Shown one piece after another: positions 1-64,000 of a stretch of 64,000 nt of DNA. This DNA is from Pseudomonadota bacterium (GTDB taxonomy: Bacteria > Pseudomonadota > Gammaproteobacteria > JAADHS01): positions 1-64,000 of the forward strand of contig JAKACW010000013.1 of assembly GCA_021821045.1 (NCBI GenBank). The letters run 5' to 3'. The translations under genes and the position numbers were made by a program. Each line of letters opens with the position of its first letter. Position 1 is the stretch's first letter. The notes under the pieces are model-generated. The model made no database searches and was not told the origin of the DNA. It saw only the letters and a list, made by a program, of their open reading frames with translations.

Positions 1-1
1 T

Positions 2-304
2 GGAACGGGCGAGATGCGCGCCTTTCGTGGTAACGTCGCGAACTTGATCACTATCAATTCAGCGGAGTAATTTCTTTGTGCTGAGTAAAGCGCGGGTCGG
101 ATTCGATTTTCAGCAACGTGTTTTCCTACAGGCTCGTTAGTCGCACTTGAAATGGTCCCGATGCAGATCAAGCGTTTCCGATTAAACCGCGCGTCGTTAT
201 CGGATGCGCGCTGGCTGCAGGGCGCGCTCAATGAAAACAGCCGCGACTTTGGCACGCGCTTCGAGATGACCGCGGACGGCCGGCTCGTATTGTCGCTGCC
301 ATAG
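2..304 (+). pseudogene. Degraded 3' end of a CapA-like (poly-gamma-glutamate synthesis type) gene
   Basis: The frame ending at the TAG at 302-304 encodes a protein-like tail, with segments such as LVALEMVPMQIKRF, SDARWLQGALN and DFGTRFEMTADGRL. This resembles, from memory, the C-terminal end of CapA/PgsA-type metallophosphatase-fold proteins. The same frame carries TAA codons near positions 68 and 86, so only a short piece (from about 89) is open, and the part before it is cut by the window edge. No plausible start lies upstream of the conserved part. I read it as a decayed remnant. The family assignment is from remembered tail similarity and is moderate at best. Confidence 0.4.
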
Positions 305-324
305 CTGGACGCGGAACCTTTGCA

Positions 325-1299
325 TCAGCTCGGACGCGGAAACCGCCTGACATAAAAGCGCTTGCTCGCGAAGTCGACCTGTTTGATTTTTCCTTCCGCG
401 ACCAAGCGGTTGACGACGCTCCACTCAGCCTGAGCTTTCTGCAGCAATGCCGAGACAGCCTGCTCGGGCATGGGATGGACCGCGGTGATGCTGAGCAGGT
501 CTTGTCTTACGTCGCCGGTGAATGCAAAGGCATCACCTTCGTAGCCGATGAGGTACTCGACGTTCTCAACCTTGGACTTGACGATCTGGTATGCCCGGTG
601 AACCGTCTCTTCATCAGGCGCGCGCGTGGCGGGCTCCGCCGGCGGCCGCGTCGGGATGGCAACGTAGGCGCGCGCTGGCTTGACGCGCCCGAGAAACTCC
701 GCGACCGCGGTAACGGAGTCGGCGCCATCATTGATATTCGCGACAAGCATCGTTTCGGTGGCGAGTTCCCCCTGGTGGAGGCTTGCGAACTGCTCGATGC
801 CGCGCAGGATGTCGTTCAAACGGAGGTCGGGGTGAGGCCCGTTGATTTGCCGCCACCGGTGTTCATCGACGGTATCGACCTTGAGCGATACCCAATCGGC
901 CTTGCCCAGAGCGACCCGAACATCGTCACGCCACACCAGCGATGCATTGGAAATCACCGCGATCTTGATTCCCAGCGGTCGCAACAGGTCGATGGTTTCT
1001 GCCAGCCCAGCATCCAATGTCGGCTCGCCGTCCGGCACGAAAGTCAGATAGTTGATGGGCTCGCCTGTGCGTTGGGCGGCTTCGATGTGGCGCATCACCG
1101 CCCGTCGTATGGTCTCGGGATCATAGAATATGCGTGGTTCGATCTCGCGGTGCTCAGTGGGGCCGACTTGGCAATAGACGCATGAGTAGGAGCAATACTT
1201 CGGCGGGATGTTGTTGATGCCCAAGCTGCGGCCAAGCCGGCGCGAGGGAACCGGGCCGAACGTGATGGGGGTGTCGTCTGCATTTGTTGGGGTGGTCAT
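325..1299 (-). CDS. Radical SAM protein (COG0731-like Fe-S oxidoreductase)
   Basis: A 324-residue protein with the radical SAM iron-sulfur motif CX3CX2C as C36-SYS-C40-VY-C43 near the N-terminus, preceded by the GPVPSRRLGRSLGIN block typical of this family. The three cysteines bind a [4Fe-4S] cluster that cleaves S-adenosylmethionine. The central region (TFVPDGEPTLDAGL) is the usual GxPTL-like strand after the cluster loop. Relatives are annotated only as radical SAM or wyosine-type oxidoreductases, so the substrate is unknown. The C-terminal 60 residues look like a small helical add-on domain. It is transcribed divergently from the methyltransferase gene at 1342, with about 40 bases between the starts. 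Confidence 0.85.
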   Translation of the reverse strand: MTTPTNADDTPITFGPVPSRRLGRSLGINNIPPKYCSYSCVYCQVGPTEHREIEPRIFYDPETIRRAVMRHIEAAQRTGEPINYLTFVPDGEPTLDAGLAETIDLLRPLGIKIAVISNASLVWRDDVRVALGKADWVSLKVDTVDEHRWRQINGPHPDLRLNDILRGIEQFASLHQGELATETMLVANINDGADSVTAVAEFLGRVKPARAYVAIPTRPPAEPATRAPDEETVHRAYQIVKSKVENVEYLIGYEGDAFAFTGDVRQDLLSITAVHPMPEQAVSALLQKAQAEWSVVNRLVAEGKIKQVDFASKRFYVRRFPRPS

Positions 1300-1341
1300 A
1301 GCGCTTTGGATATGATAACCCCATCAGCGCAAGGCGACCCT

Positions 1342-1791
1342 ATGACAGGCCGGCGAATTCTGCCTCCAACGTACTTTTTGGCGGCCATCGTGTTGATGGC
1401 GGCGCTGCATTGGAGCGCGCCCGTTGTGAGCGTTATCGCCACGCCGTGGAATCTTGTTGGGATCCTTCCCTTGGCATTGGGGGTGGTCCTTAATTTGATG
1501 GCTGACCGCGCCTTCGCCAAACATCAAACAACCGTTAAGCCGTTTGAACAGCCCAGGGTCCTCGTCACAAGTGGGGTGTTTCGCTTCAGCAGGCATCCCA
1601 TGTATCTGGGCATGGTGTTGATGCTGATCGGGATCGCGCTGCTGATGGGTTCGCTGTCGCCGTTCTTGATCGTCGGTGTGTTTGCGTTGCTGGTGGATCG
1701 GTTGTTCATCACTGCGGAGGGGGCCATGTTATCCGCCACGTTCGGCGAAGACTGGGCGAACTATAAACGCTCAGTCAGGCGCTGGCTTTAG
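1342..1791 (+). CDS. Membrane methyltransferase of the ICMT/PEMT (phospholipid methyltransferase) family
   Basis: A 149-residue integral membrane protein with about four to five hydrophobic segments and the family hallmark GVFRFSRHPMYLGM, followed by a C-terminal ACTFGEDW-like stretch (ATFGEDWANYKRSVRRWL). This C-terminal half binds S-adenosylmethionine in isoprenylcysteine carboxyl methyltransferase and phosphatidylethanolamine methyltransferase relatives; bacterial substrates are mostly unknown. I chose the ATG at 1342, preceded by AAGGCGA, over the in-frame ATG at 1306, because the extra residues (MDMITPSAQGDP) do not look like part of the fold. It ends 11 bases before the ZIP gene and is probably co-transcribed with it. 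Confidence 0.8.
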   Translation: MTGRRILPPTYFLAAIVLMAALHWSAPVVSVIATPWNLVGILPLALGVVLNLMADRAFAKHQTTVKPFEQPRVLVTSGVFRFSRHPMYLGMVLMLIGIALLMGSLSPFLIVGVFALLVDRLFITAEGAMLSATFGEDWANYKRSVRRWL

Positions 1792-1802
1792 GTATTGCCG
1801 CC

Positions 1803-2747
1803 ATGACCACCGTCGAAATCGGAATTGTTCTTCTTCTGTCATTGCTGTCCTTCGCGACCACGTTTATGGGGGTGGGCTTGGCGCTCATACTGCGGGATAG
1901 CGGAAAGTTCATTGCGACGGGCATCGGCTTCTCGGCCGGCATCATGCTTCTCATCTCGCTGTTCGATCTTCTGCCTGAGGCGAACGCCATCGTCGGTTTG
2001 TTCGACGTTAGCACCAGCGCGGCGCTGGGAGTCATCGTAATATGGACGGCCAATGTGGCGACTCCGCACACCCATCTGGTGGGTGAAGCGGGCGCCATCG
2101 ATCCGCGTTTGGTTCGATCGGTGTACCTGATCGTTCTCGGATTGGTTCTGCATGACTTGCCGGAAGGTTTCGCGATGGCCAACGCTTACGTCGCCTCGCC
2201 GTCGCTGGGCGTCCTGGTTGCCATCGCGATCACGCTTCACAACTTGCCGGAGGAATTCGCCATGGCGGTCGCCGCCGTGACGCTACGAAGCACGCGGTTC
2301 TTGTTCGGCGCGGCCTTTCTGTCCGCGCTCGCGGAGCCCGTAGGGGCCGTACTCGGTTTGGCCGCGGTCCATGTTCAGCCGGCTTTCAATGCGTATTTTC
2401 TCGCCTTTGCGGCCGGCGCCATGTCATTCGTGGCGGTTCACGAATTGGTGCCGATGGTGAGGCGCGTCGGCCATGAATGCGCTGCCATATCCGGCAACGC
2501 CAACCACCGCCCGGTGAGCACCGGGCCGATGGATTGCCCGACGTCCAACACGCCCATCGGCATTGCGGTTGAACAACACGCTTTTGCTGTCGGAACGGAT
2601 GATGCCGTTGGCGGTGCAGGTTGGAGCGTTGCATTTAGGATCGAGGCAGAACATCGTGGTGAGACCCAGCGGACCGGTCTGGTGGGTGTTGAGCGACCAG
2701 CCGAAGCCGAGGTCTTAGAAGCGGCGGCGAGTCGTAAGTGCGGGTGA
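1803..2747 (+). CDS. ZIP-family metal transporter with a replaced C-terminus (probably truncated)
   Basis: Residues 1-221 are a typical GufA/ZupT-like ZIP permease: hydrophobic segments, a His-rich TPHTH loop, and the paired metal-site motifs HDLPEGFAMA and HNLPEEFAM. ZIP proteins import divalent metals such as zinc or iron across the inner membrane. After HELVPMVRRVGH (about base 2466) the family normally continues with a last membrane helix. Here the frame instead runs into about 90 non-homologous residues read antisense through an MFS-gene scrap and an Rhs-gene scrap. The last transmembrane segment is therefore missing. The gene may be a recently truncated pseudogene. Confidence 0.75.
   Translation: MTTVEIGIVLLLSLLSFATTFMGVGLALILRDSGKFIATGIGFSAGIMLLISLFDLLPEANAIVGLFDVSTSAALGVIVIWTANVATPHTHLVGEAGAIDPRLVRSVYLIVLGLVLHDLPEGFAMANAYVASPSLGVLVAIAITLHNLPEEFAMAVAAVTLRSTRFLFGAAFLSALAEPVGAVLGLAAVHVQPAFNAYFLAFAAGAMSFVAVHELVPMVRRVGHECAAISGNANHRPVSTGPMDCPTSNTPIGIAVEQHAFAVGTDDAVGGAGWSVAFRIEAEHRGETQRTGLVGVERPAEAEVLEAAASRKCG
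2470..2562 (-). pseudogene. Partial copy of the MFS transporter gene (3' part)
   Basis: The bases here closely match the stretch around 3846-3943 inside the MFS gene at 3780-4940: shared blocks include ATGCGCTGCC, ATATCCGGC versus GTATCCGGC, GAGCACCGGGCC versus CAGCACCGGGCC, and ACACGCCCATCG. About 12 bases present in the intact gene are absent. Read on the minus strand it encodes a VGQSIGPVLTG-like segment of the transporter. It is fused to the ZIP 3' end on one side and the Rhs scrap on the other, marking a rearrangement scar. Confidence 0.65.
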
Positions 2748-2889
2748 CGCGAATGGGAATGCCGGAGGCGGGGATCTCCAGATCCACCACGGTGAAGCTG
2801 AAGTTGCCGACTCTCGCAAGCTGCGAGAAGATTTGCGAAATGTTTGCTTTTTGTCCGGATTCTTCGTCCGTGATAAAATTGGACCGCAA
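2565..2889 (-). pseudogene. Rhs/YD-repeat protein fragment (N-terminal part of an Rhs core)
   Basis: The minus strand encodes GNFSFTVVDLEIPASGIPI followed by RVTRTYDS, the classic opening of an Rhs/YD-repeat core (a 'fTvtDl.IP.aGiPi.v.RtYdS' pattern). The frame is then lost near the ATG at 2654, and the rest (MFCLDPKCNAPTCTANG) lies in another frame. No toxin tip or repeat tract follows. It is a frameshifted orphan scrap. Its sequence type differs from the Rhs proteins at 20.9-32.4 kb, so it is not a simple copy of those. Confidence 0.65.
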
Positions 2890-2909
2890 TTCAATGAGAG
2901 GCGAATGGC

Positions 2910-3140
2910 ATGGCTGCAGATGTCAAAGAATTAGAAGAGCAAGCGCTAAAACTTCCGGAAAAAGACCGCGCGACCCTTGCGGAGCAGCTAATACGCAGCC
3001 TGGATTCGAACATCGATCCCGACGTCGAAGAAGCCTGGCTCGAAGAAGCAGAGCGTCGCTACAAGGCGTATCTAAACGGCGATGTCGAAGCGATTGACGC
3101 AGAGGACGTTTTTCGAAAAGCGCGTTCAGAGATTAAATGA
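2910..3140 (+). CDS. Antitoxin of a RelE/ParE-type module (TIGR02574/Unstab_antitox family)
   Basis: A 76-residue acidic, helical protein with the addiction-module pattern ALKLPEKDRATLAEQLIRSLD and then a DVEEAWLEEAERR segment, typical of the 'putative addiction module component' antitoxins. Such proteins bind and neutralise the partner toxin and usually repress their own promoter. The stop overlaps the start of the toxin gene (ATGA at 3137-3140), so the pair is translationally coupled. It lies between a rearranged ZIP/MFS/Rhs scar and the MFS gene, a common setting for mobile toxin-antitoxin modules. Confidence 0.85.
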   Translation: MAADVKELEEQALKLPEKDRATLAEQLIRSLDSNIDPDVEEAWLEEAERRYKAYLNGDVEAIDAEDVFRKARSEIK

Positions 3141-3433
3141 CAAGTGTCGCTTTTCTCCCTCGAGCAGCGGAAGAGATGAACGAAGCCGCTCGGTTTTATG
3201 AAGAGCGCGCCGCTGGCCTTGGAGCCGATTTTCTAGACGAAATAGAGCGAGTCGTTCAGTCGATTGCGGAGCGACCAGATATGGGGCGACAGCTCGGAAA
3301 TGACACGCTCCGAAGAATTACTCGCCGATTCCCCTTCGGTGTTCTATACAAGCGCGAATCGGCCGCTCGGATCGTTATTGTGGCAGTTTGCCATTTGAGA
3401 CGCCGGCCAAACTACTGGCGCGACCGCCTTTAA
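3137..3433 (+). CDS. RelE/ParE-superfamily toxin
   Basis: A 98-residue basic protein with the RelE/ParE pattern: VAFLPRAAEEMNEAARFYEE at the N-terminus, a central ERVVQSIAERPDMGRQL helix-turn, and the C-terminal strands RRFPFGVLYKRE and IVIVAVCHLRRRPNYW. Family members either cleave ribosome-bound mRNA (RelE) or poison gyrase (ParE); the sequence alone does not decide which. The C-terminal CHLRRRPNYW resembles the 'aH.rR.p.yW..R' ending common in ParE-like toxins. It overlaps the antitoxin stop by four bases. Confidence 0.85.
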   Translation: MTSVAFLPRAAEEMNEAARFYEERAAGLGADFLDEIERVVQSIAERPDMGRQLGNDTLRRITRRFPFGVLYKRESAARIVIVAVCHLRRRPNYWRDRL

Positions 3434-3484
3434 GCGGGTACACCCTTCTCGTCGATAACCCTTGCATCTTCGGAGGGTTGTCGA

Positions 3485-3619
3485 ATGGTTTCTTGCTTCG
3501 CTTTCTTTTTCGTGCTGCTGGTAGCCGGTTGCGGGTTGTTGCTGTGGCGAGCCAGGCGCCGCTCTCCGTTTTCGCTCCGTCGCAGGCGGAAGGACGAGGT
3601 TCGCGTTTCGTGCGAGTGA
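3485..3619 (+). CDS. Possible 44-residue single-pass membrane protein
   Basis: A short open frame starts at an ATG seven bases after GGAGGG. It would encode one hydrophobic segment (FAFFFVLLVAGCGLLLW) followed by a strongly basic tail (RARRRSPFSLRRRRK). The good ribosome site and single-helix-plus-basic-tail design are consistent with a real small membrane protein. However, there is no family match I recognise, and short frames arise easily by chance. It lies downstream of the toxin gene in the same direction. Confidence 0.3.
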   Translation: MVSCFAFFFVLLVAGCGLLLWRARRRSPFSLRRRRKDEVRVSCE

Positions 3620-3779
3620 TGGTCGAAATCGCTGTCTGTAAAGTGGCGGATTTTTCAAAAAATGAGGGGGGAAGATGGGGAGAAAGGCGTTCCGGACGGG
3701 CGGACGGGGCAACTGAGCGCTTTGGGGATGATAACCCCATCACTGGGAGCCGTCGTGCTCTGCACTGAAGTCGCCTGCT
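3620..3779. other. Intergenic stretch without recognised features
   Basis: With the 3434-3484 stretch, this separates the toxin gene from the end of the MFS gene. It contains an A-rich run (TTTTTCAAAAAATGAGGGGGG) and a 15-base string at about 3729 (ATGATAACCCCATCA) that also occurs near 1314. I see no terminator, RNA gene or convincing coding frame. Confidence 0.5.
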
Positions 3780-4940
3780 CTAGCCGCTGCGAAACACCAA
3801 CCCCAACAGCACCGCCGCCACGACCAAAATCGCCGCCAGCAGCGTAAATGCGCTGCCGTATCCGGCGAGCCCGACCACAGCGCCCGTCAGCACCGGGCCA
3901 ATCGATTGGCCCACGTCCATCACCGTGCGCAACACGCCCATCGATGAGCCAAACTTGCCGTCTTTGGTCAGGTCGGCGACCAGCGCGGCGGTGGACGACG
4001 TTACGGTCGCAAAGCCGATGCCGAAGATCAGGCTCAGCACGCTGATGCTGATGAAACCGCTGGCCAACGGCAACAACACGATGCTGGCCGCGCCGATCAA
4101 TAAGCCGGGGAGGATGACGCGCTTGCGCCCGATGCGATCGGAAATCTTGCCCATGAACGGTTTGGCAAGCACGATGCTGACCAATTGCACGCCGAGAATG
4201 ACGCCGATTGCCCAGGCCGGAATGCCGAGCAATGCGGCGTACAGCGCGAGAAACGCTTCGATGGCGCCGAAGACCAAATACTGCGCTGCTTCGACCAGAC
4301 TCACCACCATGATGCCGCGATCCTGCAGCACCGTCTTAAGGCTGGCCCAAAAGTGCGGCATCTCCAGTTTGGTTTGGGCTTTTGGCGCAATGTCGCGCAG
4401 CAGCGAGCCGGTAATCAGCGCCAGCACCCCACTGATGGCGCAGGCGACGTACACCGCGTTGAAGCTCGCCATCGAAATCAATGCCCCACCCAAAAAAGGC
4501 GCGATCGAACGGCCGACGATGGTGATGGACGAATAGGTGGACAACTTGGCCGCCCGGTCCGCGGTATAGCGTTCCGCAATGGCGGCGGTGGCGACAGTGC
4601 CGAAGATTGCCGTGGCGAACCCGTGATAGAAACGCACCGCCATCAGTTCCCAGGCATTGCTCACCCATAAATAAAGAAACGGGGCGGTGGCGAACACCAC
4701 CAAGGAGGCCAGCAGCACCCGTCGCTTGCCGAGAAAATCCGATAGCGCGCCGGCGGGAAAGCTGATGAGTATGCCGGGGATGGTTGAGGCCATCACGATC
4801 CAGCCGATTTCCGACGGCGTGGCATCAAGCGACTGGGCGAAGAGCGGGAGAACGGGGGTTTTCGACAGGGTGGAACTGAGAATCGCAAGTCCGCCCGTTA
4901 GGGCAATCAGCGTGAAAAAAGTCTTCTGTGATGTATTCAA
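3780..4940 (-). CDS. Major facilitator superfamily (MFS) transporter
   Basis: A 386-residue protein with about 12 hydrophobic segments in two six-helix halves. The loop after helix 2 carries the MFS signature region (GALSDFLGKRRVLLASLV), repeated in the second half as MGKISDRIGRKRVILPG. It is an inner-membrane secondary transporter, probably proton-coupled efflux by general resemblance; the substrate is unknown. The frame begins with TTG at 4940 in the ribosome-site context AGTAGGAT, so the start is less certain. It follows cydX by only 13 bases in the same direction and may be read through from the cyd operon. A diverged partial copy lies at 2470-2562. Confidence 0.85.
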   Translation of the reverse strand: MNTSQKTFFTLIALTGGLAILSSTLSKTPVLPLFAQSLDATPSEIGWIVMASTIPGILISFPAGALSDFLGKRRVLLASLVVFATAPFLYLWVSNAWELMAVRFYHGFATAIFGTVATAAIAERYTADRAAKLSTYSSITIVGRSIAPFLGGALISMASFNAVYVACAISGVLALITGSLLRDIAPKAQTKLEMPHFWASLKTVLQDRGIMVVSLVEAAQYLVFGAIEAFLALYAALLGIPAWAIGVILGVQLVSIVLAKPFMGKISDRIGRKRVILPGLLIGAASIVLLPLASGFISISVLSLIFGIGFATVTSSTAALVADLTKDGKFGSSMGVLRTVMDVGQSIGPVLTGAVVGLAGYGSAFTLLAAILVVAAVLLGLVFRSG

Positions 4941-4953
4941 GCGCTAAGAGATC

Positions 4954-5052
4954 CTACTCTTTGTCCAAATGCTCGGCCTCCAGCCACATGACGTTGATGA
5001 TACCAAATGCCACGGCGAGCAGCACACCCAATATCCAAGTGAAGTACCACAT
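4954..5052 (-). CDS. cydX: CydX/YbgT-type small subunit of cytochrome bd oxidase
   Basis: A 32-residue protein beginning MWYFTWILGVLLA, with the conserved tail GIINVMWLEAE. This matches the CydX/CbdX microproteins that associate with CydAB and stabilise the haem b595/d site. It is one transmembrane helix, and the start has a clear AAGGAG ribosome site. It lies 20 bases downstream of cydB, the standard position. A longer frame reading from further upstream exists but overlaps cydB and lacks support. Confidence 0.92.
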   Translation of the reverse strand: MWYFTWILGVLLAVAFGIINVMWLEAEHLDKE

Positions 5053-5072
5053 GATGATTTCTCCTTGCCGCA

Positions 5073-6215
5073 CTAATAGGCCGAGTGGGTGTTTTCGCGA
5101 ATCTGTTCCACCGTCACCCGTCCCCACATGCGCCGGTAAGTCCAAGTCGTGTAGGCGATGATGACGGGCAGAAAAAGCGCGGCGGCCCAGAACATGACAG
5201 TAAGGGTAAATTGACTAGACGTCGCGTCCCACAGGGTCAAACTGCTTGCCAGCACGGTGCTTGACGGCATGACAAATGGGAACATGGAAAACCCGGCGGT
5301 GAGGATTACGCCCCCAATGGACAGCGCGCTGGTGATGAACGCCCAGCCGGGTCGGTTCTCGCGCGCGAGGATGAACGTCAGCGAAGCGCCGCCGAAGCCC
5401 AGCAGCGGCGCGATCATCATCCATGGATGGGCGGCGTAGTTGGCCAGCCACGCGCCGCTTTCCGCCTCGACAACCTTATTCAATACGTTGGGCGTTGCGC
5501 CGGTATCGGGCATCTCGACAATCCGATAGCCGTCCAGTCCGAATGCGACCCACAGTCCGGCCAACGCGAATGCGCCAATCAACGCCAATGCAGCCCATGT
5601 GGCCGTGATTCTTGCTCGTGATGCAATGGGGGTCGCCGCGCGCAGTTGCAGCCAGACGGCACCGTGCATGACCAACATGCTCAGGCTCACGACTCCGCAC
5701 AGCAGCGCAAACGGATGGAGCAAACCGAAGAACGATCCGGTGTAAATCGGTCGCAGCAGTTCATCATGATGAAACGGCAGTCCGCGCAATAAGTTGCCGA
5801 ACGCCACACCGAACAACAGGGCGGGCACCGCGCCGCCGACGAACAAGCCCCAATCCCACGCCCGCCGCCAGCGCGGATCTTGCACCTTGCTGCGGTAATC
5901 GAATCCGACGGGACGGAAGAACAGCGCGAACAGCACCAGCAACATGGCGAAATACAATCCCGAAAACGCCGCGGCGTACACCGGCGGCCAGGCGGCGAAG
6001 AGTGCCCCGCCGGCGGTGATGAACCACACTTGATTGCCGTCCCAGTGTGGGCCGATGGTGTTGATGATGACGCGGCGCTCTTCGTCGGTCTCGCCGAGAA
6101 ATGGCAGCAGCGCGCCGACGCCCATGTCGAATCCGTCGGTGACCGCGAAGCCGATCAACAGCACGCCGATGAATACCCACCAAATCAGCTTTAGCGTTTC
6201 GTAGTCGAGGGGCAT
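5073..6215 (-). CDS. cydB: Cytochrome bd ubiquinol oxidase subunit II
   Basis: A 380-residue polytopic membrane protein matching CydB. The N-terminal MPLDYETLKLIWWVFIGVLL and GFAVTDGFDMGVGALLPFLG are hallmark CydB segments, as are GPHWDGNQVWFITAGGALFA and FALFFRPVGFDYRSK. Length equals the family norm (about 380). It pairs with CydA to form the quinol-oxidising terminal oxidase, which reduces oxygen to water at very low oxygen tension without pumping protons. It starts 12 bases after cydA ends and is followed by cydX. Confidence 0.96.
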   Translation of the reverse strand: MPLDYETLKLIWWVFIGVLLIGFAVTDGFDMGVGALLPFLGETDEERRVIINTIGPHWDGNQVWFITAGGALFAAWPPVYAAAFSGLYFAMLLVLFALFFRPVGFDYRSKVQDPRWRRAWDWGLFVGGAVPALLFGVAFGNLLRGLPFHHDELLRPIYTGSFFGLLHPFALLCGVVSLSMLVMHGAVWLQLRAATPIASRARITATWAALALIGAFALAGLWVAFGLDGYRIVEMPDTGATPNVLNKVVEAESGAWLANYAAHPWMMIAPLLGFGGASLTFILARENRPGWAFITSALSIGGVILTAGFSMFPFVMPSSTVLASSLTLWDATSSQFTLTVMFWAAALFLPVIIAYTTWTYRRMWGRVTVEQIRENTHSAY

Positions 6216-6227
6216 GGTTGCAGTCTC

Positions 6228-7850
6228 CTAGTCTTGGACTTTCGCGCCGGGCTGCCATTGAGTGCCGCCGCCGCCCCCGGACGGCGCTTGGGGCGGGATC
6301 TGACCTTTCTGTTCCCAATGGTAACGTCCGGTGTGCAGACTGCTCGGACCAAGCCGCGCGAAATGAAACATCAGATATAGCTCGACCACCAGCAGCACGG
6401 TGTAGAATGCGATGAAGCCCGCCAAACTCAGCGCCACATCGCTCGCTTCCAGTGTCGACGTGCTGAGAAACGTCGGCAGAATGCCGCCGATGGACCACGG
6501 CTGGCGGCCGTATTCGGCGACAAACCAACCGGCTTCGGCGGCGAGCCACGGCAGCGGAATGGCCCACAGTGCAATTGTGAGCAGCCAGCGCTTTTGTTCG
6601 ATCTGCCGCTTGGCGCCGTAGTAAAACGCGGCAGCAAAAATGAACAGCATGGCAAACCCGCAAGCCACCATGAGGCGGAAGGTCCAGAACAGCGGCGCCA
6701 CGCCGGGGATGGTGTTGCGTGCCGCGTCGGCGATTTCCTCATCGCTCGCCTGGGTCACATCCTCGCCATAGCGCTTGAGCAGCAAGCCGTAACCCAAATC
6801 GGCCTTGTGGGCCTCGAAGCGGGCGATCACATCCTCGCTGCGGTCGCCGGCGCGCAGCGTCTGCAAGGTATCCACCGCGACGATGCCGCCGCGGATTCTG
6901 TCTTCGGCGTGCTTGATCAGATCCTTGATGCCGGTCACTTCCTCATCGAACGAACGGGTGGCGATCAACCCCATTACCCACGGAATCTTGATGGCATAGT
7001 CCGTGGTCATGGTTTCCTGATCGGGAATGCCGAACAGCGTGAACGACGTCGGCGGCTCGTGGGTCTCCCATTCGGCTTCGATGGCGGCGAGTTTCACTTT
7101 TTGCACGTCGCCCAACTCGTAGCCGCTTTCGTCGCCCAGCACGATGACCGACAGCGTCGAGGCCAAGCCGAAGCTGGAAGCAATGGCAAAAGAGCGCAGC
7201 GCGAAGGGCCGGTCGCGGCCTTTGAGCAAGTAGTACGCGCTGATGCCGAGCACGAACATTGCGCCGGTGACATAGCCGGCCGCCACCGTGTGCACGAATT
7301 TCACCTGTGCCACCGGATTGAACATCAACTCGGAGAAGCTCGTCATCTCCATGCGCATGGTTTCATAGTTGAACTCGGAGCCGACGGGGTTCTGCATCCA
7401 GCCGTTGGCGATCAGGATCCACAGCGCGGAAAGGTTGGAGCCCAATGCCGTGAGGAAAGTCACGGTAAGGTGTTGCACTTTGCTGAGCCGATCCCAGCCG
7501 AAAAAAAACAAACCGACGAACGTCGATTCGAGGAAGAACGCCATCAACCCCTCGATGGCCAGGGGCGCGCCGAAAACGTCGCCGACGTAGTGGGAGTAAT
7601 AGGCCCAATTGGTGCCGAACTGAAACTCCAAGGTCAGGCCAGTGGTAATGCCGAGGGCAAAATTGATGCCGAACAATTTGCCCCAGAACTTCGTCATGTC
7701 CTTGTAGATCTGTTTGCCCGTCATGACGTAAACCGATTCCATAATGACCAGCATCCAGGCCAGGCCCAGTGTAAGCGGCACGAACAGGAAGTGATACATC
7801 GCGGTGACGGCAAATTGCAGACGGGAGAGATTGACGACGCTGTCTTCCAT
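6228..7850 (-). CDS. cydA: Cytochrome bd ubiquinol oxidase subunit I
   Basis: A 540-residue CydA. The N-terminus [20 protein letters not shown] is diagnostic. The haem ligands expected from the E. coli protein are present one residue later: H20, H187 (in [12 protein letters not shown]) and M394 (in [11 protein letters not shown]). A long charged segment between about residues 255 and 385 corresponds to the quinol-binding Q-loop, so it is the long-Q-loop type. The start codon directly follows the cydP stop (7851), with GGAAAGGA inside the cydP 3' end as ribosome site. This indicates translational coupling in a cydP-A-B-X operon. Confidence 0.97.
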
Positions 7851-8024
7851 TTATTGTCCTTTCCTGTCCGGTTGACCCGGTCCCGCCACGACGTTACTCA
7901 CCGCGCCGGCATCGACCGGCACGGGGTTGCTGAAGAATGCGGCCCACAAACCATAGAGCGCCACAGTCTTGACGATCAAAACCATCGTGATGTGACGGGC
8001 CAGATGTATGCGCGTTTGTGGCAT
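7851..8024 (-). CDS. cydP: CydP-like small protein upstream of cydA
   Basis: A 57-residue protein starting MPQTRIHLARHITMVLIVK and continuing with one hydrophobic helix (TVALYGLWAAFF) and a polar tail. This resembles the 'cytochrome oxidase putative small subunit CydP' family found upstream of cydA in beta- and gammaproteobacteria. It would be a single-pass inner-membrane protein associated with cytochrome bd; CydP has been proposed to tune the oxidase. Its stop (7851-7853) abuts the cydA start. The family call rests on position, length and the ARxITMVLxVK core. Confidence 0.8.
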   Translation of the reverse strand: MPQTRIHLARHITMVLIVKTVALYGLWAAFFSNPVPVDAGAVSNVVAGPGQPDRKGQ

Positions 8025-8358
8025 CGGGTTCCGTTTATTTAAGGGAGCAGGCTTCGTTGAGGGAGCGGATTCCTACCGCGATTCTTCGCCGAGCCGATCG
8101 CGGAATAATCCGCTCCCACAGCGATTGCTCAGGCGACGTAGCAATCGACGTGCCAAAGATACACCCGATCCTGTCTGTCTCGCCAACGAACTGTGAGGGA
8201 TGCTACTTTGGATTACCGTCGACGGTCCACATTGGCGGCATTGTCAGATTTGATCGCCTGTGCGCCAAATGTGGCGGAAACCGTTTTGGGTCAAAACTGA
8301 AATAATTGAAACAAAAGGTCCCAGACCAGACAACAAGTAGAAATAAGTCGGGATCAGG
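8025..8358. other. Intergenic region between the cyd operon and the hybrid kinase
   Basis: This divergent spacer holds one REP-like pair (8061-8119) and an exact 8-base inverted repeat (CGATTGCT at 8122-8129, AGCAATCG at 8140-8147) separated by ten bases. The promoters for cydP and for the kinase gene must lie here, but I cannot single out convincing -35/-10 boxes. I did not see a good FNR or ArcA box. Confidence 0.5.
8061..8119. repeat. REP-like palindrome pair (locus 1)
   Basis: The left half, GGAGCGGATTCCTACCGC (8063-8080), and the right half, GCGGAATAATCCGC (8100-8113), each fold into a short hairpin. The outer ends GGGAGCGG and CCGCTCCCAC are complementary, so the pair can fold as one larger cloverleaf. 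Same family as the elements at 16.5, 36.2, 38.2, 39.7, 44.7, 50.7 and 54.8 kb. Confidence 0.85.
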
Positions 8359-11214
8359 ATGCCTGTTATGAAAAACCTGTTTCACAGCCTTACCGGCCGC
8401 ACTCTGCTATATATCGCTTTGGCAATGACTGCTGCCGTGGCGTTGGCCAGTGTCGTTAGCTACCGTCTTACCTATAGCGAAGTCGAGCAAAACTTGCGCG
8501 ATCAACTGCTGGACCAGATTTCCCGCTCGGCGCATCGCCAGCAAGAACGTCTGATTCTTGCGCGCGATGCTCAGGAATCGATCAAGAAGCTGGTGTTGGA
8601 CAGGCTCGCACAACCGGCGGAAGATGACGTCGATAAGCGCTTCAACGAACTATTCATGGTTTACCCCGACGGCGCCATTCGCAATCGTCCGCAGTACAGC
8701 GACGGCAGTGTTTTCGCGACCATGTGGGCGCCGCGGAAGACGGTGAATGACGCCCAATTTCGCCGTCTCTACGTGCTGTTCTACGACATCTGCCAGCAGT
8801 ACGGTCCGCTGTTGATGACGCGTTTTTTCAACTTCTGGCTGGTTACACCCGAGGGCGCCAACATCGCCTACGATCCCGAGCGCCCGAACTGGGTGTACGA
8901 TGCCCCAGCCGATTACGATCCGACCGCGCAGGAGTGGGTCGCGCTTGGGACGCCACAGCGTAACCCCTCGCGCGAAACCGTGTGGTCGCGTCCGGAGCTT
9001 GATCCCATCGGCAACACCTATGAAATCAGCGCCGTGACGCCCCTGGATATGGACGGCCGACACATCGCGAGCATGGGCAGCGCGCTTAACTATGAGTCTC
9101 TGGTTCACGAACTGCACGCGGGGGCAAGCCCTTGGTCGGCGCAAGTGGTGTTTCGCAAGGATGGTTTGGTCATTGCTCACAGCGAGATGAATGCCGAAAT
9201 CATGGCAGCTAACGGCACGCTCACGGTCGATACAATCGACGACTCGCGCCTTCAACCCTTGTTCTCCGACACCCTCACCGCTGCCGCCATGCCCGCGGTG
9301 GGGTTCAACGCCGCAACCGATCATTACTACGCCGTGACGCGCTTGGACGTTGCCGATTGGTACACGGCCAGTCTCGTTCCCGGCGAGTTGGTGCGCAATA
9401 AAGCGTTTCGCGCCAGCCAGTGGGTGTTGTGGAGCGGCTTCGCGGCGCTGGCGATGTCGCTCATCGTGCTCACGGCAATCATGCGCCGCCAAGTCGCGCG
9501 GCCTTTACATCGAGTGCTCGACGCGGCCCAGCGCATCAGCGACGGCCAACTCGACGTGCGCATCGACGAATCGGGGGCCGATGAGATCGGCCGGTTGGCG
9601 ACCCGTTTTAACGCCATGGCCGACAAGGTCCGGCGGCGCGATAACGCGCTGTGCCAGGAGAAGCAGGAGTTGCAGCAGGCGCTGACCGGTTTGAGCAGCG
9701 CCGAGGAACGGCTGCGCGCCCTACTGGAGCACAGCGCAGATGTCATCTCGGTGGTGAATGCGGAAGGCAAAGTCCTCTACGCCAGCCCGTCCATCAAAAC
9801 GCGGCTCGGCTACACGCCGGAGGAACTGCTCGGACGCCCGGCGTTCGACATCGTACATCCCGAGGATCACGCCGCGATCATCAATGCCCTGTCGGCGACG
9901 CTCATTCGCCCCGAGTTGCCCATCGGACCTTTGGAGTACCGCGTCAAGACGCCTCAAGGGGAGTGGCGCGATTACGCGGCGGTGGGCACCAATCAGTTGG
10001 CCAATCCCGCGGTGAACGGCATTGTCATCAATGGCCGGGACGTGACGGAAGAGAAGCGGGCGGCGCAGGAGCTGCAAAGTCAGCGCGAGCGTCTGCACCA
10101 GACCGAGAAACTGTCGGCCATGGGCTCTCTGTTGGCGGGGGTGGCCCATGAGTTGAACAATCCGCTGTCCATCGTCATCGGGCGGGCCATCATGCTTGAA
10201 TCCGACGCGACGGATGCGGCGCAACGCGGCTCCATCGCCAAGCTTCGCACCGCCGCCGAACGCTGTGCTCGCATCGTCAAGACGTTTCTCGCCATGGCGC
10301 GGCAAAACAAGCCCCAGCGCGAGGGTGTTAACTTGAACGATATCGTTACTGACGTGCTGGACATCTTCGGCTACAACCTGCGCAGCCACGGCATTGCGGT
10401 GCAGGTCGAACTCGCCGCGGATCTGCCGACCACCGCTGCGGACGCCGATCAGATGCATCAGGTGTTTCTCAATTTGATCGTCAACGCGCAGCAAGCGATG
10501 GCTGGCCATCCGCCGCCGCGGCACTTGCGGGTGTCGACGCACAATCACCACGGTAAAGAGATCAGCGTGATCGTCGAGGATACGGGTCCTGGCGTGTCGG
10601 ATACCATTCGGACGCGGGTATTCGACCCGTTCTTCACCACCAAGGAAATGGGAACGGGCGTCGGGTTGGCGGTGAGTCTGGGTTTGGTCGAAGCCCACGG
10701 CGGGCGCATCGACGTCGAGCGCCCGCAAGAGGGCGGCGCGCGCTTCAAGGTGACCTTGCCCGTCGTTGCGCTGGATGCCCGGGTTCAACCCGTTGATTCC
10801 AAAAGTGCTCCTTGCGCCGACGGCAAGTCGCGCGTGCTCGTTGTCGACGATGAGCCGGAAATCTGCGACATGCTGCGCGACGTGTTGTGCCGCAACGGCT
10901 ACGGCGTGCGGGCATTACAGAGCGCGCGCACGGCGTTGGCTTACTTGCAACACGAAACCTACGACGCCATTATTACGGATCTCAGAATGCCCGATCTCGA
11001 CGGACCTGGGTTTTATGCGCAAGTGCGCGAGCGTTACCCGCAGCTTGCCCGCCGGGTTGTGTTTATTTCGGGCGATGCGCTGTCAACGGACAGCCGCCGC
11101 TTCGTCGAACAAACCGGCTGTCCGATTGTCGAGAAGCCGTTCACGCTGGAAGAAGTGTTGTCTGTCCTAAACGGGTTGGTAAGTCAGTCGCCCCGCGCGG
11201 CGGGAATTGGGTAG
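8359..11214 (+). CDS. Hybrid sensor histidine kinase (Cache-HAMP-PAS-HisKA-HATPase-REC)
   Basis: A 951-residue membrane kinase. An N-terminal helix (about residues 10-35) is followed by a ~310-residue periplasmic region resembling a double Cache sensor, a second helix (about 350-373), HAMP (about 374-427), PAS (about 452-570), a HisKA domain with phospho-acceptor H597 in VAHELNNPL, an HATPase domain with the DTGPGVSD and GTGVGLAVSLG boxes, and a C-terminal receiver with D874 in ITDLRMPDLDG. It should phosphorylate itself on histidine and relay to its own receiver and probably to the regulator six bases downstream. Cache domains usually bind small molecules such as amino or carboxylic acids; the ligand is unknown. 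Confidence 0.92.
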   Translation: MPVMKNLFHSLTGRTLLYIALAMTAAVALASVVSYRLTYSEVEQNLRDQLLDQISRSAHRQQERLILARDAQESIKKLVLDRLAQPAEDDVDKRFNELFMVYPDGAIRNRPQYSDGSVFATMWAPRKTVNDAQFRRLYVLFYDICQQYGPLLMTRFFNFWLVTPEGANIAYDPERPNWVYDAPADYDPTAQEWVALGTPQRNPSRETVWSRPELDPIGNTYEISAVTPLDMDGRHIASMGSALNYESLVHELHAGASPWSAQVVFRKDGLVIAHSEMNAEIMAANGTLTVDTIDDSRLQPLFSDTLTAAAMPAVGFNAATDHYYAVTRLDVADWYTASLVPGELVRNKAFRASQWVLWSGFAALAMSLIVLTAIMRRQVARPLHRVLDAAQRISDGQLDVRIDESGADEIGRLATRFNAMADKVRRRDNALCQEKQELQQALTGLSSAEERLRALLEHSADVISVVNAEGKVLYASPSIKTRLGYTPEELLGRPAFDIVHPEDHAAIINALSATLIRPELPIGPLEYRVKTPQGEWRDYAAVGTNQLANPAVNGIVINGRDVTEEKRAAQELQSQRERLHQTEKLSAMGSLLAGVAHELNNPLSIVIGRAIMLESDATDAAQRGSIAKLRTAAERCARIVKTFLAMARQNKPQREGVNLNDIVTDVLDIFGYNLRSHGIAVQVELAADLPTTAADADQMHQVFLNLIVNAQQAMAGHPPPRHLRVSTHNHHGKEISVIVEDTGPGVSDTIRTRVFDPFFTTKEMGTGVGLAVSLGLVEAHGGRIDVERPQEGGARFKVTLPVVALDARVQPVDSKSAPCADGKSRVLVVDDEPEICDMLRDVLCRNGYGVRALQSARTALAYLQHETYDAIITDLRMPDLDGPGFYAQVRERYPQLARRVVFISGDALSTDSRRFVEQTGCPIVEKPFTLEEVLSVLNGLVSQSPRAAGIG

Positions 11215-11220
11215 AACGTT

Positions 11221-11955
11221 ATGACCATCACATCGCTGTTGATTGTCGATGACGAAAGCGGTCTGCGGGAGATGCTGCAAGAGTATTTTACGCAGCAAGG
11301 CTTCCGCACCTTGGCGGCGGAGAACGCGAAGGCCGCCCGCGCGCTGTTGTCGACCGAGACGATCAGCATGGCCATTGTCGACGTCAACATGCCGGGCGAG
11401 GACGGCTTGAGCCTGACGCGCCATATTCGAGAAAGCCATCGCATTCCGATTATTCTGCTTACCGCCGTCACGGGTGTGGTCGATCGCATCGTCGGCTTGG
11501 AAATGGGCGCGGACGATTATGTCGGCAAGCCGTTTGATCCACGCGAGCTGCTGGCCCGCGTGCGCAGCGTGCTGCGGCGGACCAACGGCGATGGCGCCGC
11601 GAAATCGGCGGAGCCCGCGGAGCATGTGGCACATGCGCGAAACACACTGCCCTTCGCTCAATTCACGCTCGACATTGATTCGCAAAAGCTGCTCACGGAA
11701 AACCGCGAAGAGATCCCCCTCACCGCCATGGAGTTCGATTTGCTCCTCGCCTTCGCCAAGAACCCCAACCGCGTGCTGTCCCGCGAGCGCCTCCTTGACC
11801 TCGCCCATCACGGCGGCTGGGAACCTTTCGACCGCAGCATCGACATCCGAATCACGCGCCTGCGCCGAAAAATCGAACCCAATCCCGATCATCCGCAAAT
11901 CATCAAAACGATCCGCGGCGCGGGGTATGTGTTTGTGCCGGCGGCGGACCAGTGA
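11221..11955 (+). CDS. OmpR/PhoB-family response regulator
   Basis: A 244-residue regulator. An N-terminal receiver carries the acidic pair in IVDDESG, the phospho-acceptor D54 in IVDVNMPGEDG, and the conserved T and K (LLTAVTG, VGKPFDPREL). It is followed by a C-terminal winged-helix domain (LTAMEFDLLLAF, RVLSRERLLDLAH, RSIDIRITRLRRKIE, IRGAGYVFVP). It starts six bases after the hybrid kinase stop, so the two form a two-component pair. The targets are unknown; the immediately following small genes are candidates. An insert (about residues 122-140) between the domains is longer than usual. Confidence 0.94.
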   Translation: MTITSLLIVDDESGLREMLQEYFTQQGFRTLAAENAKAARALLSTETISMAIVDVNMPGEDGLSLTRHIRESHRIPIILLTAVTGVVDRIVGLEMGADDYVGKPFDPRELLARVRSVLRRTNGDGAAKSAEPAEHVAHARNTLPFAQFTLDIDSQKLLTENREEIPLTAMEFDLLLAFAKNPNRVLSRERLLDLAHHGGWEPFDRSIDIRITRLRRKIEPNPDHPQIIKTIRGAGYVFVPAADQ

Positions 11956-12089
11956 TGTGACTCCAATTCTCCACAATCGCAGCAAGTCCAATCGACCTTC
12001 GGGTCTGTTGAGTTTGAGAACCCCGAGGCTTATTCTTGCGTCATGATGTGAACCATGGCGCGCAGCTTTTGCGGCCGAAGGAGGACTAT

Positions 12090-12383
12090 ATGACGGAGTC
12101 GTCAAAAGAGATTGGAGTTGGAGCGGCACTGGTCGAGCGGTTCGAAACCCAACGGCTCCCTCGCGCGCAAGCGATCAAAAAGAAGGTCGACAGCGGACAA
12201 GTGTTGGGCCGGGAGGACATTGCGTTTCTCCATCAAGTATTCGAGGACGCAAAGCACATCAAACCCCTCGCGGACAAACGCCCTGATTGGCAAACGCTCG
12301 TAGCCGGCGCAATTCACCTCTACAAAGAGATCATGGACAAGGCGTTGGCGAACGAGAAGTCGGCCAATCCCGGGTCGACCTAG
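12090..12383 (+). CDS. Small protein of unknown function, 97 residues
   Basis: The ATG at 12090 is chosen over an upstream in-frame ATG at 12036 because it has a strong GGAGG ribosome site at 12080-12084. The product is soluble, charged and helical (FETQRLPRAQAIKKKVDSG, DIAFLHQVFEDAKHIKPL, ALANEKSANPGST). I do not recognise a family, and it has no signal peptide or membrane segment. It lies downstream of the two-component genes and 41 bases ahead of the DUF3313-like lipoprotein gene. Confidence 0.7.
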   Translation: MTESSKEIGVGAALVERFETQRLPRAQAIKKKVDSGQVLGREDIAFLHQVFEDAKHIKPLADKRPDWQTLVAGAIHLYKEIMDKALANEKSANPGST

Positions 12384-12424
12384 GGGTGCCAATGACGCGG
12401 TGCGGCGCACATCAAGGAGAGGAA

Positions 12425-13123
12425 GTGAAAACGCACTCTTGTCGGTGGTCTTCGGCGTGTGCGCTCGTCGTCGCGCTGTCACTGGTTGCGAGTTGCGCAA
12501 GCAACGAGTTGGCCAGGGATGTAGCAGCGACGAAAGGGGAATATTCCGGGTTTCTTTCGGACTACAGCAAGCTTGAAAACGTAACCGATTCCCACGGCAA
12601 CCAAACGCTGCGCTGGATTAGTCCGAATCTCAACGGAAAGAGTTACAAGAAGATCCTGGTGAACGAACCCGGCTATTACCCAACGCCCAAAGCGACCGCT
12701 CAAGTACCGTTACAAGTGCTGGGCGACATCCAGACCTACGGCCGCAAAGCCCTGATGGATCGGCTTGCAAAGGCCAATTTGCTGGCGAGCGAGCCAGGGC
12801 CCGGCGTGGCGCGCGTGAATATCGCTCTAACGGGCGTAACCAGCGAAGAACAAGGACTGAAGTCCTGGGAGCTGATTCCCGTAGCCTTGATCAAGGCGGG
12901 TGTTGAAGGTGTGGCCGGCACACGCGCCCGTGACGTGCACATGTTCGTCGAGAGCGAAGTCGTCGACAGCGTCTCAGATAAGGTCCTGGCACAATCCGTT
13001 CGTAACGCCACCGGCGTGCCGCTCAAGGGTGAGCATGACAAGCTGACGCTGGAACACATTAAACCCAAGATCGATCAGTGGACGGAGACCGTGGTAGCGG
13101 AACTGGTACGGCAACTGGACTGA
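12425..13123 (+). CDS. DUF3313-like lipoprotein
   Basis: A 232-residue protein that begins with GTG at 12425, preceded by AAGGAGAGG. The N-terminus is a lipoprotein signal (ALVVALSLVASC, lipidated C24). The mature part has the features I associate with DUF3313: a GFLSDYSKLE opening, a WISPNLNGKSYKKILVNE strand pair, and later VNIALTGV and AGTRARDVHMFVESEV. It should be anchored in the envelope. The function of the family is not established. It may belong to the same transcript as the 97-residue gene before it. Confidence 0.75.
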   Translation: MKTHSCRWSSACALVVALSLVASCASNELARDVAATKGEYSGFLSDYSKLENVTDSHGNQTLRWISPNLNGKSYKKILVNEPGYYPTPKATAQVPLQVLGDIQTYGRKALMDRLAKANLLASEPGPGVARVNIALTGVTSEEQGLKSWELIPVALIKAGVEGVAGTRARDVHMFVESEVVDSVSDKVLAQSVRNATGVPLKGEHDKLTLEHIKPKIDQWTETVVAELVRQLD

Positions 13124-13178
13124 GCGAGACGCTGTCCGTGAGGGGTTTCTCGGGTTGGCCTGCATGCACAGCCAATCA

Positions 13179-13514
13179 TCACCGCCACCGCACGTGGCAG
13201 TCGTAACCGTGAAAACAATGCAGTCGAAATCCCGCGGCGCTCAAAACCTCGAAGGGAAAGCTTCCGCAGCGATTGAACTCGGAGCGATCGCAGGTCTTGC
13301 GATGGAGAATGTGCATGATCGGATCCCATCCCCACATGGCGGTCATCATGGGGTAGATGCCGAACAGGAATACATAAGCGTGCCAACTGACCACCTGAAC
13401 TTGATCTAAGTGCAGCGCGGTCACGCCGAATACGGCCCAAGTGACAGCGAAACGAAGAACGCGGTCCCACCAACTTAAATTCTGGACAACCGGTATGGGT
13501 GCCGTCTCTGTCAT
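13179..13514 (-). CDS. DUF2892-like membrane protein with an extra C-terminal tail
   Basis: A 111-residue protein with two hydrophobic segments (LRFAVTWAVFGVTALHL and AYVFLFGIYPMMTAMWGWDP), the latter carrying the Y-P-x-T-x-xG-x-DP pattern seen in DUF2892 (YgaP-like) proteins. The start has a clear AAGGAG ribosome site. The C-terminal 40 residues are rich in Cys and His (HRKTCDRSEFNRCGSF, HCFHGYDCHVRWR), which is unusual for DUF2892 and could bind metal. It could also be read-through of non-coding sequence if an earlier stop was lost. Confidence 0.6.
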   Translation of the reverse strand: MTETAPIPVVQNLSWWDRVLRFAVTWAVFGVTALHLDQVQVVSWHAYVFLFGIYPMMTAMWGWDPIMHILHRKTCDRSEFNRCGSFPFEVLSAAGFRLHCFHGYDCHVRWR

Positions 13515-13725
13515 GGCAGACTCTCCTTGCTGGAGAAGGCCTTTTTAGGCTAGATGCCCTCGCGTTCGTCATCTGTGAGAAAGTTACCGAATTTGCACTC
13601 GAAATCTCACCTCTGAAACACAAGCGAAATATTGGAAACCAAGCCGCTCTTTTCGGAAAGCGTACAGAAATTGTTTCCTTTCAAACTGCCCCCGACAAGA
13701 AGTTCCTATTACAAAGGGGGTCAGC

Positions 13726-15816
13726 ATGAAAACGACATTTCGAATCTCAGCACTCGGGGCCATTGTGCTTGTAATCCAGGCTTGCGGAGGCGGGGGAGGT
13801 GGCGATCCGGGTCCGAACGCCAATCCCAGCGGCAGCGGCCAGACCACGGAGGCGCCGGTCCTCGACTGCGCCCGGAAGGGTTACCCCTGCAGTTTTGCCG
13901 ATGTGGCGCTGTCGACTATTGAACGCAGTTTGTCCCTGAGCGACGAGGCGGCGCAGCAACTTGACGGCGGCACGGAAATCGACCAAGTCGCCGCATTCCT
14001 TGCGTCGCAAAGCGACGTGGCTGAGGTGACGGTCGATGGGCCCGTGTTGGGATTCCGTCTGCTGGGCGGCCGCCCGATGATCGTCGATGTTGCGGGTGAG
14101 CAAGAGTTTCTTCCCAATGCTCAGGCGGCCGGTGATGTCGGTAGCTTTAACGCTGTAGCCAGCTTTGCCGCCCAGTCGAGCAGCGCGCGAAACCTCAACG
14201 CCGTGCGGACCGTCCCGCGCACACTGACCAGCGGGGGCAACAAAGCGCAGCGGCGCGCCTTGGTGCTGTCGCCGTTTCGTTACGAGGAAAATTTCGGCAA
14301 CGCCGGTGAGTTAGTTGCCGCGGCGCTCAGCAGCCTGCGTGGCTACGGCGGCAACGTGACGTACCTGGCGACCGTCGACGAGTTCGATCCGAAAGTCACC
14401 GTCGATGTGCTGACCCAACTGCAAGATTACGATGTGATTCACCTCGACACTCACGGCGGTACGCTATGCAAGGACAAAGACGTGACTCTGCCGAAGACCT
14501 TGGAGAAAGGCAAAGACAAAAAGAAATGCGACAACGGCATCACCGATTTTCTGGTGCAGCGCTTCCATGGCACCGCTCAGGATTTGCAGAGCATCGCGCA
14601 CCCGGGCATCGTGCATTACCGCGGCCGCTTACATCAGTCCATTGCGGTGACGGCGGACTTCTTCCGTCATTACTACCCCGACGGCTTGGCCAACACGCTG
14701 TTCATTCTGGGCTCCTGCAACACCTTCCGCACGGATATGGCCGACGCGATTGCTGGCAGTCGCGGCGTATTCCTCAGTTGGGACGGTTACACCGAGTACA
14801 GCCTGGTCAAGAACACCAGTCTGTCGTTGCTTGACTCGCTCGGGTTGGGTTTGACGGTGGGCGAGGCCTTCGCGCGCCTGCCCAGTTTCAGCGCCGAGAA
14901 TCCCGAGGCGCAGGGTTCGACGCTGCAACGCACCCCGCGGCGCGTAGGCGGCGACTTGCGCATTCGCGATTTGCTCACGGTGCGGGACAATCTCACCGGC
15001 GAGATCATCACCGACGCCAGCGGCATCGAAGTAAAGGAAGTGCCGGGCGACAGCCAGAATGACAATCTCGATTTGGAGTTCACCGTCGAGGGCATCAGTC
15101 CCGAGCAGTTGGCCAATTTCTACGTCAACCTGGTCATCGAGGGCACCGTCATTGGTCATTTGGAATTGAAACAAAGCGGCGTGCAAGCGGGTGATTACCG
15201 CTATCAGGTGTCGACTCCTGTGCCCCTGCCGTTTGATGTGCAGGAAGGGCAAGCGCTCAACATGGACTTTTGGATTCCGCTGCCGGACATGGGCGAAGAT
15301 CACTACACCGCGGCGCCGAAGGTCAATGAGCGCCCAGCGACGGAACTGGGCAGCGAATGGGAGCTGAGAAGTTCGACCACTCTTTCGCGCACCGATGATC
15401 TGACGGTCAAGACGGCCTCGGTCATCTTCGAGCTGGAACGGAACGACAGTCCCGACGCCCGCTTTCGTTATTTCCGCGTCAAGAGCGGCAGCGTGCGTAT
15501 TCAGCGTGACTATGAGGATGCCCGCGGGTGCAGGTTCAACGTCGATTACACGATCGACATTCCGGCCGGCGCGGCCAATAGTTACCTGAAGGTTGACACC
15601 GGCAGTCAGACCATGGTGCTGGAGGGCTTCGGTAATGTCCCGTCGCAGACGGTTCCGACGACGGGCAGTTGCGGCGACAGCGCCAACGTGAGCGTCGGCG
15701 GCGTGTATTTCGTCGCTGACGAAACGTCGGTGTCGAGCGATTCGCTGCAAGGCGGCTACAACGACGGTGCCGCGTCTCCGACTGTTATTCAATGGACGTT
15801 GACCAAAATCAAATAG
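13726..15816 (+). CDS. Secreted lipoprotein with a caspase-like (clan CD) His/Cys domain
   Basis: A 696-residue protein with a lipoprotein signal (lipidated C20 in VIQACGG) and a Gly-rich linker. Residues about 175-400 look like a caspase-haemoglobinase fold: a strand ending in a catalytic-type histidine (YDVIHLDTHGG, H243), and 88 residues later a strand ending in cysteine (TLFILGSCNTF, C331). That is the His-then-Cys order of clostripain, gingipain and CHAT proteases. The remaining C-terminal half is beta-rich with no family I recognise. The start has GGGGG eight bases upstream, and a strong terminator follows. It could be a surface protease or an inactive binding relative. Confidence 0.7.
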   Translation: MKTTFRISALGAIVLVIQACGGGGGGDPGPNANPSGSGQTTEAPVLDCARKGYPCSFADVALSTIERSLSLSDEAAQQLDGGTEIDQVAAFLASQSDVAEVTVDGPVLGFRLLGGRPMIVDVAGEQEFLPNAQAAGDVGSFNAVASFAAQSSSARNLNAVRTVPRTLTSGGNKAQRRALVLSPFRYEENFGNAGELVAAALSSLRGYGGNVTYLATVDEFDPKVTVDVLTQLQDYDVIHLDTHGGTLCKDKDVTLPKTLEKGKDKKKCDNGITDFLVQRFHGTAQDLQSIAHPGIVHYRGRLHQSIAVTADFFRHYYPDGLANTLFILGSCNTFRTDMADAIAGSRGVFLSWDGYTEYSLVKNTSLSLLDSLGLGLTVGEAFARLPSFSAENPEAQGSTLQRTPRRVGGDLRIRDLLTVRDNLTGEIITDASGIEVKEVPGDSQNDNLDLEFTVEGISPEQLANFYVNLVIEGTVIGHLELKQSGVQAGDYRYQVSTPVPLPFDVQEGQALNMDFWIPLPDMGEDHYTAAPKVNERPATELGSEWELRSSTTLSRTDDLTVKTASVIFELERNDSPDARFRYFRVKSGSVRIQRDYEDARGCRFNVDYTIDIPAGAANSYLKVDTGSQTMVLEGFGNVPSQTVPTTGSCGDSANVSVGGVYFVADETSVSSDSLQGGYNDGAASPTVIQWTLTKIK

Positions 15817-15829
15817 CCTTCCTTCCCAC

Positions 15830-15867
15830 AGCCCCCGCGTGATTCGCGCGGGGGCTTTCTTTTTTTC
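15830..15867 (+). terminator. Rho-independent terminator after the caspase-like lipoprotein gene
   Basis: A perfect 10-base stem (AGCCCCCGCG at 15830-15839 pairing with CGCGGGGGCT at 15847-15856) with a seven-base loop is followed by a T-rich run. It ends the transcript 13 bases after the stop codon at 15816. Confidence 0.9.
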
Positions 15868-16037
15868 ACCCGTTGCTCGTTCGGTGAATATTCACCTTCC
15901 TGGAGAAACATCGGAAACACAATCGCGAGTTTTGGAAATTGTTGCGAAACACGGGAACGCCAAACTGTCTCCATCGCAAGCACAAAACGATTGCGAACGA
16001 CGAGACGAGACATTCAATCAAACTGGAGGAAGGCACG

Positions 16038-16517
16038 ATGAAAACGCAATGGATGAAACGAGCTTTGGTGGGCATGGGTGCTTTGATGGCGGTGGGCGGA
16101 TTCAGCGGCGTGGCAAGCGCTGCGTCGGATACCGTATATGGCGGCGGGCAGTGCATGCCTAAGACGGCGAGCGATGGCTATTACTTGGCGCGCTACACAC
16201 TGTTCCTTGCCAACGACGGCCAAACCATGGCGACGGTGATTTGCCCCGTGGATCGCACCAATACGACGAACACCACGGGAACGTCCGCGGCGTGGGTGCG
16301 GGTCAAGAGCAACGCGGGGGCATCGCTGACCTGTCAGCTGTCGGCGCTCGGCCAGTACGGCAACGTCATTCAGACCAAGGCGGTGACAACAACTTCGAAC
16401 AATGACACGTCATTGAACGTGGACGTGAACTCCAGCGCAGCGAACGGCCACTACGCGATTCAATGCGTGGTGCCGCCGGGTGGGCGGGTCTATAGCTATC
16501 GAATCATGGAGCCCTAG
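16038..16517 (+). CDS. Small secreted protein of unknown function
   Basis: A 159-residue protein starting at an ATG after GGAGGAAGG, with a Sec signal peptide (ALVGMGALMAVGGFSGVASA, cleavage after ASA). The mature part of about 130 residues is Thr/Ser/Asn-rich and predicted beta-sheet, with three or four cysteines (GGGQCMPK, TVICPVD, LTCQLS, IQCVVPP) that could form disulfides. It ends in VVPPGGRVYSYRIMEP. I recognise no family by name. It stands alone between the terminator of the preceding gene and a REP-like cluster. Confidence 0.75.
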   Translation: MKTQWMKRALVGMGALMAVGGFSGVASAASDTVYGGGQCMPKTASDGYYLARYTLFLANDGQTMATVICPVDRTNTTNTTGTSAAWVRVKSNAGASLTCQLSALGQYGNVIQTKAVTTTSNNDTSLNVDVNSSAANGHYAIQCVVPPGGRVYSYRIMEP

Positions 16518-16523
16518 GATTGC

Positions 16524-16685
16524 ATCGCGGAATGATCCGCTCCCACACCATCATGTTTTGCGTGGTGATGTGGGAGCGGTTTCCTGCCGCGATTCTTCGC
16601 CGAGTCATCGCGGAATGATCCGCTCCCACGGCACCCTGCTCAGTCGGTAGTCGATGTTGTTGTGGGAGCGGTTTCCTACCGCGAT
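16524..16685. repeat. REP-like palindrome cluster (locus 2, four half-elements)
   Basis: Half-elements alternate as GCGGAATGATCCGC type (16524-16546), GCGGTTTCCTGCCGC type (16570-16593), GCGGAATGATCCGC type (16607-16629) and GCGGTTTCCTACCGC type (16662-16685). The last one overlaps the end of the sigma54 regulator gene and supplies its TAG stop codon (16676-16678 on the minus strand). Confidence 0.9.
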
Positions 16686-18004
16686 TCTTCCCGCAGCCCT
16701 TGCAGTTTGCGATACAGCGTTCTTTCGCTCACACCAAGAAGTTGCGCCAATTGCTTTTTCTCGCCGCTAAAGGTCGCCAACACCCGTTGCAGGTACTGCC
16801 TCTCGACTTCTTCGAGGGGCAGTATCGCTTCTGACTCCGTCGGCGGCGAAAGCGGCGGCTCGACTTTCCCCATCAGATAGTGCGGAAGGTGCCGGGGAAG
16901 AATGGTGCCGTCATCGGCCATCACGCTGGCGAATTCGAGGATATTGCGCAGTTCGCGAATATTGCCGGGAAAAGAGTAACGCTCGAGAATGGCCAACGCC
17001 TCGCGGTGCAGCTTGAGCGATCGCGCCGGCTCGACCCGTCGCAGCAGCGATTCCACCAGCAGCGGCAGATCGGCGGTGCATTCGCGCAGGGCGGGGGCGT
17101 GAATGGGAAAGGCGTTTATGCGGTAGAACAAGTCCTCGCGAAACGCGCCGGCCGCGACCATTTCCCTTAAATCTCGATGACTGGCGCACACCAGCCGAAA
17201 ATCCGCTTGCACGGTTTCGGTGGAGCCGACACGGCGGAAGGTGCGGGTTTCCAGCAGTCGCAGCAGCTTGACCTGCAAATTGAGCGGTATGTCGCCCACT
17301 TCATCGAGAAACAACGTGCCGCCCTGCGCCGCTTCGACCAGGCCGATTTTCTTGGTCAGCGCGCCGGTGAACGCGCCTTTCTCATGGCCGAACAGTTCGC
17401 TTTCGAACAACGTCTCCGTCAGGCCGGAGCACTCCACCTGGATGATCGCCGCCTTGGCCCGCGGGCTGGCTTCGTGTATCGCCCGCGCCACCAGCTCTTT
17501 GCCGGTGCCGCTTTCACCTTGCAGCAACACGGCGGTTTCCCGCGGGGCCACCCGTTCGATCAGTTCCAGCATGCGGGTGAATGCCGCACTGACGCCCACC
17601 AGCCCTTCCTTGGCGGGGCGGCTGCTGGCCACTTTGCTTTGGCGCAGCATTTCGATGAAGTAAATGATCTCGCCTTGTTTGTCGTGCACCGGCCGCGTTT
17701 CCACATCGACGTGCTCGCGGCCGCGCGGCGTATGGTGCAGATGCAGTACGCGCTGGGTCTGGCCCGATTCGAGGCTCGCTTTGAGTGGACAGCTTTCGCC
17801 GGCTTGGTCGCACGGTACGTTGTAGCGATGGGAAATCTCATAGCAGCGGCTGTGGCCCGGCCGGGTCAGATCGCCGTAGATGGCGCGGTAACGGCTGTTG
17901 GACGCCAGCACGCGATAGTCGATGCTGAGCGCGATGGCCGGTGCGTCCACGCAGTCGAGCAACTCGGCGATTTCTGCAGTATTGATGTGGGGCTGGGCTT
18001 TCAT
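16676..18004 (-). CDS. fisR: FisR-like sigma54-dependent activator sensing sulfane sulfur
   Basis: A 442-residue sigma54 activator. The N-terminal PAS-like region carries C54, C65 and C72 with spacing 11 and 7. This is the same spacing as the three cysteines (C53, C64, C71) known to react with polysulfide in Cupriavidus FisR. The AAA+ domain follows, with Walker A GESGTGKE, the sigma54-contacting GAFTGA loop and GGTLFLDEVGD. A C-terminal Fis-type helix-turn-helix (LAQLLGVSERTLYRKL) completes it. I prefer the ATG at 18004; an in-frame TTG at 18025 is also possible. It is divergent from the sulfide:quinone oxidoreductase gene, its expected target. Its stop codon lies inside a REP-like element. 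Confidence 0.88.
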   Translation of the reverse strand: MKAQPHINTAEIAELLDCVDAPAIALSIDYRVLASNSRYRAIYGDLTRPGHSRCYEISHRYNVPCDQAGESCPLKASLESGQTQRVLHLHHTPRGREHVDVETRPVHDKQGEIIYFIEMLRQSKVASSRPAKEGLVGVSAAFTRMLELIERVAPRETAVLLQGESGTGKELVARAIHEASPRAKAAIIQVECSGLTETLFESELFGHEKGAFTGALTKKIGLVEAAQGGTLFLDEVGDIPLNLQVKLLRLLETRTFRRVGSTETVQADFRLVCASHRDLREMVAAGAFREDLFYRINAFPIHAPALRECTADLPLLVESLLRRVEPARSLKLHREALAILERYSFPGNIRELRNILEFASVMADDGTILPRHLPHYLMGKVEPPLSPPTESEAILPLEEVERQYLQRVLATFSGEKKQLAQLLGVSERTLYRKLQGLREESR

Positions 18005-18026
18005 CCTGTAATGATTCTGCGTCAAA

Positions 18027-18058
18027 AATGACAGCTCGGCTAGTCGTGGAGTGTCATT
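18027..18058. promoter_or_regulatory. Inverted repeat, candidate upstream activator site
   Basis: AATGACA (18027-18033) and TGTCATT (18052-18058) are exact inverted copies with an 18-base spacer. They lie about 110-140 bases upstream of the sigma54-type promoter for the sulfide oxidoreductase gene, the distance expected for an enhancer bound by the FisR-like protein. The assignment is by position and symmetry only. Confidence 0.4.
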
Positions 18059-18163
18059 AATGGCGGTGCGGCGGCGGCGAAATCAGGATGGGCGTCCATC
18101 GCGATAAAAAAATAGATTTAGAAATCATAGCCTAATGTATTGTTGAGCCTATTGGCCGGGGAG

Positions 18164-18179
18164 TGGCACGCCTTTCGCT
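18164..18179 (+). promoter_or_regulatory. Sigma54 (-24/-12) promoter for the sulfide:quinone oxidoreductase gene
   Basis: The sequence TGGCACGCCTTTCGCT fits the sigma54 consensus TGGCACG-N4-TTGCW with one mismatch, and the invariant GG and GC are exactly ten bases apart. It would start transcription near 18191, about 55 bases before the start codon. A dedicated sigma54 activator gene lies divergently upstream. Confidence 0.8.
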
Positions 18180-18242
18180 CCCTAGGTACTAAGACTGTCG
18201 CGCAGGCGGCAGCTGGGAAGCGGACGACATAAAAGGAGATAA

Positions 18243-19532
<1,290 letters not shown>

Positions 19533-19551
19533 CGTCGTCATTTTTGTTCGC

Positions 19552-19635
19552 AACGGGCTGCCGGTTTTCGAGAGAGGTTGCATCAACTCCCTGCAACCGC
19601 AGCTTCCCAGCTCGCTTGGGCAGCCCGTTTTTTTT
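19552..19635 (+). terminator. Nested hairpin with T-run after the sqr gene
   Basis: AACGGGCTGCC (19552-19562) pairs perfectly with GGCAGCCCGTT (19619-19629), which runs into eight Ts. The interior contains a second perfect hairpin, GGTTGCA (19576-19582) with TGCAACC (19592-19598). A large structured terminator is the simplest reading; a stable small RNA processed from the 3' end is possible. Confidence 0.6.
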
Positions 19636-19689
19636 GCCGCCGCCTCGTGCCTTGCGGCCAATTTGGGAAATGCGCCCATCCTTCCGAGA

Positions 19690-19788
19690 GTATTCGCAAG
19701 TTAGCATAAATTAATCATTGTGTTAATGAATTATGTAATATGACGTAATAAACGTCACTTTGCATAAATCCTCTGATATACTTTTGCC
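19690..19788 (+). promoter_or_regulatory. AT-rich upstream region of the AAA ATPase gene with a palindrome
   Basis: This stretch is strikingly AT-rich compared with its surroundings and contains the exact palindrome TGACGT-AATAA-ACGTCA (19741-19757), a possible operator. The start codon follows about 30 bases later. The base composition suggests that the ATPase gene arrived with foreign DNA. Confidence 0.4.
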
Positions 19789-20949
19789 ATGATCAAGCGC
19801 TCATGTTCCAACACAATCAGGGACTTATTTAAGAAGTGGCCTGTTGTTACCCTTACGGGACCCCGCCAGAGTGGCAAGACGACTCTGTGTCGATCGACGT
19901 TTCCGGATATGCCGTACGTCAGCCTTGAAGACCCCGATCAACGCGCGTACGCGACGGAGGATCCCCGGGGTTTCATTACCGAATACAAGGATGGCGCAAT
20001 ACTCGATGAGTTTCAGCGCGCGCCGGAATTGCCGTCCTATCTGCAGCGGCTGATTGACGAACGCGCGGAACCCGGTCAATTCATTCTCACCGGGAGTCAG
20101 CAGTTCAGCGTAATGGCCAATGTTTCCCAATCGCTTGCTGGCCGCACCTCGGTGCTCAAGTTGCTCCCGTTCGACTTTTCCGAGGTGTCCAATTTTCTCG
20201 ATTTAGCGGCAGTGGACCGGTTGATTCTGACGGGATTCTATCCGCGCATTCACGATAAAGGCCTGAACCCCACCCAGGCCCATGCTGCCTATTTTGAAAC
20301 CTACATCGAGCGCGATTTGCGGCAATTGGCCGCGATCAGGGATTTGTCCCTATTTCAACGTTTCGTTCGATGCTGTGCCGCCCGCATCGGCGGCTTGCTC
20401 AATTTGAATGACCTATCCAGCGACGTGGGCGTTTCACATTCGACAATCCGCGAGTGGATAAGCCTTCTGGAAGCGAGCTATATTTTGTTCTTGCACCGTC
20501 CGTGGTCGACCAATACCACCAAACGTTTGGTGAAGTCCCATAAAGTTTTTTTCTACGATGTCGGGTTAGCTAGTTACTTGCTCGGTATGGAAGACGAATC
20601 GCACGTCAGAAGTCATCCCCTGCGCGGGAATCTTTTCGAAAATGTGATTGTGGTGGAAGCACTCAAGCGACGATACAACGCGGGTCTTCCGAACAATTTG
20701 TTTTTTTATCGTGATTCCAACCACGTCGAAATCGATTTGTTGATTGAGCGTGGCGCCGCTGTCGAATTGGTCGAGGTCAAATCGGCGAGTACACCGAGCA
20801 GCACATTCACCAAGGCGTTAAACAGCTTCAAGTCCGCGTTTCCAGACCTGGACGTTAAGGGGGCGGTTGTATACAACGGTGAAACCCAGCGGCGTACGGA
20901 CTGGCCCTTTGTCAACTACAAAATGTTCGATTCGTTCTTTGAGGCTTAG
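19789..20949 (+). CDS. AAA family ATPase with DUF4143 C-terminal domain
   Basis: A 386-residue protein. The N-terminal ATPase has Walker A GPRQSGKTTL (about residues 24-33), Walker B-like GAILDEFQRAPEL, and the arginine/sensor stretch FILTGSQQFSVM. The C-terminal DUF4143 half includes a winged-helix-like segment (LSSDVGVSHSTIREWISLLEA) and a PD-(D/E)XK-like core (NHVEIDLLIE then VELVEVKSA). This two-part architecture is common in mobile bacterial and archaeal genomes, and its role is not established. Its 3' end lies 35 bases from a truncated rhs fragment on the other strand, so its arrival may have cut the rhs array. Confidence 0.88.
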   Translation: MIKRSCSNTIRDLFKKWPVVTLTGPRQSGKTTLCRSTFPDMPYVSLEDPDQRAYATEDPRGFITEYKDGAILDEFQRAPELPSYLQRLIDERAEPGQFILTGSQQFSVMANVSQSLAGRTSVLKLLPFDFSEVSNFLDLAAVDRLILTGFYPRIHDKGLNPTQAHAAYFETYIERDLRQLAAIRDLSLFQRFVRCCAARIGGLLNLNDLSSDVGVSHSTIREWISLLEASYILFLHRPWSTNTTKRLVKSHKVFFYDVGLASYLLGMEDESHVRSHPLRGNLFENVIVVEALKRRYNAGLPNNLFFYRDSNHVEIDLLIERGAAVELVEVKSASTPSSTFTKALNSFKSAFPDLDVKGAVVYNGETQRRTDWPFVNYKMFDSFFEA

Positions 20950-20983
20950 TGTGCTGGGCGGTTTCACCCGTGGTGGTGCTTTA

Positions 20984-21131
20984 GCCATGCCCTGAACCGT
21001 GTCGGTCTTGCTGACAATGCGCCCCAGGTTGTCGCGGCTGTAGTTGACATCAAACACGGTTGTGCCCGAAATTCGCGCCGTTTCCTGGCTCGGTTCGCCG
21101 AATACGGAGTAATTGGTGGAGGTGGTTTTGA
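20984..21131 (-). pseudogene. Truncated Rhs core fragment (orphan 3)
   Basis: Read on the minus strand, it gives [17 protein letters not shown] and then DVNYSRDNLGRIVSK, with TDTVQGMA at the end. This is nearly identical to the segment of the main Rhs protein before its final core. The homology stops abruptly near 20985, next to the ATPase gene, and begins near 21131 just after a small membrane gene. The toxin tip is gone. Confidence 0.8.
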
Positions 21132-21146
21132 GACCTTACGCGGTCA

Positions 21147-21464
21147 TCACTCAAGCTCGTATCTGGTGAGACCGGTTATTCGGCGCTTATAGACGCGCAG
21201 GGTCGCCGCGTCTCCGCGATGGCCTCGGTAGCTGGGCCTAACCTGGAAGTGATATTCTGCACCGTCTGAAGTCCTAACTGTTATCTCCGTACGCGCACCG
21301 GTCTTGCCAGTCGCGTTAACCCTGCTGACGATCTCGGCAGCGATGGTCTCTCTCGTTATCTCGAACGGATCAACGACATTGATCCACACCGAGAAAGCTG
21401 CGACCGCCAGCGCTGGAAGAAACAAAATGAGCAGTCCCTTCCAACTGTTAGTAAATGCGCGCAT
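21147..21464 (-). CDS. Small membrane protein after Rhs orphan 2, candidate immunity protein
   Basis: A 105-residue product with one N-terminal transmembrane helix (LLILFLPALAVAAFSVWI) and a soluble domain of about 75 residues (ITVRTSDGAEYHFQVRPSY, TLRVYKRRITGLTRYELE). I chose the ATG at 21464, which follows GAGGAG; the frame is open further upstream. It lies about 100 bases downstream of the orphan Rhs tip at 21572, the usual place for an immunity gene. The single-helix, mostly periplasmic design would suit a toxin acting in the periplasm, but the family is unknown. Confidence 0.6.
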   Translation of the reverse strand: MRAFTNSWKGLLILFLPALAVAAFSVWINVVDPFEITRETIAAEIVSRVNATGKTGARTEITVRTSDGAEYHFQVRPSYRGHRGDAATLRVYKRRITGLTRYELE

Positions 21465-21571
21465 TTTCGTGCATTCTCCTCGGTTTACGGTGGCGAGTGC
21501 GACCCAGAAAAGCTCACGAACGTTCGGCCCTCCCGATGTTTCGACGCTACAAGCCAGGAAAAGACGCTTGA

Positions 21572-22693
21572 CTATCGGCACATCTGATCATTCCAGTTTT
21601 CAGGCTCATCAAGCAGATCCTCGTATCGTTCAAGCAGCCAATTATCTCGCTCTTTGTAGAACACATCTCGCCAATCGGGTGGCCCGGTTCTATCTTCGCG
21701 CGGATTGTTTCCGGGGAGATTGTTGATGTAATTCCGGATGGCGTTCGGGTCTTGTCGGGAGCTTGGGCGCATCGGAGATTGTGCCGTGGGTTGGGAGACA
21801 CCCTCACCGTTTCTCAGTACTGGCACTCCATGAGGGTTTCCGAATCCTCCCCGCGGATAGGGGCTTCCTCCACGCCGCTGAAGCCCATCTGGGTCAGTCC
21901 AGTTAACCGGATCCGCCAGCACATACCCATACAGATTCGAATCCCCACCCGCAAATCGTATCGGATCCTTCGCCATCCAGTGCCCCGTGCTCGCATCAAA
22001 ATCCCGTGCGCCGAACCTCGCCAGGCCACTATCACGATCGTAGATGCCACCGGCAAACCCAAACGGCTGAAACCCCGGCTGCGTATCACTCAACACATTG
22101 CCAAACTCATCATAGTCCAGGCGTTGGACAATGCTACCGGTGGCGGTATCGACCACCAAGCGCGGTGAGCCCAGATGATCGCTCACGATTCGATACATCA
22201 CGCCACCCTTGATCATGTAGTCCGGCACGTTAGGGCGGGAGCCATACACGAATCGAGCAACAACATTGCCGGTGCCATCCAGCTCGGCGACCGGGTTCAG
22301 TTGGTCCTGGTAAAGGAACGCTTGTACCAGCGTTCCGTTGATCTTCTTGCCGATGCGGCGGTTGCGGCCGTCAATGATGTACTCGATAACTGTGCCGTCG
22401 GGCAAGACGACCTTGCGCAGATTCCCGAGCACATCGTAATCATACTGCGTGATCGCGCCGCCATCGTTCTTGCTCACTAACTCCCCGTTGCCGGTGTAGG
22501 TAAATGTTGCGTTTCTATAACCCGTAAGACGATCTTGCGAATCATAGCTGGCGCCGATGGCGCCGCGCCTGTCAAAGCCCCCGATGCGATTGCCGTTTTG
22601 ATCGTAGCTATAGTTCGAAACCGCAACGCCATTTTCCTTCACTTCGACTAAGCGGCCGGCGAGGTCGTAGCGATACTCGTAAACACGCGCCAC
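21572..22693 (-). pseudogene. Orphan Rhs core with toxin tip (orphan 2)
   Basis: About 373 residues of Rhs core (YD repeats, then [20 protein letters not shown] and the core end [37 protein letters not shown]) are followed by a distinct C-terminal tip of about 100 residues rich in Pro and charged residues (PPDWRDVFYKERDNW, DLLDEPENWNDQMCR). Homology to the main Rhs continues upstream to about 22760, but there is no proper start codon or signal; a GTG at 22693 merely opens the frame. I read it as a silent orphan cassette that could be swapped onto the main gene. The tip family is not recognised. Confidence 0.75.
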
Positions 22694-22754
22694 GCCCTGA
22701 ATTGTCTCGGTCTTGCTGACGATACGTCCTAAGTTGTCGCGGGTGTAGGTGACG

Positions 22755-23177
22755 TCATACGCGCCCGATTTTTCGGACGCGCTGAAAAGAACGGATCAAT
22801 CGCAGTAAAACTAGAAGTACGCAATGGAGAGACCAGGCAATGGTGAATACTTGCATCGCCAGGGCGAGGTGACTCGATGAGAAGGGCGCGATTCCCTTGA
22901 CCAATCCTGGGAAGAAGGCGAAGCCGGCTGCTTGAGTCCCCAGTGTCGCTGCCATTGCGATTACGCCCGCGAACAGCAGAAGTCTGGCCCAAGCCAGTTG
23001 CTTCGACGGCCGCCACGATATCCCGCAGACCAATACGAACGCCACCAGGAATGGCGTGTACTTCGCGAGGTCGTCACCAAAATATGGTGCAATGATTGCA
23101 AAGGCCACACCGGCAAGAACCTCTAGCGCACCGGCCGCAATAGCACGTGTCCAGAAGAACGACGGCAAGGCATCCAT
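22755..23177 (-). CDS. Four-helix membrane protein, candidate immunity to the L,D-transpeptidase-like tip
   Basis: A 140-residue protein with four hydrophobic segments (AGALEVLAGVAFAIIAPYF, TPFLVAFVLVCGISW, LLLFAGVIAMAATLGTQAAG, ALAMQVFTIAWSLHCVLLVL). It starts two bases after the stop of the orphan Rhs tip at 23180, so it is translationally coupled to it. In Rhs cassettes this position belongs to the immunity gene. Its stop overlaps the beginning of the next rhs-homologous segment (TATGACGTC), showing that the cassette junction is tight. The role is inferred from position only. Confidence 0.65.
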   Translation of the reverse strand: MDALPSFFWTRAIAAGALEVLAGVAFAIIAPYFGDDLAKYTPFLVAFVLVCGISWRPSKQLAWARLLLFAGVIAMAATLGTQAAGFAFFPGLVKGIAPFSSSHLALAMQVFTIAWSLHCVLLVLLRLIRSFQRVRKIGRV

Positions 23178-23179
23178 AT

Positions 23180-24508
23180 CTAGTAGACGACAACCGGAAT
23201 GGGCCCGTCATGGGACAGAAGCAACGGAAACAGATCCCTGTCGCGGCGACCGACATCGATACAACCGGCAGATCCTGGCTTTTTCCCTCCATGCAGGAAA
23301 AAGCCGGTTCGTCCGAATGTCGGCGTGCCCGCGTCCGGCGTAAGGGGAACGCGATACTTGCCCCAGTCTCCCGTTAGACTTCGCAGGAATCCGCCTTCCG
23401 TTATGGTTGCTGGGTCTGCTGTATAGGTGCCGGGCGGGATCGGCCCTTGCCATGGCGTACTGGGATCAGTAACGCCCGCATTTCCGCTCGTAGCCATGTA
23501 CTGTCCAACGACTGTTCCATTGTCGTTTCGATGAGTCAGCCACCCGTCATGAAAAATCAGCACGTCAAGACCGCGAGGATCGATGGCGTTAACCGGATCC
23601 GCCAGTACATATCCATACAGATTCGCATCCCCACCCGCAAACCTGATCGGATCCTTCGCCGTCCACCGTCCCGTGCTAGGATCATAGTCTCGTGCCCCAA
23701 ACCTTACCAACCCGGTGTCGCGGTCGTAAATTCCACCGGCAAACCCAAACGGCTGAAACCCCGGATGGGTATCGAGCAACACATTCCCAAACTCATCATA
23801 GTCCATGCGTTGGACAATGCTACCGGTGGTGGTATCGACCACCAAGCGCGGTGAGCCCAAGTGGTCGCTGATAATGCGGTAGGTCACGCCGTCGCGGATC
23901 ATGTAATCGGGCACGTTCGGGCGGGAGCCGTAGACAAAGCGGGAAATAACGTCGCCGTTAGCATCCAACTCCGCAACCGGGTTCAGTTGATCCTGATATA
24001 GGAAGCCCTGAACGAGAGTTCCGTTAATCTTCTTGCCGATGCGCCGGTTGCGACCATCAATCACGAACTCGATGACTGCCCCATCGGCCAGCGTGACCTT
24101 GCGCAGGTTGCCCAACACATCATAGTCGTACTGCGTGATCGCACCCCCGTCGTTCTTGCTCAGCAACTCCCCGTTACCGGTGTAGGTAAACGTCGCGCTG
24201 CCGTAGCTCGTGAGGCGGTCCTGCGCATCATACGCTGCGCCGATGGCGCCGCGCTTGTCAAAGCCCCCGATGCGATTGCCGTTTTGATCGTATTGATAGC
24301 TCGAAACCACACCACCGTTTTCCTGCACTTCCACCAAGCGGCCGGCGAGGTCGTAAGTGTAGTTGTAAACACGGGGCACGCCCTGGACCGTCTCGCTCCT
24401 TCGCGTGATGCGGCCCAGGCTGTCGCGGCTTTAGCTGAAATCAAACACCGCCGTGCCCGAGATGCGCGCCGTCTCCTGGCTCGGTTCGCCGAACACCGAA
24501 TAGCTGGT
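23180..24508 (-). pseudogene. Orphan Rhs core with Tlde1-like L,D-transpeptidase tip (orphan 1)
   Basis: Rhs core homology runs from about 24508 ([17 protein letters not shown]) to the core end ([22 protein letters not shown]). A TAA near 24432, where the main gene has a Tyr codon, interrupts the early part; the open part begins at a GTG at 24379 (399 residues). The C-terminal tip of about 130 residues carries [18 protein letters not shown]. Its H363 and C373 are ten residues apart, matching the catalytic His/Cys spacing of Tlde1, the type VI effector that remodels peptidoglycan. The tip would be a cell-wall-targeting toxin, but this copy lacks a normal start and looks silent. Confidence 0.8.
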
Positions 24509-24567
24509 GCCGCATGTTGTGTATCACGGCTGCGCCGTTCTTGTGGTGGATACTGGCTTCCGCCCTG

Positions 24568-24867
24568 TTAGAGATCATCCAATCCACTGTCGCGATCTTT
24601 CAGTCTCGACGGAATCTTGTCGTCGAAAACCACAACATGGTCGACGCCTTTTGGCGTTCTGTTAGAAAACATATTGACGAGAAACAGCACGAAGAACAAC
24701 GCGCATGCCGCGCCGAGTAGTCGATCCATCCCGTATCCAGAGAGCGTGAACCACAGTACGACCGAGATGCCAAGACCAGTGATCGAGAAAACGTGGAAGA
24801 AACGTCTCCAGCTTGTCATAACTATCGAGCCCTCATCGTCGGTCCTGATTCGCAAATTAGCTGGCAT
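24568..24867 (-). CDS. Small two-helix membrane protein, candidate immunity protein
   Basis: Up to 99 residues, with two adjacent hydrophobic segments (FFHVFSITGLGISVVLWF and LLGAACALFFVLFLVNMF) and a charged C-terminus (VVVFDDKIPSRLKDRDSGL). Two starts are possible: ATG 24867 after GGGGG, or ATG 24819 (MTSWRRFF) after GAGGG; the second gives a more typical membrane protein. It lies between the main rhs gene and the orphan 1 cassette in the same direction, where an immunity gene is expected. No family is recognised. Confidence 0.6.
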   Translation of the reverse strand: MPANLRIRTDDEGSIVMTSWRRFFHVFSITGLGISVVLWFTLSGYGMDRLLGAACALFFVLFLVNMFSNRTPKGVDHVVVFDDKIPSRLKDRDSGLDDL

Positions 24868-24934
24868 CTATCCCCCGGCGTTTGCAAGCAGTGCGCCCTA
24901 ACCCCATGAGCTAGATCACGTCCAGGTCTTGTAA

Positions 24935-25030
24935 TCAGCGGCCAGCAAAAACTGCAACGAGAATTCCAACTACTAGAATCAGGATAGGGATTGCTATCAT
25001 TAGCCACGCTTCTGCCTTAAAACGATTCAT
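24935..25030 (-). CDS. 31-residue single-helix membrane microprotein
   Basis: A short frame starts five bases after the stop of the main rhs gene, with GAGCTGAGAAA ahead of it as a possible ribosome site. It encodes MNRFKAEAWLMIAIPILILV followed by VGILVAVFAGR. This is a short basic N-terminus plus one strong transmembrane helix. It could be part of the immunity to the main Rhs tip or simply a small membrane peptide. It is supported by position, coupling and clean membrane-helix design, but not by a family. Confidence 0.45.
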   Translation of the reverse strand: MNRFKAEAWLMIAIPILILVVGILVAVFAGR

Positions 25031-25034
25031 TTTC

Positions 25035-28000
25035 TCAGCTCATTGGGCACGTGCCATAGGTGCGTTGGAACAATTCATCTTTTAGTTTCTCCCATTCCTG
25101 ATCATCGAAGAAGCACAGAAAGTAGCAAGGTGCGTTGTCGATGTAGTACAACCCCTCCACGCTTGGTAACTTCCAACCGGGCTCGCTTCGCATGACGAAA
25201 AAGAGATTCGAGACTTCGGACCGCATTGCTACGACAAGTCGACCATCCGGGTCGATGAAATTAATCGGATCTCCCAACACATACCCATACAGGTTCGGAT
25301 CCCCCCCCGCAAACCGAATCGGGTCCTTCGCCGTCCACCTTCCGGTCAGCGGATCATAATCCCGCGCGCCGAAGCGCGTGAATTTAGTGTGTTGGTCGTA
25401 GATTCCACCCGCGAAACCAAACGGCTGAAATCCCGGATGAGTATCATTCAACACATTCCCAAACTCATCATAGTCCAGGCGCTGAGCAATGCCACCGGTG
25501 GCGGTATCGACCACCAAGCGCGGCGAGCCCAAGTGGTCGCTGATGATGCGGTAGGTCACGCCGTCGCGGATCATGTAATCGGGCACGTTCGGGCGGGAGC
25601 CGTAGACGAAGCGGGAAATAACGTCGCCGTTAGCGTCCAACTCCGCAACCGGATTCAGTTGATCCTGGTACAGAAATCCCTGGACGAGGGAACCGTTGAT
25701 CTTCTTGCCGATACGACGGTTTCTGCCGTCGATGACGTACTCAATCACCCTGCCGTCGGGCAAGACGACCTTGCGCAGATTCCCGAGCACATCGTAATCA
25801 TACTGCGTGATCGCGCCACCATCGTTCTTGCTCAACAACTCCCCGTTACCGGTGTATGCAAATGTCGCGTTGCCATAGCCTGTGAGGCGGTCCTGCGCAT
25901 CGTATGCCGCGCTGATAGTACCGCGCCTGTCAAAGCCCCCGATGCGATTGCCGTTTTGATCGTATTGATAGCTCGAAACCACACCACCGTTTTCCTTCAC
26001 TTCCACCAAGCGGCCGGCGAGGTCGTAGGCGTAGTCGTAGACACGGGGTACGCCCTGAACGGTCTCGCTCTTGCGAACGATGCGCCCTACGTTATCGCGG
26101 CTATAGCTGACGTCATACACCGCCGCTCCAGAGATGCGCGCCGTCTCCTGGCTCGGCTCGCCGAACACCGAGTATTGAGTGGAGGTGGTGACGCCGTTGA
26201 GCGCACTGCCGATGAGCAAGCCGTTTTGTGCATGACGGGTCAACGCCATGTCGCCCGCCTGGGTCAGAAGGCCGTCATCGTCATAGCCGTAGGCGATGCT
26301 TTGGCCATCGACCTCAAGGTTCGTCAACCAGAAGTTGTTGTTATAGCCGCGGCTGACCGTACCGTTGACCGTGCCACTCCACGCTTCGCTCACCGGCACG
26401 AAGCCGTCGTAGGTGAACGCCAGTGCCTCGTTGTCAGGGGCGTCGATGCGGTTGAGCTGGCCGGTCGCCAAGTCATAGCCGAAGGTGTACACGCCGTTGG
26501 GGACAATCTGGCGCGCTAGACGCCCGGCGCTATCGTACTCGAGGTCGATGGTCAAGCCATCGGGCCGGGTGACCAGCTCCAATTGCTTGTCCAGGTTGTA
26601 GTCGTAGAGCGTGACGGTGGCGCCGCTTGGCAAGTCGGGTGGGCTGTAACTCGATTCGAGTTCCACCGCGGTGTAAGAGAACACATGGGCATCGCGGCCG
26701 GGCGGGACGATGCTCGCAACATTGCCATTGGCATCGTACGTGAAGCCAATCGATCGATCGTCGGGCAAAGTCTGGCGAGTGACGCGGCCGGCCAAGTCGT
26801 AGTCGAAGCGCACGCGGCGGCCGAGGGAGTCCGTGACGGACTCGACAAAGCCCGCCGTGTTGTAGGCGTAGTGCGTGCGGCGTCGCATTGTGCCGCTGCC
26901 TTGGGTGGTCAGGCTCAAGCGGCCGCGCGGGTCGTATTGGTGATTCACGGGTTCGATGTTGGGCACAACCGTTTCCAGGGGCCGGCCTTGGCTATCATAC
27001 ACGCTGTTTACAGTGCGCCCCTGCGGCGACTGCGCAACGACGGTACGGTTTACCGTATCGACGGACGTTGTCGCTGTGCGGCCGTTGATCGAGAGGGCTT
27101 CCTGAACAAAGCGCGGCACCATCGGATCGACCGACTCCCCAGTACTGCTGAACCTCTGTGTGGTCGTCGTGCGGACGTTGCCCGATGGAAGCGTTACTCG
27201 CTCTATCGAGGGGATAGGCGATTGCATGCCGAAACGAGGATCGGCGCCGTGAGTCGTTTCCACCACGGTACCGTCCGGAGAGGTCACGTAATCGATCTCA
27301 TTCGCCCCGAGCACGCGCTCAAAGCGGGTGCCATCTGGTCGCACGGTCTCTCGGCTATCGTCGCCGGTGGCTGACGTCGCGATGAGGTGCGTGGTGGTTC
27401 GGCCGTCAGCGCTGGTCATCGCAACCTGACGCGTGCGGCCATCGGTCGTTACGCTCAACGCCCAGCTACCCCCTGCGGCATTCGTATCGCCGGTCAGCCG
27501 CCCGAGGTCGTCGTACGTCAGCGTCGAGGTCGCCCCATTGGGCTTGGTGAATGCGGTCAGGAGGCCACCTTCCGTATAGCTCATGGCGTAAGTCTCGCCA
27601 TTCGGATTGGTAACCCTGCTCAAGAAGCCAGCCGTATCGAAACCGAGTTCGGTCCGCAATCCGTCCGCAGATACGATTGCGACGGTGCTGCCAGACCTGT
27701 CGATTGTCGCGGTGTTGCCGTCCCCATCAACGATCGACTGGAGCAGTCCACTATCATCGTAGGCAAGCGTATAGCGGATTGCACCGGAATAGGCATTGAC
27801 GCTCCGCTGGAACTTCCCTTCCTCATCGAAAACGTAGATTTCACTTCCATCCGATGAAGGGATCACGATGTCCTTTGCAGTGTAACCGGGCAAGGGCGGC
27901 CTTACCCGGCGAATTCGATGGTTCGATTCGTCGCCAATGTAGATGTCGCCGCTCGGACCCAGCGCGACCTTCCACGGCCCACGCAACTGCGCTCGCCGGG

Positions 28001-31000
28001 CCGGGCCATTGTCTCCGCCGTAACCCTGGATGCTTCCGCCTGCCGCCGTAGAAATGATTCCGTCCGAGGACACAACTCTGACAATGCCAGAATAGTCAGC
28101 GATATAAAGCTTGCCATCTGGGCCAATCGCAACGTCGTTCGGTGAACGCAGTTGGGCGTTTACGGCCGGACCCCCATCGCCCTGATATCCGGCAACGCCA
28201 GTTCCTGCCACGGTTCTAATCAGGCCATTGGGCATTACCATTCTGACTCTGGAGTTTCCCGGCTCGGCGACATATACGTTACCTTCCAGGTCGGTCCCGA
28301 CTCCCCATGGATTGCGCAGCTGTGCTTCTGTCGCCGGCATGTCCTCGCCGTTGTAGCCGGCGACGCCTGTACCGGCATACGCGGAAATTATTCCATCTGG
28401 CCCGACTCGCAAAACGCGGTGATGAAACGGATCCGCAATATATAGATTTCCGTCATTGCTGAAAGCGACGTCCCTTGGTTGCCCAATGCTGGCTTCCGTT
28501 GCGGGCCCACCGAAGCCGACATTGCCGAAGATGCCGTTGCCGGCCACGGTCGTGACGATGCCGTTGTCGTCCACTTTACGGATTCGGTAGTTGTCGTTGT
28601 CCGCGAGATAGAGAGCCCCGTCAGGCGCAAACGCGAGACCGGTAATCCGTGAAAACATCGCCTGATTGGCGGGGCCGCCGTCGCCCGAGAAACCGTGTTT
28701 TCCCGTGCCGATAACCACCTCCGCGGTCCCATCCGGCGCAACCTTGATCACTCGATAATTGTCAAGATCGGCCACAACAACGGACCCGTCTGGCGCAACC
28801 GCAACGGGACCGGGATATTTCATATCGATCTCAGTCGCCGCTTGACCGCCCAGTCCTGTGCCCCATCGCCCCGTGCCGGCAAATGTCTCGATGAGGTTAT
28901 TCAAATCAGCCGCGCTTCGGCGGCTTCCGTCGCCCCGATAGAGAACTCGGCCTATGGGATCGTAGGCGTGGTGAACATCTATGGACCAGCCGCCGATACT
29001 TGTGAATTCGGGGGCGCCGATGGTCGCTATATTTTCTTGCCAGAGATAGAGTTCGCTGCGTGATCGGCTGCCGGTGATTGGAATACCGCCGCCGTTGTAT
29101 CCGAACCGCGATGTCGTTTGATAGATACCGTCGTAAACATAGGCGATCCGCGTAACGATGGGCTGTTGACCTTTCAGCTTGCGGCCATACGCATCCTCGC
29201 CATCCCAAGAGAAAGTGTAGTGCTGGCTTCTGTTTGGGGGAAATTCGTAGTCAAACTTTCGCCCGGCCACAAGCACTTCAAGTTTGATTGACTTTAGGCT
29301 GTCCGGCAAAGCATCGCTGCTGAGTTGGATATTGATCGTATTCGCAAGCGTTCTTCCGGGAACGCGATCGCTGCGATAGTTTAGAGTGTATGGCGTGCCA
29401 GTAATGGGAATGACTTCGCCCAGAATTTGGTTTTCGCACTCGATGATGGAACCGCATTCCAACGCGCTGTCGTCGGTCGACTGCTCCGGCGCCGGAGCCG
29501 GGGTTTCCGCAGGGGTGGCATCGTCCGGAGGGGAAATGCCCCAGTTGCAGTCCCAGGTTGATAGATGCTTCGTGGCGAAGCGCCACACACTTTGTCCAGG
29601 TAAATACAGCTTCGCAAGCTGGCGCCGTTCGTCATCGAGTATTCCGAGCGCCGCAAGCGTACTCGCGGATGCAGGCTGTCCGGTATTGTCAACGTCGAGT
29701 TGTGCAATCCCGGATGAGTCGATCGATAGTACGCTCACGATGAGTCCGCTCTCCGAGGGTATCCATGCTGCCGTGTCAGCATCGTAGTAACCCACCGGAA
29801 CGGAGGTTCCGACCGGGAAGCTCAAGAAGTTCTCCACGTAGAAGTAGACGGGTTTGGAGAACATGACATCCTTGCCGCCGACCTTTTTGCCGTCGGCGAG
29901 AACTTCGTCGACGCTCAATTCAACTGCATAGGTGTATCCGCTGGCGGCGGGTAGCGGCCCGGGCATGGCTTGGGGGCCGTCCCGGCCCACGGTGTACTCG
30001 GTGGCCCGCACGCTGAGAGTGGAAAGCGACATCAAGGAGCCGTCTTTGGCCGTGTACGTGGCTTGCACACCTTGGGGAAACATAAGCGTCGCAGTGCGTG
30101 CTCCGCTGTCGTCAGAAACCGTACTCCCGCGTGCAACTTGGATCGATGTCGTAGTGCTGAGATTGATGCTCGTTACCTGCGGGTCGAGTTTGATCATTAC
30201 CACCGGTGGTAGGTGCGCGAACTTCTGCCAACCGGCATCGACTTGCCGTTGCACCGGGAGATAGCCCGGCTTTTTATAGTTCAGCGTGACGAGGCCGCCG
30301 CCGTTCACCGCGAGGTCGAACATGCCGTCGAAACGGGTGAGTGTTTCGCCCAGCTCGGGGTGGTCTTTCACCGTGAGTGTCACGCCGGGGAGCGGTGTGC
30401 CGGCGCGATCGCTGACGAGGCCGCGCAGTACCGCGATTCGCTTTGGTTCAATCACACCGGGCGCCACGCCAGTTTGGATTGGGTTCGGGCCGGAGTAGAG
30501 GAACTGCGCTGCGCTTGCCAAGGTGGTGGCGACTGTTGGGTCAACGGACGGCGCGACCGTGGCCGGGTCGGGAGGAAGGGGTTTGCCCACGGGGAGTGGG
30601 ATGGCGGGCGAAGCGTTAGCCGCGGCATCGTGGACGTGGATCGAAAGGACGTCGCCCAGCTCGGCGGCGATCTGCGCGAAGAAACTGCCATCGGCGTTGG
30701 CCCGCACCGTCACCGTCTCGCCCGTGCGCACGTTCTTGATCGTAACCAGTGCGCCCGGCTCAACGCTACCGGGTTGCCCTTGAACGGGGAGCGTGTCGTC
30801 ATCGCCGAACGTCAGGGTTATCAAACCGGCGACCGGCAGTACCGGCGGTTGGGTGTCGCGCGTGATGGAGAGTCGAACCTGGGACGTATTGCCGGCGTGA
30901 TCGGTCGCGCGCAAGATCAAGTCGTTGAGTCCTTCCGCAAGGGGGAGAGTCCGCCGAAATTGGAGTGCGGAGTCGAGACCGACCGGCGCACCGTTTATTG

Positions 31001-31970
31001 TCAATTGGGCGGATTCGCTGACGATACCAACCACGGTGATTTCGGTTTGATTGGTATAACTGTCGGCGGGCGGCGCGGTTATGGTAATCGTCGGGGCAGT
31101 GGTGTCGACGAGGAATGTAACGGAGGCAGCATTCGAGCGATTGCCTGCCAAGTCGGCAATTGTCGCGTGTAATGTGACCTCTCCCTCCGGGAGATCCTCT
31201 TGTAGGGCGCAGGTCGCTTCCCCATCGTCGACGTCGCAAGCCACGGTTGATGCGCGATCATCATGGGTTACCTCGACACTGCCCTTGTCGATGCCAATGC
31301 CTGCGTCTGCTACGACCAGGCTCAATCCGGGGCGGCGCTGGTTGACGAACTCGCTATCGCGGGGCGAGATCCAGTCGGCCGTCGGTGCAAAGGAATCGTT
31401 ATAGACCGCGAAATTATGGATCGGCGAGGATGCAGCGAAAGGGGGATCGATGAGGCCGTCCTTAGACACTCGCAGCAGTTGCTTGATTGTCGCAAGCCAC
31501 AGTGAGTGTTCATTGATGTCGGCCTTGAGGCTTTTGACGGTACCTTGCACCGCACTAAGGTCGAGTTCGAGCAACTGCAGCCCGGATGCGTCGATTCGCG
31601 ACAGAGCGCTATTGCGTGCAACCCATACGGCGCCGGTGCCGTCGGATGCGAGGTGTGCGATCCCGGACATTGGCAGGGTGAGGGTTGGCGTACCTTGAGC
31701 GGTGTATCGCGCCAGCGATTCTTTCGTCGCAACCCATATCTCTGCGGATTGGTGGTCGAAATCGACAGCAGTGACTGGCTCCTCGACCGCGATCGTTCCT
31801 AGAGGCGTCAAGTCCGGCGCATAGGTTTGGATGTGGTTCGACGTCGCGACGAATAGCCGACCAGTGTTGCGATCCAGCATGGTGTCGCTGATGACGGCGG
31901 TTTGAGAGTGCGAGCCGAGCAGCGCGCCGTCAATGGCGACGCGGTAGATCGTTTTGTGTTGCACGACCAC
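25035..31970 (-). CDS. rhs: Rhs/YD-repeat polymorphic toxin, main body
   Basis: A 2311-residue giant protein. In order: a beta-propeller-like region, bacterial Ig-like repeats (about 287-377), a carboxypeptidase-regulatory-like domain (about 507-570), NHL-type repeats (about 1020-1360; APDGxxYxADxxNxRIRKV pattern), YD repeats (about 1370-2170), and the Rhs core end ([23 protein letters not shown] near 2241). A 70-residue tip follows ([19 protein letters not shown]), which I do not recognise. Such proteins enclose a toxin tip inside a YD-repeat shell for delivery to neighbouring cells. The GTG at 31970 only opens the frame. The true N-terminus lies upstream in the same frame, separated by one amber codon at 32001-32003. 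Two orphan tips and candidate immunity genes follow downstream. Confidence 0.85.
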
Positions 31971-32000
31971 AATGTGCTTGCGAACCGGATCGGTCTCGGC

Positions 32001-32387
32001 CTAAGTGCGCGCATTGTCAGGGACTGCCGGATTCAAGTCCACGGCCAGTTGCAGGCGACCAAAAAAATCGTAGCCACGCAGCACGCGAGAATCGTAGAAC
32101 CACGCTTTACCATCAATCTCATCGACCGCGACGGCAAGGGGGCGCGTGTCATCGGCCAGAGGCGTCACGTCTCCGCTACCGTCCGTGGCCAACTTGGCCG
32201 GCCCGAATTGGGTGGCAATCCATAGCGCATCGCTCGGCGCGGAATCTCCCGCCTGGGACGACGCGACAGCCGAGTCTATAGAGGTCAATGCGCAGAGCGG
32301 TAGCAACGCCGCGAGGCAGATTCGAACGAAGAACGATGGATGTTGAGCGCGGCGTTGCCGGTCGCGAAGGCGTGAGGACTGTTTCAT
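32001..32387 (-). CDS. N-terminal segment of the Rhs protein, cut by an in-frame amber codon
   Basis: From the ATG at 32387 (MKQSSRLRDRQRR) this 128-residue product has a basic start, a Sec signal helix (ICLAALLPLCALTSIDSAVA) and the beginning of a beta-propeller-like domain (ALWIATQFGPAKLATDG). It ends at TAG (32001-32003). The codons after TAG continue in the same frame ([20 protein letters not shown]) straight into the main Rhs body, whose first listed codon is exactly 33 bases from the stop. The two are therefore one gene of about 2450 codons with a single nonsense codon, or a sequencing error. The signal peptide suggests Sec export. Confidence 0.8.
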   Translation of the reverse strand: MKQSSRLRDRQRRAQHPSFFVRICLAALLPLCALTSIDSAVASSQAGDSAPSDALWIATQFGPAKLATDGSGDVTPLADDTRPLAVAVDEIDGKAWFYDSRVLRGYDFFGRLQLAVDLNPAVPDNART

Positions 32388-33012
32388 AGCTGTCTTCTCT
32401 GAGTTAGAAGTAAGACAAGTCCGTTTGTTGTTTTGATGTGCCCGAGCGTTCTCCGCGCCTTGGGGCACCGCGCCGATCATGACGCGTTGCCAATGTGTCG
32501 GCAGCACAAATCTCGACAAAAGGTGGGGTAGGATTCCGCGACCGGCGTCGCATTGGTTTTGTGACGGGCGTCACAAATTGCAGAGGTTGATGAGATCGCA
32601 GGGTAAAGAATTCCGTCGGTCGGCTAGTGAAGAGCGGACGGATGAGCAACCTCTCAGAACCGTCAGTCGCAGGATCATTCGCCGATTTGCGACGCCTGGG
32701 AAATATACGTGGGCGTCATCACGAAGGTCGGCAACGCGATAACGTAATTTCCTGCACGTGCCTACGAAGGATTGGACATACTGCAATCCAAACAGTGGGT
32801 TGTGTAGGTAGCCGTCCGAATTTTTTGTTCTGCGCAAATTCACTAGCTTTCCAACGCGTTCCCAAAATTCTTTCGCAGTAGCCGTTCGTGCTTTCAGTGC
32901 TTCGACGGCCGCAGGCGCGCACGGGGTCGTCGCATGATGTGACTGCGTCGCCTGGTTCGCCGTCAGAACGTCGGTCGCGTTGTGTGTCTTTCCAGCCTAG
33001 AGGGGTAATGCC
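32388..33012. other. 625-base divergent spacer, no gene recognised
   Basis: It separates the rhs gene (minus strand) from the DUF5666-like lipoprotein gene (plus strand). Several short frames cross it, but none has a ribosome site, codon bias or recognisable product. Both promoters must lie here; I cannot identify them confidently. Confidence 0.5.
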
Positions 33013-36000
33013 ATGGATCGGTCTAATCTGCGTTCCATCTTGCGCTTTTCGGTGGCGGTTGTCGTGGCCGCACTGTTGGTCGCGGGCTGCGGCGGCGATG
33101 GTGATGCGCCACCGAGTGCCGCGCCGGCGCCTTCGAACAATTCGCAGTTGCCGCCGCCCACGGTGACCATTCAGGCCACCGCTGACGCGGTCGACGCGGG
33201 GCAAAGCACGCTGTCCGTGTTGGGCGTGCCCATTCGCCTGAAGGAGCAGACGGAGCTGGAGAACTTGAACGCCGCGTCGGCGGGCGGCCTGGGAGATATC
33301 CGCGTCGGTGATCTGGTGCGGGTGACGGCGGGCGTCGATGATGCTAGCGGCCAATTGGTTGCGTCGTCGGTCAAGGTGGTGCCCGCGGGCGTTGGTGATC
33401 CGGTGGAAATCAAGGCCACGATCAGCCGAATTCGGGAGAGCTCGTTTACGTTGGTCGGTGTCGATATTCGAACGAACAACGCGACCCAATTCACCGTCAC
33501 TGCACAGAACGGCAGTGTGCTGGGTACGACGCGAGCAGACGTTTTCTCGCGAGCGCAGGTGGGCGATGTGGCGCAAGTCGTCGGCGTCGAGCAGCCCGGT
33601 GCCAGCGTGCTTGCGTCGCGAGTAACCGTGACGATATCGGCGACGCAGCCGCCCGCCGGTGGCGGAACCACGCCGCCCGGTAACGGCGGCACCAATCCGC
33701 CCGGCGGCGGAACGACGCCTCCGGGAAGCGGCGGACCGACCGATCCGGCGCCGGTGGCGGGCCATCAGGCGACGATCGCCGGCGCCCTTACCGCGTCCTT
33801 CGATCCCGGCAGCAATTTCATCTCCGTCGCCGGCATTCCCGTGCATCTGACCACAGAAACCATCATTGCCGATGCGATCGACGATGCGACGCTGTTGCCC
33901 GCCGATCTCGCCATGGGTGATCTGTTGCGCGTGTCGGCGGTGATCACTTCCGGGTTCATGCACGCGGAAACCATCGAGCGCCATGGCTCATCGCCCGAGG
34001 TCGTGATGTTGAGCGGTCCAATCGAATCGGTGAGTTTGACGGCGCAAACCATCTCCATGGCCTGGGGCGCCACGATTCACACCGACGCCGCGACGGTCTT
34101 CACCGATGACGCCGGCGCCGCACTATCGGCCGCGGATTTCTTCGCTGGCGCCACGGCATCGACGTTTATTCAGGTCAGGGGCGGCGTCGTCGCCGGTGTC
34201 GCGCAAACCATACTGGCCGCCGAAGTGGCGATGATGGCGGCCGCGCCGGCGCCCGTGAGCGGCGATCCAGTGATGGCGTCCGGCAAGCTCACGGCGGCGG
34301 TTGATCCAGCGACGCAAACGCTTTCGATTTTTGGATTGCAGATGACATTGACCAGCGGCACGAGCATAACGGATGCCGCGACCGGCGCGGCGCTGCAGCC
34401 AGCCGATCTCGCCGTCGACGATTCTGTTCGCGCCGCCGGCAACATCGCCGGTGGCGTCATCACGCTGACGAGTCTGACGCGCGAATCCGAGCCGCTCATT
34501 GGCGTTACTCTGGACGGGCCGCTGTCGGCGCTGAATCCCACTGCGCAGACGCTGAGCCTGCTGGGCGCAAACGTCGCGGTCGACGCGGCATCCGTCGTTC
34601 GCGACAGCCGCGGCGTGGAGCTTGCGATCGAGGACTTCTTTGCCGAGCTGGTCGTGCCGGTCAAAGTGCGGGTTCGCGGCATGCCCGTGGCCGATGCGCC
34701 GCTCACGCTGCATGCCACGACGGTCGAAGCCAATGTCGAAATCGCCGCGACGGCCGAGACTGTGTTGGCCGGTCCGGTTACCGCGGTGTTCAACTCCGGC
34801 AACCGAACGTTCGGTGTTTTCGGCGTCATGTTTACCGCGGCCGACGGTATGACGGTGATCGACGCCGCGACCGGTGCGGCGCTGACGCCGGCGAATATCG
34901 CGCAAAACAGTTCTGTACGGGTGACGGCATCGCTCGCCGACAATGTGCTCACCGCCACGGCGGTGTCCATTCTTGCCCAGCCGTTGACGACGATCGAACT
35001 CGTCGGAACCAGCGACAGCATCGACGAAACGACGGAGACGATTGCCATCCTCGGTAATCAACAGCGGGTCGAAATCCGGCTCGACGCCGACACCGAAATC
35101 ACCGACGCCAGCGGCGCGCCGGTGGATAAATTGGCATTGTTTGGCGCGTTGCCGGACGAAATGCCGATGACGGTCTCGGGCACGCCGGTTCAAAACGGCC
35201 CGCGCGTCATTGTCGCGTCATCGATTCAGTTGGGCGCGACGCCGGACCATCCGGAAACCGTCGCGGTCATCGGCGCCATCACCGCGCTCGACACCGCTTT
35301 GATGACCATCGAAGTCTTCGACGTTCCGTTCCAAATTACCCAAGACACTGTCGTAACCAATCTTGCCACGGGGGCCGCCATGTCGCCGTTTGATCTCTCG
35401 CCGACGATGGAGGTCGAGGTGGTTGGCGGCATGGTCGACGGCGTGGTGTATGCGGATGCGATCGACCTTCAGGCGGCGCCCATCGCCGGCGTGATGGTGT
35501 TGGCGCCCATGACTGCGATGGATGCGGCCAACGGAGCGCTGGTGTTCGAGGTCGGAGGGGTAACCGTGAATGTGCGGACGGACGCGACGACGCGGTTCAT
35601 CGATGTCAATGAAGCGGCCGCCAACGCGGCCGAGTTTTTCGCCAGCACGCCGCTGCATAGCTGGGTGCACGCCCGCGATGGCGTGCCGGTGCCGGGAGTG
35701 CCACTCACGATTACCGTCGCGACGGTGCAGCCTACGATCATCTTGCCGCATAACGATGTAGCAAGGCTCGCTGCCGTTGCGACCGCGGGTTACGATCCTG
35801 CGACCGGTGTGATCGAAGTGTTTGGCGTCCCCATGCACGTGTTGCCGGACGCGGTCATTCTAAACGCGGTCACAAATACGCCCGCGACGACCGCCGACCT
35901 GGTTGTGGATACGCCCCTGGCGTTGCGCGGCGAATTCGACGGCGAGGTGATTCATGTTTCCGCGATTGACATCGTCGCGCCCATCGCCGAAGCGATGGCT

Positions 36001-36222
36001 GGCGGTCCGGTCGATGCGATGGATAGCGCGGCGGGAACGTTCTCGTTGTTTGGTCTGGGCATCGGGGTGCAAACCACGCCGACAACGGTGTATTTCGATG
36101 CCGCGGGTGCGCAGTTGGCTGGAGACTTCTTCGAGACCATTCCCGAGCACACGCAAGTGTTGGTGGTCGGGGCGCCGGGCACGGCGGGTATTACGGCGGC
36201 GCGGATTGATTTGTTACCATAG
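33013..36222 (+). CDS. Giant lipoprotein of alternating DUF5666-like modules
   Basis: A 1069-residue protein with a lipoprotein signal (VVVAALLVAGC, C26). The mature part is about 12 beta-rich modules of the DUF5666 type in six A-B pairs. A modules read like VxxFGVPxxITxxTxVxNAATGAAxxPADLAV; B modules read like VxxDxxTxFxDxxGAxLxAxDFFA and end in VRGxPVxGxPxTIxAxxV. A Gly/Pro/Thr-rich linker separates pair 1 from pair 2 (about 215-245). It should be anchored in the envelope and exposed. DUF5666 has no established function; binding or structural roles are plausible. It ends 11 bases before a REP-like pair. Confidence 0.85.
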   Translation: MDRSNLRSILRFSVAVVVAALLVAGCGGDGDAPPSAAPAPSNNSQLPPPTVTIQATADAVDAGQSTLSVLGVPIRLKEQTELENLNAASAGGLGDIRVGDLVRVTAGVDDASGQLVASSVKVVPAGVGDPVEIKATISRIRESSFTLVGVDIRTNNATQFTVTAQNGSVLGTTRADVFSRAQVGDVAQVVGVEQPGASVLASRVTVTISATQPPAGGGTTPPGNGGTNPPGGGTTPPGSGGPTDPAPVAGHQATIAGALTASFDPGSNFISVAGIPVHLTTETIIADAIDDATLLPADLAMGDLLRVSAVITSGFMHAETIERHGSSPEVVMLSGPIESVSLTAQTISMAWGATIHTDAATVFTDDAGAALSAADFFAGATASTFIQVRGGVVAGVAQTILAAEVAMMAAAPAPVSGDPVMASGKLTAAVDPATQTLSIFGLQMTLTSGTSITDAATGAALQPADLAVDDSVRAAGNIAGGVITLTSLTRESEPLIGVTLDGPLSALNPTAQTLSLLGANVAVDAASVVRDSRGVELAIEDFFAELVVPVKVRVRGMPVADAPLTLHATTVEANVEIAATAETVLAGPVTAVFNSGNRTFGVFGVMFTAADGMTVIDAATGAALTPANIAQNSSVRVTASLADNVLTATAVSILAQPLTTIELVGTSDSIDETTETIAILGNQQRVEIRLDADTEITDASGAPVDKLALFGALPDEMPMTVSGTPVQNGPRVIVASSIQLGATPDHPETVAVIGAITALDTALMTIEVFDVPFQITQDTVVTNLATGAAMSPFDLSPTMEVEVVGGMVDGVVYADAIDLQAAPIAGVMVLAPMTAMDAANGALVFEVGGVTVNVRTDATTRFIDVNEAAANAAEFFASTPLHSWVHARDGVPVPGVPLTITVATVQPTIILPHNDVARLAAVATAGYDPATGVIEVFGVPMHVLPDAVILNAVTNTPATTADLVVDTPLALRGEFDGEVIHVSAIDIVAPIAEAMAGGPVDAMDSAAGTFSLFGLGIGVQTTPTTVYFDAAGAQLAGDFFETIPEHTQVLVVGAPGTAGITAARIDLLP

Positions 36223-36233
36223 GGTCGGGTGAA

Positions 36234-36304
36234 ATCGCGGTAGGAAACCGCTCCCACATCACCGTGGCACGTGCTGCGATTGTGGGAGCGGATCATTCCG
36301 CGAT
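36234..36304. repeat. REP-like palindrome pair (locus 3)
   Basis: GCGGTAGGAAACCGC (in 36234-36257) and GCGGATCATTCCGC (in 36282-36304) face outward with respect to the arrangement at 8.06 kb. This lies immediately after the DUF5666-like lipoprotein gene. Confidence 0.85.
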
Positions 36305-36333
36305 TCTTTTGTCATCGATGCGTCAAAGATGCT

Positions 36334-36675
36334 ATGTCCGAACAATTCATCAGCGAAGCCATTCAACCCGTCGTTGCGACCTACGATACCGCTCGGATGG
36401 CAACGGGTGAGCCGGGCCTGCCGCAACAATTCGTCTGGCGCGGTAAAGCCATCGAGGTCGTCCACGTTATTCGCACCTGGAAAGATACGGGCCCTTGCCG
36501 CCACGGCAGCGGCGAGCGGTACGTGCGCAAACACTGGTTTGAGGTGAAAACCGTCGCCGACGGCGTGATGAAGATTTATTTCGAGCGCAAACCCCGCGGC
36601 GGCCGCAAAGGCGAGCGATGGTGGCTGTTTAGTGTGGATGCGCCAGCCGCCCCTCAATCGTCCCCGGCCAGCTAA
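36334..36675 (+). CDS. Small soluble protein, DUF6504-like
   Basis: A 113-residue protein. The ATG at 36334 is chosen because the region before it is a REP-like element. It contains QFVWRGKAIEVVHVIRTW near residue 30, then ERYVRKHWFEVKT and MKIYFERKPRGG with a KGERWWLFSV strand. The 'F.WRG..y.V..vl..W' and 'YfdR' pattern recalls DUF6504, small proteins of unknown role. The C-terminus is a short Pro/Ser tail. It has no signal or membrane segment. The start has no strong ribosome site, so it is less certain. Confidence 0.6.
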   Translation: MSEQFISEAIQPVVATYDTARMATGEPGLPQQFVWRGKAIEVVHVIRTWKDTGPCRHGSGERYVRKHWFEVKTVADGVMKIYFERKPRGGRKGERWWLFSVDAPAAPQSSPAS

Positions 36676-36831
36676 GCGCCGGTCTTTCCGATCCACTCCC
36701 ACGATCGACGCCACGCGTCGCGCTCCCCTGACGTTCGTTTGTCGCCGCTTCCAAATTGTTTATACTGCGAATTTGCGGGCCGGCACGGAGCGTGGCGGCA
36801 ATTTCTCACACCTACCGGGATACTCTTATAA

Positions 36832-38202
36832 ATGAAAGAACACGTCGTTGACGCGCGCATCTCGCCCGCCGGACGCCTGGACGTGCTGTCGAAGTCCGAA
36901 GTTTCTAAGTTGCTCGATACCAGTAAGGGCGGTCTGTACAAACTGTTCCGCAACTGCTCTCTGGCGGTGTTGAACTGCGGCAATTACCTTGATGACGGCA
37001 AGGAACTGTTGGAGCGTTACAAGACCTTCGACATCCGCATCATCCAGGAGGAGCGCGGCATCAAACTGGAAGTGACCGGCGCGCCCGGCACCGCGTTTGT
37101 CGACGGCGTCATGATCAAGGGCATTTCCGAGCATTTGTTCGCCGTGCTGCGCGACGTGATCTACGTCAGCGATGAGATCAACGAGAATCCGAAGTTCGAT
37201 TTGGAGTCCTCCGACGGCGTGACCAACGCCGTGTTTCACATTCTGCGCAACGCCAACATTTTGCGGCCCATGACCAATCCTCACATGGTGGTGTGTTGGG
37301 GCGGACACTCCATTTCCCGGCAAGAGTACGACTACACCAAAGAAGTCGGCTATCAGATGGGCTTGCGCGGCTTGGACATTTGCACCGGCTGCGGGCCTGG
37401 GGCCATGAAGGGGCCGATGAAGGGCGCCACCATCGGGCACGCCAAACAGCGCATCTCCGGCGGGCAGTATCTGGGCATCTCCGAGCCGGGCATCATTGCC
37501 GCGGAGTCGCCGAATCCGATCGTAAATGATTTAGTGATCCTGCCCGACATCGAAAAGCGCCTCGAAGCGTTTGTTCGCACCGGCCACGCCATCGTGGTGT
37601 TTCCGGGCGGCGTGGGCACCGCCGAGGAGATTCTTTACATTCTGGGAATTCTGCTTCACCCGGAGAACAGGGAACTGCCCTTTCCTTTGATCTTCACCGG
37701 ACCCAAATCCGCGAAGGACTACTACAAGCAAATCAATCAGTTCATCGGCGACACATTGGGTGCGGAAGCGCAGCAGCGCTACAAGATCGTGGTCGACGAT
37801 CCGGTGCAAGTCGCTCACGAAGTCATCGCGGGAATCAAACAAGTGCGCGAGTTCCGCAAACACCGCGACGACGCCTATTATTTTAATTGGCTGCTCAGAA
37901 TCGCTCCGGAATTTCAGCAACCCTTTGCGCCCAATCACGAGAACATGCGCAATTTGGAGTTGCACAAGAATCAAGAGCGGCACCAGCTTGCGGCGCAACT
38001 GCGGCGGGTGTTTTCCGGTGTGGTGGCGGGTAACGTCAAGGACGATGGAATCCGCGCCATCGAGCAGCACGGGCTGTTCGAGATTCGCGGTGACGCCGAC
38101 ATCATGAATCCGGTGGACGAGTTGCTGCAGTCGTTCGTGGCGCAGCAGCGCATGAAATTGCCGGGCAAGATTTACAAACCCTGTTATCGCATCGTGAAGT
38201 AG
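36832..38202 (+). CDS. ppnN: Pyrimidine/purine nucleotide 5'-monophosphate nucleosidase (PpnN/YgdH)
   Basis: A 456-residue protein, the length of E. coli PpnN (454). The central LOG/TIGR00730-type Rossmann domain has DICTGCGPGAMKGPMKG and the nucleotide-binding VFPGGVGTAEEILYILG; flanking N-terminal (DVLSKSEVSKLLD) and C-terminal regions are those of the YgdH subfamily. PpnN hydrolyses the N-glycosidic bond of nucleoside monophosphates, releasing base and ribose 5-phosphate, and in E. coli is activated by (p)ppGpp. Its TAG stop (38200-38202) coincides with the start of a degenerate REP-like element. Confidence 0.93.
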   Translation: MKEHVVDARISPAGRLDVLSKSEVSKLLDTSKGGLYKLFRNCSLAVLNCGNYLDDGKELLERYKTFDIRIIQEERGIKLEVTGAPGTAFVDGVMIKGISEHLFAVLRDVIYVSDEINENPKFDLESSDGVTNAVFHILRNANILRPMTNPHMVVCWGGHSISRQEYDYTKEVGYQMGLRGLDICTGCGPGAMKGPMKGATIGHAKQRISGGQYLGISEPGIIAAESPNPIVNDLVILPDIEKRLEAFVRTGHAIVVFPGGVGTAEEILYILGILLHPENRELPFPLIFTGPKSAKDYYKQINQFIGDTLGAEAQQRYKIVVDDPVQVAHEVIAGIKQVREFRKHRDDAYYFNWLLRIAPEFQQPFAPNHENMRNLELHKNQERHQLAAQLRRVFSGVVAGNVKDDGIRAIEQHGLFEIRGDADIMNPVDELLQSFVAQQRMKLPGKIYKPCYRIVK

Positions 38203-38416
38203 GAGCGGATTTAGCCGCGATTGTGGTCGGCGAAGAATCGCGGTAGGAAACCGCTCCCACAGGGGCGAGCAATGATTTGATAAGAGAGTCTGTTGTGGGA
38301 GCGGATCATTCCGCGATCGAATCGGCAGTGCCGTCGATTCGGGCGAAGATTCGCGGTAGGAAACCGCTCCCACAACAGCGAGTCTGCCTCGAGGTGGGAA
38401 CGGATCATTCCGCGAT
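38199..38416. repeat. REP-like palindrome cluster (locus 4, five half-elements)
   Basis: A degenerate half GGAGCGGATTTAGCCGC (38202-38218), then GCGGTAGGAAACCGC (in 38237-38260), GCGGATCATTCCGC (38295-38317), GCGGTAGGAAACCGC (38349-38373) and a final CGGATCATTCCGC half (38394-38416). A further decayed copy may follow to about 38462. It fills the space between ppnN and the convergent dehydrogenase gene. Confidence 0.9.
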
Positions 38417-38484
38417 TGAATCGCCAGTACCGTCGATTCGGGAGAAGATTTGCGGATAAATCCGGTCCGATACTTATGACGGCG

Positions 38485-39621
38485 TTAGATAAAGTGGGGC
38501 GCTGAGGAAAAAACCGAATAACGGCGCAAACTCATGGCCTTCTCGATTCTCTCTTTCGCCATGTCGACCGCCGCGACGCGCGGCTCAATGGCATGTTCCT
38601 TGACGCGCGTCAGGACCTGTTCGGTATTGCGGCGCAGCTTCTCCGCGATGGTTTCGAACGCAGCGGCTTGGTTCGCTCCCGCGTATTCCATGGCGGCGCA
38701 GATCACTCCACCGGCGTTGGCGATGAAGTCCGGTACGTAGAGAATGCCCTTTTTGAACAGATAGGACTCCGCCTCGGCAGTCACCGGGATGTTGGCGCCC
38801 TGCAGTACCAGTTTGGTTTTGAGCCGCGGCGCGTTCGACCCGTTGATCACGTCCGGGCGCGCCGCCGGAATCCAGATCTCGCATTCGATGTCGATGATCG
38901 CGTCCCGGTCCAAAGCGGTGCCTTTGGTGTGTTCTCGTACAGACACGCCTTTCGCCTTGGTTGCGTCGAGTTCGTCGAGTGCCAGCCCTTGCGGGTTGTA
39001 AATCGTGCCGCCGGTGTCGTTGACCGCAATGACCACCGCGCCTTTCTCCGCTAAGTAACGGGCGGCGAATTTCCCCACCGCGCCGTAACCTTGTATCGCG
39101 ACACGCGCGCCGCGCAAATCAAGCGCGCAAAAACGAGCGGCCACTTCGGCGACGTGGCTCAGCCCCCAGCCGGTGGCGCCAATTTCATCGAGGGGAATAC
39201 CGCCGAATTCCCGCGGCAAGCCCACGGCACGGCCGATTTCGTCGTGGACCCAGGCCATGCATTCTTCATCGGTGCCCATGTCGGGGCCGAAAATGTACTC
39301 TTCCGTGTTGCGCAGGGCGCGGGCGAAGGCGCGGATAAGCTCCGACTTCTTGGCTTTGTCCATGCGTGGATCGCCGATCATGACTGACTTGCCGCCGCCA
39401 TGGGGCAAGCCGGCGGCGGCGTTCTTGAGCGTCATCGCGCGCGCCAGCCGAAAGCACTCCGCCGTGGTGACATCGGGCGCCATGCGCAGTCCGCCGATGG
39501 ACGGTCCTGTGGCGACGTTGTCGACGACCAATACGGCTCTGAGATTAATCCGCGGCTCGTAAACGTGGATGACTTTCAGTGGGCCAAGTTCGTCCGCAAA
39601 TCGAAATTCGTCGAGCACCAT
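38485..39621 (-). CDS. Glu/Leu/Phe/Val-type amino acid dehydrogenase
   Basis: A 378-residue enzyme of the Glu/Leu/Phe/Val dehydrogenase family. The N-terminal catalytic half has the substrate and catalytic lysine region (MTLKNAAAGLPHGGGKSV) and FGPDMGTDEECMAW; the C-terminal NAD(P) fold has RVAIQGYGAVGKFAARYL. It would interconvert an amino acid and a 2-oxo acid with NAD(P)H. At 378 residues it is nearer the leucine/phenylalanine dehydrogenase size (about 360-380) than typical glutamate dehydrogenase (about 410-450), so the substrate is open. A strong GGAGGGG ribosome site precedes the ATG. Confidence 0.85.
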   Translation of the reverse strand: MVLDEFRFADELGPLKVIHVYEPRINLRAVLVVDNVATGPSIGGLRMAPDVTTAECFRLARAMTLKNAAAGLPHGGGKSVMIGDPRMDKAKKSELIRAFARALRNTEEYIFGPDMGTDEECMAWVHDEIGRAVGLPREFGGIPLDEIGATGWGLSHVAEVAARFCALDLRGARVAIQGYGAVGKFAARYLAEKGAVVIAVNDTGGTIYNPQGLALDELDATKAKGVSVREHTKGTALDRDAIIDIECEIWIPAARPDVINGSNAPRLKTKLVLQGANIPVTAEAESYLFKKGILYVPDFIANAGGVICAAMEYAGANQAAAFETIAEKLRRNTEQVLTRVKEHAIEPRVAAVDMAKERIEKAMSLRRYSVFSSAPHFI

Positions 39622-39706
39622 ACTTCCCCTCCTGGACCGGAACGCCCACCCTTTGCCGATTATACTCTCACGCTAACGCTTGGTTCGCGGCGGCTTCGGT
39701 CGAGGC

Positions 39707-39811
39707 ATCGCGGAATGATCCGCTCCCACGATGTGAATGTCAGTGTACGGTGGGAGCGGTTTCTTACCGCGATGTTTCGACCGACTCAATCGCGGAATGA
39801 TCCGCTCCCAC
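39707..39811. repeat. REP-like palindrome cluster (locus 5, three half-elements)
   Basis: GCGGAATGATCCGC (39707-39729), GCGGTTTCTTACCGC (39750-39773) and GCGGAATGATCCGC (39789-39811). It lies between the dehydrogenase promoter and the end of the ABC permease gene. Confidence 0.9.
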
Positions 39812-39851
39812 AAATAGAGGCATCCATGCGTGGCATCGTGTTCCACTGCGC

Positions 39852-41057
39852 CTACTCATGCCGCAGCGCGTCGATTGGATCAAGTCGGGCGGCTTTGCGG
39901 GCGGGGAAGTAGCCGAATATCACGCCGACGGCGGCGGAGAACAGGAAGGCCAGCGCGACGATGCCGGGATTGAAGACAAACGGAACCTGCATAATTCCGG
40001 CCAGCGCGGCCGACGCGGACACTGCGATGACAATTCCAACGATTCCACCCAATGACGACAGCACAACGGCTTCCACCAAAAACTGCAGCAGCACCTCGTG
40101 TTCCAGCGCTCCAATGGCCAGGCGAATGCCGATCTCCCGCGTGCGTTCCGTGACCGACACCAGCATGATATTCATGATACCGATGCCGCCCACCAGCAGG
40201 CTTACCGCCGCGACCGCGCCCAACAGCGAGGTGAGGACCTTTGTCGTGCCGGTCAGCGTGGTGGCGATTTCTCTCATGTCCATGATGCGGAAGTTGTCTT
40301 CCTCATTGGCGGCGATATGGCGCCGCTCCCGTAGCAGTCGCGCGATGTCTTCCTGCACCCGGGCGGTCGCGTCGGCGTCCTGCACGGAGACCTGGATCAG
40401 TCCAATGTCTTGATTGCCGGCGATGCGTCGTTGCAGCGTGCGCAACGGCACCAGAACGATGTCGTCCTGGTCCGAGCCGAACGCCGACTGACCCTTGGTG
40501 GTCAGCACGCCGATGACTTCGCAGGAAAGTTTGGTGAGGCGAATCTGACTGCCCAGCGGATCTTGCAAGCCGAAGAGTTGGTCGCGCACGGTGGCGCCGA
40601 GAATGCACACGGCTTTCCCACCACGCAATTCGTTTTCGGTGAACATGCGCCCCTGGGCGAGCGACCAATTGCGAACGGCGAAATATTGATTGTCCACCCC
40701 CGTGGCGCTGGTGGACCAGTTCGCGTTGCCGAAAACCGCTTTGGTCGCGGATGACGCGGAGGGCGCCACGCCGAGCACCGAGCCGATTTCGCGACTGATG
40801 GCCGCGGCGTCCCGCAGCGTCAGCGGAGGCGCTTCGGCCGTTTGCCCCGGGCCGCCGCGCTGGCCGGAGCGCACCATGATCAGATTGCTGCCCAGGCTGG
40901 CGATTTGCTGGCTCACTTTTTCGGTTGCGCCCTGACCGAGGCTGACCATGATGATGACGGCGGCCACTCCGATCACGATGCCGAGCACCGTTAGAAAGGA
41001 GCGCAGCACATTGCGGCGGATCGCGCGCAGGGCCAAGAGAAAGGCGTTCCAAATCAT
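39852..41057 (-). CDS. MacB-type ABC transporter permease
   Basis: A 401-residue FtsX/MacB-type permease: an N-terminal membrane helix (LRSFLTVLGIVIGVAAVIIMVSLG), a large periplasmic MacB-PCD domain (about 50-270), then three C-terminal helices including the RTREIGIRLAIGALEHEVLLQF segment shared by MacB proteins. It couples ATP hydrolysis by the NBD gene to periplasmic mechanotransmission. It overlaps the ATPase gene by four bases (ATGA, 41054-41057). Together with the adaptor and outer-membrane genes it forms a tripartite MacAB-TolC-like exporter; the substrate is unknown. Confidence 0.9.
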   Translation of the reverse strand: MIWNAFLLALRAIRRNVLRSFLTVLGIVIGVAAVIIMVSLGQGATEKVSQQIASLGSNLIMVRSGQRGGPGQTAEAPPLTLRDAAAISREIGSVLGVAPSASSATKAVFGNANWSTSATGVDNQYFAVRNWSLAQGRMFTENELRGGKAVCILGATVRDQLFGLQDPLGSQIRLTKLSCEVIGVLTTKGQSAFGSDQDDIVLVPLRTLQRRIAGNQDIGLIQVSVQDADATARVQEDIARLLRERRHIAANEEDNFRIMDMREIATTLTGTTKVLTSLLGAVAAVSLLVGGIGIMNIMLVSVTERTREIGIRLAIGALEHEVLLQFLVEAVVLSSLGGIVGIVIAVSASAALAGIMQVPFVFNPGIVALAFLFSAAVGVIFGYFPARKAARLDPIDALRHE

Positions 41058-41773
41058 CCGGCGGCCTTTCCGTTGAGTTGGTCCGAGTGGATTGCGCCGT
41101 CCGTGAAGTGGATGACGCGCTTGGCGTACGCGGCGATGTCCAGTTCATGCGTCACCATGACGATGGTGAGACCGCGCTCGCGATTGAACGTGGTAAGCAG
41201 TTCCATGATTTCGTGGCTGCGCGCGGAATCCAAATTGCCCGTGGGTTCGTCGGCGAACAACACCGCCGGTTCGGTCACGATGGCGCGGGCGATGGCGACC
41301 CGTTGCTGCTGGCCGCCGGAGAGTTCTCCCGGGGTGTGACTTTCCCAGCCCTGAAGCCCCACGGCCGCCAGTGCGTTTTGCGCCAGCTCGTGACGCTGTT
41401 TGGCGGGCATGCCGCGATAAATCAGCGGCAGCTCCACGTTTTCCAGCGCGGAGGTGCGCGTCAGCAAATTGAATCCTTGAAACACGAAACCAAGATAGTG
41501 GCGGCGCAATCGCGCGCGCTGCGTGTTGGAGAGGTCCATGACTTCCACGTTTTCGAACCGATACGATCCGCTGGTCGGGGTGTCGAGGCAGCCCAGGATG
41601 TTGAGGCAGGTCGACTTGCCGGAACCGCTGGGGCCCATCACGGCGACGAATTCCCCGCGATCGATATTCAAATCGATGCCGCGAAGGGCCTGCATCGCGG
41701 CGATGCCCTGTCCATACACCTTGGTTACCGCGCGCAACTCGATGAGCGCAGCGTGGGAGTCGCCTCGTTCCAC
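41054..41773 (-). CDS. MacB-type ABC transporter ATP-binding protein
   Basis: A 239-residue nucleotide-binding protein: Walker A GPSGSGKST, Q-loop FVFQGFNLL, signature LSGGQQQRVAIARAI, Walker B AVLFADEPTGNLDS, H-loop VMVTHE. I take GTG at 41773 (MERGDSHAALIELRAV) as start: it lies just after the adaptor stop and gives the normal length. The frame is open for 48 further residues upstream, but that part is arginine-rich antisense-like sequence. Here the ATPase and permease of MacB are separate genes, overlapping by four bases. Confidence 0.92.
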   Translation of the reverse strand: MERGDSHAALIELRAVTKVYGQGIAAMQALRGIDLNIDRGEFVAVMGPSGSGKSTCLNILGCLDTPTSGSYRFENVEVMDLSNTQRARLRRHYLGFVFQGFNLLTRTSALENVELPLIYRGMPAKQRHELAQNALAAVGLQGWESHTPGELSGGQQQRVAIARAIVTEPAVLFADEPTGNLDSARSHEIMELLTTFNRERGLTIVMVTHELDIAAYAKRVIHFTDGAIHSDQLNGKAAG

Positions 41774-41778
41774 TGTGT

Positions 41779-43071
41779 TTATTGTCTCTTGGTGATGACG
41801 TCGATCGCGACCGCGCTGCCCGGCGCCAGGTCGCCGCCGATAACCTCGCTGACGATGCCGTCGGTGGCGCCCACGGTGACTTCGACCGCCACCGGCTGAC
41901 CGTCGCGCACTACCCACACCTGTCGATTGCCTTTCTTGCCTACCGCGTCCCGCTGCGGTTGGCTGGGTCGGCGAAACCGCGGCAGTAGCGCGTCGAGCAA
42001 ACCGCCCTGTCGACTATCGGCGGTTTGCGTTGTCGGAGGCGTGAATCGCAGCGCGGCGTTAGGCACCAGCAGGGCGTCGGATACTTTCTGGACCGTGATG
42101 TCCGCCGTCGCCGTCATGCCCGGGCGAAGAGACAGGTCGGCATTGTTCACGTCCAGCAGCGCTTTGTAAGTGATTACGCCCTGCACTTCGGCCGATGCAT
42201 AACGCACTTGAACGATGCGGGCCGGGAAGCTGCGGTCAGGATAGGCGTCGACGGCAAACGTCGCATCCTGGCCGGCCTGCACTTGGCCGACGTCGGCTTC
42301 ATCCACATCCACATGCAGTTCCATCTTGGTCAAGTCTTCGGCCAGGGTAAAAAGCACCGGCGCCTGAAACGACGCTGCCACGGTTTGTCCAGGTTCGACG
42401 GCCCGTTTGAGCACGATGCCGTCGATGGGCGAGCGGATCACGGCTTTTCCGAGATCGGTCTGATTCGACTCCAACGTGGCCTTTGCTTCGGTCACTGCCG
42501 CCGATGCGGTCGCGAGGTCCGCTTGGGCGCGGAGCAATGCGGTCTGTGCCGCTTCAAGTTCGCGTTGCGAGGGTACTTTTCCGCCGCTCAGCTTGTGCAC
42601 TTGCTCGAGTTGGGCGAGTTCCGAGCGCGCATCCTTTTCCGTCGCGCGTGCCTGCAGGACTCCGGCGTCGGCGGCTTCCAGCGCCGCCTTCGATTTCAGG
42701 ACCTGCGCTTCCAGCTTGGTGGTGTCCAATTTGGCCAAGGTTTGTCCGCGCCGAACTTGATCGTTGTGGTCCACGTCGACGGTGGCAACGGTACCGCTGA
42801 CCTCGATACCGATGTCGACCAAATTGGTCGGCTGAAGATTGCCGGTGGCGGTGACGGTGACGACGAGATCGCCGCGGCGCACCTCTTGCGTTTTGAATTG
42901 AACGGTTGGGGTTGTTTGCGTGTTGCGCCATAGGATAACGCCGACTATGACCGCGGCGGCAATGACCGTTGATACGATTAAGCGCGTGACCATACGCCCG
43001 CGACTTGTGTTTCGATCAAGGCCCAAGTTTTTGGCTATCTCCGGATTCGCGGCGTTCGTTGATTTTTCCAT
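41779..43071 (-). CDS. MacA-type periplasmic adaptor (RND/MFP family)
   Basis: A 430-residue membrane-fusion protein: an N-terminal helix (VSTVIAAAVIVGVILW), lipoyl-like halves (ATGNLQPTNLVDIGIEVSG and AVIRSPIDGIVLKRAVEPG) around a long coiled-coil hairpin (about 110-190), a beta-barrel, and a membrane-proximal domain with NRQVWVVRDGQPVAVEVTVG. It bridges the inner-membrane ABC permease and the outer-membrane channel. I prefer the ATG at 43071, one base after the outer-membrane gene's stop with GAGCAGGT upstream; a TTG at 43095 is in frame but weaker. Confidence 0.92.
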   Translation of the reverse strand: MEKSTNAANPEIAKNLGLDRNTSRGRMVTRLIVSTVIAAAVIVGVILWRNTQTTPTVQFKTQEVRRGDLVVTVTATGNLQPTNLVDIGIEVSGTVATVDVDHNDQVRRGQTLAKLDTTKLEAQVLKSKAALEAADAGVLQARATEKDARSELAQLEQVHKLSGGKVPSQRELEAAQTALLRAQADLATASAAVTEAKATLESNQTDLGKAVIRSPIDGIVLKRAVEPGQTVAASFQAPVLFTLAEDLTKMELHVDVDEADVGQVQAGQDATFAVDAYPDRSFPARIVQVRYASAEVQGVITYKALLDVNNADLSLRPGMTATADITVQKVSDALLVPNAALRFTPPTTQTADSRQGGLLDALLPRFRRPSQPQRDAVGKKGNRQVWVVRDGQPVAVEVTVGATDGIVSEVIGGDLAPGSAVAIDVITKRQ

Positions 43072-43072
43072 A

Positions 43073-44542
43073 TTATGGGACCTGCTCTGATTCAACGGAG
43101 GATGTGTTAACCGGCGGCGCGACCCATCCTCCGCCCAGCGCTTTGTACACGCGAATCAAATTGGCCGCGATTTCCGCTTGACTGCCGGCGACTTGATCCT
43201 CCAGGGAGATGGCTGAGCGTTGTGCGATCAGCACCACCTGGAAGTCCACGAGACCGGAGGTGTACTGATTGCTCGCCAGCTCGGCGGCGCGTTCCGCCGC
43301 GGCGGCGGCTTTTACCAATGATTCACGGCGGGATTGCTCCTGGGCGAAGGCGGTGAGGGCGTTTTCCGCATCCTCCAGAGCCGTGAGCACCGTCGATTGG
43401 TAGCTGACAAAGGCTTGCTCCTGCAGCGCATTCTGGATCTCGACATTCTGTCTCAACCGCCCGGCATCGAAGATCGTAGCGGCCAAATTGGCGCCGACGG
43501 AGGCGAGTTGAGTCGGCGCCGAAACCAAATTACCTGGGGATGACGCGTTTAATCCGATCGCTCCGCTCAATGTGAAGTTCGGATAGCGCGCTGCCGTTGC
43601 GACTCCGACCTGGGCTGTTTGCGCCGCGAGTTGCCGTTCGGCGCGGCGCACGTCGGGGCGGCGTCGCAGCATATCGGCCGGAACGCCCACCGCCACGCCC
43701 CGCGGTGCGAGCGGAATCGGCGCCGGCGTGGCCAGCTGTTGATCGAGAGAGCCCGGAGGTTGACCCAGCAGCGCGGCCAAGCGATTGCGCGATTGGACAA
43801 GTCCGCTGCGCAGAAGGGGCAGTGCAGCGCGCGTCTGTTCCAAATTGAAGAGTGCCTGTTCAACGTCCAACTCGGTGGTGAGTCCCGCATCGGTCCGCCA
43901 CCGAACGATATCGTAACTCTCCTGCAGCAACGCCAGATTTTTCTCGGCGATGGCGATGCGGGTCTGGAATGCGCGGGCGTCGACATAGTTGAGCGCTACT
44001 TCCGCGAGCAGACTCACCGTGACGTCACGCAAGTCTTCTTCGCTGGCCTGCAACTGCGCGTCGGCTGCTTCCAGGGCTCGCCGTTTGCCGCCGAAGATGT
44101 CCAGCTCCCATCGCGCATCGAAGCCGACGGAGTAGAGTTCGGTGGAGATGGCGGCGCCGGCGTCTGGATCCGAGCGGCTGCTGTTGGCGTTGCCGCTAAG
44201 GTCCACGGTGGGAAAGCGGTCCGCGGCGCTTACACCGCGGCGCGCTCGCGCTTCCCGCAGCCGCGCCCGGGCCAGCTCGAGATCGAGGTTGCTCAAGGCG
44301 GCGCGTTCGATCAGTTCGGACAGTGTGGGATCGTTGAGCGTTCGCCACCATCCGGACAGCAAATCGGCGTCGCTCGGTGCGGCGCGCAAATCGGCGTCCA
44401 GCGGCGCGCTCCACGTCACGGGGGCGGTATCCTGCGGCGGCGTGTAGTCGGGGCCGACCGTGGCGCAGCCACTCAGCACAGCGGCGACCGTGGCGCTACG
44501 GCAAATCGCGTTCACTGTGTCGAAAATGTTTCGGCGCTTCAC
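43073..44542 (-). CDS. Outer-membrane efflux channel (TolC/NodT family lipoprotein)
   Basis: A 489-residue outer-membrane factor with a lipoprotein signal (ATVAAVLSGCATVGPDYTPP, lipidated C26), matching the NodT/OprM-like subfamily. Two repeats of the OEP domain follow, with the typical DAELLSGWWRTLNDPTL-like opening, ARLREARA helices and RPDVRRAERQLAAQ. It forms the trimeric exit duct. The start is GTG at 44542, five bases after GGAGG; a longer frame to 44590 lacks a ribosome site. First gene of the exporter operon on the minus strand. Confidence 0.92.
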   Translation of the reverse strand: MKRRNIFDTVNAICRSATVAAVLSGCATVGPDYTPPQDTAPVTWSAPLDADLRAAPSDADLLSGWWRTLNDPTLSELIERAALSNLDLELARARLREARARRGVSAADRFPTVDLSGNANSSRSDPDAGAAISTELYSVGFDARWELDIFGGKRRALEAADAQLQASEEDLRDVTVSLLAEVALNYVDARAFQTRIAIAEKNLALLQESYDIVRWRTDAGLTTELDVEQALFNLEQTRAALPLLRSGLVQSRNRLAALLGQPPGSLDQQLATPAPIPLAPRGVAVGVPADMLRRRPDVRRAERQLAAQTAQVGVATAARYPNFTLSGAIGLNASSPGNLVSAPTQLASVGANLAATIFDAGRLRQNVEIQNALQEQAFVSYQSTVLTALEDAENALTAFAQEQSRRESLVKAAAAAERAAELASNQYTSGLVDFQVVLIAQRSAISLEDQVAGSQAEIAANLIRVYKALGGGWVAPPVNTSSVESEQVP

Positions 44543-44715
44543 CGGTCCTCCATGTGGATTAATAACAGCACAAAGAGACCGACCACGCAAAGGATAATGC
44601 GATCATGGAATTGTTGGCTCCCTGATGTAGGAGCAAATCCACGGACGAAGGTTCAGGGCTGACGGCGAGTCGATCGTGAATTCGAATGCTTCCCGCGCGG
44701 GGTTCAATCCACCAG

Positions 44716-44776
44716 GTGGGAGCGGTTTCTTAACGCGATACCTCGCCGGCTCGATCGCGGAATGATCCGCTGCCAC
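44716..44776. repeat. REP-like palindrome pair (locus 6)
   Basis: GCGGTTTCTTAACGC (44716-44739) and GCGGAATGATCCGC (44754-44776) with a 14-base spacer. It ends three bases before the mutarotase stop codon. One outer arm (CTGCCAC) has a mismatch. Confidence 0.85.
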
Positions 44777-44778
44777 AT

Positions 44779-45693
44779 CTAGCGCAACCGTTCGAGGCTG
44801 TACTCGACGCGCAAGGCATGACTCGCTCCGGGCGCGACGGTGACCACGTCATCGCCGGCATTGGTGCTTTCCACGCACACCATGTTGAGGTAACCGTTAG
44901 GACCCATGTCGCCCAACTTCTCGGCCTTCGCGAGCCACGGGTTCCAGACGACTGTCGAGCGGCTATGGTGTTTGTGAACGCGGATGCGTCGCGCCCAGCG
45001 CGGATCATCGATCAGGCAATCCGCCGTGGTGTCCAGGTACAGCCGATCCACCTCTTGGTTGATGGTAATGGGGCCAACCTGCTGCTTGCGTTTGAAGTCT
45101 TCTACCTTGTCGAGGTACGGGGCGCCGCCCAGCCCGTGAATGGAGATGTCACGCACATCGCTGACCGCAAAATAGGTATGCAGCGCGTCGCCGATGGTGA
45201 TGGGCGCGCTGCCCGTGTTGCGGGTGATCAGGTCGATATCCAAAGTCGAGCCGAGGGTGGCGTGCAGCTCCAGCTCGCAGGAGTGGGGCCACTGCTTGCG
45301 TGTCGCGTCGGTTTGCGGCAGCCGAAAGGCGATCTTGGTCGCGCCGCTTTTGAGGCGCTGCGACGCGGTCACTTCCCACGGGATGGTGCGGGCAAAGCCG
45401 TGGGCGGGAAAGCTTGCTTCGCTCGCATGGGCGCCGAACCATGGCCAACACACCGGCACGCCGCCGCGCACCGACTTACCGACGACGAACTTGGCTCCCG
45501 GCGACAACCAGATCACCGGCTTCTCGCGCCGCGGCGTCCAGGTAAGAATCTGCGCGCCCTGAATCGCAATGGACGCGGCAGCATGGCTATTGGTTATTAC
45601 CGCGACATTAAATCCGTCGGCAACGGTCGCGAACCTTAACTCGGTACCGATCCCGAATTTTTCGTTGAGCGTGGCAACACTCTGTGCGGACAT
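44779..45693 (-). CDS. D-hexose-6-phosphate mutarotase (YeaD-like)
   Basis: A 304-residue galactose-mutarotase-fold protein. Family blocks include IQGAQILTWTPRREKPVIWLS, GVPVCWPWFGAH (the phosphate-site block of YeaD enzymes) and TRNTGSAPITIGDALHTYF, whose His is catalytic in relatives. It interconverts alpha and beta anomers of glucose 6-phosphate and similar sugars in the cytosol. The ATG at 45693 follows AAGGAG, and an upstream in-frame ATG is less likely. The gene diverges from glycogen phosphorylase, consistent with a storage-sugar locus. Confidence 0.88.
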   Translation of the reverse strand: MSAQSVATLNEKFGIGTELRFATVADGFNVAVITNSHAAASIAIQGAQILTWTPRREKPVIWLSPGAKFVVGKSVRGGVPVCWPWFGAHASEASFPAHGFARTIPWEVTASQRLKSGATKIAFRLPQTDATRKQWPHSCELELHATLGSTLDIDLITRNTGSAPITIGDALHTYFAVSDVRDISIHGLGGAPYLDKVEDFKRKQQVGPITINQEVDRLYLDTTADCLIDDPRWARRIRVHKHHSRSTVVWNPWLAKAEKLGDMGPNGYLNMVCVESTNAGDDVVTVAPGASHALRVEYSLERLR

Positions 45694-45950
45694 GGGTTCT
45701 CCTTGCGCGATGGTCAAGCCGGAAGATCTGCGGCGCTATACAATGCCAGAATCGGAGGTTCCCGTGAAGTCGGGTCGCGCGCGTCGGCATCGTTAGTGTG
45801 CGGCAAGGCGTTGCGCCGTCTTCATTTGGTGCAGTCTCGCGACAGGATCGCGTTTATCGCGGGAGAATTTGCTCTCGTCGGCAAAGAGTCGGAAAATATA
45901 CTCAATCACCGGCCATCCGGAATTTCCCGCTTCACCAAAAAGGGCCGTCA

Positions 45951-48494
45951 ATGACCAAGAAACTCCACGAAACCACCATCTACAACCGCAAGTACCAGCT
46001 CAGCGAGCCCATCGCGACGCTTACCGACTTGCCGCCGTTGGGGATGGATTCGGAAAGCCTTGCGCTGGACTTTCGTCGCTACTACACCAACACGCTCGGA
46101 CGGGATCGCTATTGCCGTTCGCTGCACTATGCCTACGATGCGTTGTCACTGACGGTTCGCGATCGGCTTATGGAGCGCTGGAAGCGTACGCGCTATGCCT
46201 ATCGGGATCCGAACGTCAAGAAAACCTACTATCTATCCCTGGAATTTTTGATTGGGCGCGCCTTGGGCAATGCGTTGCTCAATCTCGGGTTGCTCGATGA
46301 AACGCACGCTGCAATGGGCGACTTGGGCATTGTCTTCGACGAGGTGGCCAACGCGGAGCACGACGCCGGCTTGGGCAATGGCGGGCTTGGCCGTTTGGCG
46401 GCGTGTTTTCTTGACAGTTGCGCGACGCTGCAACTTCCCGTGATCGGCTACGGAATTCGCTACGAGTACGGCATGTTCCGCCAGAACATCGAAAACGGCC
46501 ATCAAGTTGAAGAGCCGGACCATTGGCTGCGCGATGGCAATCCTTGGGAGCTGGAGCGGCCCGAGTTTACTTGCCGGGTGCAATTTGGCGGTCACACCGA
46601 ATTCGTCCACGAAGTCGGCGGCCGCGTGCGCGCGCGGTGGATGAACACCCACGATGTGCTCGCTGTTCCCTACGATATTCCGGTGCCCGGCTTTCGCAAC
46701 GATACCGTGAATACCCTGCGGCTGTGGAAGGCCGCCGCGACGGATGAATTCGATTTAGATGAGTTCAACGCCGGCAGCTACACAGAATCCGTCGCGGCCA
46801 AGAACGCCGCAGAGAATATCACCATGGTGCTGTATCCAAACGATGCCAGCGAGAACGGCAAGGAGTTGCGATTGCGGCAACAGTACTTTCTCGCCTCGGC
46901 GAGCCTGCAGGACGTCTTGCGGCGCTGGATCGCCGTGCGCGGCGAGAATTTTACCAATTTCGCCGACAAGAACTGCTTTCAGATGAACGACACCCATCCG
47001 ACGATAAGCGTGGCCGAGTTGATGCGCTTGCTGATGGACTTTCACAATTTGGACTGGGATCAGGCTTGGGCCATCACGACGCGCACCATGGCCTATACCA
47101 ATCACACCTTGCTGCCCGAGGCGCTGGAGAAGTGGCCGGTGCGCATGTTTCGCGAGTTGTTGCCGCGGTTGCTCGAGATCATCTATGAGATCAACGCCCG
47201 CTTCCTTGGCGAAGTGGCGAGCCGCTGGCCCGGCGACACGCAGCGGCAAGCGCGCATGTCTATCATCGAGGAGGGCCACGAGCAGCAATTGCGCATGGCC
47301 CATTTAGCCATAGTCGGCAGTTTCTCGGTCAACGGAGTTGCCGAGCTGCACTCGCGCTTGCTGCAAGAAGGATTGTTCCGCGACTTCCACGAGCTGTGGC
47401 CTCACAAGTTCAACAATAAAACCAACGGCGTCACGCAGCGGCGCTGGCTCGCCTGGGCCAACCGTCCGCTAAGCGCGCTTATTTCCGAGAAAATCGGCAG
47501 CGAGTGGGTCGCCGACTTGTCGCAACTTGCAAAACTCAAGGCATTTGTCGACGATCCGGGTTTCCAGCGGCGGTGGCGCGACGTAAAGCGTGAAGCCAAG
47601 CAGCGGCTCGCGGAGATGGTCAAGACAGACTGCGGCATCGAGTTTAGCGTCGATGCGATGTTCGATGTCCAAGTCAAACGGATCCACGAGTACAAGCGGC
47701 AGCTGTTGAATGTGTTGCACGTAATTCACCTTTACGACCGGATCAAGCGCGGTGATCGGCACGGTCTGGTGCCGCGTTGCGTGCTGATCGGCGGTAAAGC
47801 GGCTCCCGGCTACGCGGCGGCCAAGCGGATCATCAAGCTCGTCAATAATGTGGCCAAGGTGGTCAACAACGACCAAGCCATCGACGGCCTGCTCAAAGTG
47901 GCGTTCGTGCCGAACTATCGTGTAACCGCCATGGAAATCATCGCGCCGGGAACGGATCTCTCGGAACAGATCTCCACCGCCGGCAAGGAAGCCTCGGGCA
48001 CCGGCAACATGAAATTTATGATGAACGGTGCGGTTACGATCGGCACGCTGGACGGTGCCAATATCGAGATTCGCGAAGAGGTCGGCGCCGACAACTTTTT
48101 CCTGTTCGGGCTGACTGCGGAGGAAGTCGTCGAATTGCGCGGCGCATACGACCCGCAAGCGATTGTGGACGCCGACTCCGATTTCAAGCGGGTGCTGCAG
48201 TTGCTGCGCAGCGGGCAGTTCAACCAGTTCGAACCGGGTCTGTTCGACGAGTTGATCGCAGGGATGCTCAGTCCAAAGGATCCGTGGATGACCATCGCTG
48301 ACTTTCGCAGTTACGTCGATGCCCAGAATCGGGCCGACGAGGCCTACCGGGACCAAGCGCGGTGGACCCGCATGAGTATTCTCAATAGCGCCTGCAGCGG
48401 CAAGTTCTCTACCGACCGGACCATGCGGGAATACAACGCCGAGATCTGGAAGATGGCGCCGGTCGCGGCGGGCGGCGAGCGCGCGGCACCGTGA
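45951..48494 (+). CDS. glgP: Glycogen/starch/alpha-glucan phosphorylase
   Basis: An 847-residue GT35 phosphorylase. Recognisable blocks: SLEFLIGRALGNAL, GNGGLGRLAACFLDSCATL, RIHEYKRQLLNVLHVI, and the PLP site KEASGTGNMKFMMNGA with the Schiff-base lysine at about K688. It releases glucose 1-phosphate from glycogen using phosphate. Start is the ATG at 45951 (MTKKLHET); the frame is open further upstream, but that sequence has no support. Length matches the family (about 800-850). It sits divergent to the mutarotase gene with about 250 bases between them. Confidence 0.96.
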   Translation: MTKKLHETTIYNRKYQLSEPIATLTDLPPLGMDSESLALDFRRYYTNTLGRDRYCRSLHYAYDALSLTVRDRLMERWKRTRYAYRDPNVKKTYYLSLEFLIGRALGNALLNLGLLDETHAAMGDLGIVFDEVANAEHDAGLGNGGLGRLAACFLDSCATLQLPVIGYGIRYEYGMFRQNIENGHQVEEPDHWLRDGNPWELERPEFTCRVQFGGHTEFVHEVGGRVRARWMNTHDVLAVPYDIPVPGFRNDTVNTLRLWKAAATDEFDLDEFNAGSYTESVAAKNAAENITMVLYPNDASENGKELRLRQQYFLASASLQDVLRRWIAVRGENFTNFADKNCFQMNDTHPTISVAELMRLLMDFHNLDWDQAWAITTRTMAYTNHTLLPEALEKWPVRMFRELLPRLLEIIYEINARFLGEVASRWPGDTQRQARMSIIEEGHEQQLRMAHLAIVGSFSVNGVAELHSRLLQEGLFRDFHELWPHKFNNKTNGVTQRRWLAWANRPLSALISEKIGSEWVADLSQLAKLKAFVDDPGFQRRWRDVKREAKQRLAEMVKTDCGIEFSVDAMFDVQVKRIHEYKRQLLNVLHVIHLYDRIKRGDRHGLVPRCVLIGGKAAPGYAAAKRIIKLVNNVAKVVNNDQAIDGLLKVAFVPNYRVTAMEIIAPGTDLSEQISTAGKEASGTGNMKFMMNGAVTIGTLDGANIEIREEVGADNFFLFGLTAEEVVELRGAYDPQAIVDADSDFKRVLQLLRSGQFNQFEPGLFDELIAGMLSPKDPWMTIADFRSYVDAQNRADEAYRDQARWTRMSILNSACSGKFSTDRTMREYNAEIWKMAPVAAGGERAAP

Positions 48495-48634
48495 GATGGC
48501 GGTTAATGGTTCTCGAAACAGTGAGTTAGGGATCTTGGGTCGCCCGGATTTCTAACCGCCGCATATTCATGTAGTGTAAGCGCCGGAGCCGTCCACATTG
48601 GGACGGTGGTTGCTGTAAGTTTGTTGGGGGAGTG

Positions 48635-49012
48635 ATGGGTTATCGAAATTGGTTAGCGGCCGTAGTGGTCGCGGCGGGGATCGGGTGCGGTGCGGCATAT
48701 GCGGCGGATCCGGTTGCGTCGACGGTAGAGGACTTGTTCGTGAAGAAGACGGACTTGGCGGGAAAACAGGTCGTCATTAAGGGCAAAGTCGTGAAGGTCA
48801 ACAACGGCATCATGCAGCGCAATTTTCTGCACGTGCAGGATGGTACGGGCGGCGAGGGAACCAATGATATTACGGTGACAAGCCAGCAGACCGCGCAGGT
48901 CGGAGACGAAGTCACCATCACCGGCAACCTCGCGGCCGACGTCGACTTTGGCGCAGGCTATACTTATCCACTGTTGATCGAGGAAGCCTCCATCGCCAGT
49001 TTAGCCAAGTGA
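48635..49012 (+). CDS. Small exported OB-fold-like protein
   Basis: A 125-residue protein with a Sec signal (NWLAAVVVAAGIGCGAAYA, cleavage near AYA-AD). The mature part has LAGKQVVIKGKVVKVNNGI, NFLHVQDGTG and VGDEVTITGNLA, the strand pattern of the tOB-fold/NrfJ-like nucleic-acid-type OB proteins seen in periplasms. The function is unknown. ATG 48635 is preferred over the adjacent GTG 48632; GGGGGAG lies just upstream. It is followed after 24 bases by an outer-membrane barrel gene. Confidence 0.72.
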   Translation: MGYRNWLAAVVVAAGIGCGAAYAADPVASTVEDLFVKKTDLAGKQVVIKGKVVKVNNGIMQRNFLHVQDGTGGEGTNDITVTSQQTAQVGDEVTITGNLAADVDFGAGYTYPLLIEEASIASLAK

Positions 49013-49036
49013 CACTAATGGATTAGGGAGAATGCA

Positions 49037-49606
49037 ATGACTGGACGTCAATTGACTCGAGTTGGTTTCGTGCTGCTTACCGCGCTGCCCTGCGCGGCGT
49101 GGGCCGGCGGTGAAAGCGGTGTATATATCGGCGGCGGATTGGGGCAGGCGACCTTGGAGGCCAATGCATCCGATCCCACCGGCGGCGCGAATTTCGATTT
49201 CGAGGGCGACGACGCCGGTTACAAGATTATTCTAGGCTACAACTTCGGCGTCGTTCCGTTACTTGATCTCGCCGTTGAAGGGTCCTACGTGGACTTCGGC
49301 GAACTTGATGGTAGGTCGGCCAATCGTCCGGCCAAGATGGAGCTGACGGGTTTCGACGCCTTCGGCCTGGTTGGCGTGAATTTCGGCCCCTTCGGCTTGT
49401 TCGGCAAAGCGGGCATGATCAACTGGGATAACGATGCCGATCTTGGCGGCAGCTCGACCAGCGATTCGGGAACCGACGCGGCCTACGGCATCGGCGCGAG
49501 AATACAACTGTTCTCGATTACGTTGCGCGGGGAATACGAATCGTTCGACGTCGATGATGCGGATGACTTGTCGCTATTCTCGGTCAGCGCGCTGTATACG
49601 TTCTGA
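49037..49606 (+). CDS. Outer-membrane beta-barrel protein (OmpA/OmpW-like porin family)
   Basis: A 189-residue protein with a Sec signal (GFVLLTALPCAAWA) and a mature part of alternating hydrophobic strands: YIGGGLGQATLEA, GYKIILGYNFG, LDLAVEGSYVDFGE, FGLVGVNFGPFGLFGKAGM, AYGIGARIQLFSITLRGEYESF. It ends in the outer-membrane signature ALYTF with a terminal Phe. This is the eight-stranded 'outer membrane beta-barrel' type often labelled porin family; substrate or ligand is unknown. It is convergent with the copper chaperone gene. Confidence 0.82.
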   Translation: MTGRQLTRVGFVLLTALPCAAWAGGESGVYIGGGLGQATLEANASDPTGGANFDFEGDDAGYKIILGYNFGVVPLLDLAVEGSYVDFGELDGRSANRPAKMELTGFDAFGLVGVNFGPFGLFGKAGMINWDNDADLGGSSTSDSGTDAAYGIGARIQLFSITLRGEYESFDVDDADDLSLFSVSALYTF

Positions 49607-49624
49607 CGAATCTTCTGCCGCGTC

Positions 49625-50116
49625 TCAATGGGGGTGCGGCGGCATTTCCGGGGGACGGACTTTGACGACGGCGCGGAAGGTGTATTCCGCGCCGCCCTTA
49701 AACTTCAACGTAATGTTCGTTTGATCGCCGGCCTTGAGAGGTCGCTTCATGTTGTTGAGCATGAGGTGCATGCCGCCGGTGGCCATTCTCACTGATCCAC
49801 CCGGCGGAATGTTGTACGCATCGACATTGCGAATCGCTTTTTTGCCCTCGACGATGATGGTCGTGTGAACGGTGGCCGATGTCGCGTCGGGGCAGGCCGC
49901 GCCGACCAGCGTGATCGTGTCTTGGCCGGTGTTGGTGAGCTGGAACAGCACTTCGGCGTCATTGCGGTCCGTGCCGAGATAGTAAACGGCGCTCTGGGCA
50001 ACGTCGACGTCGGCGGTGCCCGTGTCCGCACGGAGCGCGGTGGGAACGCTGGCGATGACCACATGGGCGACTAGGAAAAGAGCGCGGCCAAATCGCGCTA
50101 TACGGAACGAATTCAT
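49625..50116 (-). CDS. PCu(A)C-type periplasmic copper chaperone
   Basis: A 163-residue exported protein (signal ALFLVAHVVIASVPTALRA). The mature part has AAVYYLG-like strands (VDVAQSAVYYLG), a histidine in ATVHTTIIV and the GGMHLMLNNMKRPLKAGD block. These are the conserved His/Met positions of the DUF461/PCu(A)C family, which binds Cu(I) and delivers it to the CuA or CuB site of terminal oxidases. The C-terminus is His/Pro-rich (EMPPHPH), possibly extra copper ligands. The start is an ATG without a strong ribosome site. Confidence 0.85.
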   Translation of the reverse strand: MNSFRIARFGRALFLVAHVVIASVPTALRADTGTADVDVAQSAVYYLGTDRNDAEVLFQLTNTGQDTITLVGAACPDATSATVHTTIIVEGKKAIRNVDAYNIPPGGSVRMATGGMHLMLNNMKRPLKAGDQTNITLKFKGGAEYTFRAVVKVRPPEMPPHPH

Positions 50117-50267
50117 AAGTTTTATCCGCAGAGTTGCTGCGGCGATTAAGCCTGCACGTCAATACTAAGCCTAAACGTACACGCCGCCTTGCGATATTGC
50201 AATGCTATTGGCGCCGCGAAATCGAAAAGGATGTTTCTGATTTGTTTGGTGTTTGAGTGCGGCGCCG

Positions 50268-50669
50268 TTACGGCGCAACGGTGCGCTGCCGCGTCTGGCT
50301 GCGCCGATAGTGTGTTAGCACCACGGCATAGACGGCTAGGTTGATGACGATGAGGCCGACGCCGAGCGTTACCTGCAGCCCATGGCTCAGTTCCGCCGGA
50401 TAGAGCAAATTCCACACGTAGCGCTCAATAAAGGACGTCGCATACATGGGCTCCGTGCTCAAAAAGCGCAGCCGGTTTTCCAACGGCGTGAGCGGGCAAA
50501 TGCCGCCGGTGATTTCGATATAGCCGGCCCACAGAAACGCGGGGATGTGTAGCCATTTGAGCCAAGCAAACCGAAACACCAATACACCGCCGAGGCAGGC
50601 GAAGACGACGAACAGCAAGTGCAGCACGACCACGGCGTCGGCGAGGAAGGCGTAGATGGATGGGCTCAT
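50268..50669 (-). CDS. DUF2784 membrane protein
   Basis: A 133-residue protein with three to four hydrophobic segments (ADAVVVLHLLFVVFACLGG, WLKWLHIPAFLWAGYIEIT, VTLGVGLIVINLAVYAVVL). The motif GGICPLTPLENRLR with an HxP (HIPAF) upstream is the DUF2784 hallmark. The family is widespread in proteobacteria with no established function. It sits just before the 79-bp REP-like array, and its promoter probably overlaps the start of that array. Confidence 0.85.
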   Translation of the reverse strand: MSPSIYAFLADAVVVLHLLFVVFACLGGVLVFRFAWLKWLHIPAFLWAGYIEITGGICPLTPLENRLRFLSTEPMYATSFIERYVWNLLYPAELSHGLQVTLGVGLIVINLAVYAVVLTHYRRSQTRQRTVAP

Positions 50670-50717
50670 GGCGGCGGTGTCGGCAACCTCGGGTCGATGG
50701 GTGGGCAGCGCTCGGCT

Positions 50718-51057
50718 GTGGGAGCGGTTTCCTACCGCGATGCTGCGCCCGACTCAATCGCGGATTGATCCGCTCCCACCGAACTGTGCGTTGTTTGTGG
50801 GAGCAGTTTCCTACCGCGATGCTGCGCCCGACTCAATCGCGGAATGATCCGCTCCCACCGGGGGTGCATCGAGTTGTGGGAGCAGTTTCCTACCGCGATG
50901 CTGCGCCCGACTCAATCGCGGATTGATCCGCTCCCACCGAACTGTGCGTTGTTTGTGGGAGCGGTTTCCTACCGCGATGCTGCGCCCGACTCAATCGCGG
51001 ATTGATCCGCTCCCACCGAACTGTGCGTTGTTTGTGGGAGCGGTTTCCTACCGCGAT
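50718..51057. repeat. Tandem array of REP-like pairs, period exactly 79 bp (locus 7)
   Basis: Half-elements of the GCGGTTTCCTACCGC type start at 50718, 50797, 50876, 50955 and 51034, each 79 bases apart. Between them lie GCGGATTGATCCGC- or GCGGAATGATCCGC-type halves at 50757, 50836, 50915 and 50994. Spacers (TGCTGCGCCCGACTCA within pairs; CGAACTGTGCGTTGTTT between pairs) are also repeated, so this is tandem duplication of a pair rather than a CRISPR array. The second and third left halves have GAGCAG instead of GAGCGG, showing divergence after duplication. It lies between DUF2784 and mlaC. Confidence 0.95.
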
Positions 51058-51084
51058 CCTTCCGGCGGTTGCCTGGCTCGAACG

Positions 51085-51699
51085 CTAGGACGCTTTCTCC
51101 GTTTCCTTGCTGCGCAGCGCGGCGAGTTTGGCTTCCATGTCGGACAACAATCCGTCCATGCCGGACTTCATGACGATGTCTTTGTAGGTTGAGCTATAGC
51201 TGCGCACCAGACTGACTTCCTCGATGACCACATCGTAGACCAGCCACTCGTTGCCCTTCTTTTCCAATTTATAGGAAATCGGAATATCGACCGAGGAGGT
51301 GACGATGAAGGTGTCGACAATGGCGCGGTCGTCTTTCACTTTCTCGGACGCGAACTCGACCTTTTCGTTGGTGTAGGCTTCGATCCGGCCGAGATAAGAC
51401 TCCTGCAGGAGTTGCGCGAACAGGTCGACGAAACGCTTGCGTTGATCTTGGGAGCTCTTTTTCCAGTTTACGGCGAGCGTCCGCTGAGACATGCCCTCAT
51501 AATTGAAACGCGCGCTGATGACGCCAGTTATTTTCTCGCGTTTCGCCTCCCGATCCAAAGACTGATCGGACAGCACCAGCAGGATCGTGTCGATGGTCGT
51601 TTTGAGTTGGTCTTTCGGCGCATCGGCCGCCGCGTTGGCGCTGCCGAACAGGACCGCCGAAGACAGGGCGATGGCGCGCAGGAATCGTGAAGTGATCAT
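51085..51699 (-). CDS. mlaC: MlaC-type periplasmic phospholipid carrier (Ttg2D family)
   Basis: A 204-residue exported protein (signal AIALSSAVLFGSANAAA) with the MlaC pattern: IDTILLVLSDQ, the AVNWKKSSQDQRKRFVDLFAQLL helix, the YLGRIEAYTNEKVEF strand, and YKLEKKGNEWLVYDVVIEEVSLVRSY. MlaC ferries phospholipid between the outer-membrane MlaA complex and the inner-membrane MlaFEDB. A strong GAGGAGG ribosome site precedes the ATG. It is the last gene of the mlaE-D-A-C cluster. Confidence 0.92.
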   Translation of the reverse strand: MITSRFLRAIALSSAVLFGSANAAADAPKDQLKTTIDTILLVLSDQSLDREAKREKITGVISARFNYEGMSQRTLAVNWKKSSQDQRKRFVDLFAQLLQESYLGRIEAYTNEKVEFASEKVKDDRAIVDTFIVTSSVDIPISYKLEKKGNEWLVYDVVIEEVSLVRSYSSTYKDIVMKSGMDGLLSDMEAKLAALRSKETEKAS

Positions 51700-51722
51700 T
51701 ATTACCTCCTCTTTGGCGCCGG

Positions 51723-52514
51723 CTATTTCGCGACTTTGCCGGCCCGGTTCTGCATGTACGCATCGCGCACGAACAAGTACGGATCCAATGCGTCGCGTTT
51801 AATGGCCTCGTATGTGTCTTTATCGAGCGAAATTTCGTTCACCGCCTCGACTGCTCGCGAGCCCCAATAAGGCTTTTCATCGAGGTAGATATACTTCGGA
51901 TCCATGACGCCGTCCACCAAGCGGCCAATACCGTCGCGGACGTTGCTGGGTCCAAAAACCGGAATAACCAGGTACATACCGGGCTTAAATCCGTACACTC
52001 CAAGCGTTTGACCGAAGTCCTCATCTTTACGGCGCAACCCGGCCTGCTCTTTAGCGGCATCGAATAACCCGCCGACGCCCAATGTCGTGTTGATCGCAAA
52101 GCGGCCCAACTCGTTCCCCGCGTCGTTAATCTTCGCCTGCAGTAAGGCATTGATAAAGCGCGCCGGACTCGTCCAATGGCTGAAGAAGTTCGCGATGCTG
52201 GCCCGGACATCTTCGGGAAGAACGCGGAAGGCCTTGGCGGCAGGCTTCAGCACATAAAAGTAGAGTTTGTCGTTGAACCAAAAGAAGCCTCGATTCATGG
52301 TTTCGAGGGGGTCGGATACCGGCGGCGGACCGTCGGCGTCGAATTCGTCCTCAAACTCATCGTCGAATTCGTCGGTGAATTCTTCATCGCCATCGTCCGT
52401 CATGGCGCTCGCGTCGGGATCCTCCATCTGCGCGAGCACGCCGGACGCCTCAGCGTATCCGGCTGAGTGCCAAAATATCAAAGGCAGTAGAATGAGGAGT
52501 CGCAGCGAATTCAT
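51723..52514 (-). CDS. mlaA: MlaA/VacJ family outer-membrane phospholipid channel, no lipobox Cys
   Basis: A 263-residue protein. The MlaA core is clear: DPLETMNRGFFWFNDKLYFY, WTSPARFINALLQ, DEDFGQTLGVYGFKPGMYLVIP, RDGIGRLVDGVMDPKY. It extracts or exports phospholipid at the outer membrane with MlaC. Unusually, the signal peptide (MNSLRLLILLPLIFWHSAGYAEA) has no lipobox cysteine, whereas VacJ proteins are normally lipoproteins. A 25-residue acidic tract (EEFTDEFDDEFEDEFDADG) precedes the core. I start at the ATG at 52514; the frame upstream to 52622 overlaps mlaD and is not convincing. Confidence 0.9.
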   Translation of the reverse strand: MNSLRLLILLPLIFWHSAGYAEASGVLAQMEDPDASAMTDDGDEEFTDEFDDEFEDEFDADGPPPVSDPLETMNRGFFWFNDKLYFYVLKPAAKAFRVLPEDVRASIANFFSHWTSPARFINALLQAKINDAGNELGRFAINTTLGVGGLFDAAKEQAGLRRKDEDFGQTLGVYGFKPGMYLVIPVFGPSNVRDGIGRLVDGVMDPKYIYLDEKPYWGSRAVEAVNEISLDKDTYEAIKRDALDPYLFVRDAYMQNRAGKVAK

Positions 52515-52533
52515 GGGTGAGCGAAAGAACCCG

Positions 52534-52983
52534 TTATTCTTCTTTCTGGAAAATATATTTGCTGACAAGTTCTTCCAAGCTGATGGAGGACTCAGTTTCC
52601 ACGATTTCAGCGCCGGGCTCAATGAAAACGTCCGATCCGCCGGGTGAAATGTTGACGAATTTGTCTCCGATAACGCCGGCGGTTCTGATCGAGGCGATGG
52701 CGTCCTCTTGCAGTTTCACGTCGCCGTGGATGGCCAGTTGCACCACGGCCTCATAATCGCCGTTGTCGAGATTGATGCGGCTTACTTTGCCGACGCGCAC
52801 TCCGGCGATCTCCACCACTGCGCCTTCTTTCAGGCCCGATATCGAGGCAAAGCGTGCCGAGACGTTGTAGTGGTTTTGCTCCCCGAAGGACAAATCGCCG
52901 AGCTTGATCGCCAAGTAGGCAAAGCTGGCGATACCCGCGATGACAAAAATTCCGACTGCAAATTCGACGTTCAAGCGTCTCAT
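52534..52983 (-). CDS. mlaD: MlaD-type MCE protein
   Basis: A 149-residue protein with one N-terminal helix (FAVGIFVIAGIASFAYLAI) and a single MCE domain (FASISGLKEGAVVEIAGVRVG, VVQLAIHGDVKLQEDAIASI, IGDKFVNISPGGSD). MlaD hexamers bind lipid and contact the permease. Length matches E. coli MlaD (183) minus its C-terminal tail. CAGGAG precedes the ATG. Placed between mlaE and mlaA. Confidence 0.92.
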   Translation of the reverse strand: MRRLNVEFAVGIFVIAGIASFAYLAIKLGDLSFGEQNHYNVSARFASISGLKEGAVVEIAGVRVGKVSRINLDNGDYEAVVQLAIHGDVKLQEDAIASIRTAGVIGDKFVNISPGGSDVFIEPGAEIVETESSISLEELVSKYIFQKEE

Positions 52984-53010
52984 AGGTTAACTCCTGGTGG
53001 CGCGAATGCC

Positions 53011-53799
53011 TTACAGTAAAACGGCGCTGAGCACATAGTCGCCGGCCAAAATGGCCACCGACGCCAGCACAACCGCGTTGGTCGTAATTCGGCTTACGCC
53101 CTCGGCGCCGTAGGCTCCGTTGCGGTCCAAATGAAGAAAAAATCCCTTGGCGGTAGATATCCATACAATTAAAAGCCCGAAGACGAACGACTTAATCAGT
53201 CCCATCTCGACGTCTTTCCATACCACGCTTTCATACATGGCCTGGAAATAAGTCCCTTCGTTGACGCCAAATAAAATGACGGCGACAAAATAACCGCCGA
53301 GGATTCCGACGACGTCGAACAGACTGGTCAGCAAAGGCAAGGAAATGATGCCCGCGACCAGTTTCGGAACGATCAAATATCGATAGGGATGAATGGCCAT
53401 GCACTCGAGGGCATCGATCTGCTCCGACGTACGCATGATGCCGATTTCGGCGCACATCGCCGATCCGGCCCGTCCGATGACCATCAGCGCGGTAAGGACG
53501 GGGCCGAGTTCGCGCAACAGACCCAGCGCAACGGCGGAGCCCAGCAGATCCAGCGAACCGAAGCGCTGCAGGGTGTAGTACCCCTGAAGGCCGAGCACCA
53601 TGCCGGTAAAGCCCCCCGCAACGAGAATAATAAATACCGAACGCGCACCGATGAAATGAACCTGGCGGACGATTGAATAGATCGGGTAGGGCGGCGTAAG
53701 TGCTTTCGCCAGACAGGAAAACAGGAAAATACCCATGATCCCCGCCTGCTCAACGAAATAAATGCAGTTGTCTCCGAGCCGTTCAATGGCTTTGCGCAT
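53011..53799 (-). CDS. mlaE: MlaE-type lipid ABC permease (cluster 1)
   Basis: A 262-residue permease of the MlaE family with segments FIILVAGGFTGMVLGLQGYY, LGPVLTALMVIGRAGSAMCAEIG, the EQIDALECMAIHPYRYLIVPK coupling helix and TNAVVLASVAILAGDYVLSA at the C-terminus. Start at ATG 53799 is preferred to 53838 by length. It begins the cluster mlaE-mlaD-mlaA-mlaC. There is no mlaF ATPase or mlaB gene next to it, unlike the usual mlaFEDCB order; a second MCE cluster with an ATPase lies about 5 kb away. Confidence 0.92.
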   Translation of the reverse strand: MRKAIERLGDNCIYFVEQAGIMGIFLFSCLAKALTPPYPIYSIVRQVHFIGARSVFIILVAGGFTGMVLGLQGYYTLQRFGSLDLLGSAVALGLLRELGPVLTALMVIGRAGSAMCAEIGIMRTSEQIDALECMAIHPYRYLIVPKLVAGIISLPLLTSLFDVVGILGGYFVAVILFGVNEGTYFQAMYESVVWKDVEMGLIKSFVFGLLIVWISTAKGFFLHLDRNGAYGAEGVSRITTNAVVLASVAILAGDYVLSAVLL

Positions 53800-54135
53800 A
53801 AATTCTTCTTTCCGTTCCTTGGCGCGCGACAGGGTCATCTTCTATCACGGGCAATAAAAGGGGTCAAATTCCCGTGCTTTAGTAACGATCTTTCGAGTCC
53901 CGTGAGTTGTTTATCGACTGTTTGGCGCTTGGTCTTAATCGCTCCGCGAAAACGCGCGCTGACGAGGGGTGCCCCCACCTTTGCACGCGACGCAACCCTT
54001 AGATTGCTGTGGCACCGGCGGGCGTCGCTCCTTGGCTACACTTATGACTTTAGCCAGCCATCCTTATAGCGGCGGTGTCGGCCGAGATCTACGATTGTCT
54101 TACTCTGCCATTCGTTGTGAAGACGGAGGCTCTCT
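53800..54135. other. Divergent spacer between mlaE and the CBS gene
   Basis: About 330 bases with no convincing coding frame or palindrome. It must contain the promoter of the mlaEDAC cluster and that of the CBS gene. A weak TATGACTTT-like box at about 54043 could be a -10. Nothing else seen. Confidence 0.5.
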
Positions 54136-54729
54136 GTGAAACGCTATCGTGCTTTGGCGTACACCTATTGTGCCGAGAGTGCCGTGGTGCAGTATCCCGA
54201 TCCGTCGTTCGTTCGACGCGTCACCTTGGCGGATCCGGCGCTTTTGGTGATGACCGACCTGCGTGTCACGCTGCCGTATACCATCGATATCAATGCGAGC
54301 CTGATTGCGACCCATGACAAGATGATCGCCTGCGGCGTGCGGCTCCTCTTCGTGATTGACGGCGAGGGACTGACCCGCGGCATCATGACTGCGCAGGACA
54401 TCCTTGGCGATCGTCCCGTGCGCGTGATTTCGTCCCGTGGCGGCGCGCGCGACGAGCTGACGGTGAAGGACGTTATGACGCCCTTGGCGTTGGTCGAAGT
54501 GGTGTTGATGCAGGACGTCATCGAGGCATCCGTGGGCAATATCGTTGAAAGCCTAAAGCTGCTTGGTCGTCGGCACCTGCTGGTGATCGAGCCCGAACCA
54601 AACGGACCGTCTACCGTGCGCGGGATATTTTCTGCGACGCGAATTGGTCGCCAGTTGGGGGAAGAGATCATGGTCGCGGAGCAGCGGCCGCGCTTCCCCA
54701 AGTCAGTCGAACTTGCCGGGACGGAGTGA
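54136..54729 (+). CDS. CBS-domain protein
   Basis: A 197-residue protein starting with GTG at 54136 after GACGGAGG. It contains two CBS-like units: the first around PYTIDINASLIATHDKMIACGVRLLFVID and TRGIMTAQDILGDRP, the second around ELTVKDVMTPLALVEVVLMQDVIEASVGNIVESLKLLGRRHLLVIEP. CBS pairs bind adenosine nucleotides and usually regulate a partner; stand-alone ones have unknown partners. It is transcribed away from mlaE. Confidence 0.85.
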   Translation: MKRYRALAYTYCAESAVVQYPDPSFVRRVTLADPALLVMTDLRVTLPYTIDINASLIATHDKMIACGVRLLFVIDGEGLTRGIMTAQDILGDRPVRVISSRGGARDELTVKDVMTPLALVEVVLMQDVIEASVGNIVESLKLLGRRHLLVIEPEPNGPSTVRGIFSATRIGRQLGEEIMVAEQRPRFPKSVELAGTE

Positions 54730-54776
54730 AGCGATGCGACGGGTCGACTCCGAGCGTTTCAATGCGATAGACGGGC

Positions 54777-54838
54777 GTGGGAGCGGATTATTCCGAGATT
54801 CGAGCCGACGGGGCATCGCGGTAGGAAACCGCTCCAAC
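54777..54838. repeat. REP-like palindrome pair (locus 8)
   Basis: GCGGATTATTCCGAG (54777-54799) and GCGGTAGGAAACCGC (54815-54838). The order is reversed relative to the array at 50.7 kb, and the outer arms carry single mismatches (GCTCCAAC). Confidence 0.8.
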
Positions 54839-54876
54839 AACGCCCATGCGAAATCGGTCGACCCAAATCGGTCGGT

Positions 54877-55062
54877 TCACGGCTTACCGCCGCCGAATCT
54901 TTGATCGTGTTCCTCGCGCCGCCGCTCGGCATTGGCGAGGATCCTCTGTTGCTCGTTCTCCGTTGCGCTCGCCCAGCGGACAATTTCTTCAAGCGAGCGA
55001 AAGCAGCCGAGACAGATGTCGTCGGCGTCCAGGCAGCAGTTGCGCACACAGGGGGATTTCAT
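54877..55062 (-). CDS. DUF1289 small iron-sulfur-type protein
   Basis: A 61-residue protein beginning MKSPCVRNCCLDADDICLGC, the DUF1289 cysteine signature (SPCVxxCxLD...CxGCxRxLEEI), followed by the conserved WASATENEQQRIL and an Arg-rich tail. The cysteines may coordinate a metal or Fe-S cluster; the function is not established. Its start overlaps the DUF502 stop (ATGA, 55059-55062), so the two are co-translated. Confidence 0.9.
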   Translation of the reverse strand: MKSPCVRNCCLDADDICLGCFRSLEEIVRWASATENEQQRILANAERRREEHDQRFGGGKP

Positions 55063-55772
55063 GGCGAGGCCGGTGGCGCCGCGGTGTTCACCGCGTCCGC
55101 ATTCGGCGCGCTCTTCGAGTAGTGAATGCGATCGGGCGCGACAGCGCCGCCGGACATGATGAAGGTCATGGCCTCGTCAATGGTCCAGTCGGTGGACACG
55201 ACGCGTTCGAGCGGCACGATTTCCAAATAACCGGAGGTCGGATTCGGCGTCGTCGGCACGTACACCGCGGCGAGCTCGGCGCCCGTGGCATGGTCCTTCA
55301 GTATGCGGGTGACGAAACCAACGGTTTTCATCTCCGGCGTCGGAAATTCGATTAACACCACCCGCTGCACTTTGTCCGGCTTTTGCTGCAATGCGCTCAA
55401 CAGTTTCTTGATGGCGCCGTAAACGGTTTGAACCAAAGGAATGCGATTGATTACCCAGTCCATCATCGCCAACATGCGTTTGCCAATCACCATGTTGGTA
55501 AACCATCCGAGGAGGTACAGGGCCAGAATCGTCAACAGCACCGCGACCAAGGACTGAAACCAGGGCTGCAAGAACCATTCGGCGAGATCGGGCTGGAATT
55601 TCTCCACCGTTTTGGACAGGGCGCGCGCACCGGGGCGCCCCACCTGCGATAGTTGCTGGAAGAAAAACTCGAACACGATCCAGGTCAACCAGATGGGAAT
55701 GACCGTGAGGATCCCCGTCAAGAAGTAGCGCGGAGCATGCCGAAAGAGGCGTCTGGACTTTTCCTGCGCCAT
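55059..55772 (-). CDS. DUF502 membrane protein
   Basis: A 237-residue protein with two hydrophobic segments (YFLTGILTVIPIWLTWIVFEF and SLVAVLLTILALYLLGWFTN) and the DUF502 pattern: IPLVQTVYGAIKKLLSAL, VVLIEFPTPEMKTVGFVT, VYVPTTPNPTSGYLEIVP, MTFIMSGGAVAPDRIHY. The family is an inner-membrane protein of unknown role in bacteria. It lies seven bases after the NUDIX gene and overlaps DUF1289, forming a nudix-DUF502-DUF1289 operon on the minus strand. Confidence 0.92.
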   Translation of the reverse strand: MAQEKSRRLFRHAPRYFLTGILTVIPIWLTWIVFEFFFQQLSQVGRPGARALSKTVEKFQPDLAEWFLQPWFQSLVAVLLTILALYLLGWFTNMVIGKRMLAMMDWVINRIPLVQTVYGAIKKLLSALQQKPDKVQRVVLIEFPTPEMKTVGFVTRILKDHATGAELAAVYVPTTPNPTSGYLEIVPLERVVSTDWTIDEAMTFIMSGGAVAPDRIHYSKSAPNADAVNTAAPPASP

Positions 55773-55779
55773 GGGGTTT

Positions 55780-56334
55780 CTACCTCGGGACCGTTATGGC
55801 GGATGTTTTGTCGATCATGCGGTGAATGGATGCGTCAAACGGCATCGCTGCCAGAGCATCCAGTGTAAACCAACGCAGATGGTTCGATTCGTCCGATATC
55901 GCCAGCGTGTCCGTCGGATCGGCGACAAAGCAAAATCGAATGTCGAAGTGCTCGTGAGCGGGTTCGTCGCCGCGGCCGGGGATGGGGTGAATGTCGACAT
56001 CGAAGATGGCCGTCGCGGCGTGTGCAAGGTCGGCGAGCCCCGTTTCTTCACGGGCTTCGCGCAATGCCGCGCTGAGAACGTCCGAATCTTGTTCGATATG
56101 CCCGCCGGGCTGCAGCCAGCGATCCAATTTGCGATGATGAACGAGAAGCACTTGCCGGCGGTCGGGGCTGACCAGCCATGCGGAGGCGGTGACGTGCCCG
56201 ATCAAGTGACTGCGCCGCCAAAAGGCCTCGGGCGCGGAGCGCACGAACGCCAGCAGCCGGTCGCGATGGGCGGTTTCCAGCGCATCATGGGGTTGGTGTT
56301 GGGTCAACAAATCGATTACTTGATTGGGGTTCAT
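55780..56334 (-). CDS. NUDIX hydrolase
   Basis: A 184-residue NUDIX protein. The Nudix helix region reads GGHIEQDSDVLSAALREAREETG, with REAREETG intact but Ser at the position of the first conserved Glu. Flanking blocks are LIGHVTASAWLVSP, VLLVHHRKLDRWLQPGGH and FDIRFCFVADP. It would hydrolyse a nucleoside diphosphate linked to another moiety; the substrate is unknown. I start at the ATG at 56334; the frame is open for 140 residues upstream, but that part is arginine-rich antisense-like sequence overlapping the lipoprotein gene. Confidence 0.88.
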   Translation of the reverse strand: MNPNQVIDLLTQHQPHDALETAHRDRLLAFVRSAPEAFWRRSHLIGHVTASAWLVSPDRRQVLLVHHRKLDRWLQPGGHIEQDSDVLSAALREAREETGLADLAHAATAIFDVDIHPIPGRGDEPAHEHFDIRFCFVADPTDTLAISDESNHLRWFTLDALAAMPFDASIHRMIDKTSAITVPR

Positions 56335-56381
56335 CGGCTTGGTCGGTGGCGGATATTGGGCCAATTCTAAGGAACCGCCGA

Positions 56382-57002
56382 TCAATTCGCCAGCGCGGGG
56401 CGGCGAGTAGTCTGCGCGGCGCCGACCATGTCCTGCACCAGTTGGGCAAAAATCTTGTCCACCGCCTGATCGAAGCCGGCCGCGACCTCGTGCATGGAAC
56501 GGCCCGTGTCGACGGAGGCGCGATAAGTCTTGCTCATTGCCGGCGCGGTTTGACCATGGCGAAAAAGTTCCAACTCCAACGCGACCTCGGCCCGACTGGC
56601 CGATGTTCCGACGACTCTCTCGAACCGCAAAATGCGACCGCGAACGATCCAGTCGGTCGGTTGCGCGGGATCGTAGCGGCTCACCTGCGCCGCCGTGCTG
56701 TTCGCGCGGAGGAATCCAATGAGCTGCTCTTGAAGCAAGATTGATGGATGAGTCGACCATAGGTGATAGTCGTAACGCTGAATTTCCAAAGGTTGCGCTT
56801 CATCGACAAACAAGATGGCGCGGTCGCGGTAAATGCCGTCGGCTTCCAGCGCCGCGACGGCGATCTGGCCCTCGACTGCGGCGGCAGTCTGCGCTGTCGC
56901 CGATCCACCCAGACGATAAAAATGATCCTGGGGAACAGGCGGTGCGCTTGAACAGGCTGTCAACGCTGCGACCACCAGCAAATACGCCATTCGGATCGTC
57001 AT
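56382..57002 (-). CDS. PqiC-like ABC-transport auxiliary lipoprotein
   Basis: A 206-residue lipoprotein (signal AYLLVVAALTAC, C17) of the ABC-type transport auxiliary/PqiC family: DHFYRLGG near the start, IAVAALEADGIYRDRAILFVDE, a RYDYHLWSTHPSILLQEQLI segment, and a C-terminal helix with QLVQDMVGA. Such proteins sit at the outer membrane and work with MCE proteins. It overlaps the MCE gene by four bases (ATGA, 56999-57002), at the downstream end of the second MCE operon. Confidence 0.88.
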   Translation of the reverse strand: MTIRMAYLLVVAALTACSSAPPVPQDHFYRLGGSATAQTAAAVEGQIAVAALEADGIYRDRAILFVDEAQPLEIQRYDYHLWSTHPSILLQEQLIGFLRANSTAAQVSRYDPAQPTDWIVRGRILRFERVVGTSASRAEVALELELFRHGQTAPAMSKTYRASVDTGRSMHEVAAGFDQAVDKIFAQLVQDMVGAAQTTRRPALAN

Positions 57003-57943
57003 TGCGCCATCCCTCGGTCGGGCGGTGGCGAACCGCTGATTAGGCTGGACGGATTGCTGCGAATCTGGCGGGTAAACTCGTTGGCGTTGCGGCTGGCCGA
57101 CTCCAGATGAAACACAATCGACTCGATGTGCGTCGAGACGGTGCGGGTGGTGTGGCGCAGGTCCGTCAGCGTCTGTTTGATGTCATCGGAATTGCCGCTG
57201 ATAATGCCGTCGGTCTTGTCCAAGATGGCGCTGAGCTTCTGATTGGTTGCGTTCAACCCGTTGCTCAAGTCGGCGAGACTTTGCACCGTGTTATCGGCGT
57301 TGGTCATAATGCTGACGAGGCGGGTTTGGTCTACGCTTGCCACGATGCGGGCAAGTTGATCCGAGGCCCCTGCAAGTTTGGACAGCGTCGTTTCAAGATC
57401 TTGCGTGACCATGGGCAGCGTGCTCGACAATTGACCGCCGATGGCATCGACATGCCGGTTCAAGGAGTCCAGAAGTGGCTTGATGTTGTTGCGCGACAAG
57501 TCCTGGAATTCGTTGGACACCGCATCCACCGCGGCCATGACACCGTCGGGAGCGTCGCTGGTTATGGCGTTTCCGGCTGGGAGCGTCTCGGTCGAGCGGC
57601 CTTCCGAAATGTCGATGGTGCTGTCGGAAAGCAGCCCCGGCGAAGTGATGCGCGCCACGCTGTCGCGCGGGATGGGCCAGTCTTCCCGCACGGCCAACGC
57701 CAGGCGAAAGCGGGTTTGCCCCGCTTCGCGCAGCGGTGAAATGCCCGCGACGGAACCGATCTGATATCCGCCGTAGGTGACGGCGCTGCCTTCGCGGATA
57801 TCGGTAATGTTGCCGAAGACAGCGTAGTAGGTTTCCACTGCGTGGCTGCCGCGGCTCAACTGCAGCAGCGTCGCAACCAACAGCGCGAAGGCGGCGATGA
57901 CAAAGATGCCGACGGCGAAGTAGTTTATTTCTTCTTGTTTCAC
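56999..57943 (-). CDS. MlaD/PqiB-like MCE-family protein
   Basis: A 314-residue protein starting with GTG at 57943: one N-terminal helix (FAVGIFVIAAFALLVATLL), one MCE domain (YYAVFGNITDIREGSAVTYGGYQIG, VAISPLREAG-like strand), then about 170 residues of helical coiled-coil-like sequence (LVSIMTNADNTVQSLADLSNG, SIVFHLESASRNANEFTRQI). The C-terminal coiled part may form a tube or needle, as in related MCE proteins. Partner of the ATPase, permease and lipoprotein of the same cluster. Confidence 0.9.
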   Translation of the reverse strand: MKQEEINYFAVGIFVIAAFALLVATLLQLSRGSHAVETYYAVFGNITDIREGSAVTYGGYQIGSVAGISPLREAGQTRFRLALAVREDWPIPRDSVARITSPGLLSDSTIDISEGRSTETLPAGNAITSDAPDGVMAAVDAVSNEFQDLSRNNIKPLLDSLNRHVDAIGGQLSSTLPMVTQDLETTLSKLAGASDQLARIVASVDQTRLVSIMTNADNTVQSLADLSNGLNATNQKLSAILDKTDGIISGNSDDIKQTLTDLRHTTRTVSTHIESIVFHLESASRNANEFTRQIRSNPSSLISGSPPPDRGMAQ

Positions 57944-57966
57944 GGAAACGCGCGCCTCGTTCGCGG

Positions 57967-58776
57967 TTAGCGCTGCTTGCCGGTGAGTCGGCCCAGATAA
58001 GCCTCGGTGTCCACGTCTTCCTCGCGCGGCCGACGGTTGAGCATGTTCTGCACGCGTTCGATGTCGCTGTTGCGCACCTCGTCCACGGTGCCGGTGATGA
58101 GGATCTTGCCTTGGTCCAGCATGGTGATGCGATCGGCGACCTTGAACGCGCTTTCCAGTTCATGGGTGACGATGACGATGGTCATCTTCATGGCATTGCG
58201 CAAGCGCAGGATCAGCTCGTCCAGTTCCGCTGACACCACGGGGTCCAACCCGGCCGAGGGCTCATCGAAGAACAACAGCTTGGGATCCATGATCACCGCC
58301 CGCGCCAAGGCCGCGCGCTTGATCATCCCGCCGGACAGTTCCGAGGGCATCAAATCCTCGAATCCGGCCAGGTTCATAACCTCGAGTTTCATGCGCGCCA
58401 TGATCCGCATGGTGTTCTCATCAAGTTTGGTGTGTTCGCGCAGCGGCAGCATGACGTTCTCGCCCACGCTAAGGGAGCCGAACAGCGCACCGCCTTGAAA
58501 CGCGACGCCCATATCGCGCCGAATGGCAAACATTTCTTTTTTGCTGACCCGGGTGATGTCCTTCCCCAACAGCTTGATGCTGCCCGAGGTGGGTTTGCGC
58601 AGGCCGAGCAGGTGGCGCAACAGAGTGCTCTTGCCCGAGCCGCTGCCGCCCATGATCACCATGACCTCGCCCTTGTAGACGTTCAGATTGACGCCGTCGA
58701 GGATCTGCCGCTCGCCGTAGTGAGTGACCAGGTCTTGAACCTCGATTACCGCTTCGCGTTGGGATTCGGAAGTCAT
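57967..58776 (-). CDS. MlaF-type ABC ATPase (cluster 2)
   Basis: A 269-residue ATP-binding protein: Walker A GGSGSGKST (K49), LSGGMIKRAALARAV signature, LLFFDEPSAGLDPVVSAELD Walker B, IVTHE H-loop. The short signature with GGM and the LDPV stretch are typical of MlaF-like lipid-transport ATPases. It lies between the permease and the MCE gene. This is the only MlaF-type ATPase in the window, while cluster 1 has a permease without one. Confidence 0.92.
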   Translation of the reverse strand: MTSESQREAVIEVQDLVTHYGERQILDGVNLNVYKGEVMVIMGGSGSGKSTLLRHLLGLRKPTSGSIKLLGKDITRVSKKEMFAIRRDMGVAFQGGALFGSLSVGENVMLPLREHTKLDENTMRIMARMKLEVMNLAGFEDLMPSELSGGMIKRAALARAVIMDPKLLFFDEPSAGLDPVVSAELDELILRLRNAMKMTIVIVTHELESAFKVADRITMLDQGKILITGTVDEVRNSDIERVQNMLNRRPREEDVDTEAYLGRLTGKQR

Positions 58777-58785
58777 GACGCGTTC

Positions 58786-59580
58786 CTATGTGTTCAAGAA
58801 GTAGGTGAAAACCATGTCGGCGAGCACGATGAAAGTGATGGACAGCACCACTGATCGCGTGGTCGCCCGGCCGACGCCTTCCGCGCCGCCGCGCACCTGA
58901 AAACCGTTGCTCAAGCCCACCATGGCGATAATGACGGCGAAAATCGCGCTTTTGATCAAACCTTGGCGAATGTCGTCGATGGCGAGCGCTTCGAGCGTTC
59001 GGTCGAAATAAACGCCGAACGACATTTGCAGCTCGACTGCGGAATATACGGCGCCGCCGAGAATGCCCATAAAGTCGCCAAGAATGGTCAGCGCCGGCAC
59101 CGCCACCAGCATCGCGAGGAAGATCGGCGCGGCGAGATAGCGCACGGGATTGACTCCAATCACGCGCAACGCATCCACCTCCTGGGCCTCGACCATGGTG
59201 CCGATGCGGGCGGTAATGGCCGAACCGGACCGTCCGGCGACCAGGATGCTGACGATCAGCGGCGAGAATTCGCGGGTTACGGACAGCGCGATGCCGATTA
59301 CGACCTTGGACTCGGCGCCATAGGTCTTCAGCGTATCGATGCCTTGGATGGCGAGCATCACGCCGACGGCGAAACACAACATGGAGGCAATGCCGACGGC
59401 GGCCACGCCGATCATCATGATTTCGCGGAAGATGGCCGGAACGCGAACCGGTTGATGGCGAAATTTGCCGGCGAACAGCCAGTACAGACTCTCACCCAGC
59501 AAAACGGTGATATAGCCGAATTCCTCGATACCCCGCAGGGTTCGGCGCCCGATGCCGCCGACCATCGTCCTTATGGCCAT
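58786..59580 (-). CDS. MlaE-type lipid ABC permease (cluster 2)
   Basis: A 264-residue permease: FREIMMIGVAAVGIASMLCFAVG, SVTREFSPLIVSILVAGRSGSAITARIG, the EVDALRVIGVNPVRYLAAPIFL coupling helix and TTRSVVLSITFIVLADMVFTYF at the C-terminus. It is a paralogue of the mlaE at 53.0-53.8 kb. The ATPase gene follows after nine bases and the STAS gene precedes it by 12 bases, so all belong to one transcript. Confidence 0.92.
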   Translation of the reverse strand: MAIRTMVGGIGRRTLRGIEEFGYITVLLGESLYWLFAGKFRHQPVRVPAIFREIMMIGVAAVGIASMLCFAVGVMLAIQGIDTLKTYGAESKVVIGIALSVTREFSPLIVSILVAGRSGSAITARIGTMVEAQEVDALRVIGVNPVRYLAAPIFLAMLVAVPALTILGDFMGILGGAVYSAVELQMSFGVYFDRTLEALAIDDIRQGLIKSAIFAVIIAMVGLSNGFQVRGGAEGVGRATTRSVVLSITFIVLADMVFTYFLNT

Positions 59581-59592
59581 TGCGAGCGCTTT

Positions 59593-59919
59593 CTATGCGT
59601 TGATTGCTTCGTCGACGTTCTGGAAGATCGGGAACACTTTGTCGAGGCGCGCCAACTGCAGCACTTGCATGGCGGCATCGCTCACGCCGACCAAGCCGAA
59701 GCGCGACTTGTTGTTGCGCGCCAGTTGGTAACCTTCCACCAGACTGGCCACGCCGGAGCTGTCGATGTATGACACGCCGGAGAGGTCAATAAGCACGTTG
59801 CTCTTCTTGTTCAGATGAGCAAGGATCTGTTCGCGGGCTTTTGGGGAATAGTAAAGATCCACTTCGCCCGAGAGCGCGATGATGGTGTAGTCGCCGGCTG
59901 ATTTGATTTCGTACTCCAT
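59593..59919 (-). CDS. STAS-domain protein (anti-sigma antagonist/MlaB type)
   Basis: A 108-residue STAS protein: YTIIALSGEVDLYYSPKARE, then VLIDLSGVSYIDSSGVASLV. S55 in DSSG is at the position phosphorylated in SpoIIAA-type antagonists. It sits directly before an MlaE-type permease gene, where MlaB, the STAS partner of MlaF, is expected, and directly after a HATPase kinase and PP2C phosphatase genes, where an anti-sigma antagonist is expected. The sequence alone does not separate the two roles; it may do both. Confidence 0.85.
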   Translation of the reverse strand: MEYEIKSAGDYTIIALSGEVDLYYSPKAREQILAHLNKKSNVLIDLSGVSYIDSSGVASLVEGYQLARNNKSRFGLVGVSDAAMQVLQLARLDKVFPIFQNVDEAINA

Positions 59920-59960
59920 GGGTTACGCTTCCTTAATTGCTGGCCATGACACGTTGGCGT

Positions 59961-60371
59961 TTAACTTCGACGTTTCTTCATTACTAACACGTTGCCGATC
60001 CCTTCCGGATCGTTGCGGAAGTCCACATCATCCATGACTTCGTTAATAAGGTGCACCCCAAGCCCGCCCGGCCGAATGTCGTCCAGGTCGCGGGAGCGGA
60101 TCTTGGTTTTGTCCACGGGCGGCGCGAAATCGGTCAGCCGAAAGACGGTTTCGCGGCCGTCGTCGAATATCTCAAGTATGACCTCGCCACTGTGATTCGG
60201 ACCATAGGCGTGTTGAATCACGTTCATGCAGGCTTCATTGACCGCCAACACCACGCAGTTCAACGCTTCCGGCGTAAAACCCAGCCATTGAATCGTTTCC
60301 CGGACGCGGTTGCGCACATCGGCGAGATGTTCCGCGTTGGAAATAAACCGTATTTCTTCGAGCTTAGGCAT
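59961..60371 (-). CDS. HATPase-type serine kinase/anti-sigma factor (RsbW-like)
   Basis: A 136-residue GHKL kinase-type protein with the N box (LAVNEACMNVIQHAYG) and the G box (RPGGLGVHLINEVMD). No dimerisation His domain is present, as expected for RsbW/SpoIIAB-type kinases that phosphorylate STAS antagonists. The next gene downstream encodes a STAS protein with the matching Ser, and the upstream gene encodes a PP2C phosphatase, so the set forms a complete partner-switching module. Confidence 0.9.
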   Translation of the reverse strand: MPKLEEIRFISNAEHLADVRNRVRETIQWLGFTPEALNCVVLAVNEACMNVIQHAYGPNHSGEVILEIFDDGRETVFRLTDFAPPVDKTKIRSRDLDDIRPGGLGVHLINEVMDDVDFRNDPEGIGNVLVMKKRRS

Positions 60372-60377
60372 AAAAAT

Positions 60378-62066
60378 CTACTTGGTTTGGGCGCAGCCGT
60401 CGACCACCACAAGAGTGAGGTCATCACGCAAAGGCACATCACCTGAAGTGAATTCGCGAGCGATTCGGTCCAGCCGATCTTGCGGAGATAGATCGGCTAC
60501 CTGACGCAGCAAGTTGAGCAATCCTTTGAAGCCCATCTCCTCGCCGTTGGCTTTGTGTCCCTCGGTCACGCCGTCCGAGAACAAATATAGACTCGATCCA
60601 TCTATGGAAAACTTTTTGGCGGGGTAGGTCATGTTAGCCATTACGCCCAGTGGCGGCCCCGAGGCTTCCAGTTTGCCGAACTTGCCGTCCGCGCCATGCA
60701 CCACAGCGGGCATGTGTCCGGCGTTCACCATGATCACTTCCTTTGTCTTCGGATTATATAGGCCGGCGCACAAAGTGACGAACATGCCGCGGGTCGACGT
60801 TTCGCACAGCTCATCGTTCAGGACGGTCAACAGTTGGGAGGGATCATTGATGCGCTTGCCCAAGCAGCGAAACAAGCTGCTGGTTTTCGCCATCAGCAAC
60901 GCGGCGTTGACGCCCTTTCCGGATACGTCGCCCAAATTGAAGTAGAGCCTGCCGTCGGGCAGCGCGAAGCAGTCATAAAAGTCGCCCGACAACTGGCGGG
61001 CGGAGAGATTAATGCCGTAAACGGCCTGGCCCGGTTCCGTAGATTTGGGCAACAGGCTTTGCTGAATTTCCCGCGCCAGTTCCAGTTCCCGGTTGAGTTC
61101 GGATTGCAGTTCGTCGCGCTCTTTGAGTGTTTGCTGCAGCCGCCACGTCAATTCCTGATAGCTGAGATTGGCCTCGACCAAGCGTAAATTGGCCTCGCGC
61201 ATGATTTCTTCGAAGTCCTGTTGCTCTTCGATCCCCAGTCCGAGAGCGTCGGCGGCTTCTTTGACGCTGTGGGGCATCTGGGCGAGCAACGCATTCGCCG
61301 CGTCGCCGTCGATGTCGAAGTAGTCGGCAAGCCAGAAGCGGCATTTGTCCAGCACAGCGCCTTTCTCGTTGGCGGAGTAAACCGCCGCCATCCAGTCGGC
61401 GCACAGCAGCGCTTTGGCCAGTTGGGGGGAGTCGGCGGAGCAGGCGTGATGGGAGCCGATAGCCTCGGTCAGGTCCGCGGGGAGCGACCACGTCTGTCCG
61501 AGTTTGCGCCCAATTTGGTCGTGCGTCGTTTGAAACTCGCCAAGTTCCTTGCCGTAGCGTGTATCCGGATCCATTGCGCGCATATCCGCCCATAACGGCG
61601 CGGCCTCCGGCGCAAGGAAGAACATGATCAACAGGCCGAAGTCCTGCAGCAGTCCGGCGGTAAAATAATTGTCGCCGTTGTCTTTGAGCATTTCGCCCAA
61701 CAAACGGGCGGCGACGGCGCGGCGAATGGCTTCTTCCCAGAAACTGGCAATGTCAAAGCCGGGAATGGCGTCGCTTTTCAAGGCATCGCGCACGGAAACG
61801 CACAGTGCCAGATTGCGCAGCACTCGCTGGCCCAGCACGTTCACCGCACGAGGTATGGATTGAATCTCGCGCGATAAGCCGAAGTAGGGTGAGTTGACGA
61901 CGCGCAGCAATTCGGCGGTCAGCAGCGGGTCGCTGGCTGCAAGTTGGGACAGCGCATCGTGGTGGATGTTGGGGTTGGAGCAGGCGCGCACGATTTTCAG
62001 CGCCGCTTGCGGCGGCGCAGGCAGATCTTTCGGCGTCAGCCGCTCGACTTGGATTCCCCCGTTCAT
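60378..62066 (-). CDS. HDOD-domain PP2C (SpoIIE-type) serine phosphatase
   Basis: A 562-residue protein: HDOD domain (about 15-210; LLTAELLRVVNSPYFGLSR), a linker coiled coil (about 270-330; RLVEANLSYQELTWRLQQTL), and a PP2C/SpoIIE phosphatase domain (GDFYDCFALPDGRLYFNLGD, DVSGKGVNAALLMAKT, MVNAGHMPAVVHG, LYLFSDGVTEGHKANGEE). It would dephosphorylate the STAS protein of the same cluster. HDOD domains are linked to signalling, so a signal input on this phosphatase is likely. It ends six bases before the kinase gene. Confidence 0.92.
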   Translation of the reverse strand: MNGGIQVERLTPKDLPAPPQAALKIVRACSNPNIHHDALSQLAASDPLLTAELLRVVNSPYFGLSREIQSIPRAVNVLGQRVLRNLALCVSVRDALKSDAIPGFDIASFWEEAIRRAVAARLLGEMLKDNGDNYFTAGLLQDFGLLIMFFLAPEAAPLWADMRAMDPDTRYGKELGEFQTTHDQIGRKLGQTWSLPADLTEAIGSHHACSADSPQLAKALLCADWMAAVYSANEKGAVLDKCRFWLADYFDIDGDAANALLAQMPHSVKEAADALGLGIEEQQDFEEIMREANLRLVEANLSYQELTWRLQQTLKERDELQSELNRELELAREIQQSLLPKSTEPGQAVYGINLSARQLSGDFYDCFALPDGRLYFNLGDVSGKGVNAALLMAKTSSLFRCLGKRINDPSQLLTVLNDELCETSTRGMFVTLCAGLYNPKTKEVIMVNAGHMPAVVHGADGKFGKLEASGPPLGVMANMTYPAKKFSIDGSSLYLFSDGVTEGHKANGEEMGFKGLLNLLRQVADLSPQDRLDRIAREFTSGDVPLRDDLTLVVVDGCAQTK

Positions 62067-62111
62067 GTCTATCTTTTTCGGCAGGAATGAGGGATTTGAT
62101 TACAGTTAAAT

Positions 62112-63452
62112 CTAGGTGTCCTTAACTTGTATTGCGAGTAAGGTATAGTCGTCGCGCTGAGGTTCGCTTCCGCGAAACGCTAACAGGGACTGTTGAACGG
62201 CATCGACGAGCGCGCGCGGTTCGCTTGGGCTGGCGGCCAAGATGGCGCGCAGGCGATCCACGCCAAAGGTCTGTCCGTTGGCGTCGCGGGTTTCAATCAC
62301 GCCGTCGGTATACAGGAACAAAGTGTCGTCCACTTCCAACTGGCGTTGCTCGTCGGTCCAGGCATAGGATTTTTCCACACCCAACGGAATGCCTTCGCCA
62401 CCGGTGAGCGGTGTGACGTTGGCGGGATCGGACGCCGGTTTGAGCAGGGCCGGAGGGTGGCCGGCGTTGCTGTAGCGCAAGGTGCGCGACGGGCGATGAA
62501 AGTTGGCGATGAAGGTGGTGGTGAACGTGCCGCGGATGCGCCGCGTAAACAAGTGGCGATTGACGTAATTCAAGACGCAGGCGGGGCCGTCGGACACCCG
62601 TCCGCTGTAGGTGCGCAAAATGGCGTCGAGCATGGCGGCTTCGACCGCGGCCGATGCGCCGTGACCGGCGACGTCGGCAATAATTGCGCCCCAGACGTCG
62701 GGTTCGGCGTCCCGCTCGGGGTGGCTGCGCAGGCTGACCAGATCGAAATAGTCTCCGCCGGCTCGGGCAAACGTATTGAAGCCGAACGCGGAGATCATGC
62801 CCGGAATGTGACGATCCTCCTGCGGCAGCAACGTCCACTGTATGTTGGCAATCTCATCCAGCTCGCGCTCGATCCAGGCGTTGGCATGGCGCAGCTCGGC
62901 CACGTCATTGAGGCGCACGACGTAGGCCGCCGCCAGATTGGCCACGGCAGTGAGCGAGGTGAAATCGATGTCGGCGAAGCCGGCGGCATCGGGATGAAAC
63001 AGCAGGACCCAATTTTCCACGCTGCCGGATATATATATAGGAAGAGCGATGACTGCGTTGAACTGGCCGAGATAGGGCCCGAGCACGGTTTTGAGGCCCA
63101 CCGGCAGGGGTGAGGCCGCCTCCGGAGTGGCCGATTCGCTCAGCCCGTCGAAAAACTCATCCCTAAAGTGGGGCCCCTTTGGATTGGCGCTGAACAGCAG
63201 CGGTGTCTCCGTGATGGTGCCTTTGTGGGGGCAGTACTGAGCGGTAACTTGCCATTGTCGCAGCCCCAGGCCGTTGTTCGAGACCACGACCACCCCGGTG
63301 TCCTGACCAATACCGCAAATGACGCAATCCACGAACCGGCGAAACAGCGAACCGGCGGACGGAGAAGGTTGGCTGAGCGCCTTCAGATGGCCCAGGAGCT
63401 GAACGAGTTGTCCGTTCGGAGCGTTGGGCTGGCAATGGGAGGGGCGTGTCAT
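62112..63452 (-). CDS. GAF-like/PP2C (SpoIIE-type) serine phosphatase
   Basis: A 446-residue phosphatase from the ATG at 63452. The N-terminal half (about 20-200) looks GAF-like (GVVVVSNNGLGLRQWQV, FNAVIALPIYISGSVENWVLLF). A coiled stretch (HANAWIERELDEIANIQWTLL) leads to a PP2C/SpoIIE domain (GGDYFDLVSLRS, IIADVAGHGASAAVEAAML, RYSNAGHPPALLKP, LFLYTDGVIETRDANG). It is a second phosphatase for the partner-switching set, with a sensory input distinct from the HDOD one. It lies 45 bases upstream of the HDOD phosphatase gene. Confidence 0.9.
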   Translation of the reverse strand: MTRPSHCQPNAPNGQLVQLLGHLKALSQPSPSAGSLFRRFVDCVICGIGQDTGVVVVSNNGLGLRQWQVTAQYCPHKGTITETPLLFSANPKGPHFRDEFFDGLSESATPEAASPLPVGLKTVLGPYLGQFNAVIALPIYISGSVENWVLLFHPDAAGFADIDFTSLTAVANLAAAYVVRLNDVAELRHANAWIERELDEIANIQWTLLPQEDRHIPGMISAFGFNTFARAGGDYFDLVSLRSHPERDAEPDVWGAIIADVAGHGASAAVEAAMLDAILRTYSGRVSDGPACVLNYVNRHLFTRRIRGTFTTTFIANFHRPSRTLRYSNAGHPPALLKPASDPANVTPLTGGEGIPLGVEKSYAWTDEQRQLEVDDTLFLYTDGVIETRDANGQTFGVDRLRAILAASPSEPRALVDAVQQSLLAFRGSEPQRDDYTLLAIQVKDT

Positions 63453-63547
63453 GTGCAGAAATTTAAGCCCAAAACCTAAACACTTTCCACATGTTATCCG
63501 ATAGCGAAAGCGAAACAACGTGTTAGCAGGTGTTTTGGGGAATTGGA

Positions 63548-64000
63548 ATGACCACAAAGCGGGTCACACACGTCACCGGATATGCTCGATTCGCTAAGAT
63601 CGACGGTCGTCACCCGCTGCGCGATGCAGTGCCTAACTCATCCGTCGACTATAACGCCCGCCAACGCCCCGACGGCCAGGTCTTCTACTTCAACTTCGAT
63701 CTCGCCAAGGAGATGGGGCTGATCTCCCGCGATCACCCGCCGGTGATCAATAGCGCTTTGGCCAAAGCCATTCTCGATACATTCTCGATTGTCATTATCA
63801 ACGAATACGATTTGATCCATAAGACACCCATCGCGCCGCACAGCGTAAAACGCCATGCCTACATGGCGACGCGATATTTGCAGTTGCAGCATCCGAGCAA
63901 GAACGGCGAGACATCGGGTGACGGCCGCAGCATTTGGAACGGTCACTTTCGCGGCCGCGGCGTGACGTGGGATGTGTCGAGCTGCGGCACGGGCGCGACC
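63548..64000 (+). CDS. Conserved protein of unknown function, 3' truncated by the window
   Basis: The frame opens at the ATG at 63548 (MTTKRVTHVTGYARF) and runs off the window end. The 151 residues seen contain KIDGRHPLRDAVPNSSVDYN, VFYFNFDLAKEMGLISRDHP, IINEYDLIHKTP, ATRYLQLQHPS and NGETSGDGRSIWNG, ending in GVTWDVSSCGTGAT. These blocks look like a conserved family. The GDGR motif recalls SelO-type pseudokinases (UPF0061), but I cannot confirm this. Divergent from the PP2C gene. Confidence 0.6.
   Translation, partial: MTTKRVTHVTGYARFAKIDGRHPLRDAVPNSSVDYNARQRPDGQVFYFNFDLAKEMGLISRDHPPVINSALAKAILDTFSIVIINEYDLIHKTPIAPHSVKRHAYMATRYLQLQHPSKNGETSGDGRSIWNGHFRGRGVTWDVSSCGTGAT

Follow-up and report, generated by a model that had tools for sequence, protein, structure and literature searches.

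What does a partner-switching module control when the genes that follow it encode a lipid transporter? The question is raised by an operon in the window, the 64,000 nt stretch of a gammaproteobacterial contig (JAKACW010000013.1) analyzed here, in which genes for two PP2C phosphatases, an RsbW-type HATPase and a STAS protein run directly into those for an MCE transporter. We favor, at a probability of roughly 0.6, the reading that the output of this module is the MCE lipid transporter itself, reached via a detachable MlaB-type STAS subunit that would be phosphorylated on S54.

Genes of the operon

Eight genes were confirmed by an ORF and Pfam reading of the window, all of them on the minus strand between positions 56382 and 63452 and separated, from the first phosphatase gene to the lipoprotein gene, by gaps of 45, 6, 41, 12, 9, 23 and −4 bases. 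The gene order, single strand and short gaps of the original prediction were borne out, with Pfam domains found for all eight genes; its interval of 57967–63452 holds the order correctly but omits the last two genes, as the operon reaches 56382. No terminator-like site was seen on the minus strand between the STAS gene and the transporter genes.

The first gene (62112–63452) encodes a SpoIIE-family PP2C phosphatase (PF07228, E = 6e-45) whose sequence contains the active-site motifs. Its start was placed at the ATG at 63452; the frame can also be opened from a TTG farther upstream, at 63557. This protein had been described as GAF-like, a label without Pfam support, as its N-terminal region matched no Pfam family, GAF included, even at an E value of 5. 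A single-sequence AlphaFold2 model of this first PP2C had a pLDDT of 34, too low to use. In most relatives this phosphatase lies outside the conserved core, and in another genus a GAF-PP2C occupies the phosphatase slot of the module (L108). The conserved phosphatase of the module is the HDOD-PP2C protein (60378–62066; PF08668, E = 7e-48 and PF07228, E = 2e-43), which shares the SpoIIE-family PP2C domain with the first and is encoded upstream of the HATPase in most relatives. The HATPase (59961–60371; PF13581, HATPase_c_2, E = 3e-26) has RsbW 6m36 as its top PDB match and is the predicted serine kinase for the STAS protein; its R20, E46, N50 and GGLG motif are invariant among 29 relatives (PGGLG lid). 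In several genera, the PP2C and HATPase are fused in a single ORF (L098, L113, L130, L133 and L140).

The 108 aa STAS protein (59593–59919; PF01740, E = 4e-21) is followed by an MlaE-type permease of 264 aa (58786–59580; PF02405, E = 4e-65), an MlaF-type ATPase with a C-terminal extension that includes Y260 and L264 (57967–58776; PF00005), a long MCE protein of 314 aa with an MlaD domain (56999–57943; PF02470, E = 1e-13) and an ABC_trans_aux (PqiC-like) lipoprotein (56382–57002; PF03886, E = 1e-9). The nearest NCBIfam model to the ATPase is MlaF, and its top PDB matches are MlaF proteins. MlaE, MlaF and MlaD-domain proteins thus occur together in the operon, with scores below the strict equivalog cut-offs for the E. 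coli-type Mla system.

Association of the module with MlaF

A search of 274 gammaproteobacterial genomes with the HATPase alone returned matches in 61. The loci of the best HATPase relatives nearly all carry the PP2C-HATPase-STAS series, mostly with transporter genes next, and the same arrangement was found across 80 contigs, almost all from MAGs, that span the Chromatiaceae, Thiotrichaceae, Legionellales, Ectothiorhodospiraceae, Methylococcaceae, Thiohalobacter and others. Transporter genes lie directly after STAS on the same strand in ~90 of 109 distinct STAS-bearing loci; since nearly all of these loci were found via the kinase, the adjacency of transporter genes was not selected for. At the loci of distant HATPases in the class, PP2C and STAS genes were present with no MCE operon adjoining.

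The kinase clade and the MlaF clade, the latter taken as ~60% identity or more to the MlaF of the window, occurred together in 44 of the 274 genomes, a pairing that spans 29 families, with the kinase alone in 1, MlaF alone in 3 and neither in 226. Fisher's test gave p = 4e-46; as the genomes are related, the 29 families are the fairer count. The sole genome with the kinase clade and without the MlaF clade is 77% complete, and the MlaF clade is missing from all 16 genomes whose only HATPases are distant ones. Genomes G066 (97% complete) and G235 (100%) encode an MlaF of this clade with no module and no matching STAS, and the MlaF gene of G011 is at the edge of its contig. The gene order that was originally described for this one contig is conserved in other genera, and the conservation goes far beyond what chance would give.

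The arrangement of the genes varies between relatives. The layout of the window, type A, is STAS-permease-MlaF-MCE-lipoprotein, and L259, L268 and L338 also belong to this type, though they had been sorted automatically as STAS-MlaF without a permease on account of overlapping open frames. In L338 (4259–6028), the permease and ATPase seem to share one ORF of 590 aa. In type B, STAS-MlaF is followed by a different permease (30–36% identity to that of the window), a short MCE protein and often MlaA. In type C, the module stands beside a CHASE2 cyclase or alone and MlaF-permease-MCE is found elsewhere; this MlaF clade was present in 7 of the 9 type C genomes tested, and no STAS gene was found near MlaF in seven of these operons (~3–5 kb per side, one operon being ended by a contig edge), the module being present in the same genomes. 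Type D keeps STAS-MlaF together and has its permease cluster at another site (L276/L277 with L200/L212), and type E has STAS-permease with this MlaF nearby on the opposite strand (L208, L219 and L267). Loci from another class of the phylum (L343:64–4329 and L345:4980–10936) show a reversed order of MlaE, degenerate MlaF-like ORF, MCE, TPR lipoprotein, HATPase and STAS, the module coming last in the operon; the degenerate MlaF-like ORF of these loci had no Pfam match. The kinase, STAS and MlaF remain paired while the permease is swapped, moved or separated, and their partnership is thus preserved across rearrangements.

In several loci without transporter genes, a CHASE2-cyclase gene lies directly after STAS (L096:9896–12139, L103:8921–11164, L124:9834–12077, L138 and L141), and in 13 of 51 type A loci such a gene follows the lipoprotein gene. 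The cyclase is a possible second output or sensor of the module. These positions also lend something to a reading that we consider unlikely, in which the module acts on a sigma/anti-sigma factor or on the CHASE2 cyclase, the MCE genes share its transcript only because they belong to one envelope response, and STAS never touches MlaF. The genomes that have this MlaF without the module would fit such an arrangement, as would the partial correlations between protein distances computed across 48 operons, which were 0.25 for STAS-HATPase, 0.24 for STAS-permease and 0.01 for STAS-MlaF; this mirror-tree test gave no specific signal of STAS-MlaF coupling. Mere co-transcription sits poorly, however, with the type C genomes, where a module set apart from the transporter is accompanied by this MlaF in 7 of 9 cases, with the almost one-to-one co-occurrence of the two clades in 29 families, and with helix-2 residues that set the module STAS apart from other partner-switch STAS proteins (see below). 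It is also at odds with the lack of a sigma gene on the contig: sigma-70 region-2 matches number 13 in the genome and none on this contig, in line with the earlier observation that no sigma factor lies nearby. No sigma factor is thus encoded with the module as its output, although this would not be required of non-sigma variants. The conserved operons, the co-occurrence in 29 families and the reversed order in another class together give good support to the view, already taken in the original prediction, that the module serves the MCE transporter and not a sigma factor.

A second MCE cluster on the minus strand of the window may extend the reach of the same module. It comprises an MlaE permease that lacks a dedicated ATPase (53011–53838; PF02405, E = 1.5e-74), a short MCE (MlaD) protein (52534–52983; PF02470, E = 1e-19) and an MlaA/VacJ lipoprotein (51723–52622; PF04333, E = 1.5e-68). 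The genome has a single MlaF of this clade and the contig has two permeases (at 58786 and 53011) with no other ATPase of the kind, so that both transporters may be under a single switch. The ortholog of the second permease is encoded beside this MlaF clade in type B and C relatives, and the permease may be a further client served by the one MlaF/STAS unit. A DUF502 protein (55059–55772) and a NUDIX-domain protein (55780–56760) are encoded on the same strand between the two MCE clusters. Elsewhere in the same genome (G000), contigs C53 and C66 (L294 and L295) carry an MlaF-E-D operon of the canonical kind, which includes an MlaB-like STAS, and an Mpc-like permease whose N-terminal region resembles STAS; three STAS arrangements therefore coexist in this organism.

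The STAS protein and the MlaF extension

By family model and by fold, the STAS protein is of the RsbV/SpoIIAA type and not MlaB. It scored 75.5 bits against TIGR00377 (cut-off 53.45) and 30.8 bits against the MlaB model NF033618, below the cut-off of 90 and hence outside the MlaB family. Its closest folds are TM1442, RsbV and SpoIIAA, with TM-scores of ~0.85 for RsbV/SpoIIAA against 0.57–0.65 for MlaB. In its AlphaFold2 model (pLDDT 95), helix 2 covers residues 54–70 with S54 at its start, and the spacing of S54, A58, E62 and Q65 puts them on one face of this helix. The E. coli MlaF-MlaB interface is centered on helix 2 of MlaB (PMC7367683).

SpoIIAA S58, RsbV S56 and MlaB T52 all align with S54, the first serine of the DSSG motif, and this position is kept as Ser or Thr in most MlaB proteins as well. 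The residue first proposed for phosphorylation, S55, is off by one; like the GAF label it has to be corrected, while the link between the module and the MCE transporter is well supported. The second serine of DSSG as a discriminating phosphosite was ruled out, as both SpoIIAA S58 and RsbV S56 align to the first.

D21, Y51, S54, A58 and E62 are present in 101 of 101 module STAS proteins. Against a small, mixed control set of 18 other partner-switch STAS proteins and 48 MlaB-like domains, D21 and Y51 were found in 13/18 of the former, and in the latter D21 occurred in 3/48 and Y51 in 0/48; A58 was found in 0/18 and 34/48, and E62 in 0/18 and 17/48, respectively. The comparison is suggestive of a signature in which the kinase-contact residues D21, Y51 and S54 are combined with an MlaB-like helix-2 residue, A58. 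Published contacts between RsbW and RsbV are R23-D23, E49-S56, S48-Y53 and D42-R84/R87 (PMC7340262). The first three correspond to R20-D21, E46-S54 and N45-Y51 in the module, which are invariant or nearly so, and the last is lost on both sides.

Such conservation bears on the suggestion, to us very improbable, that STAS is a constant structural substitute for MlaB and that the kinase and phosphatases have no regulated coupling to it. E. coli MlaB is indeed a structural and catalytic requirement (PMC5016091), yet a constant subunit would leave the invariance of the HATPase catalytic residues and of the STAS kinase-contact residues across families unaccounted for, along with the PP2C-HATPase fusions kept beside STAS. 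The STAS protein occupies the place that would otherwise fall to MlaB or a fused STAS domain, bears the kinase-facing residues of RsbV, and looks like a stand-in for MlaB.

As references we used sequences of E. coli MlaF and MlaB whose key positions (Y261, L265 and L266 of MlaF; T52 of MlaB) agree with those in PMC7367683. The C-terminal extension of MlaF is conserved in 85 relatives of the window's protein, with Tyr260 in 77/85 and Leu264 in 85/85; these match Y261 and L265, the E. coli residues that dock in the MlaF-MlaB groove (PMC7367683), and lend indirect support to binding of the STAS protein by MlaF. The extension is absent from the MlaF of STAS-fused (Mpc-like) systems (10/10). A shorter extension is present in the Veillonella MlaF, which has no MlaB (PMC10665443).

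A proposed switch and its relation to known systems

In the switch proposed here, unphosphorylated STAS would dock on MlaF by its helical face, where it would support MlaF assembly or ATPase activity. Phosphorylation of S54 at the start of helix 2 by the HATPase would yield a STAS protein that no longer docks, so that transport would fall, and dephosphorylation by the HDOD-PP2C, here perhaps with the second PP2C, would restore transport on receipt of a signal. The genes and their order, the conservation, the co-occurrence and the residue signatures are observed; we infer the STAS-MlaF contact, the phosphorylation of S54, the direction of its effect, the signals and the use of one MlaF/STAS unit by two permeases. 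MlaF assembly in E. coli depends on MlaB (PMC7367683, PMC5016091), and a switch of this kind fits the MlaFB structure in that the phosphomimic MlaB T52E weakens MlaF binding (PMC7367683). The T52A variant keeps binding yet abolishes ATPase activity (PMC5016091), and simple on/off docking may thus be too simple. Counted against the preferred reading are T52A, G066 and G235 without the module, the STAS-MlaF partial r of 0.01, the RsbV type of the STAS protein and the Veillonella extension without MlaB. We give about an even chance to the broader proposition that a serine kinase and PP2C phosphatases gate an MCE transporter via a removable STAS, that this is widespread, and that it acts on one or two envelope transporters sharing an ATPase.

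The module could also be wired in the classical manner. In the RsbW/SpoIIAB systems the output protein is kept bound by the HATPase until STAS frees it (PMC7340262), and the HATPase here might bind and inhibit the transporter in place of a sigma factor until drawn off by unphosphorylated STAS. HATPase-MlaF distances show a weak partial correlation (0.20) that would agree with this, but we regard such wiring as decidedly unlikely. To our knowledge, no HATPase binds MlaF. STAS proteins do (PMC7367683), and it is the STAS gene, not the HATPase gene, that adjoins the permease or MlaF gene in most layouts.

If the proposed switch is right, partner switching would reach beyond transcription to the movement of lipids between membranes, its signal determined by interchangeable sensor domains (HDOD or GAF) of the phosphatase, and many proteobacteria, mostly uncultured, may use phosphorylation to start and stop lipid transport. 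We know of no kinase for MlaB. PMC7367683 and PMC5016091 both pose it as an open question if MlaB is regulated by phosphorylation and what would be responsible; these operons encode candidates for the kinase, the phosphatases and the acceptor site within a single genetic unit, which makes the question directly testable.

Partner switching and STAS-bearing MCE transporters are each known, and no description of the two combined was found in the open-licence literature, relative to which their combination in one operon is new. The transporter resembles E. coli MlaFEDB in its MlaE permease, MlaF with C-terminal extension, MCE protein and stand-alone STAS (PMC7367683, PMC5016091), but its STAS is of the RsbV/SpoIIAA type, with a C-terminal helix, kinase-contact residues and its own kinase and phosphatase, and the operon has no MlaC. 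Brucella Mpc (MpcEFDA) likewise unites MlaE, MlaF, a long MCE protein and a PqiC-like lipoprotein in one operon; there the STAS domain forms part of the permease, with no kinase reported, whereas here a separate STAS gene directly precedes the permease gene (PMC12436622). The STAS protein SypA of Vibrio fischeri is under Ser kinase control by way of SypE, its output mechanism being described as unknown, and this pair controls biofilm formation with no transporter link described (PMC4517449, PMC10120452). With RsbU-RsbV-RsbW and SpoIIE-SpoIIAA-SpoIIAB, the module shares a PP2C, a STAS with a phosphorylatable serine, a HATPase kinase and contact residues (PMC7340262, PMC11418112); in contrast to those systems, this operon has no sigma factor, and its apparent output is an ABC-type lipid transporter.
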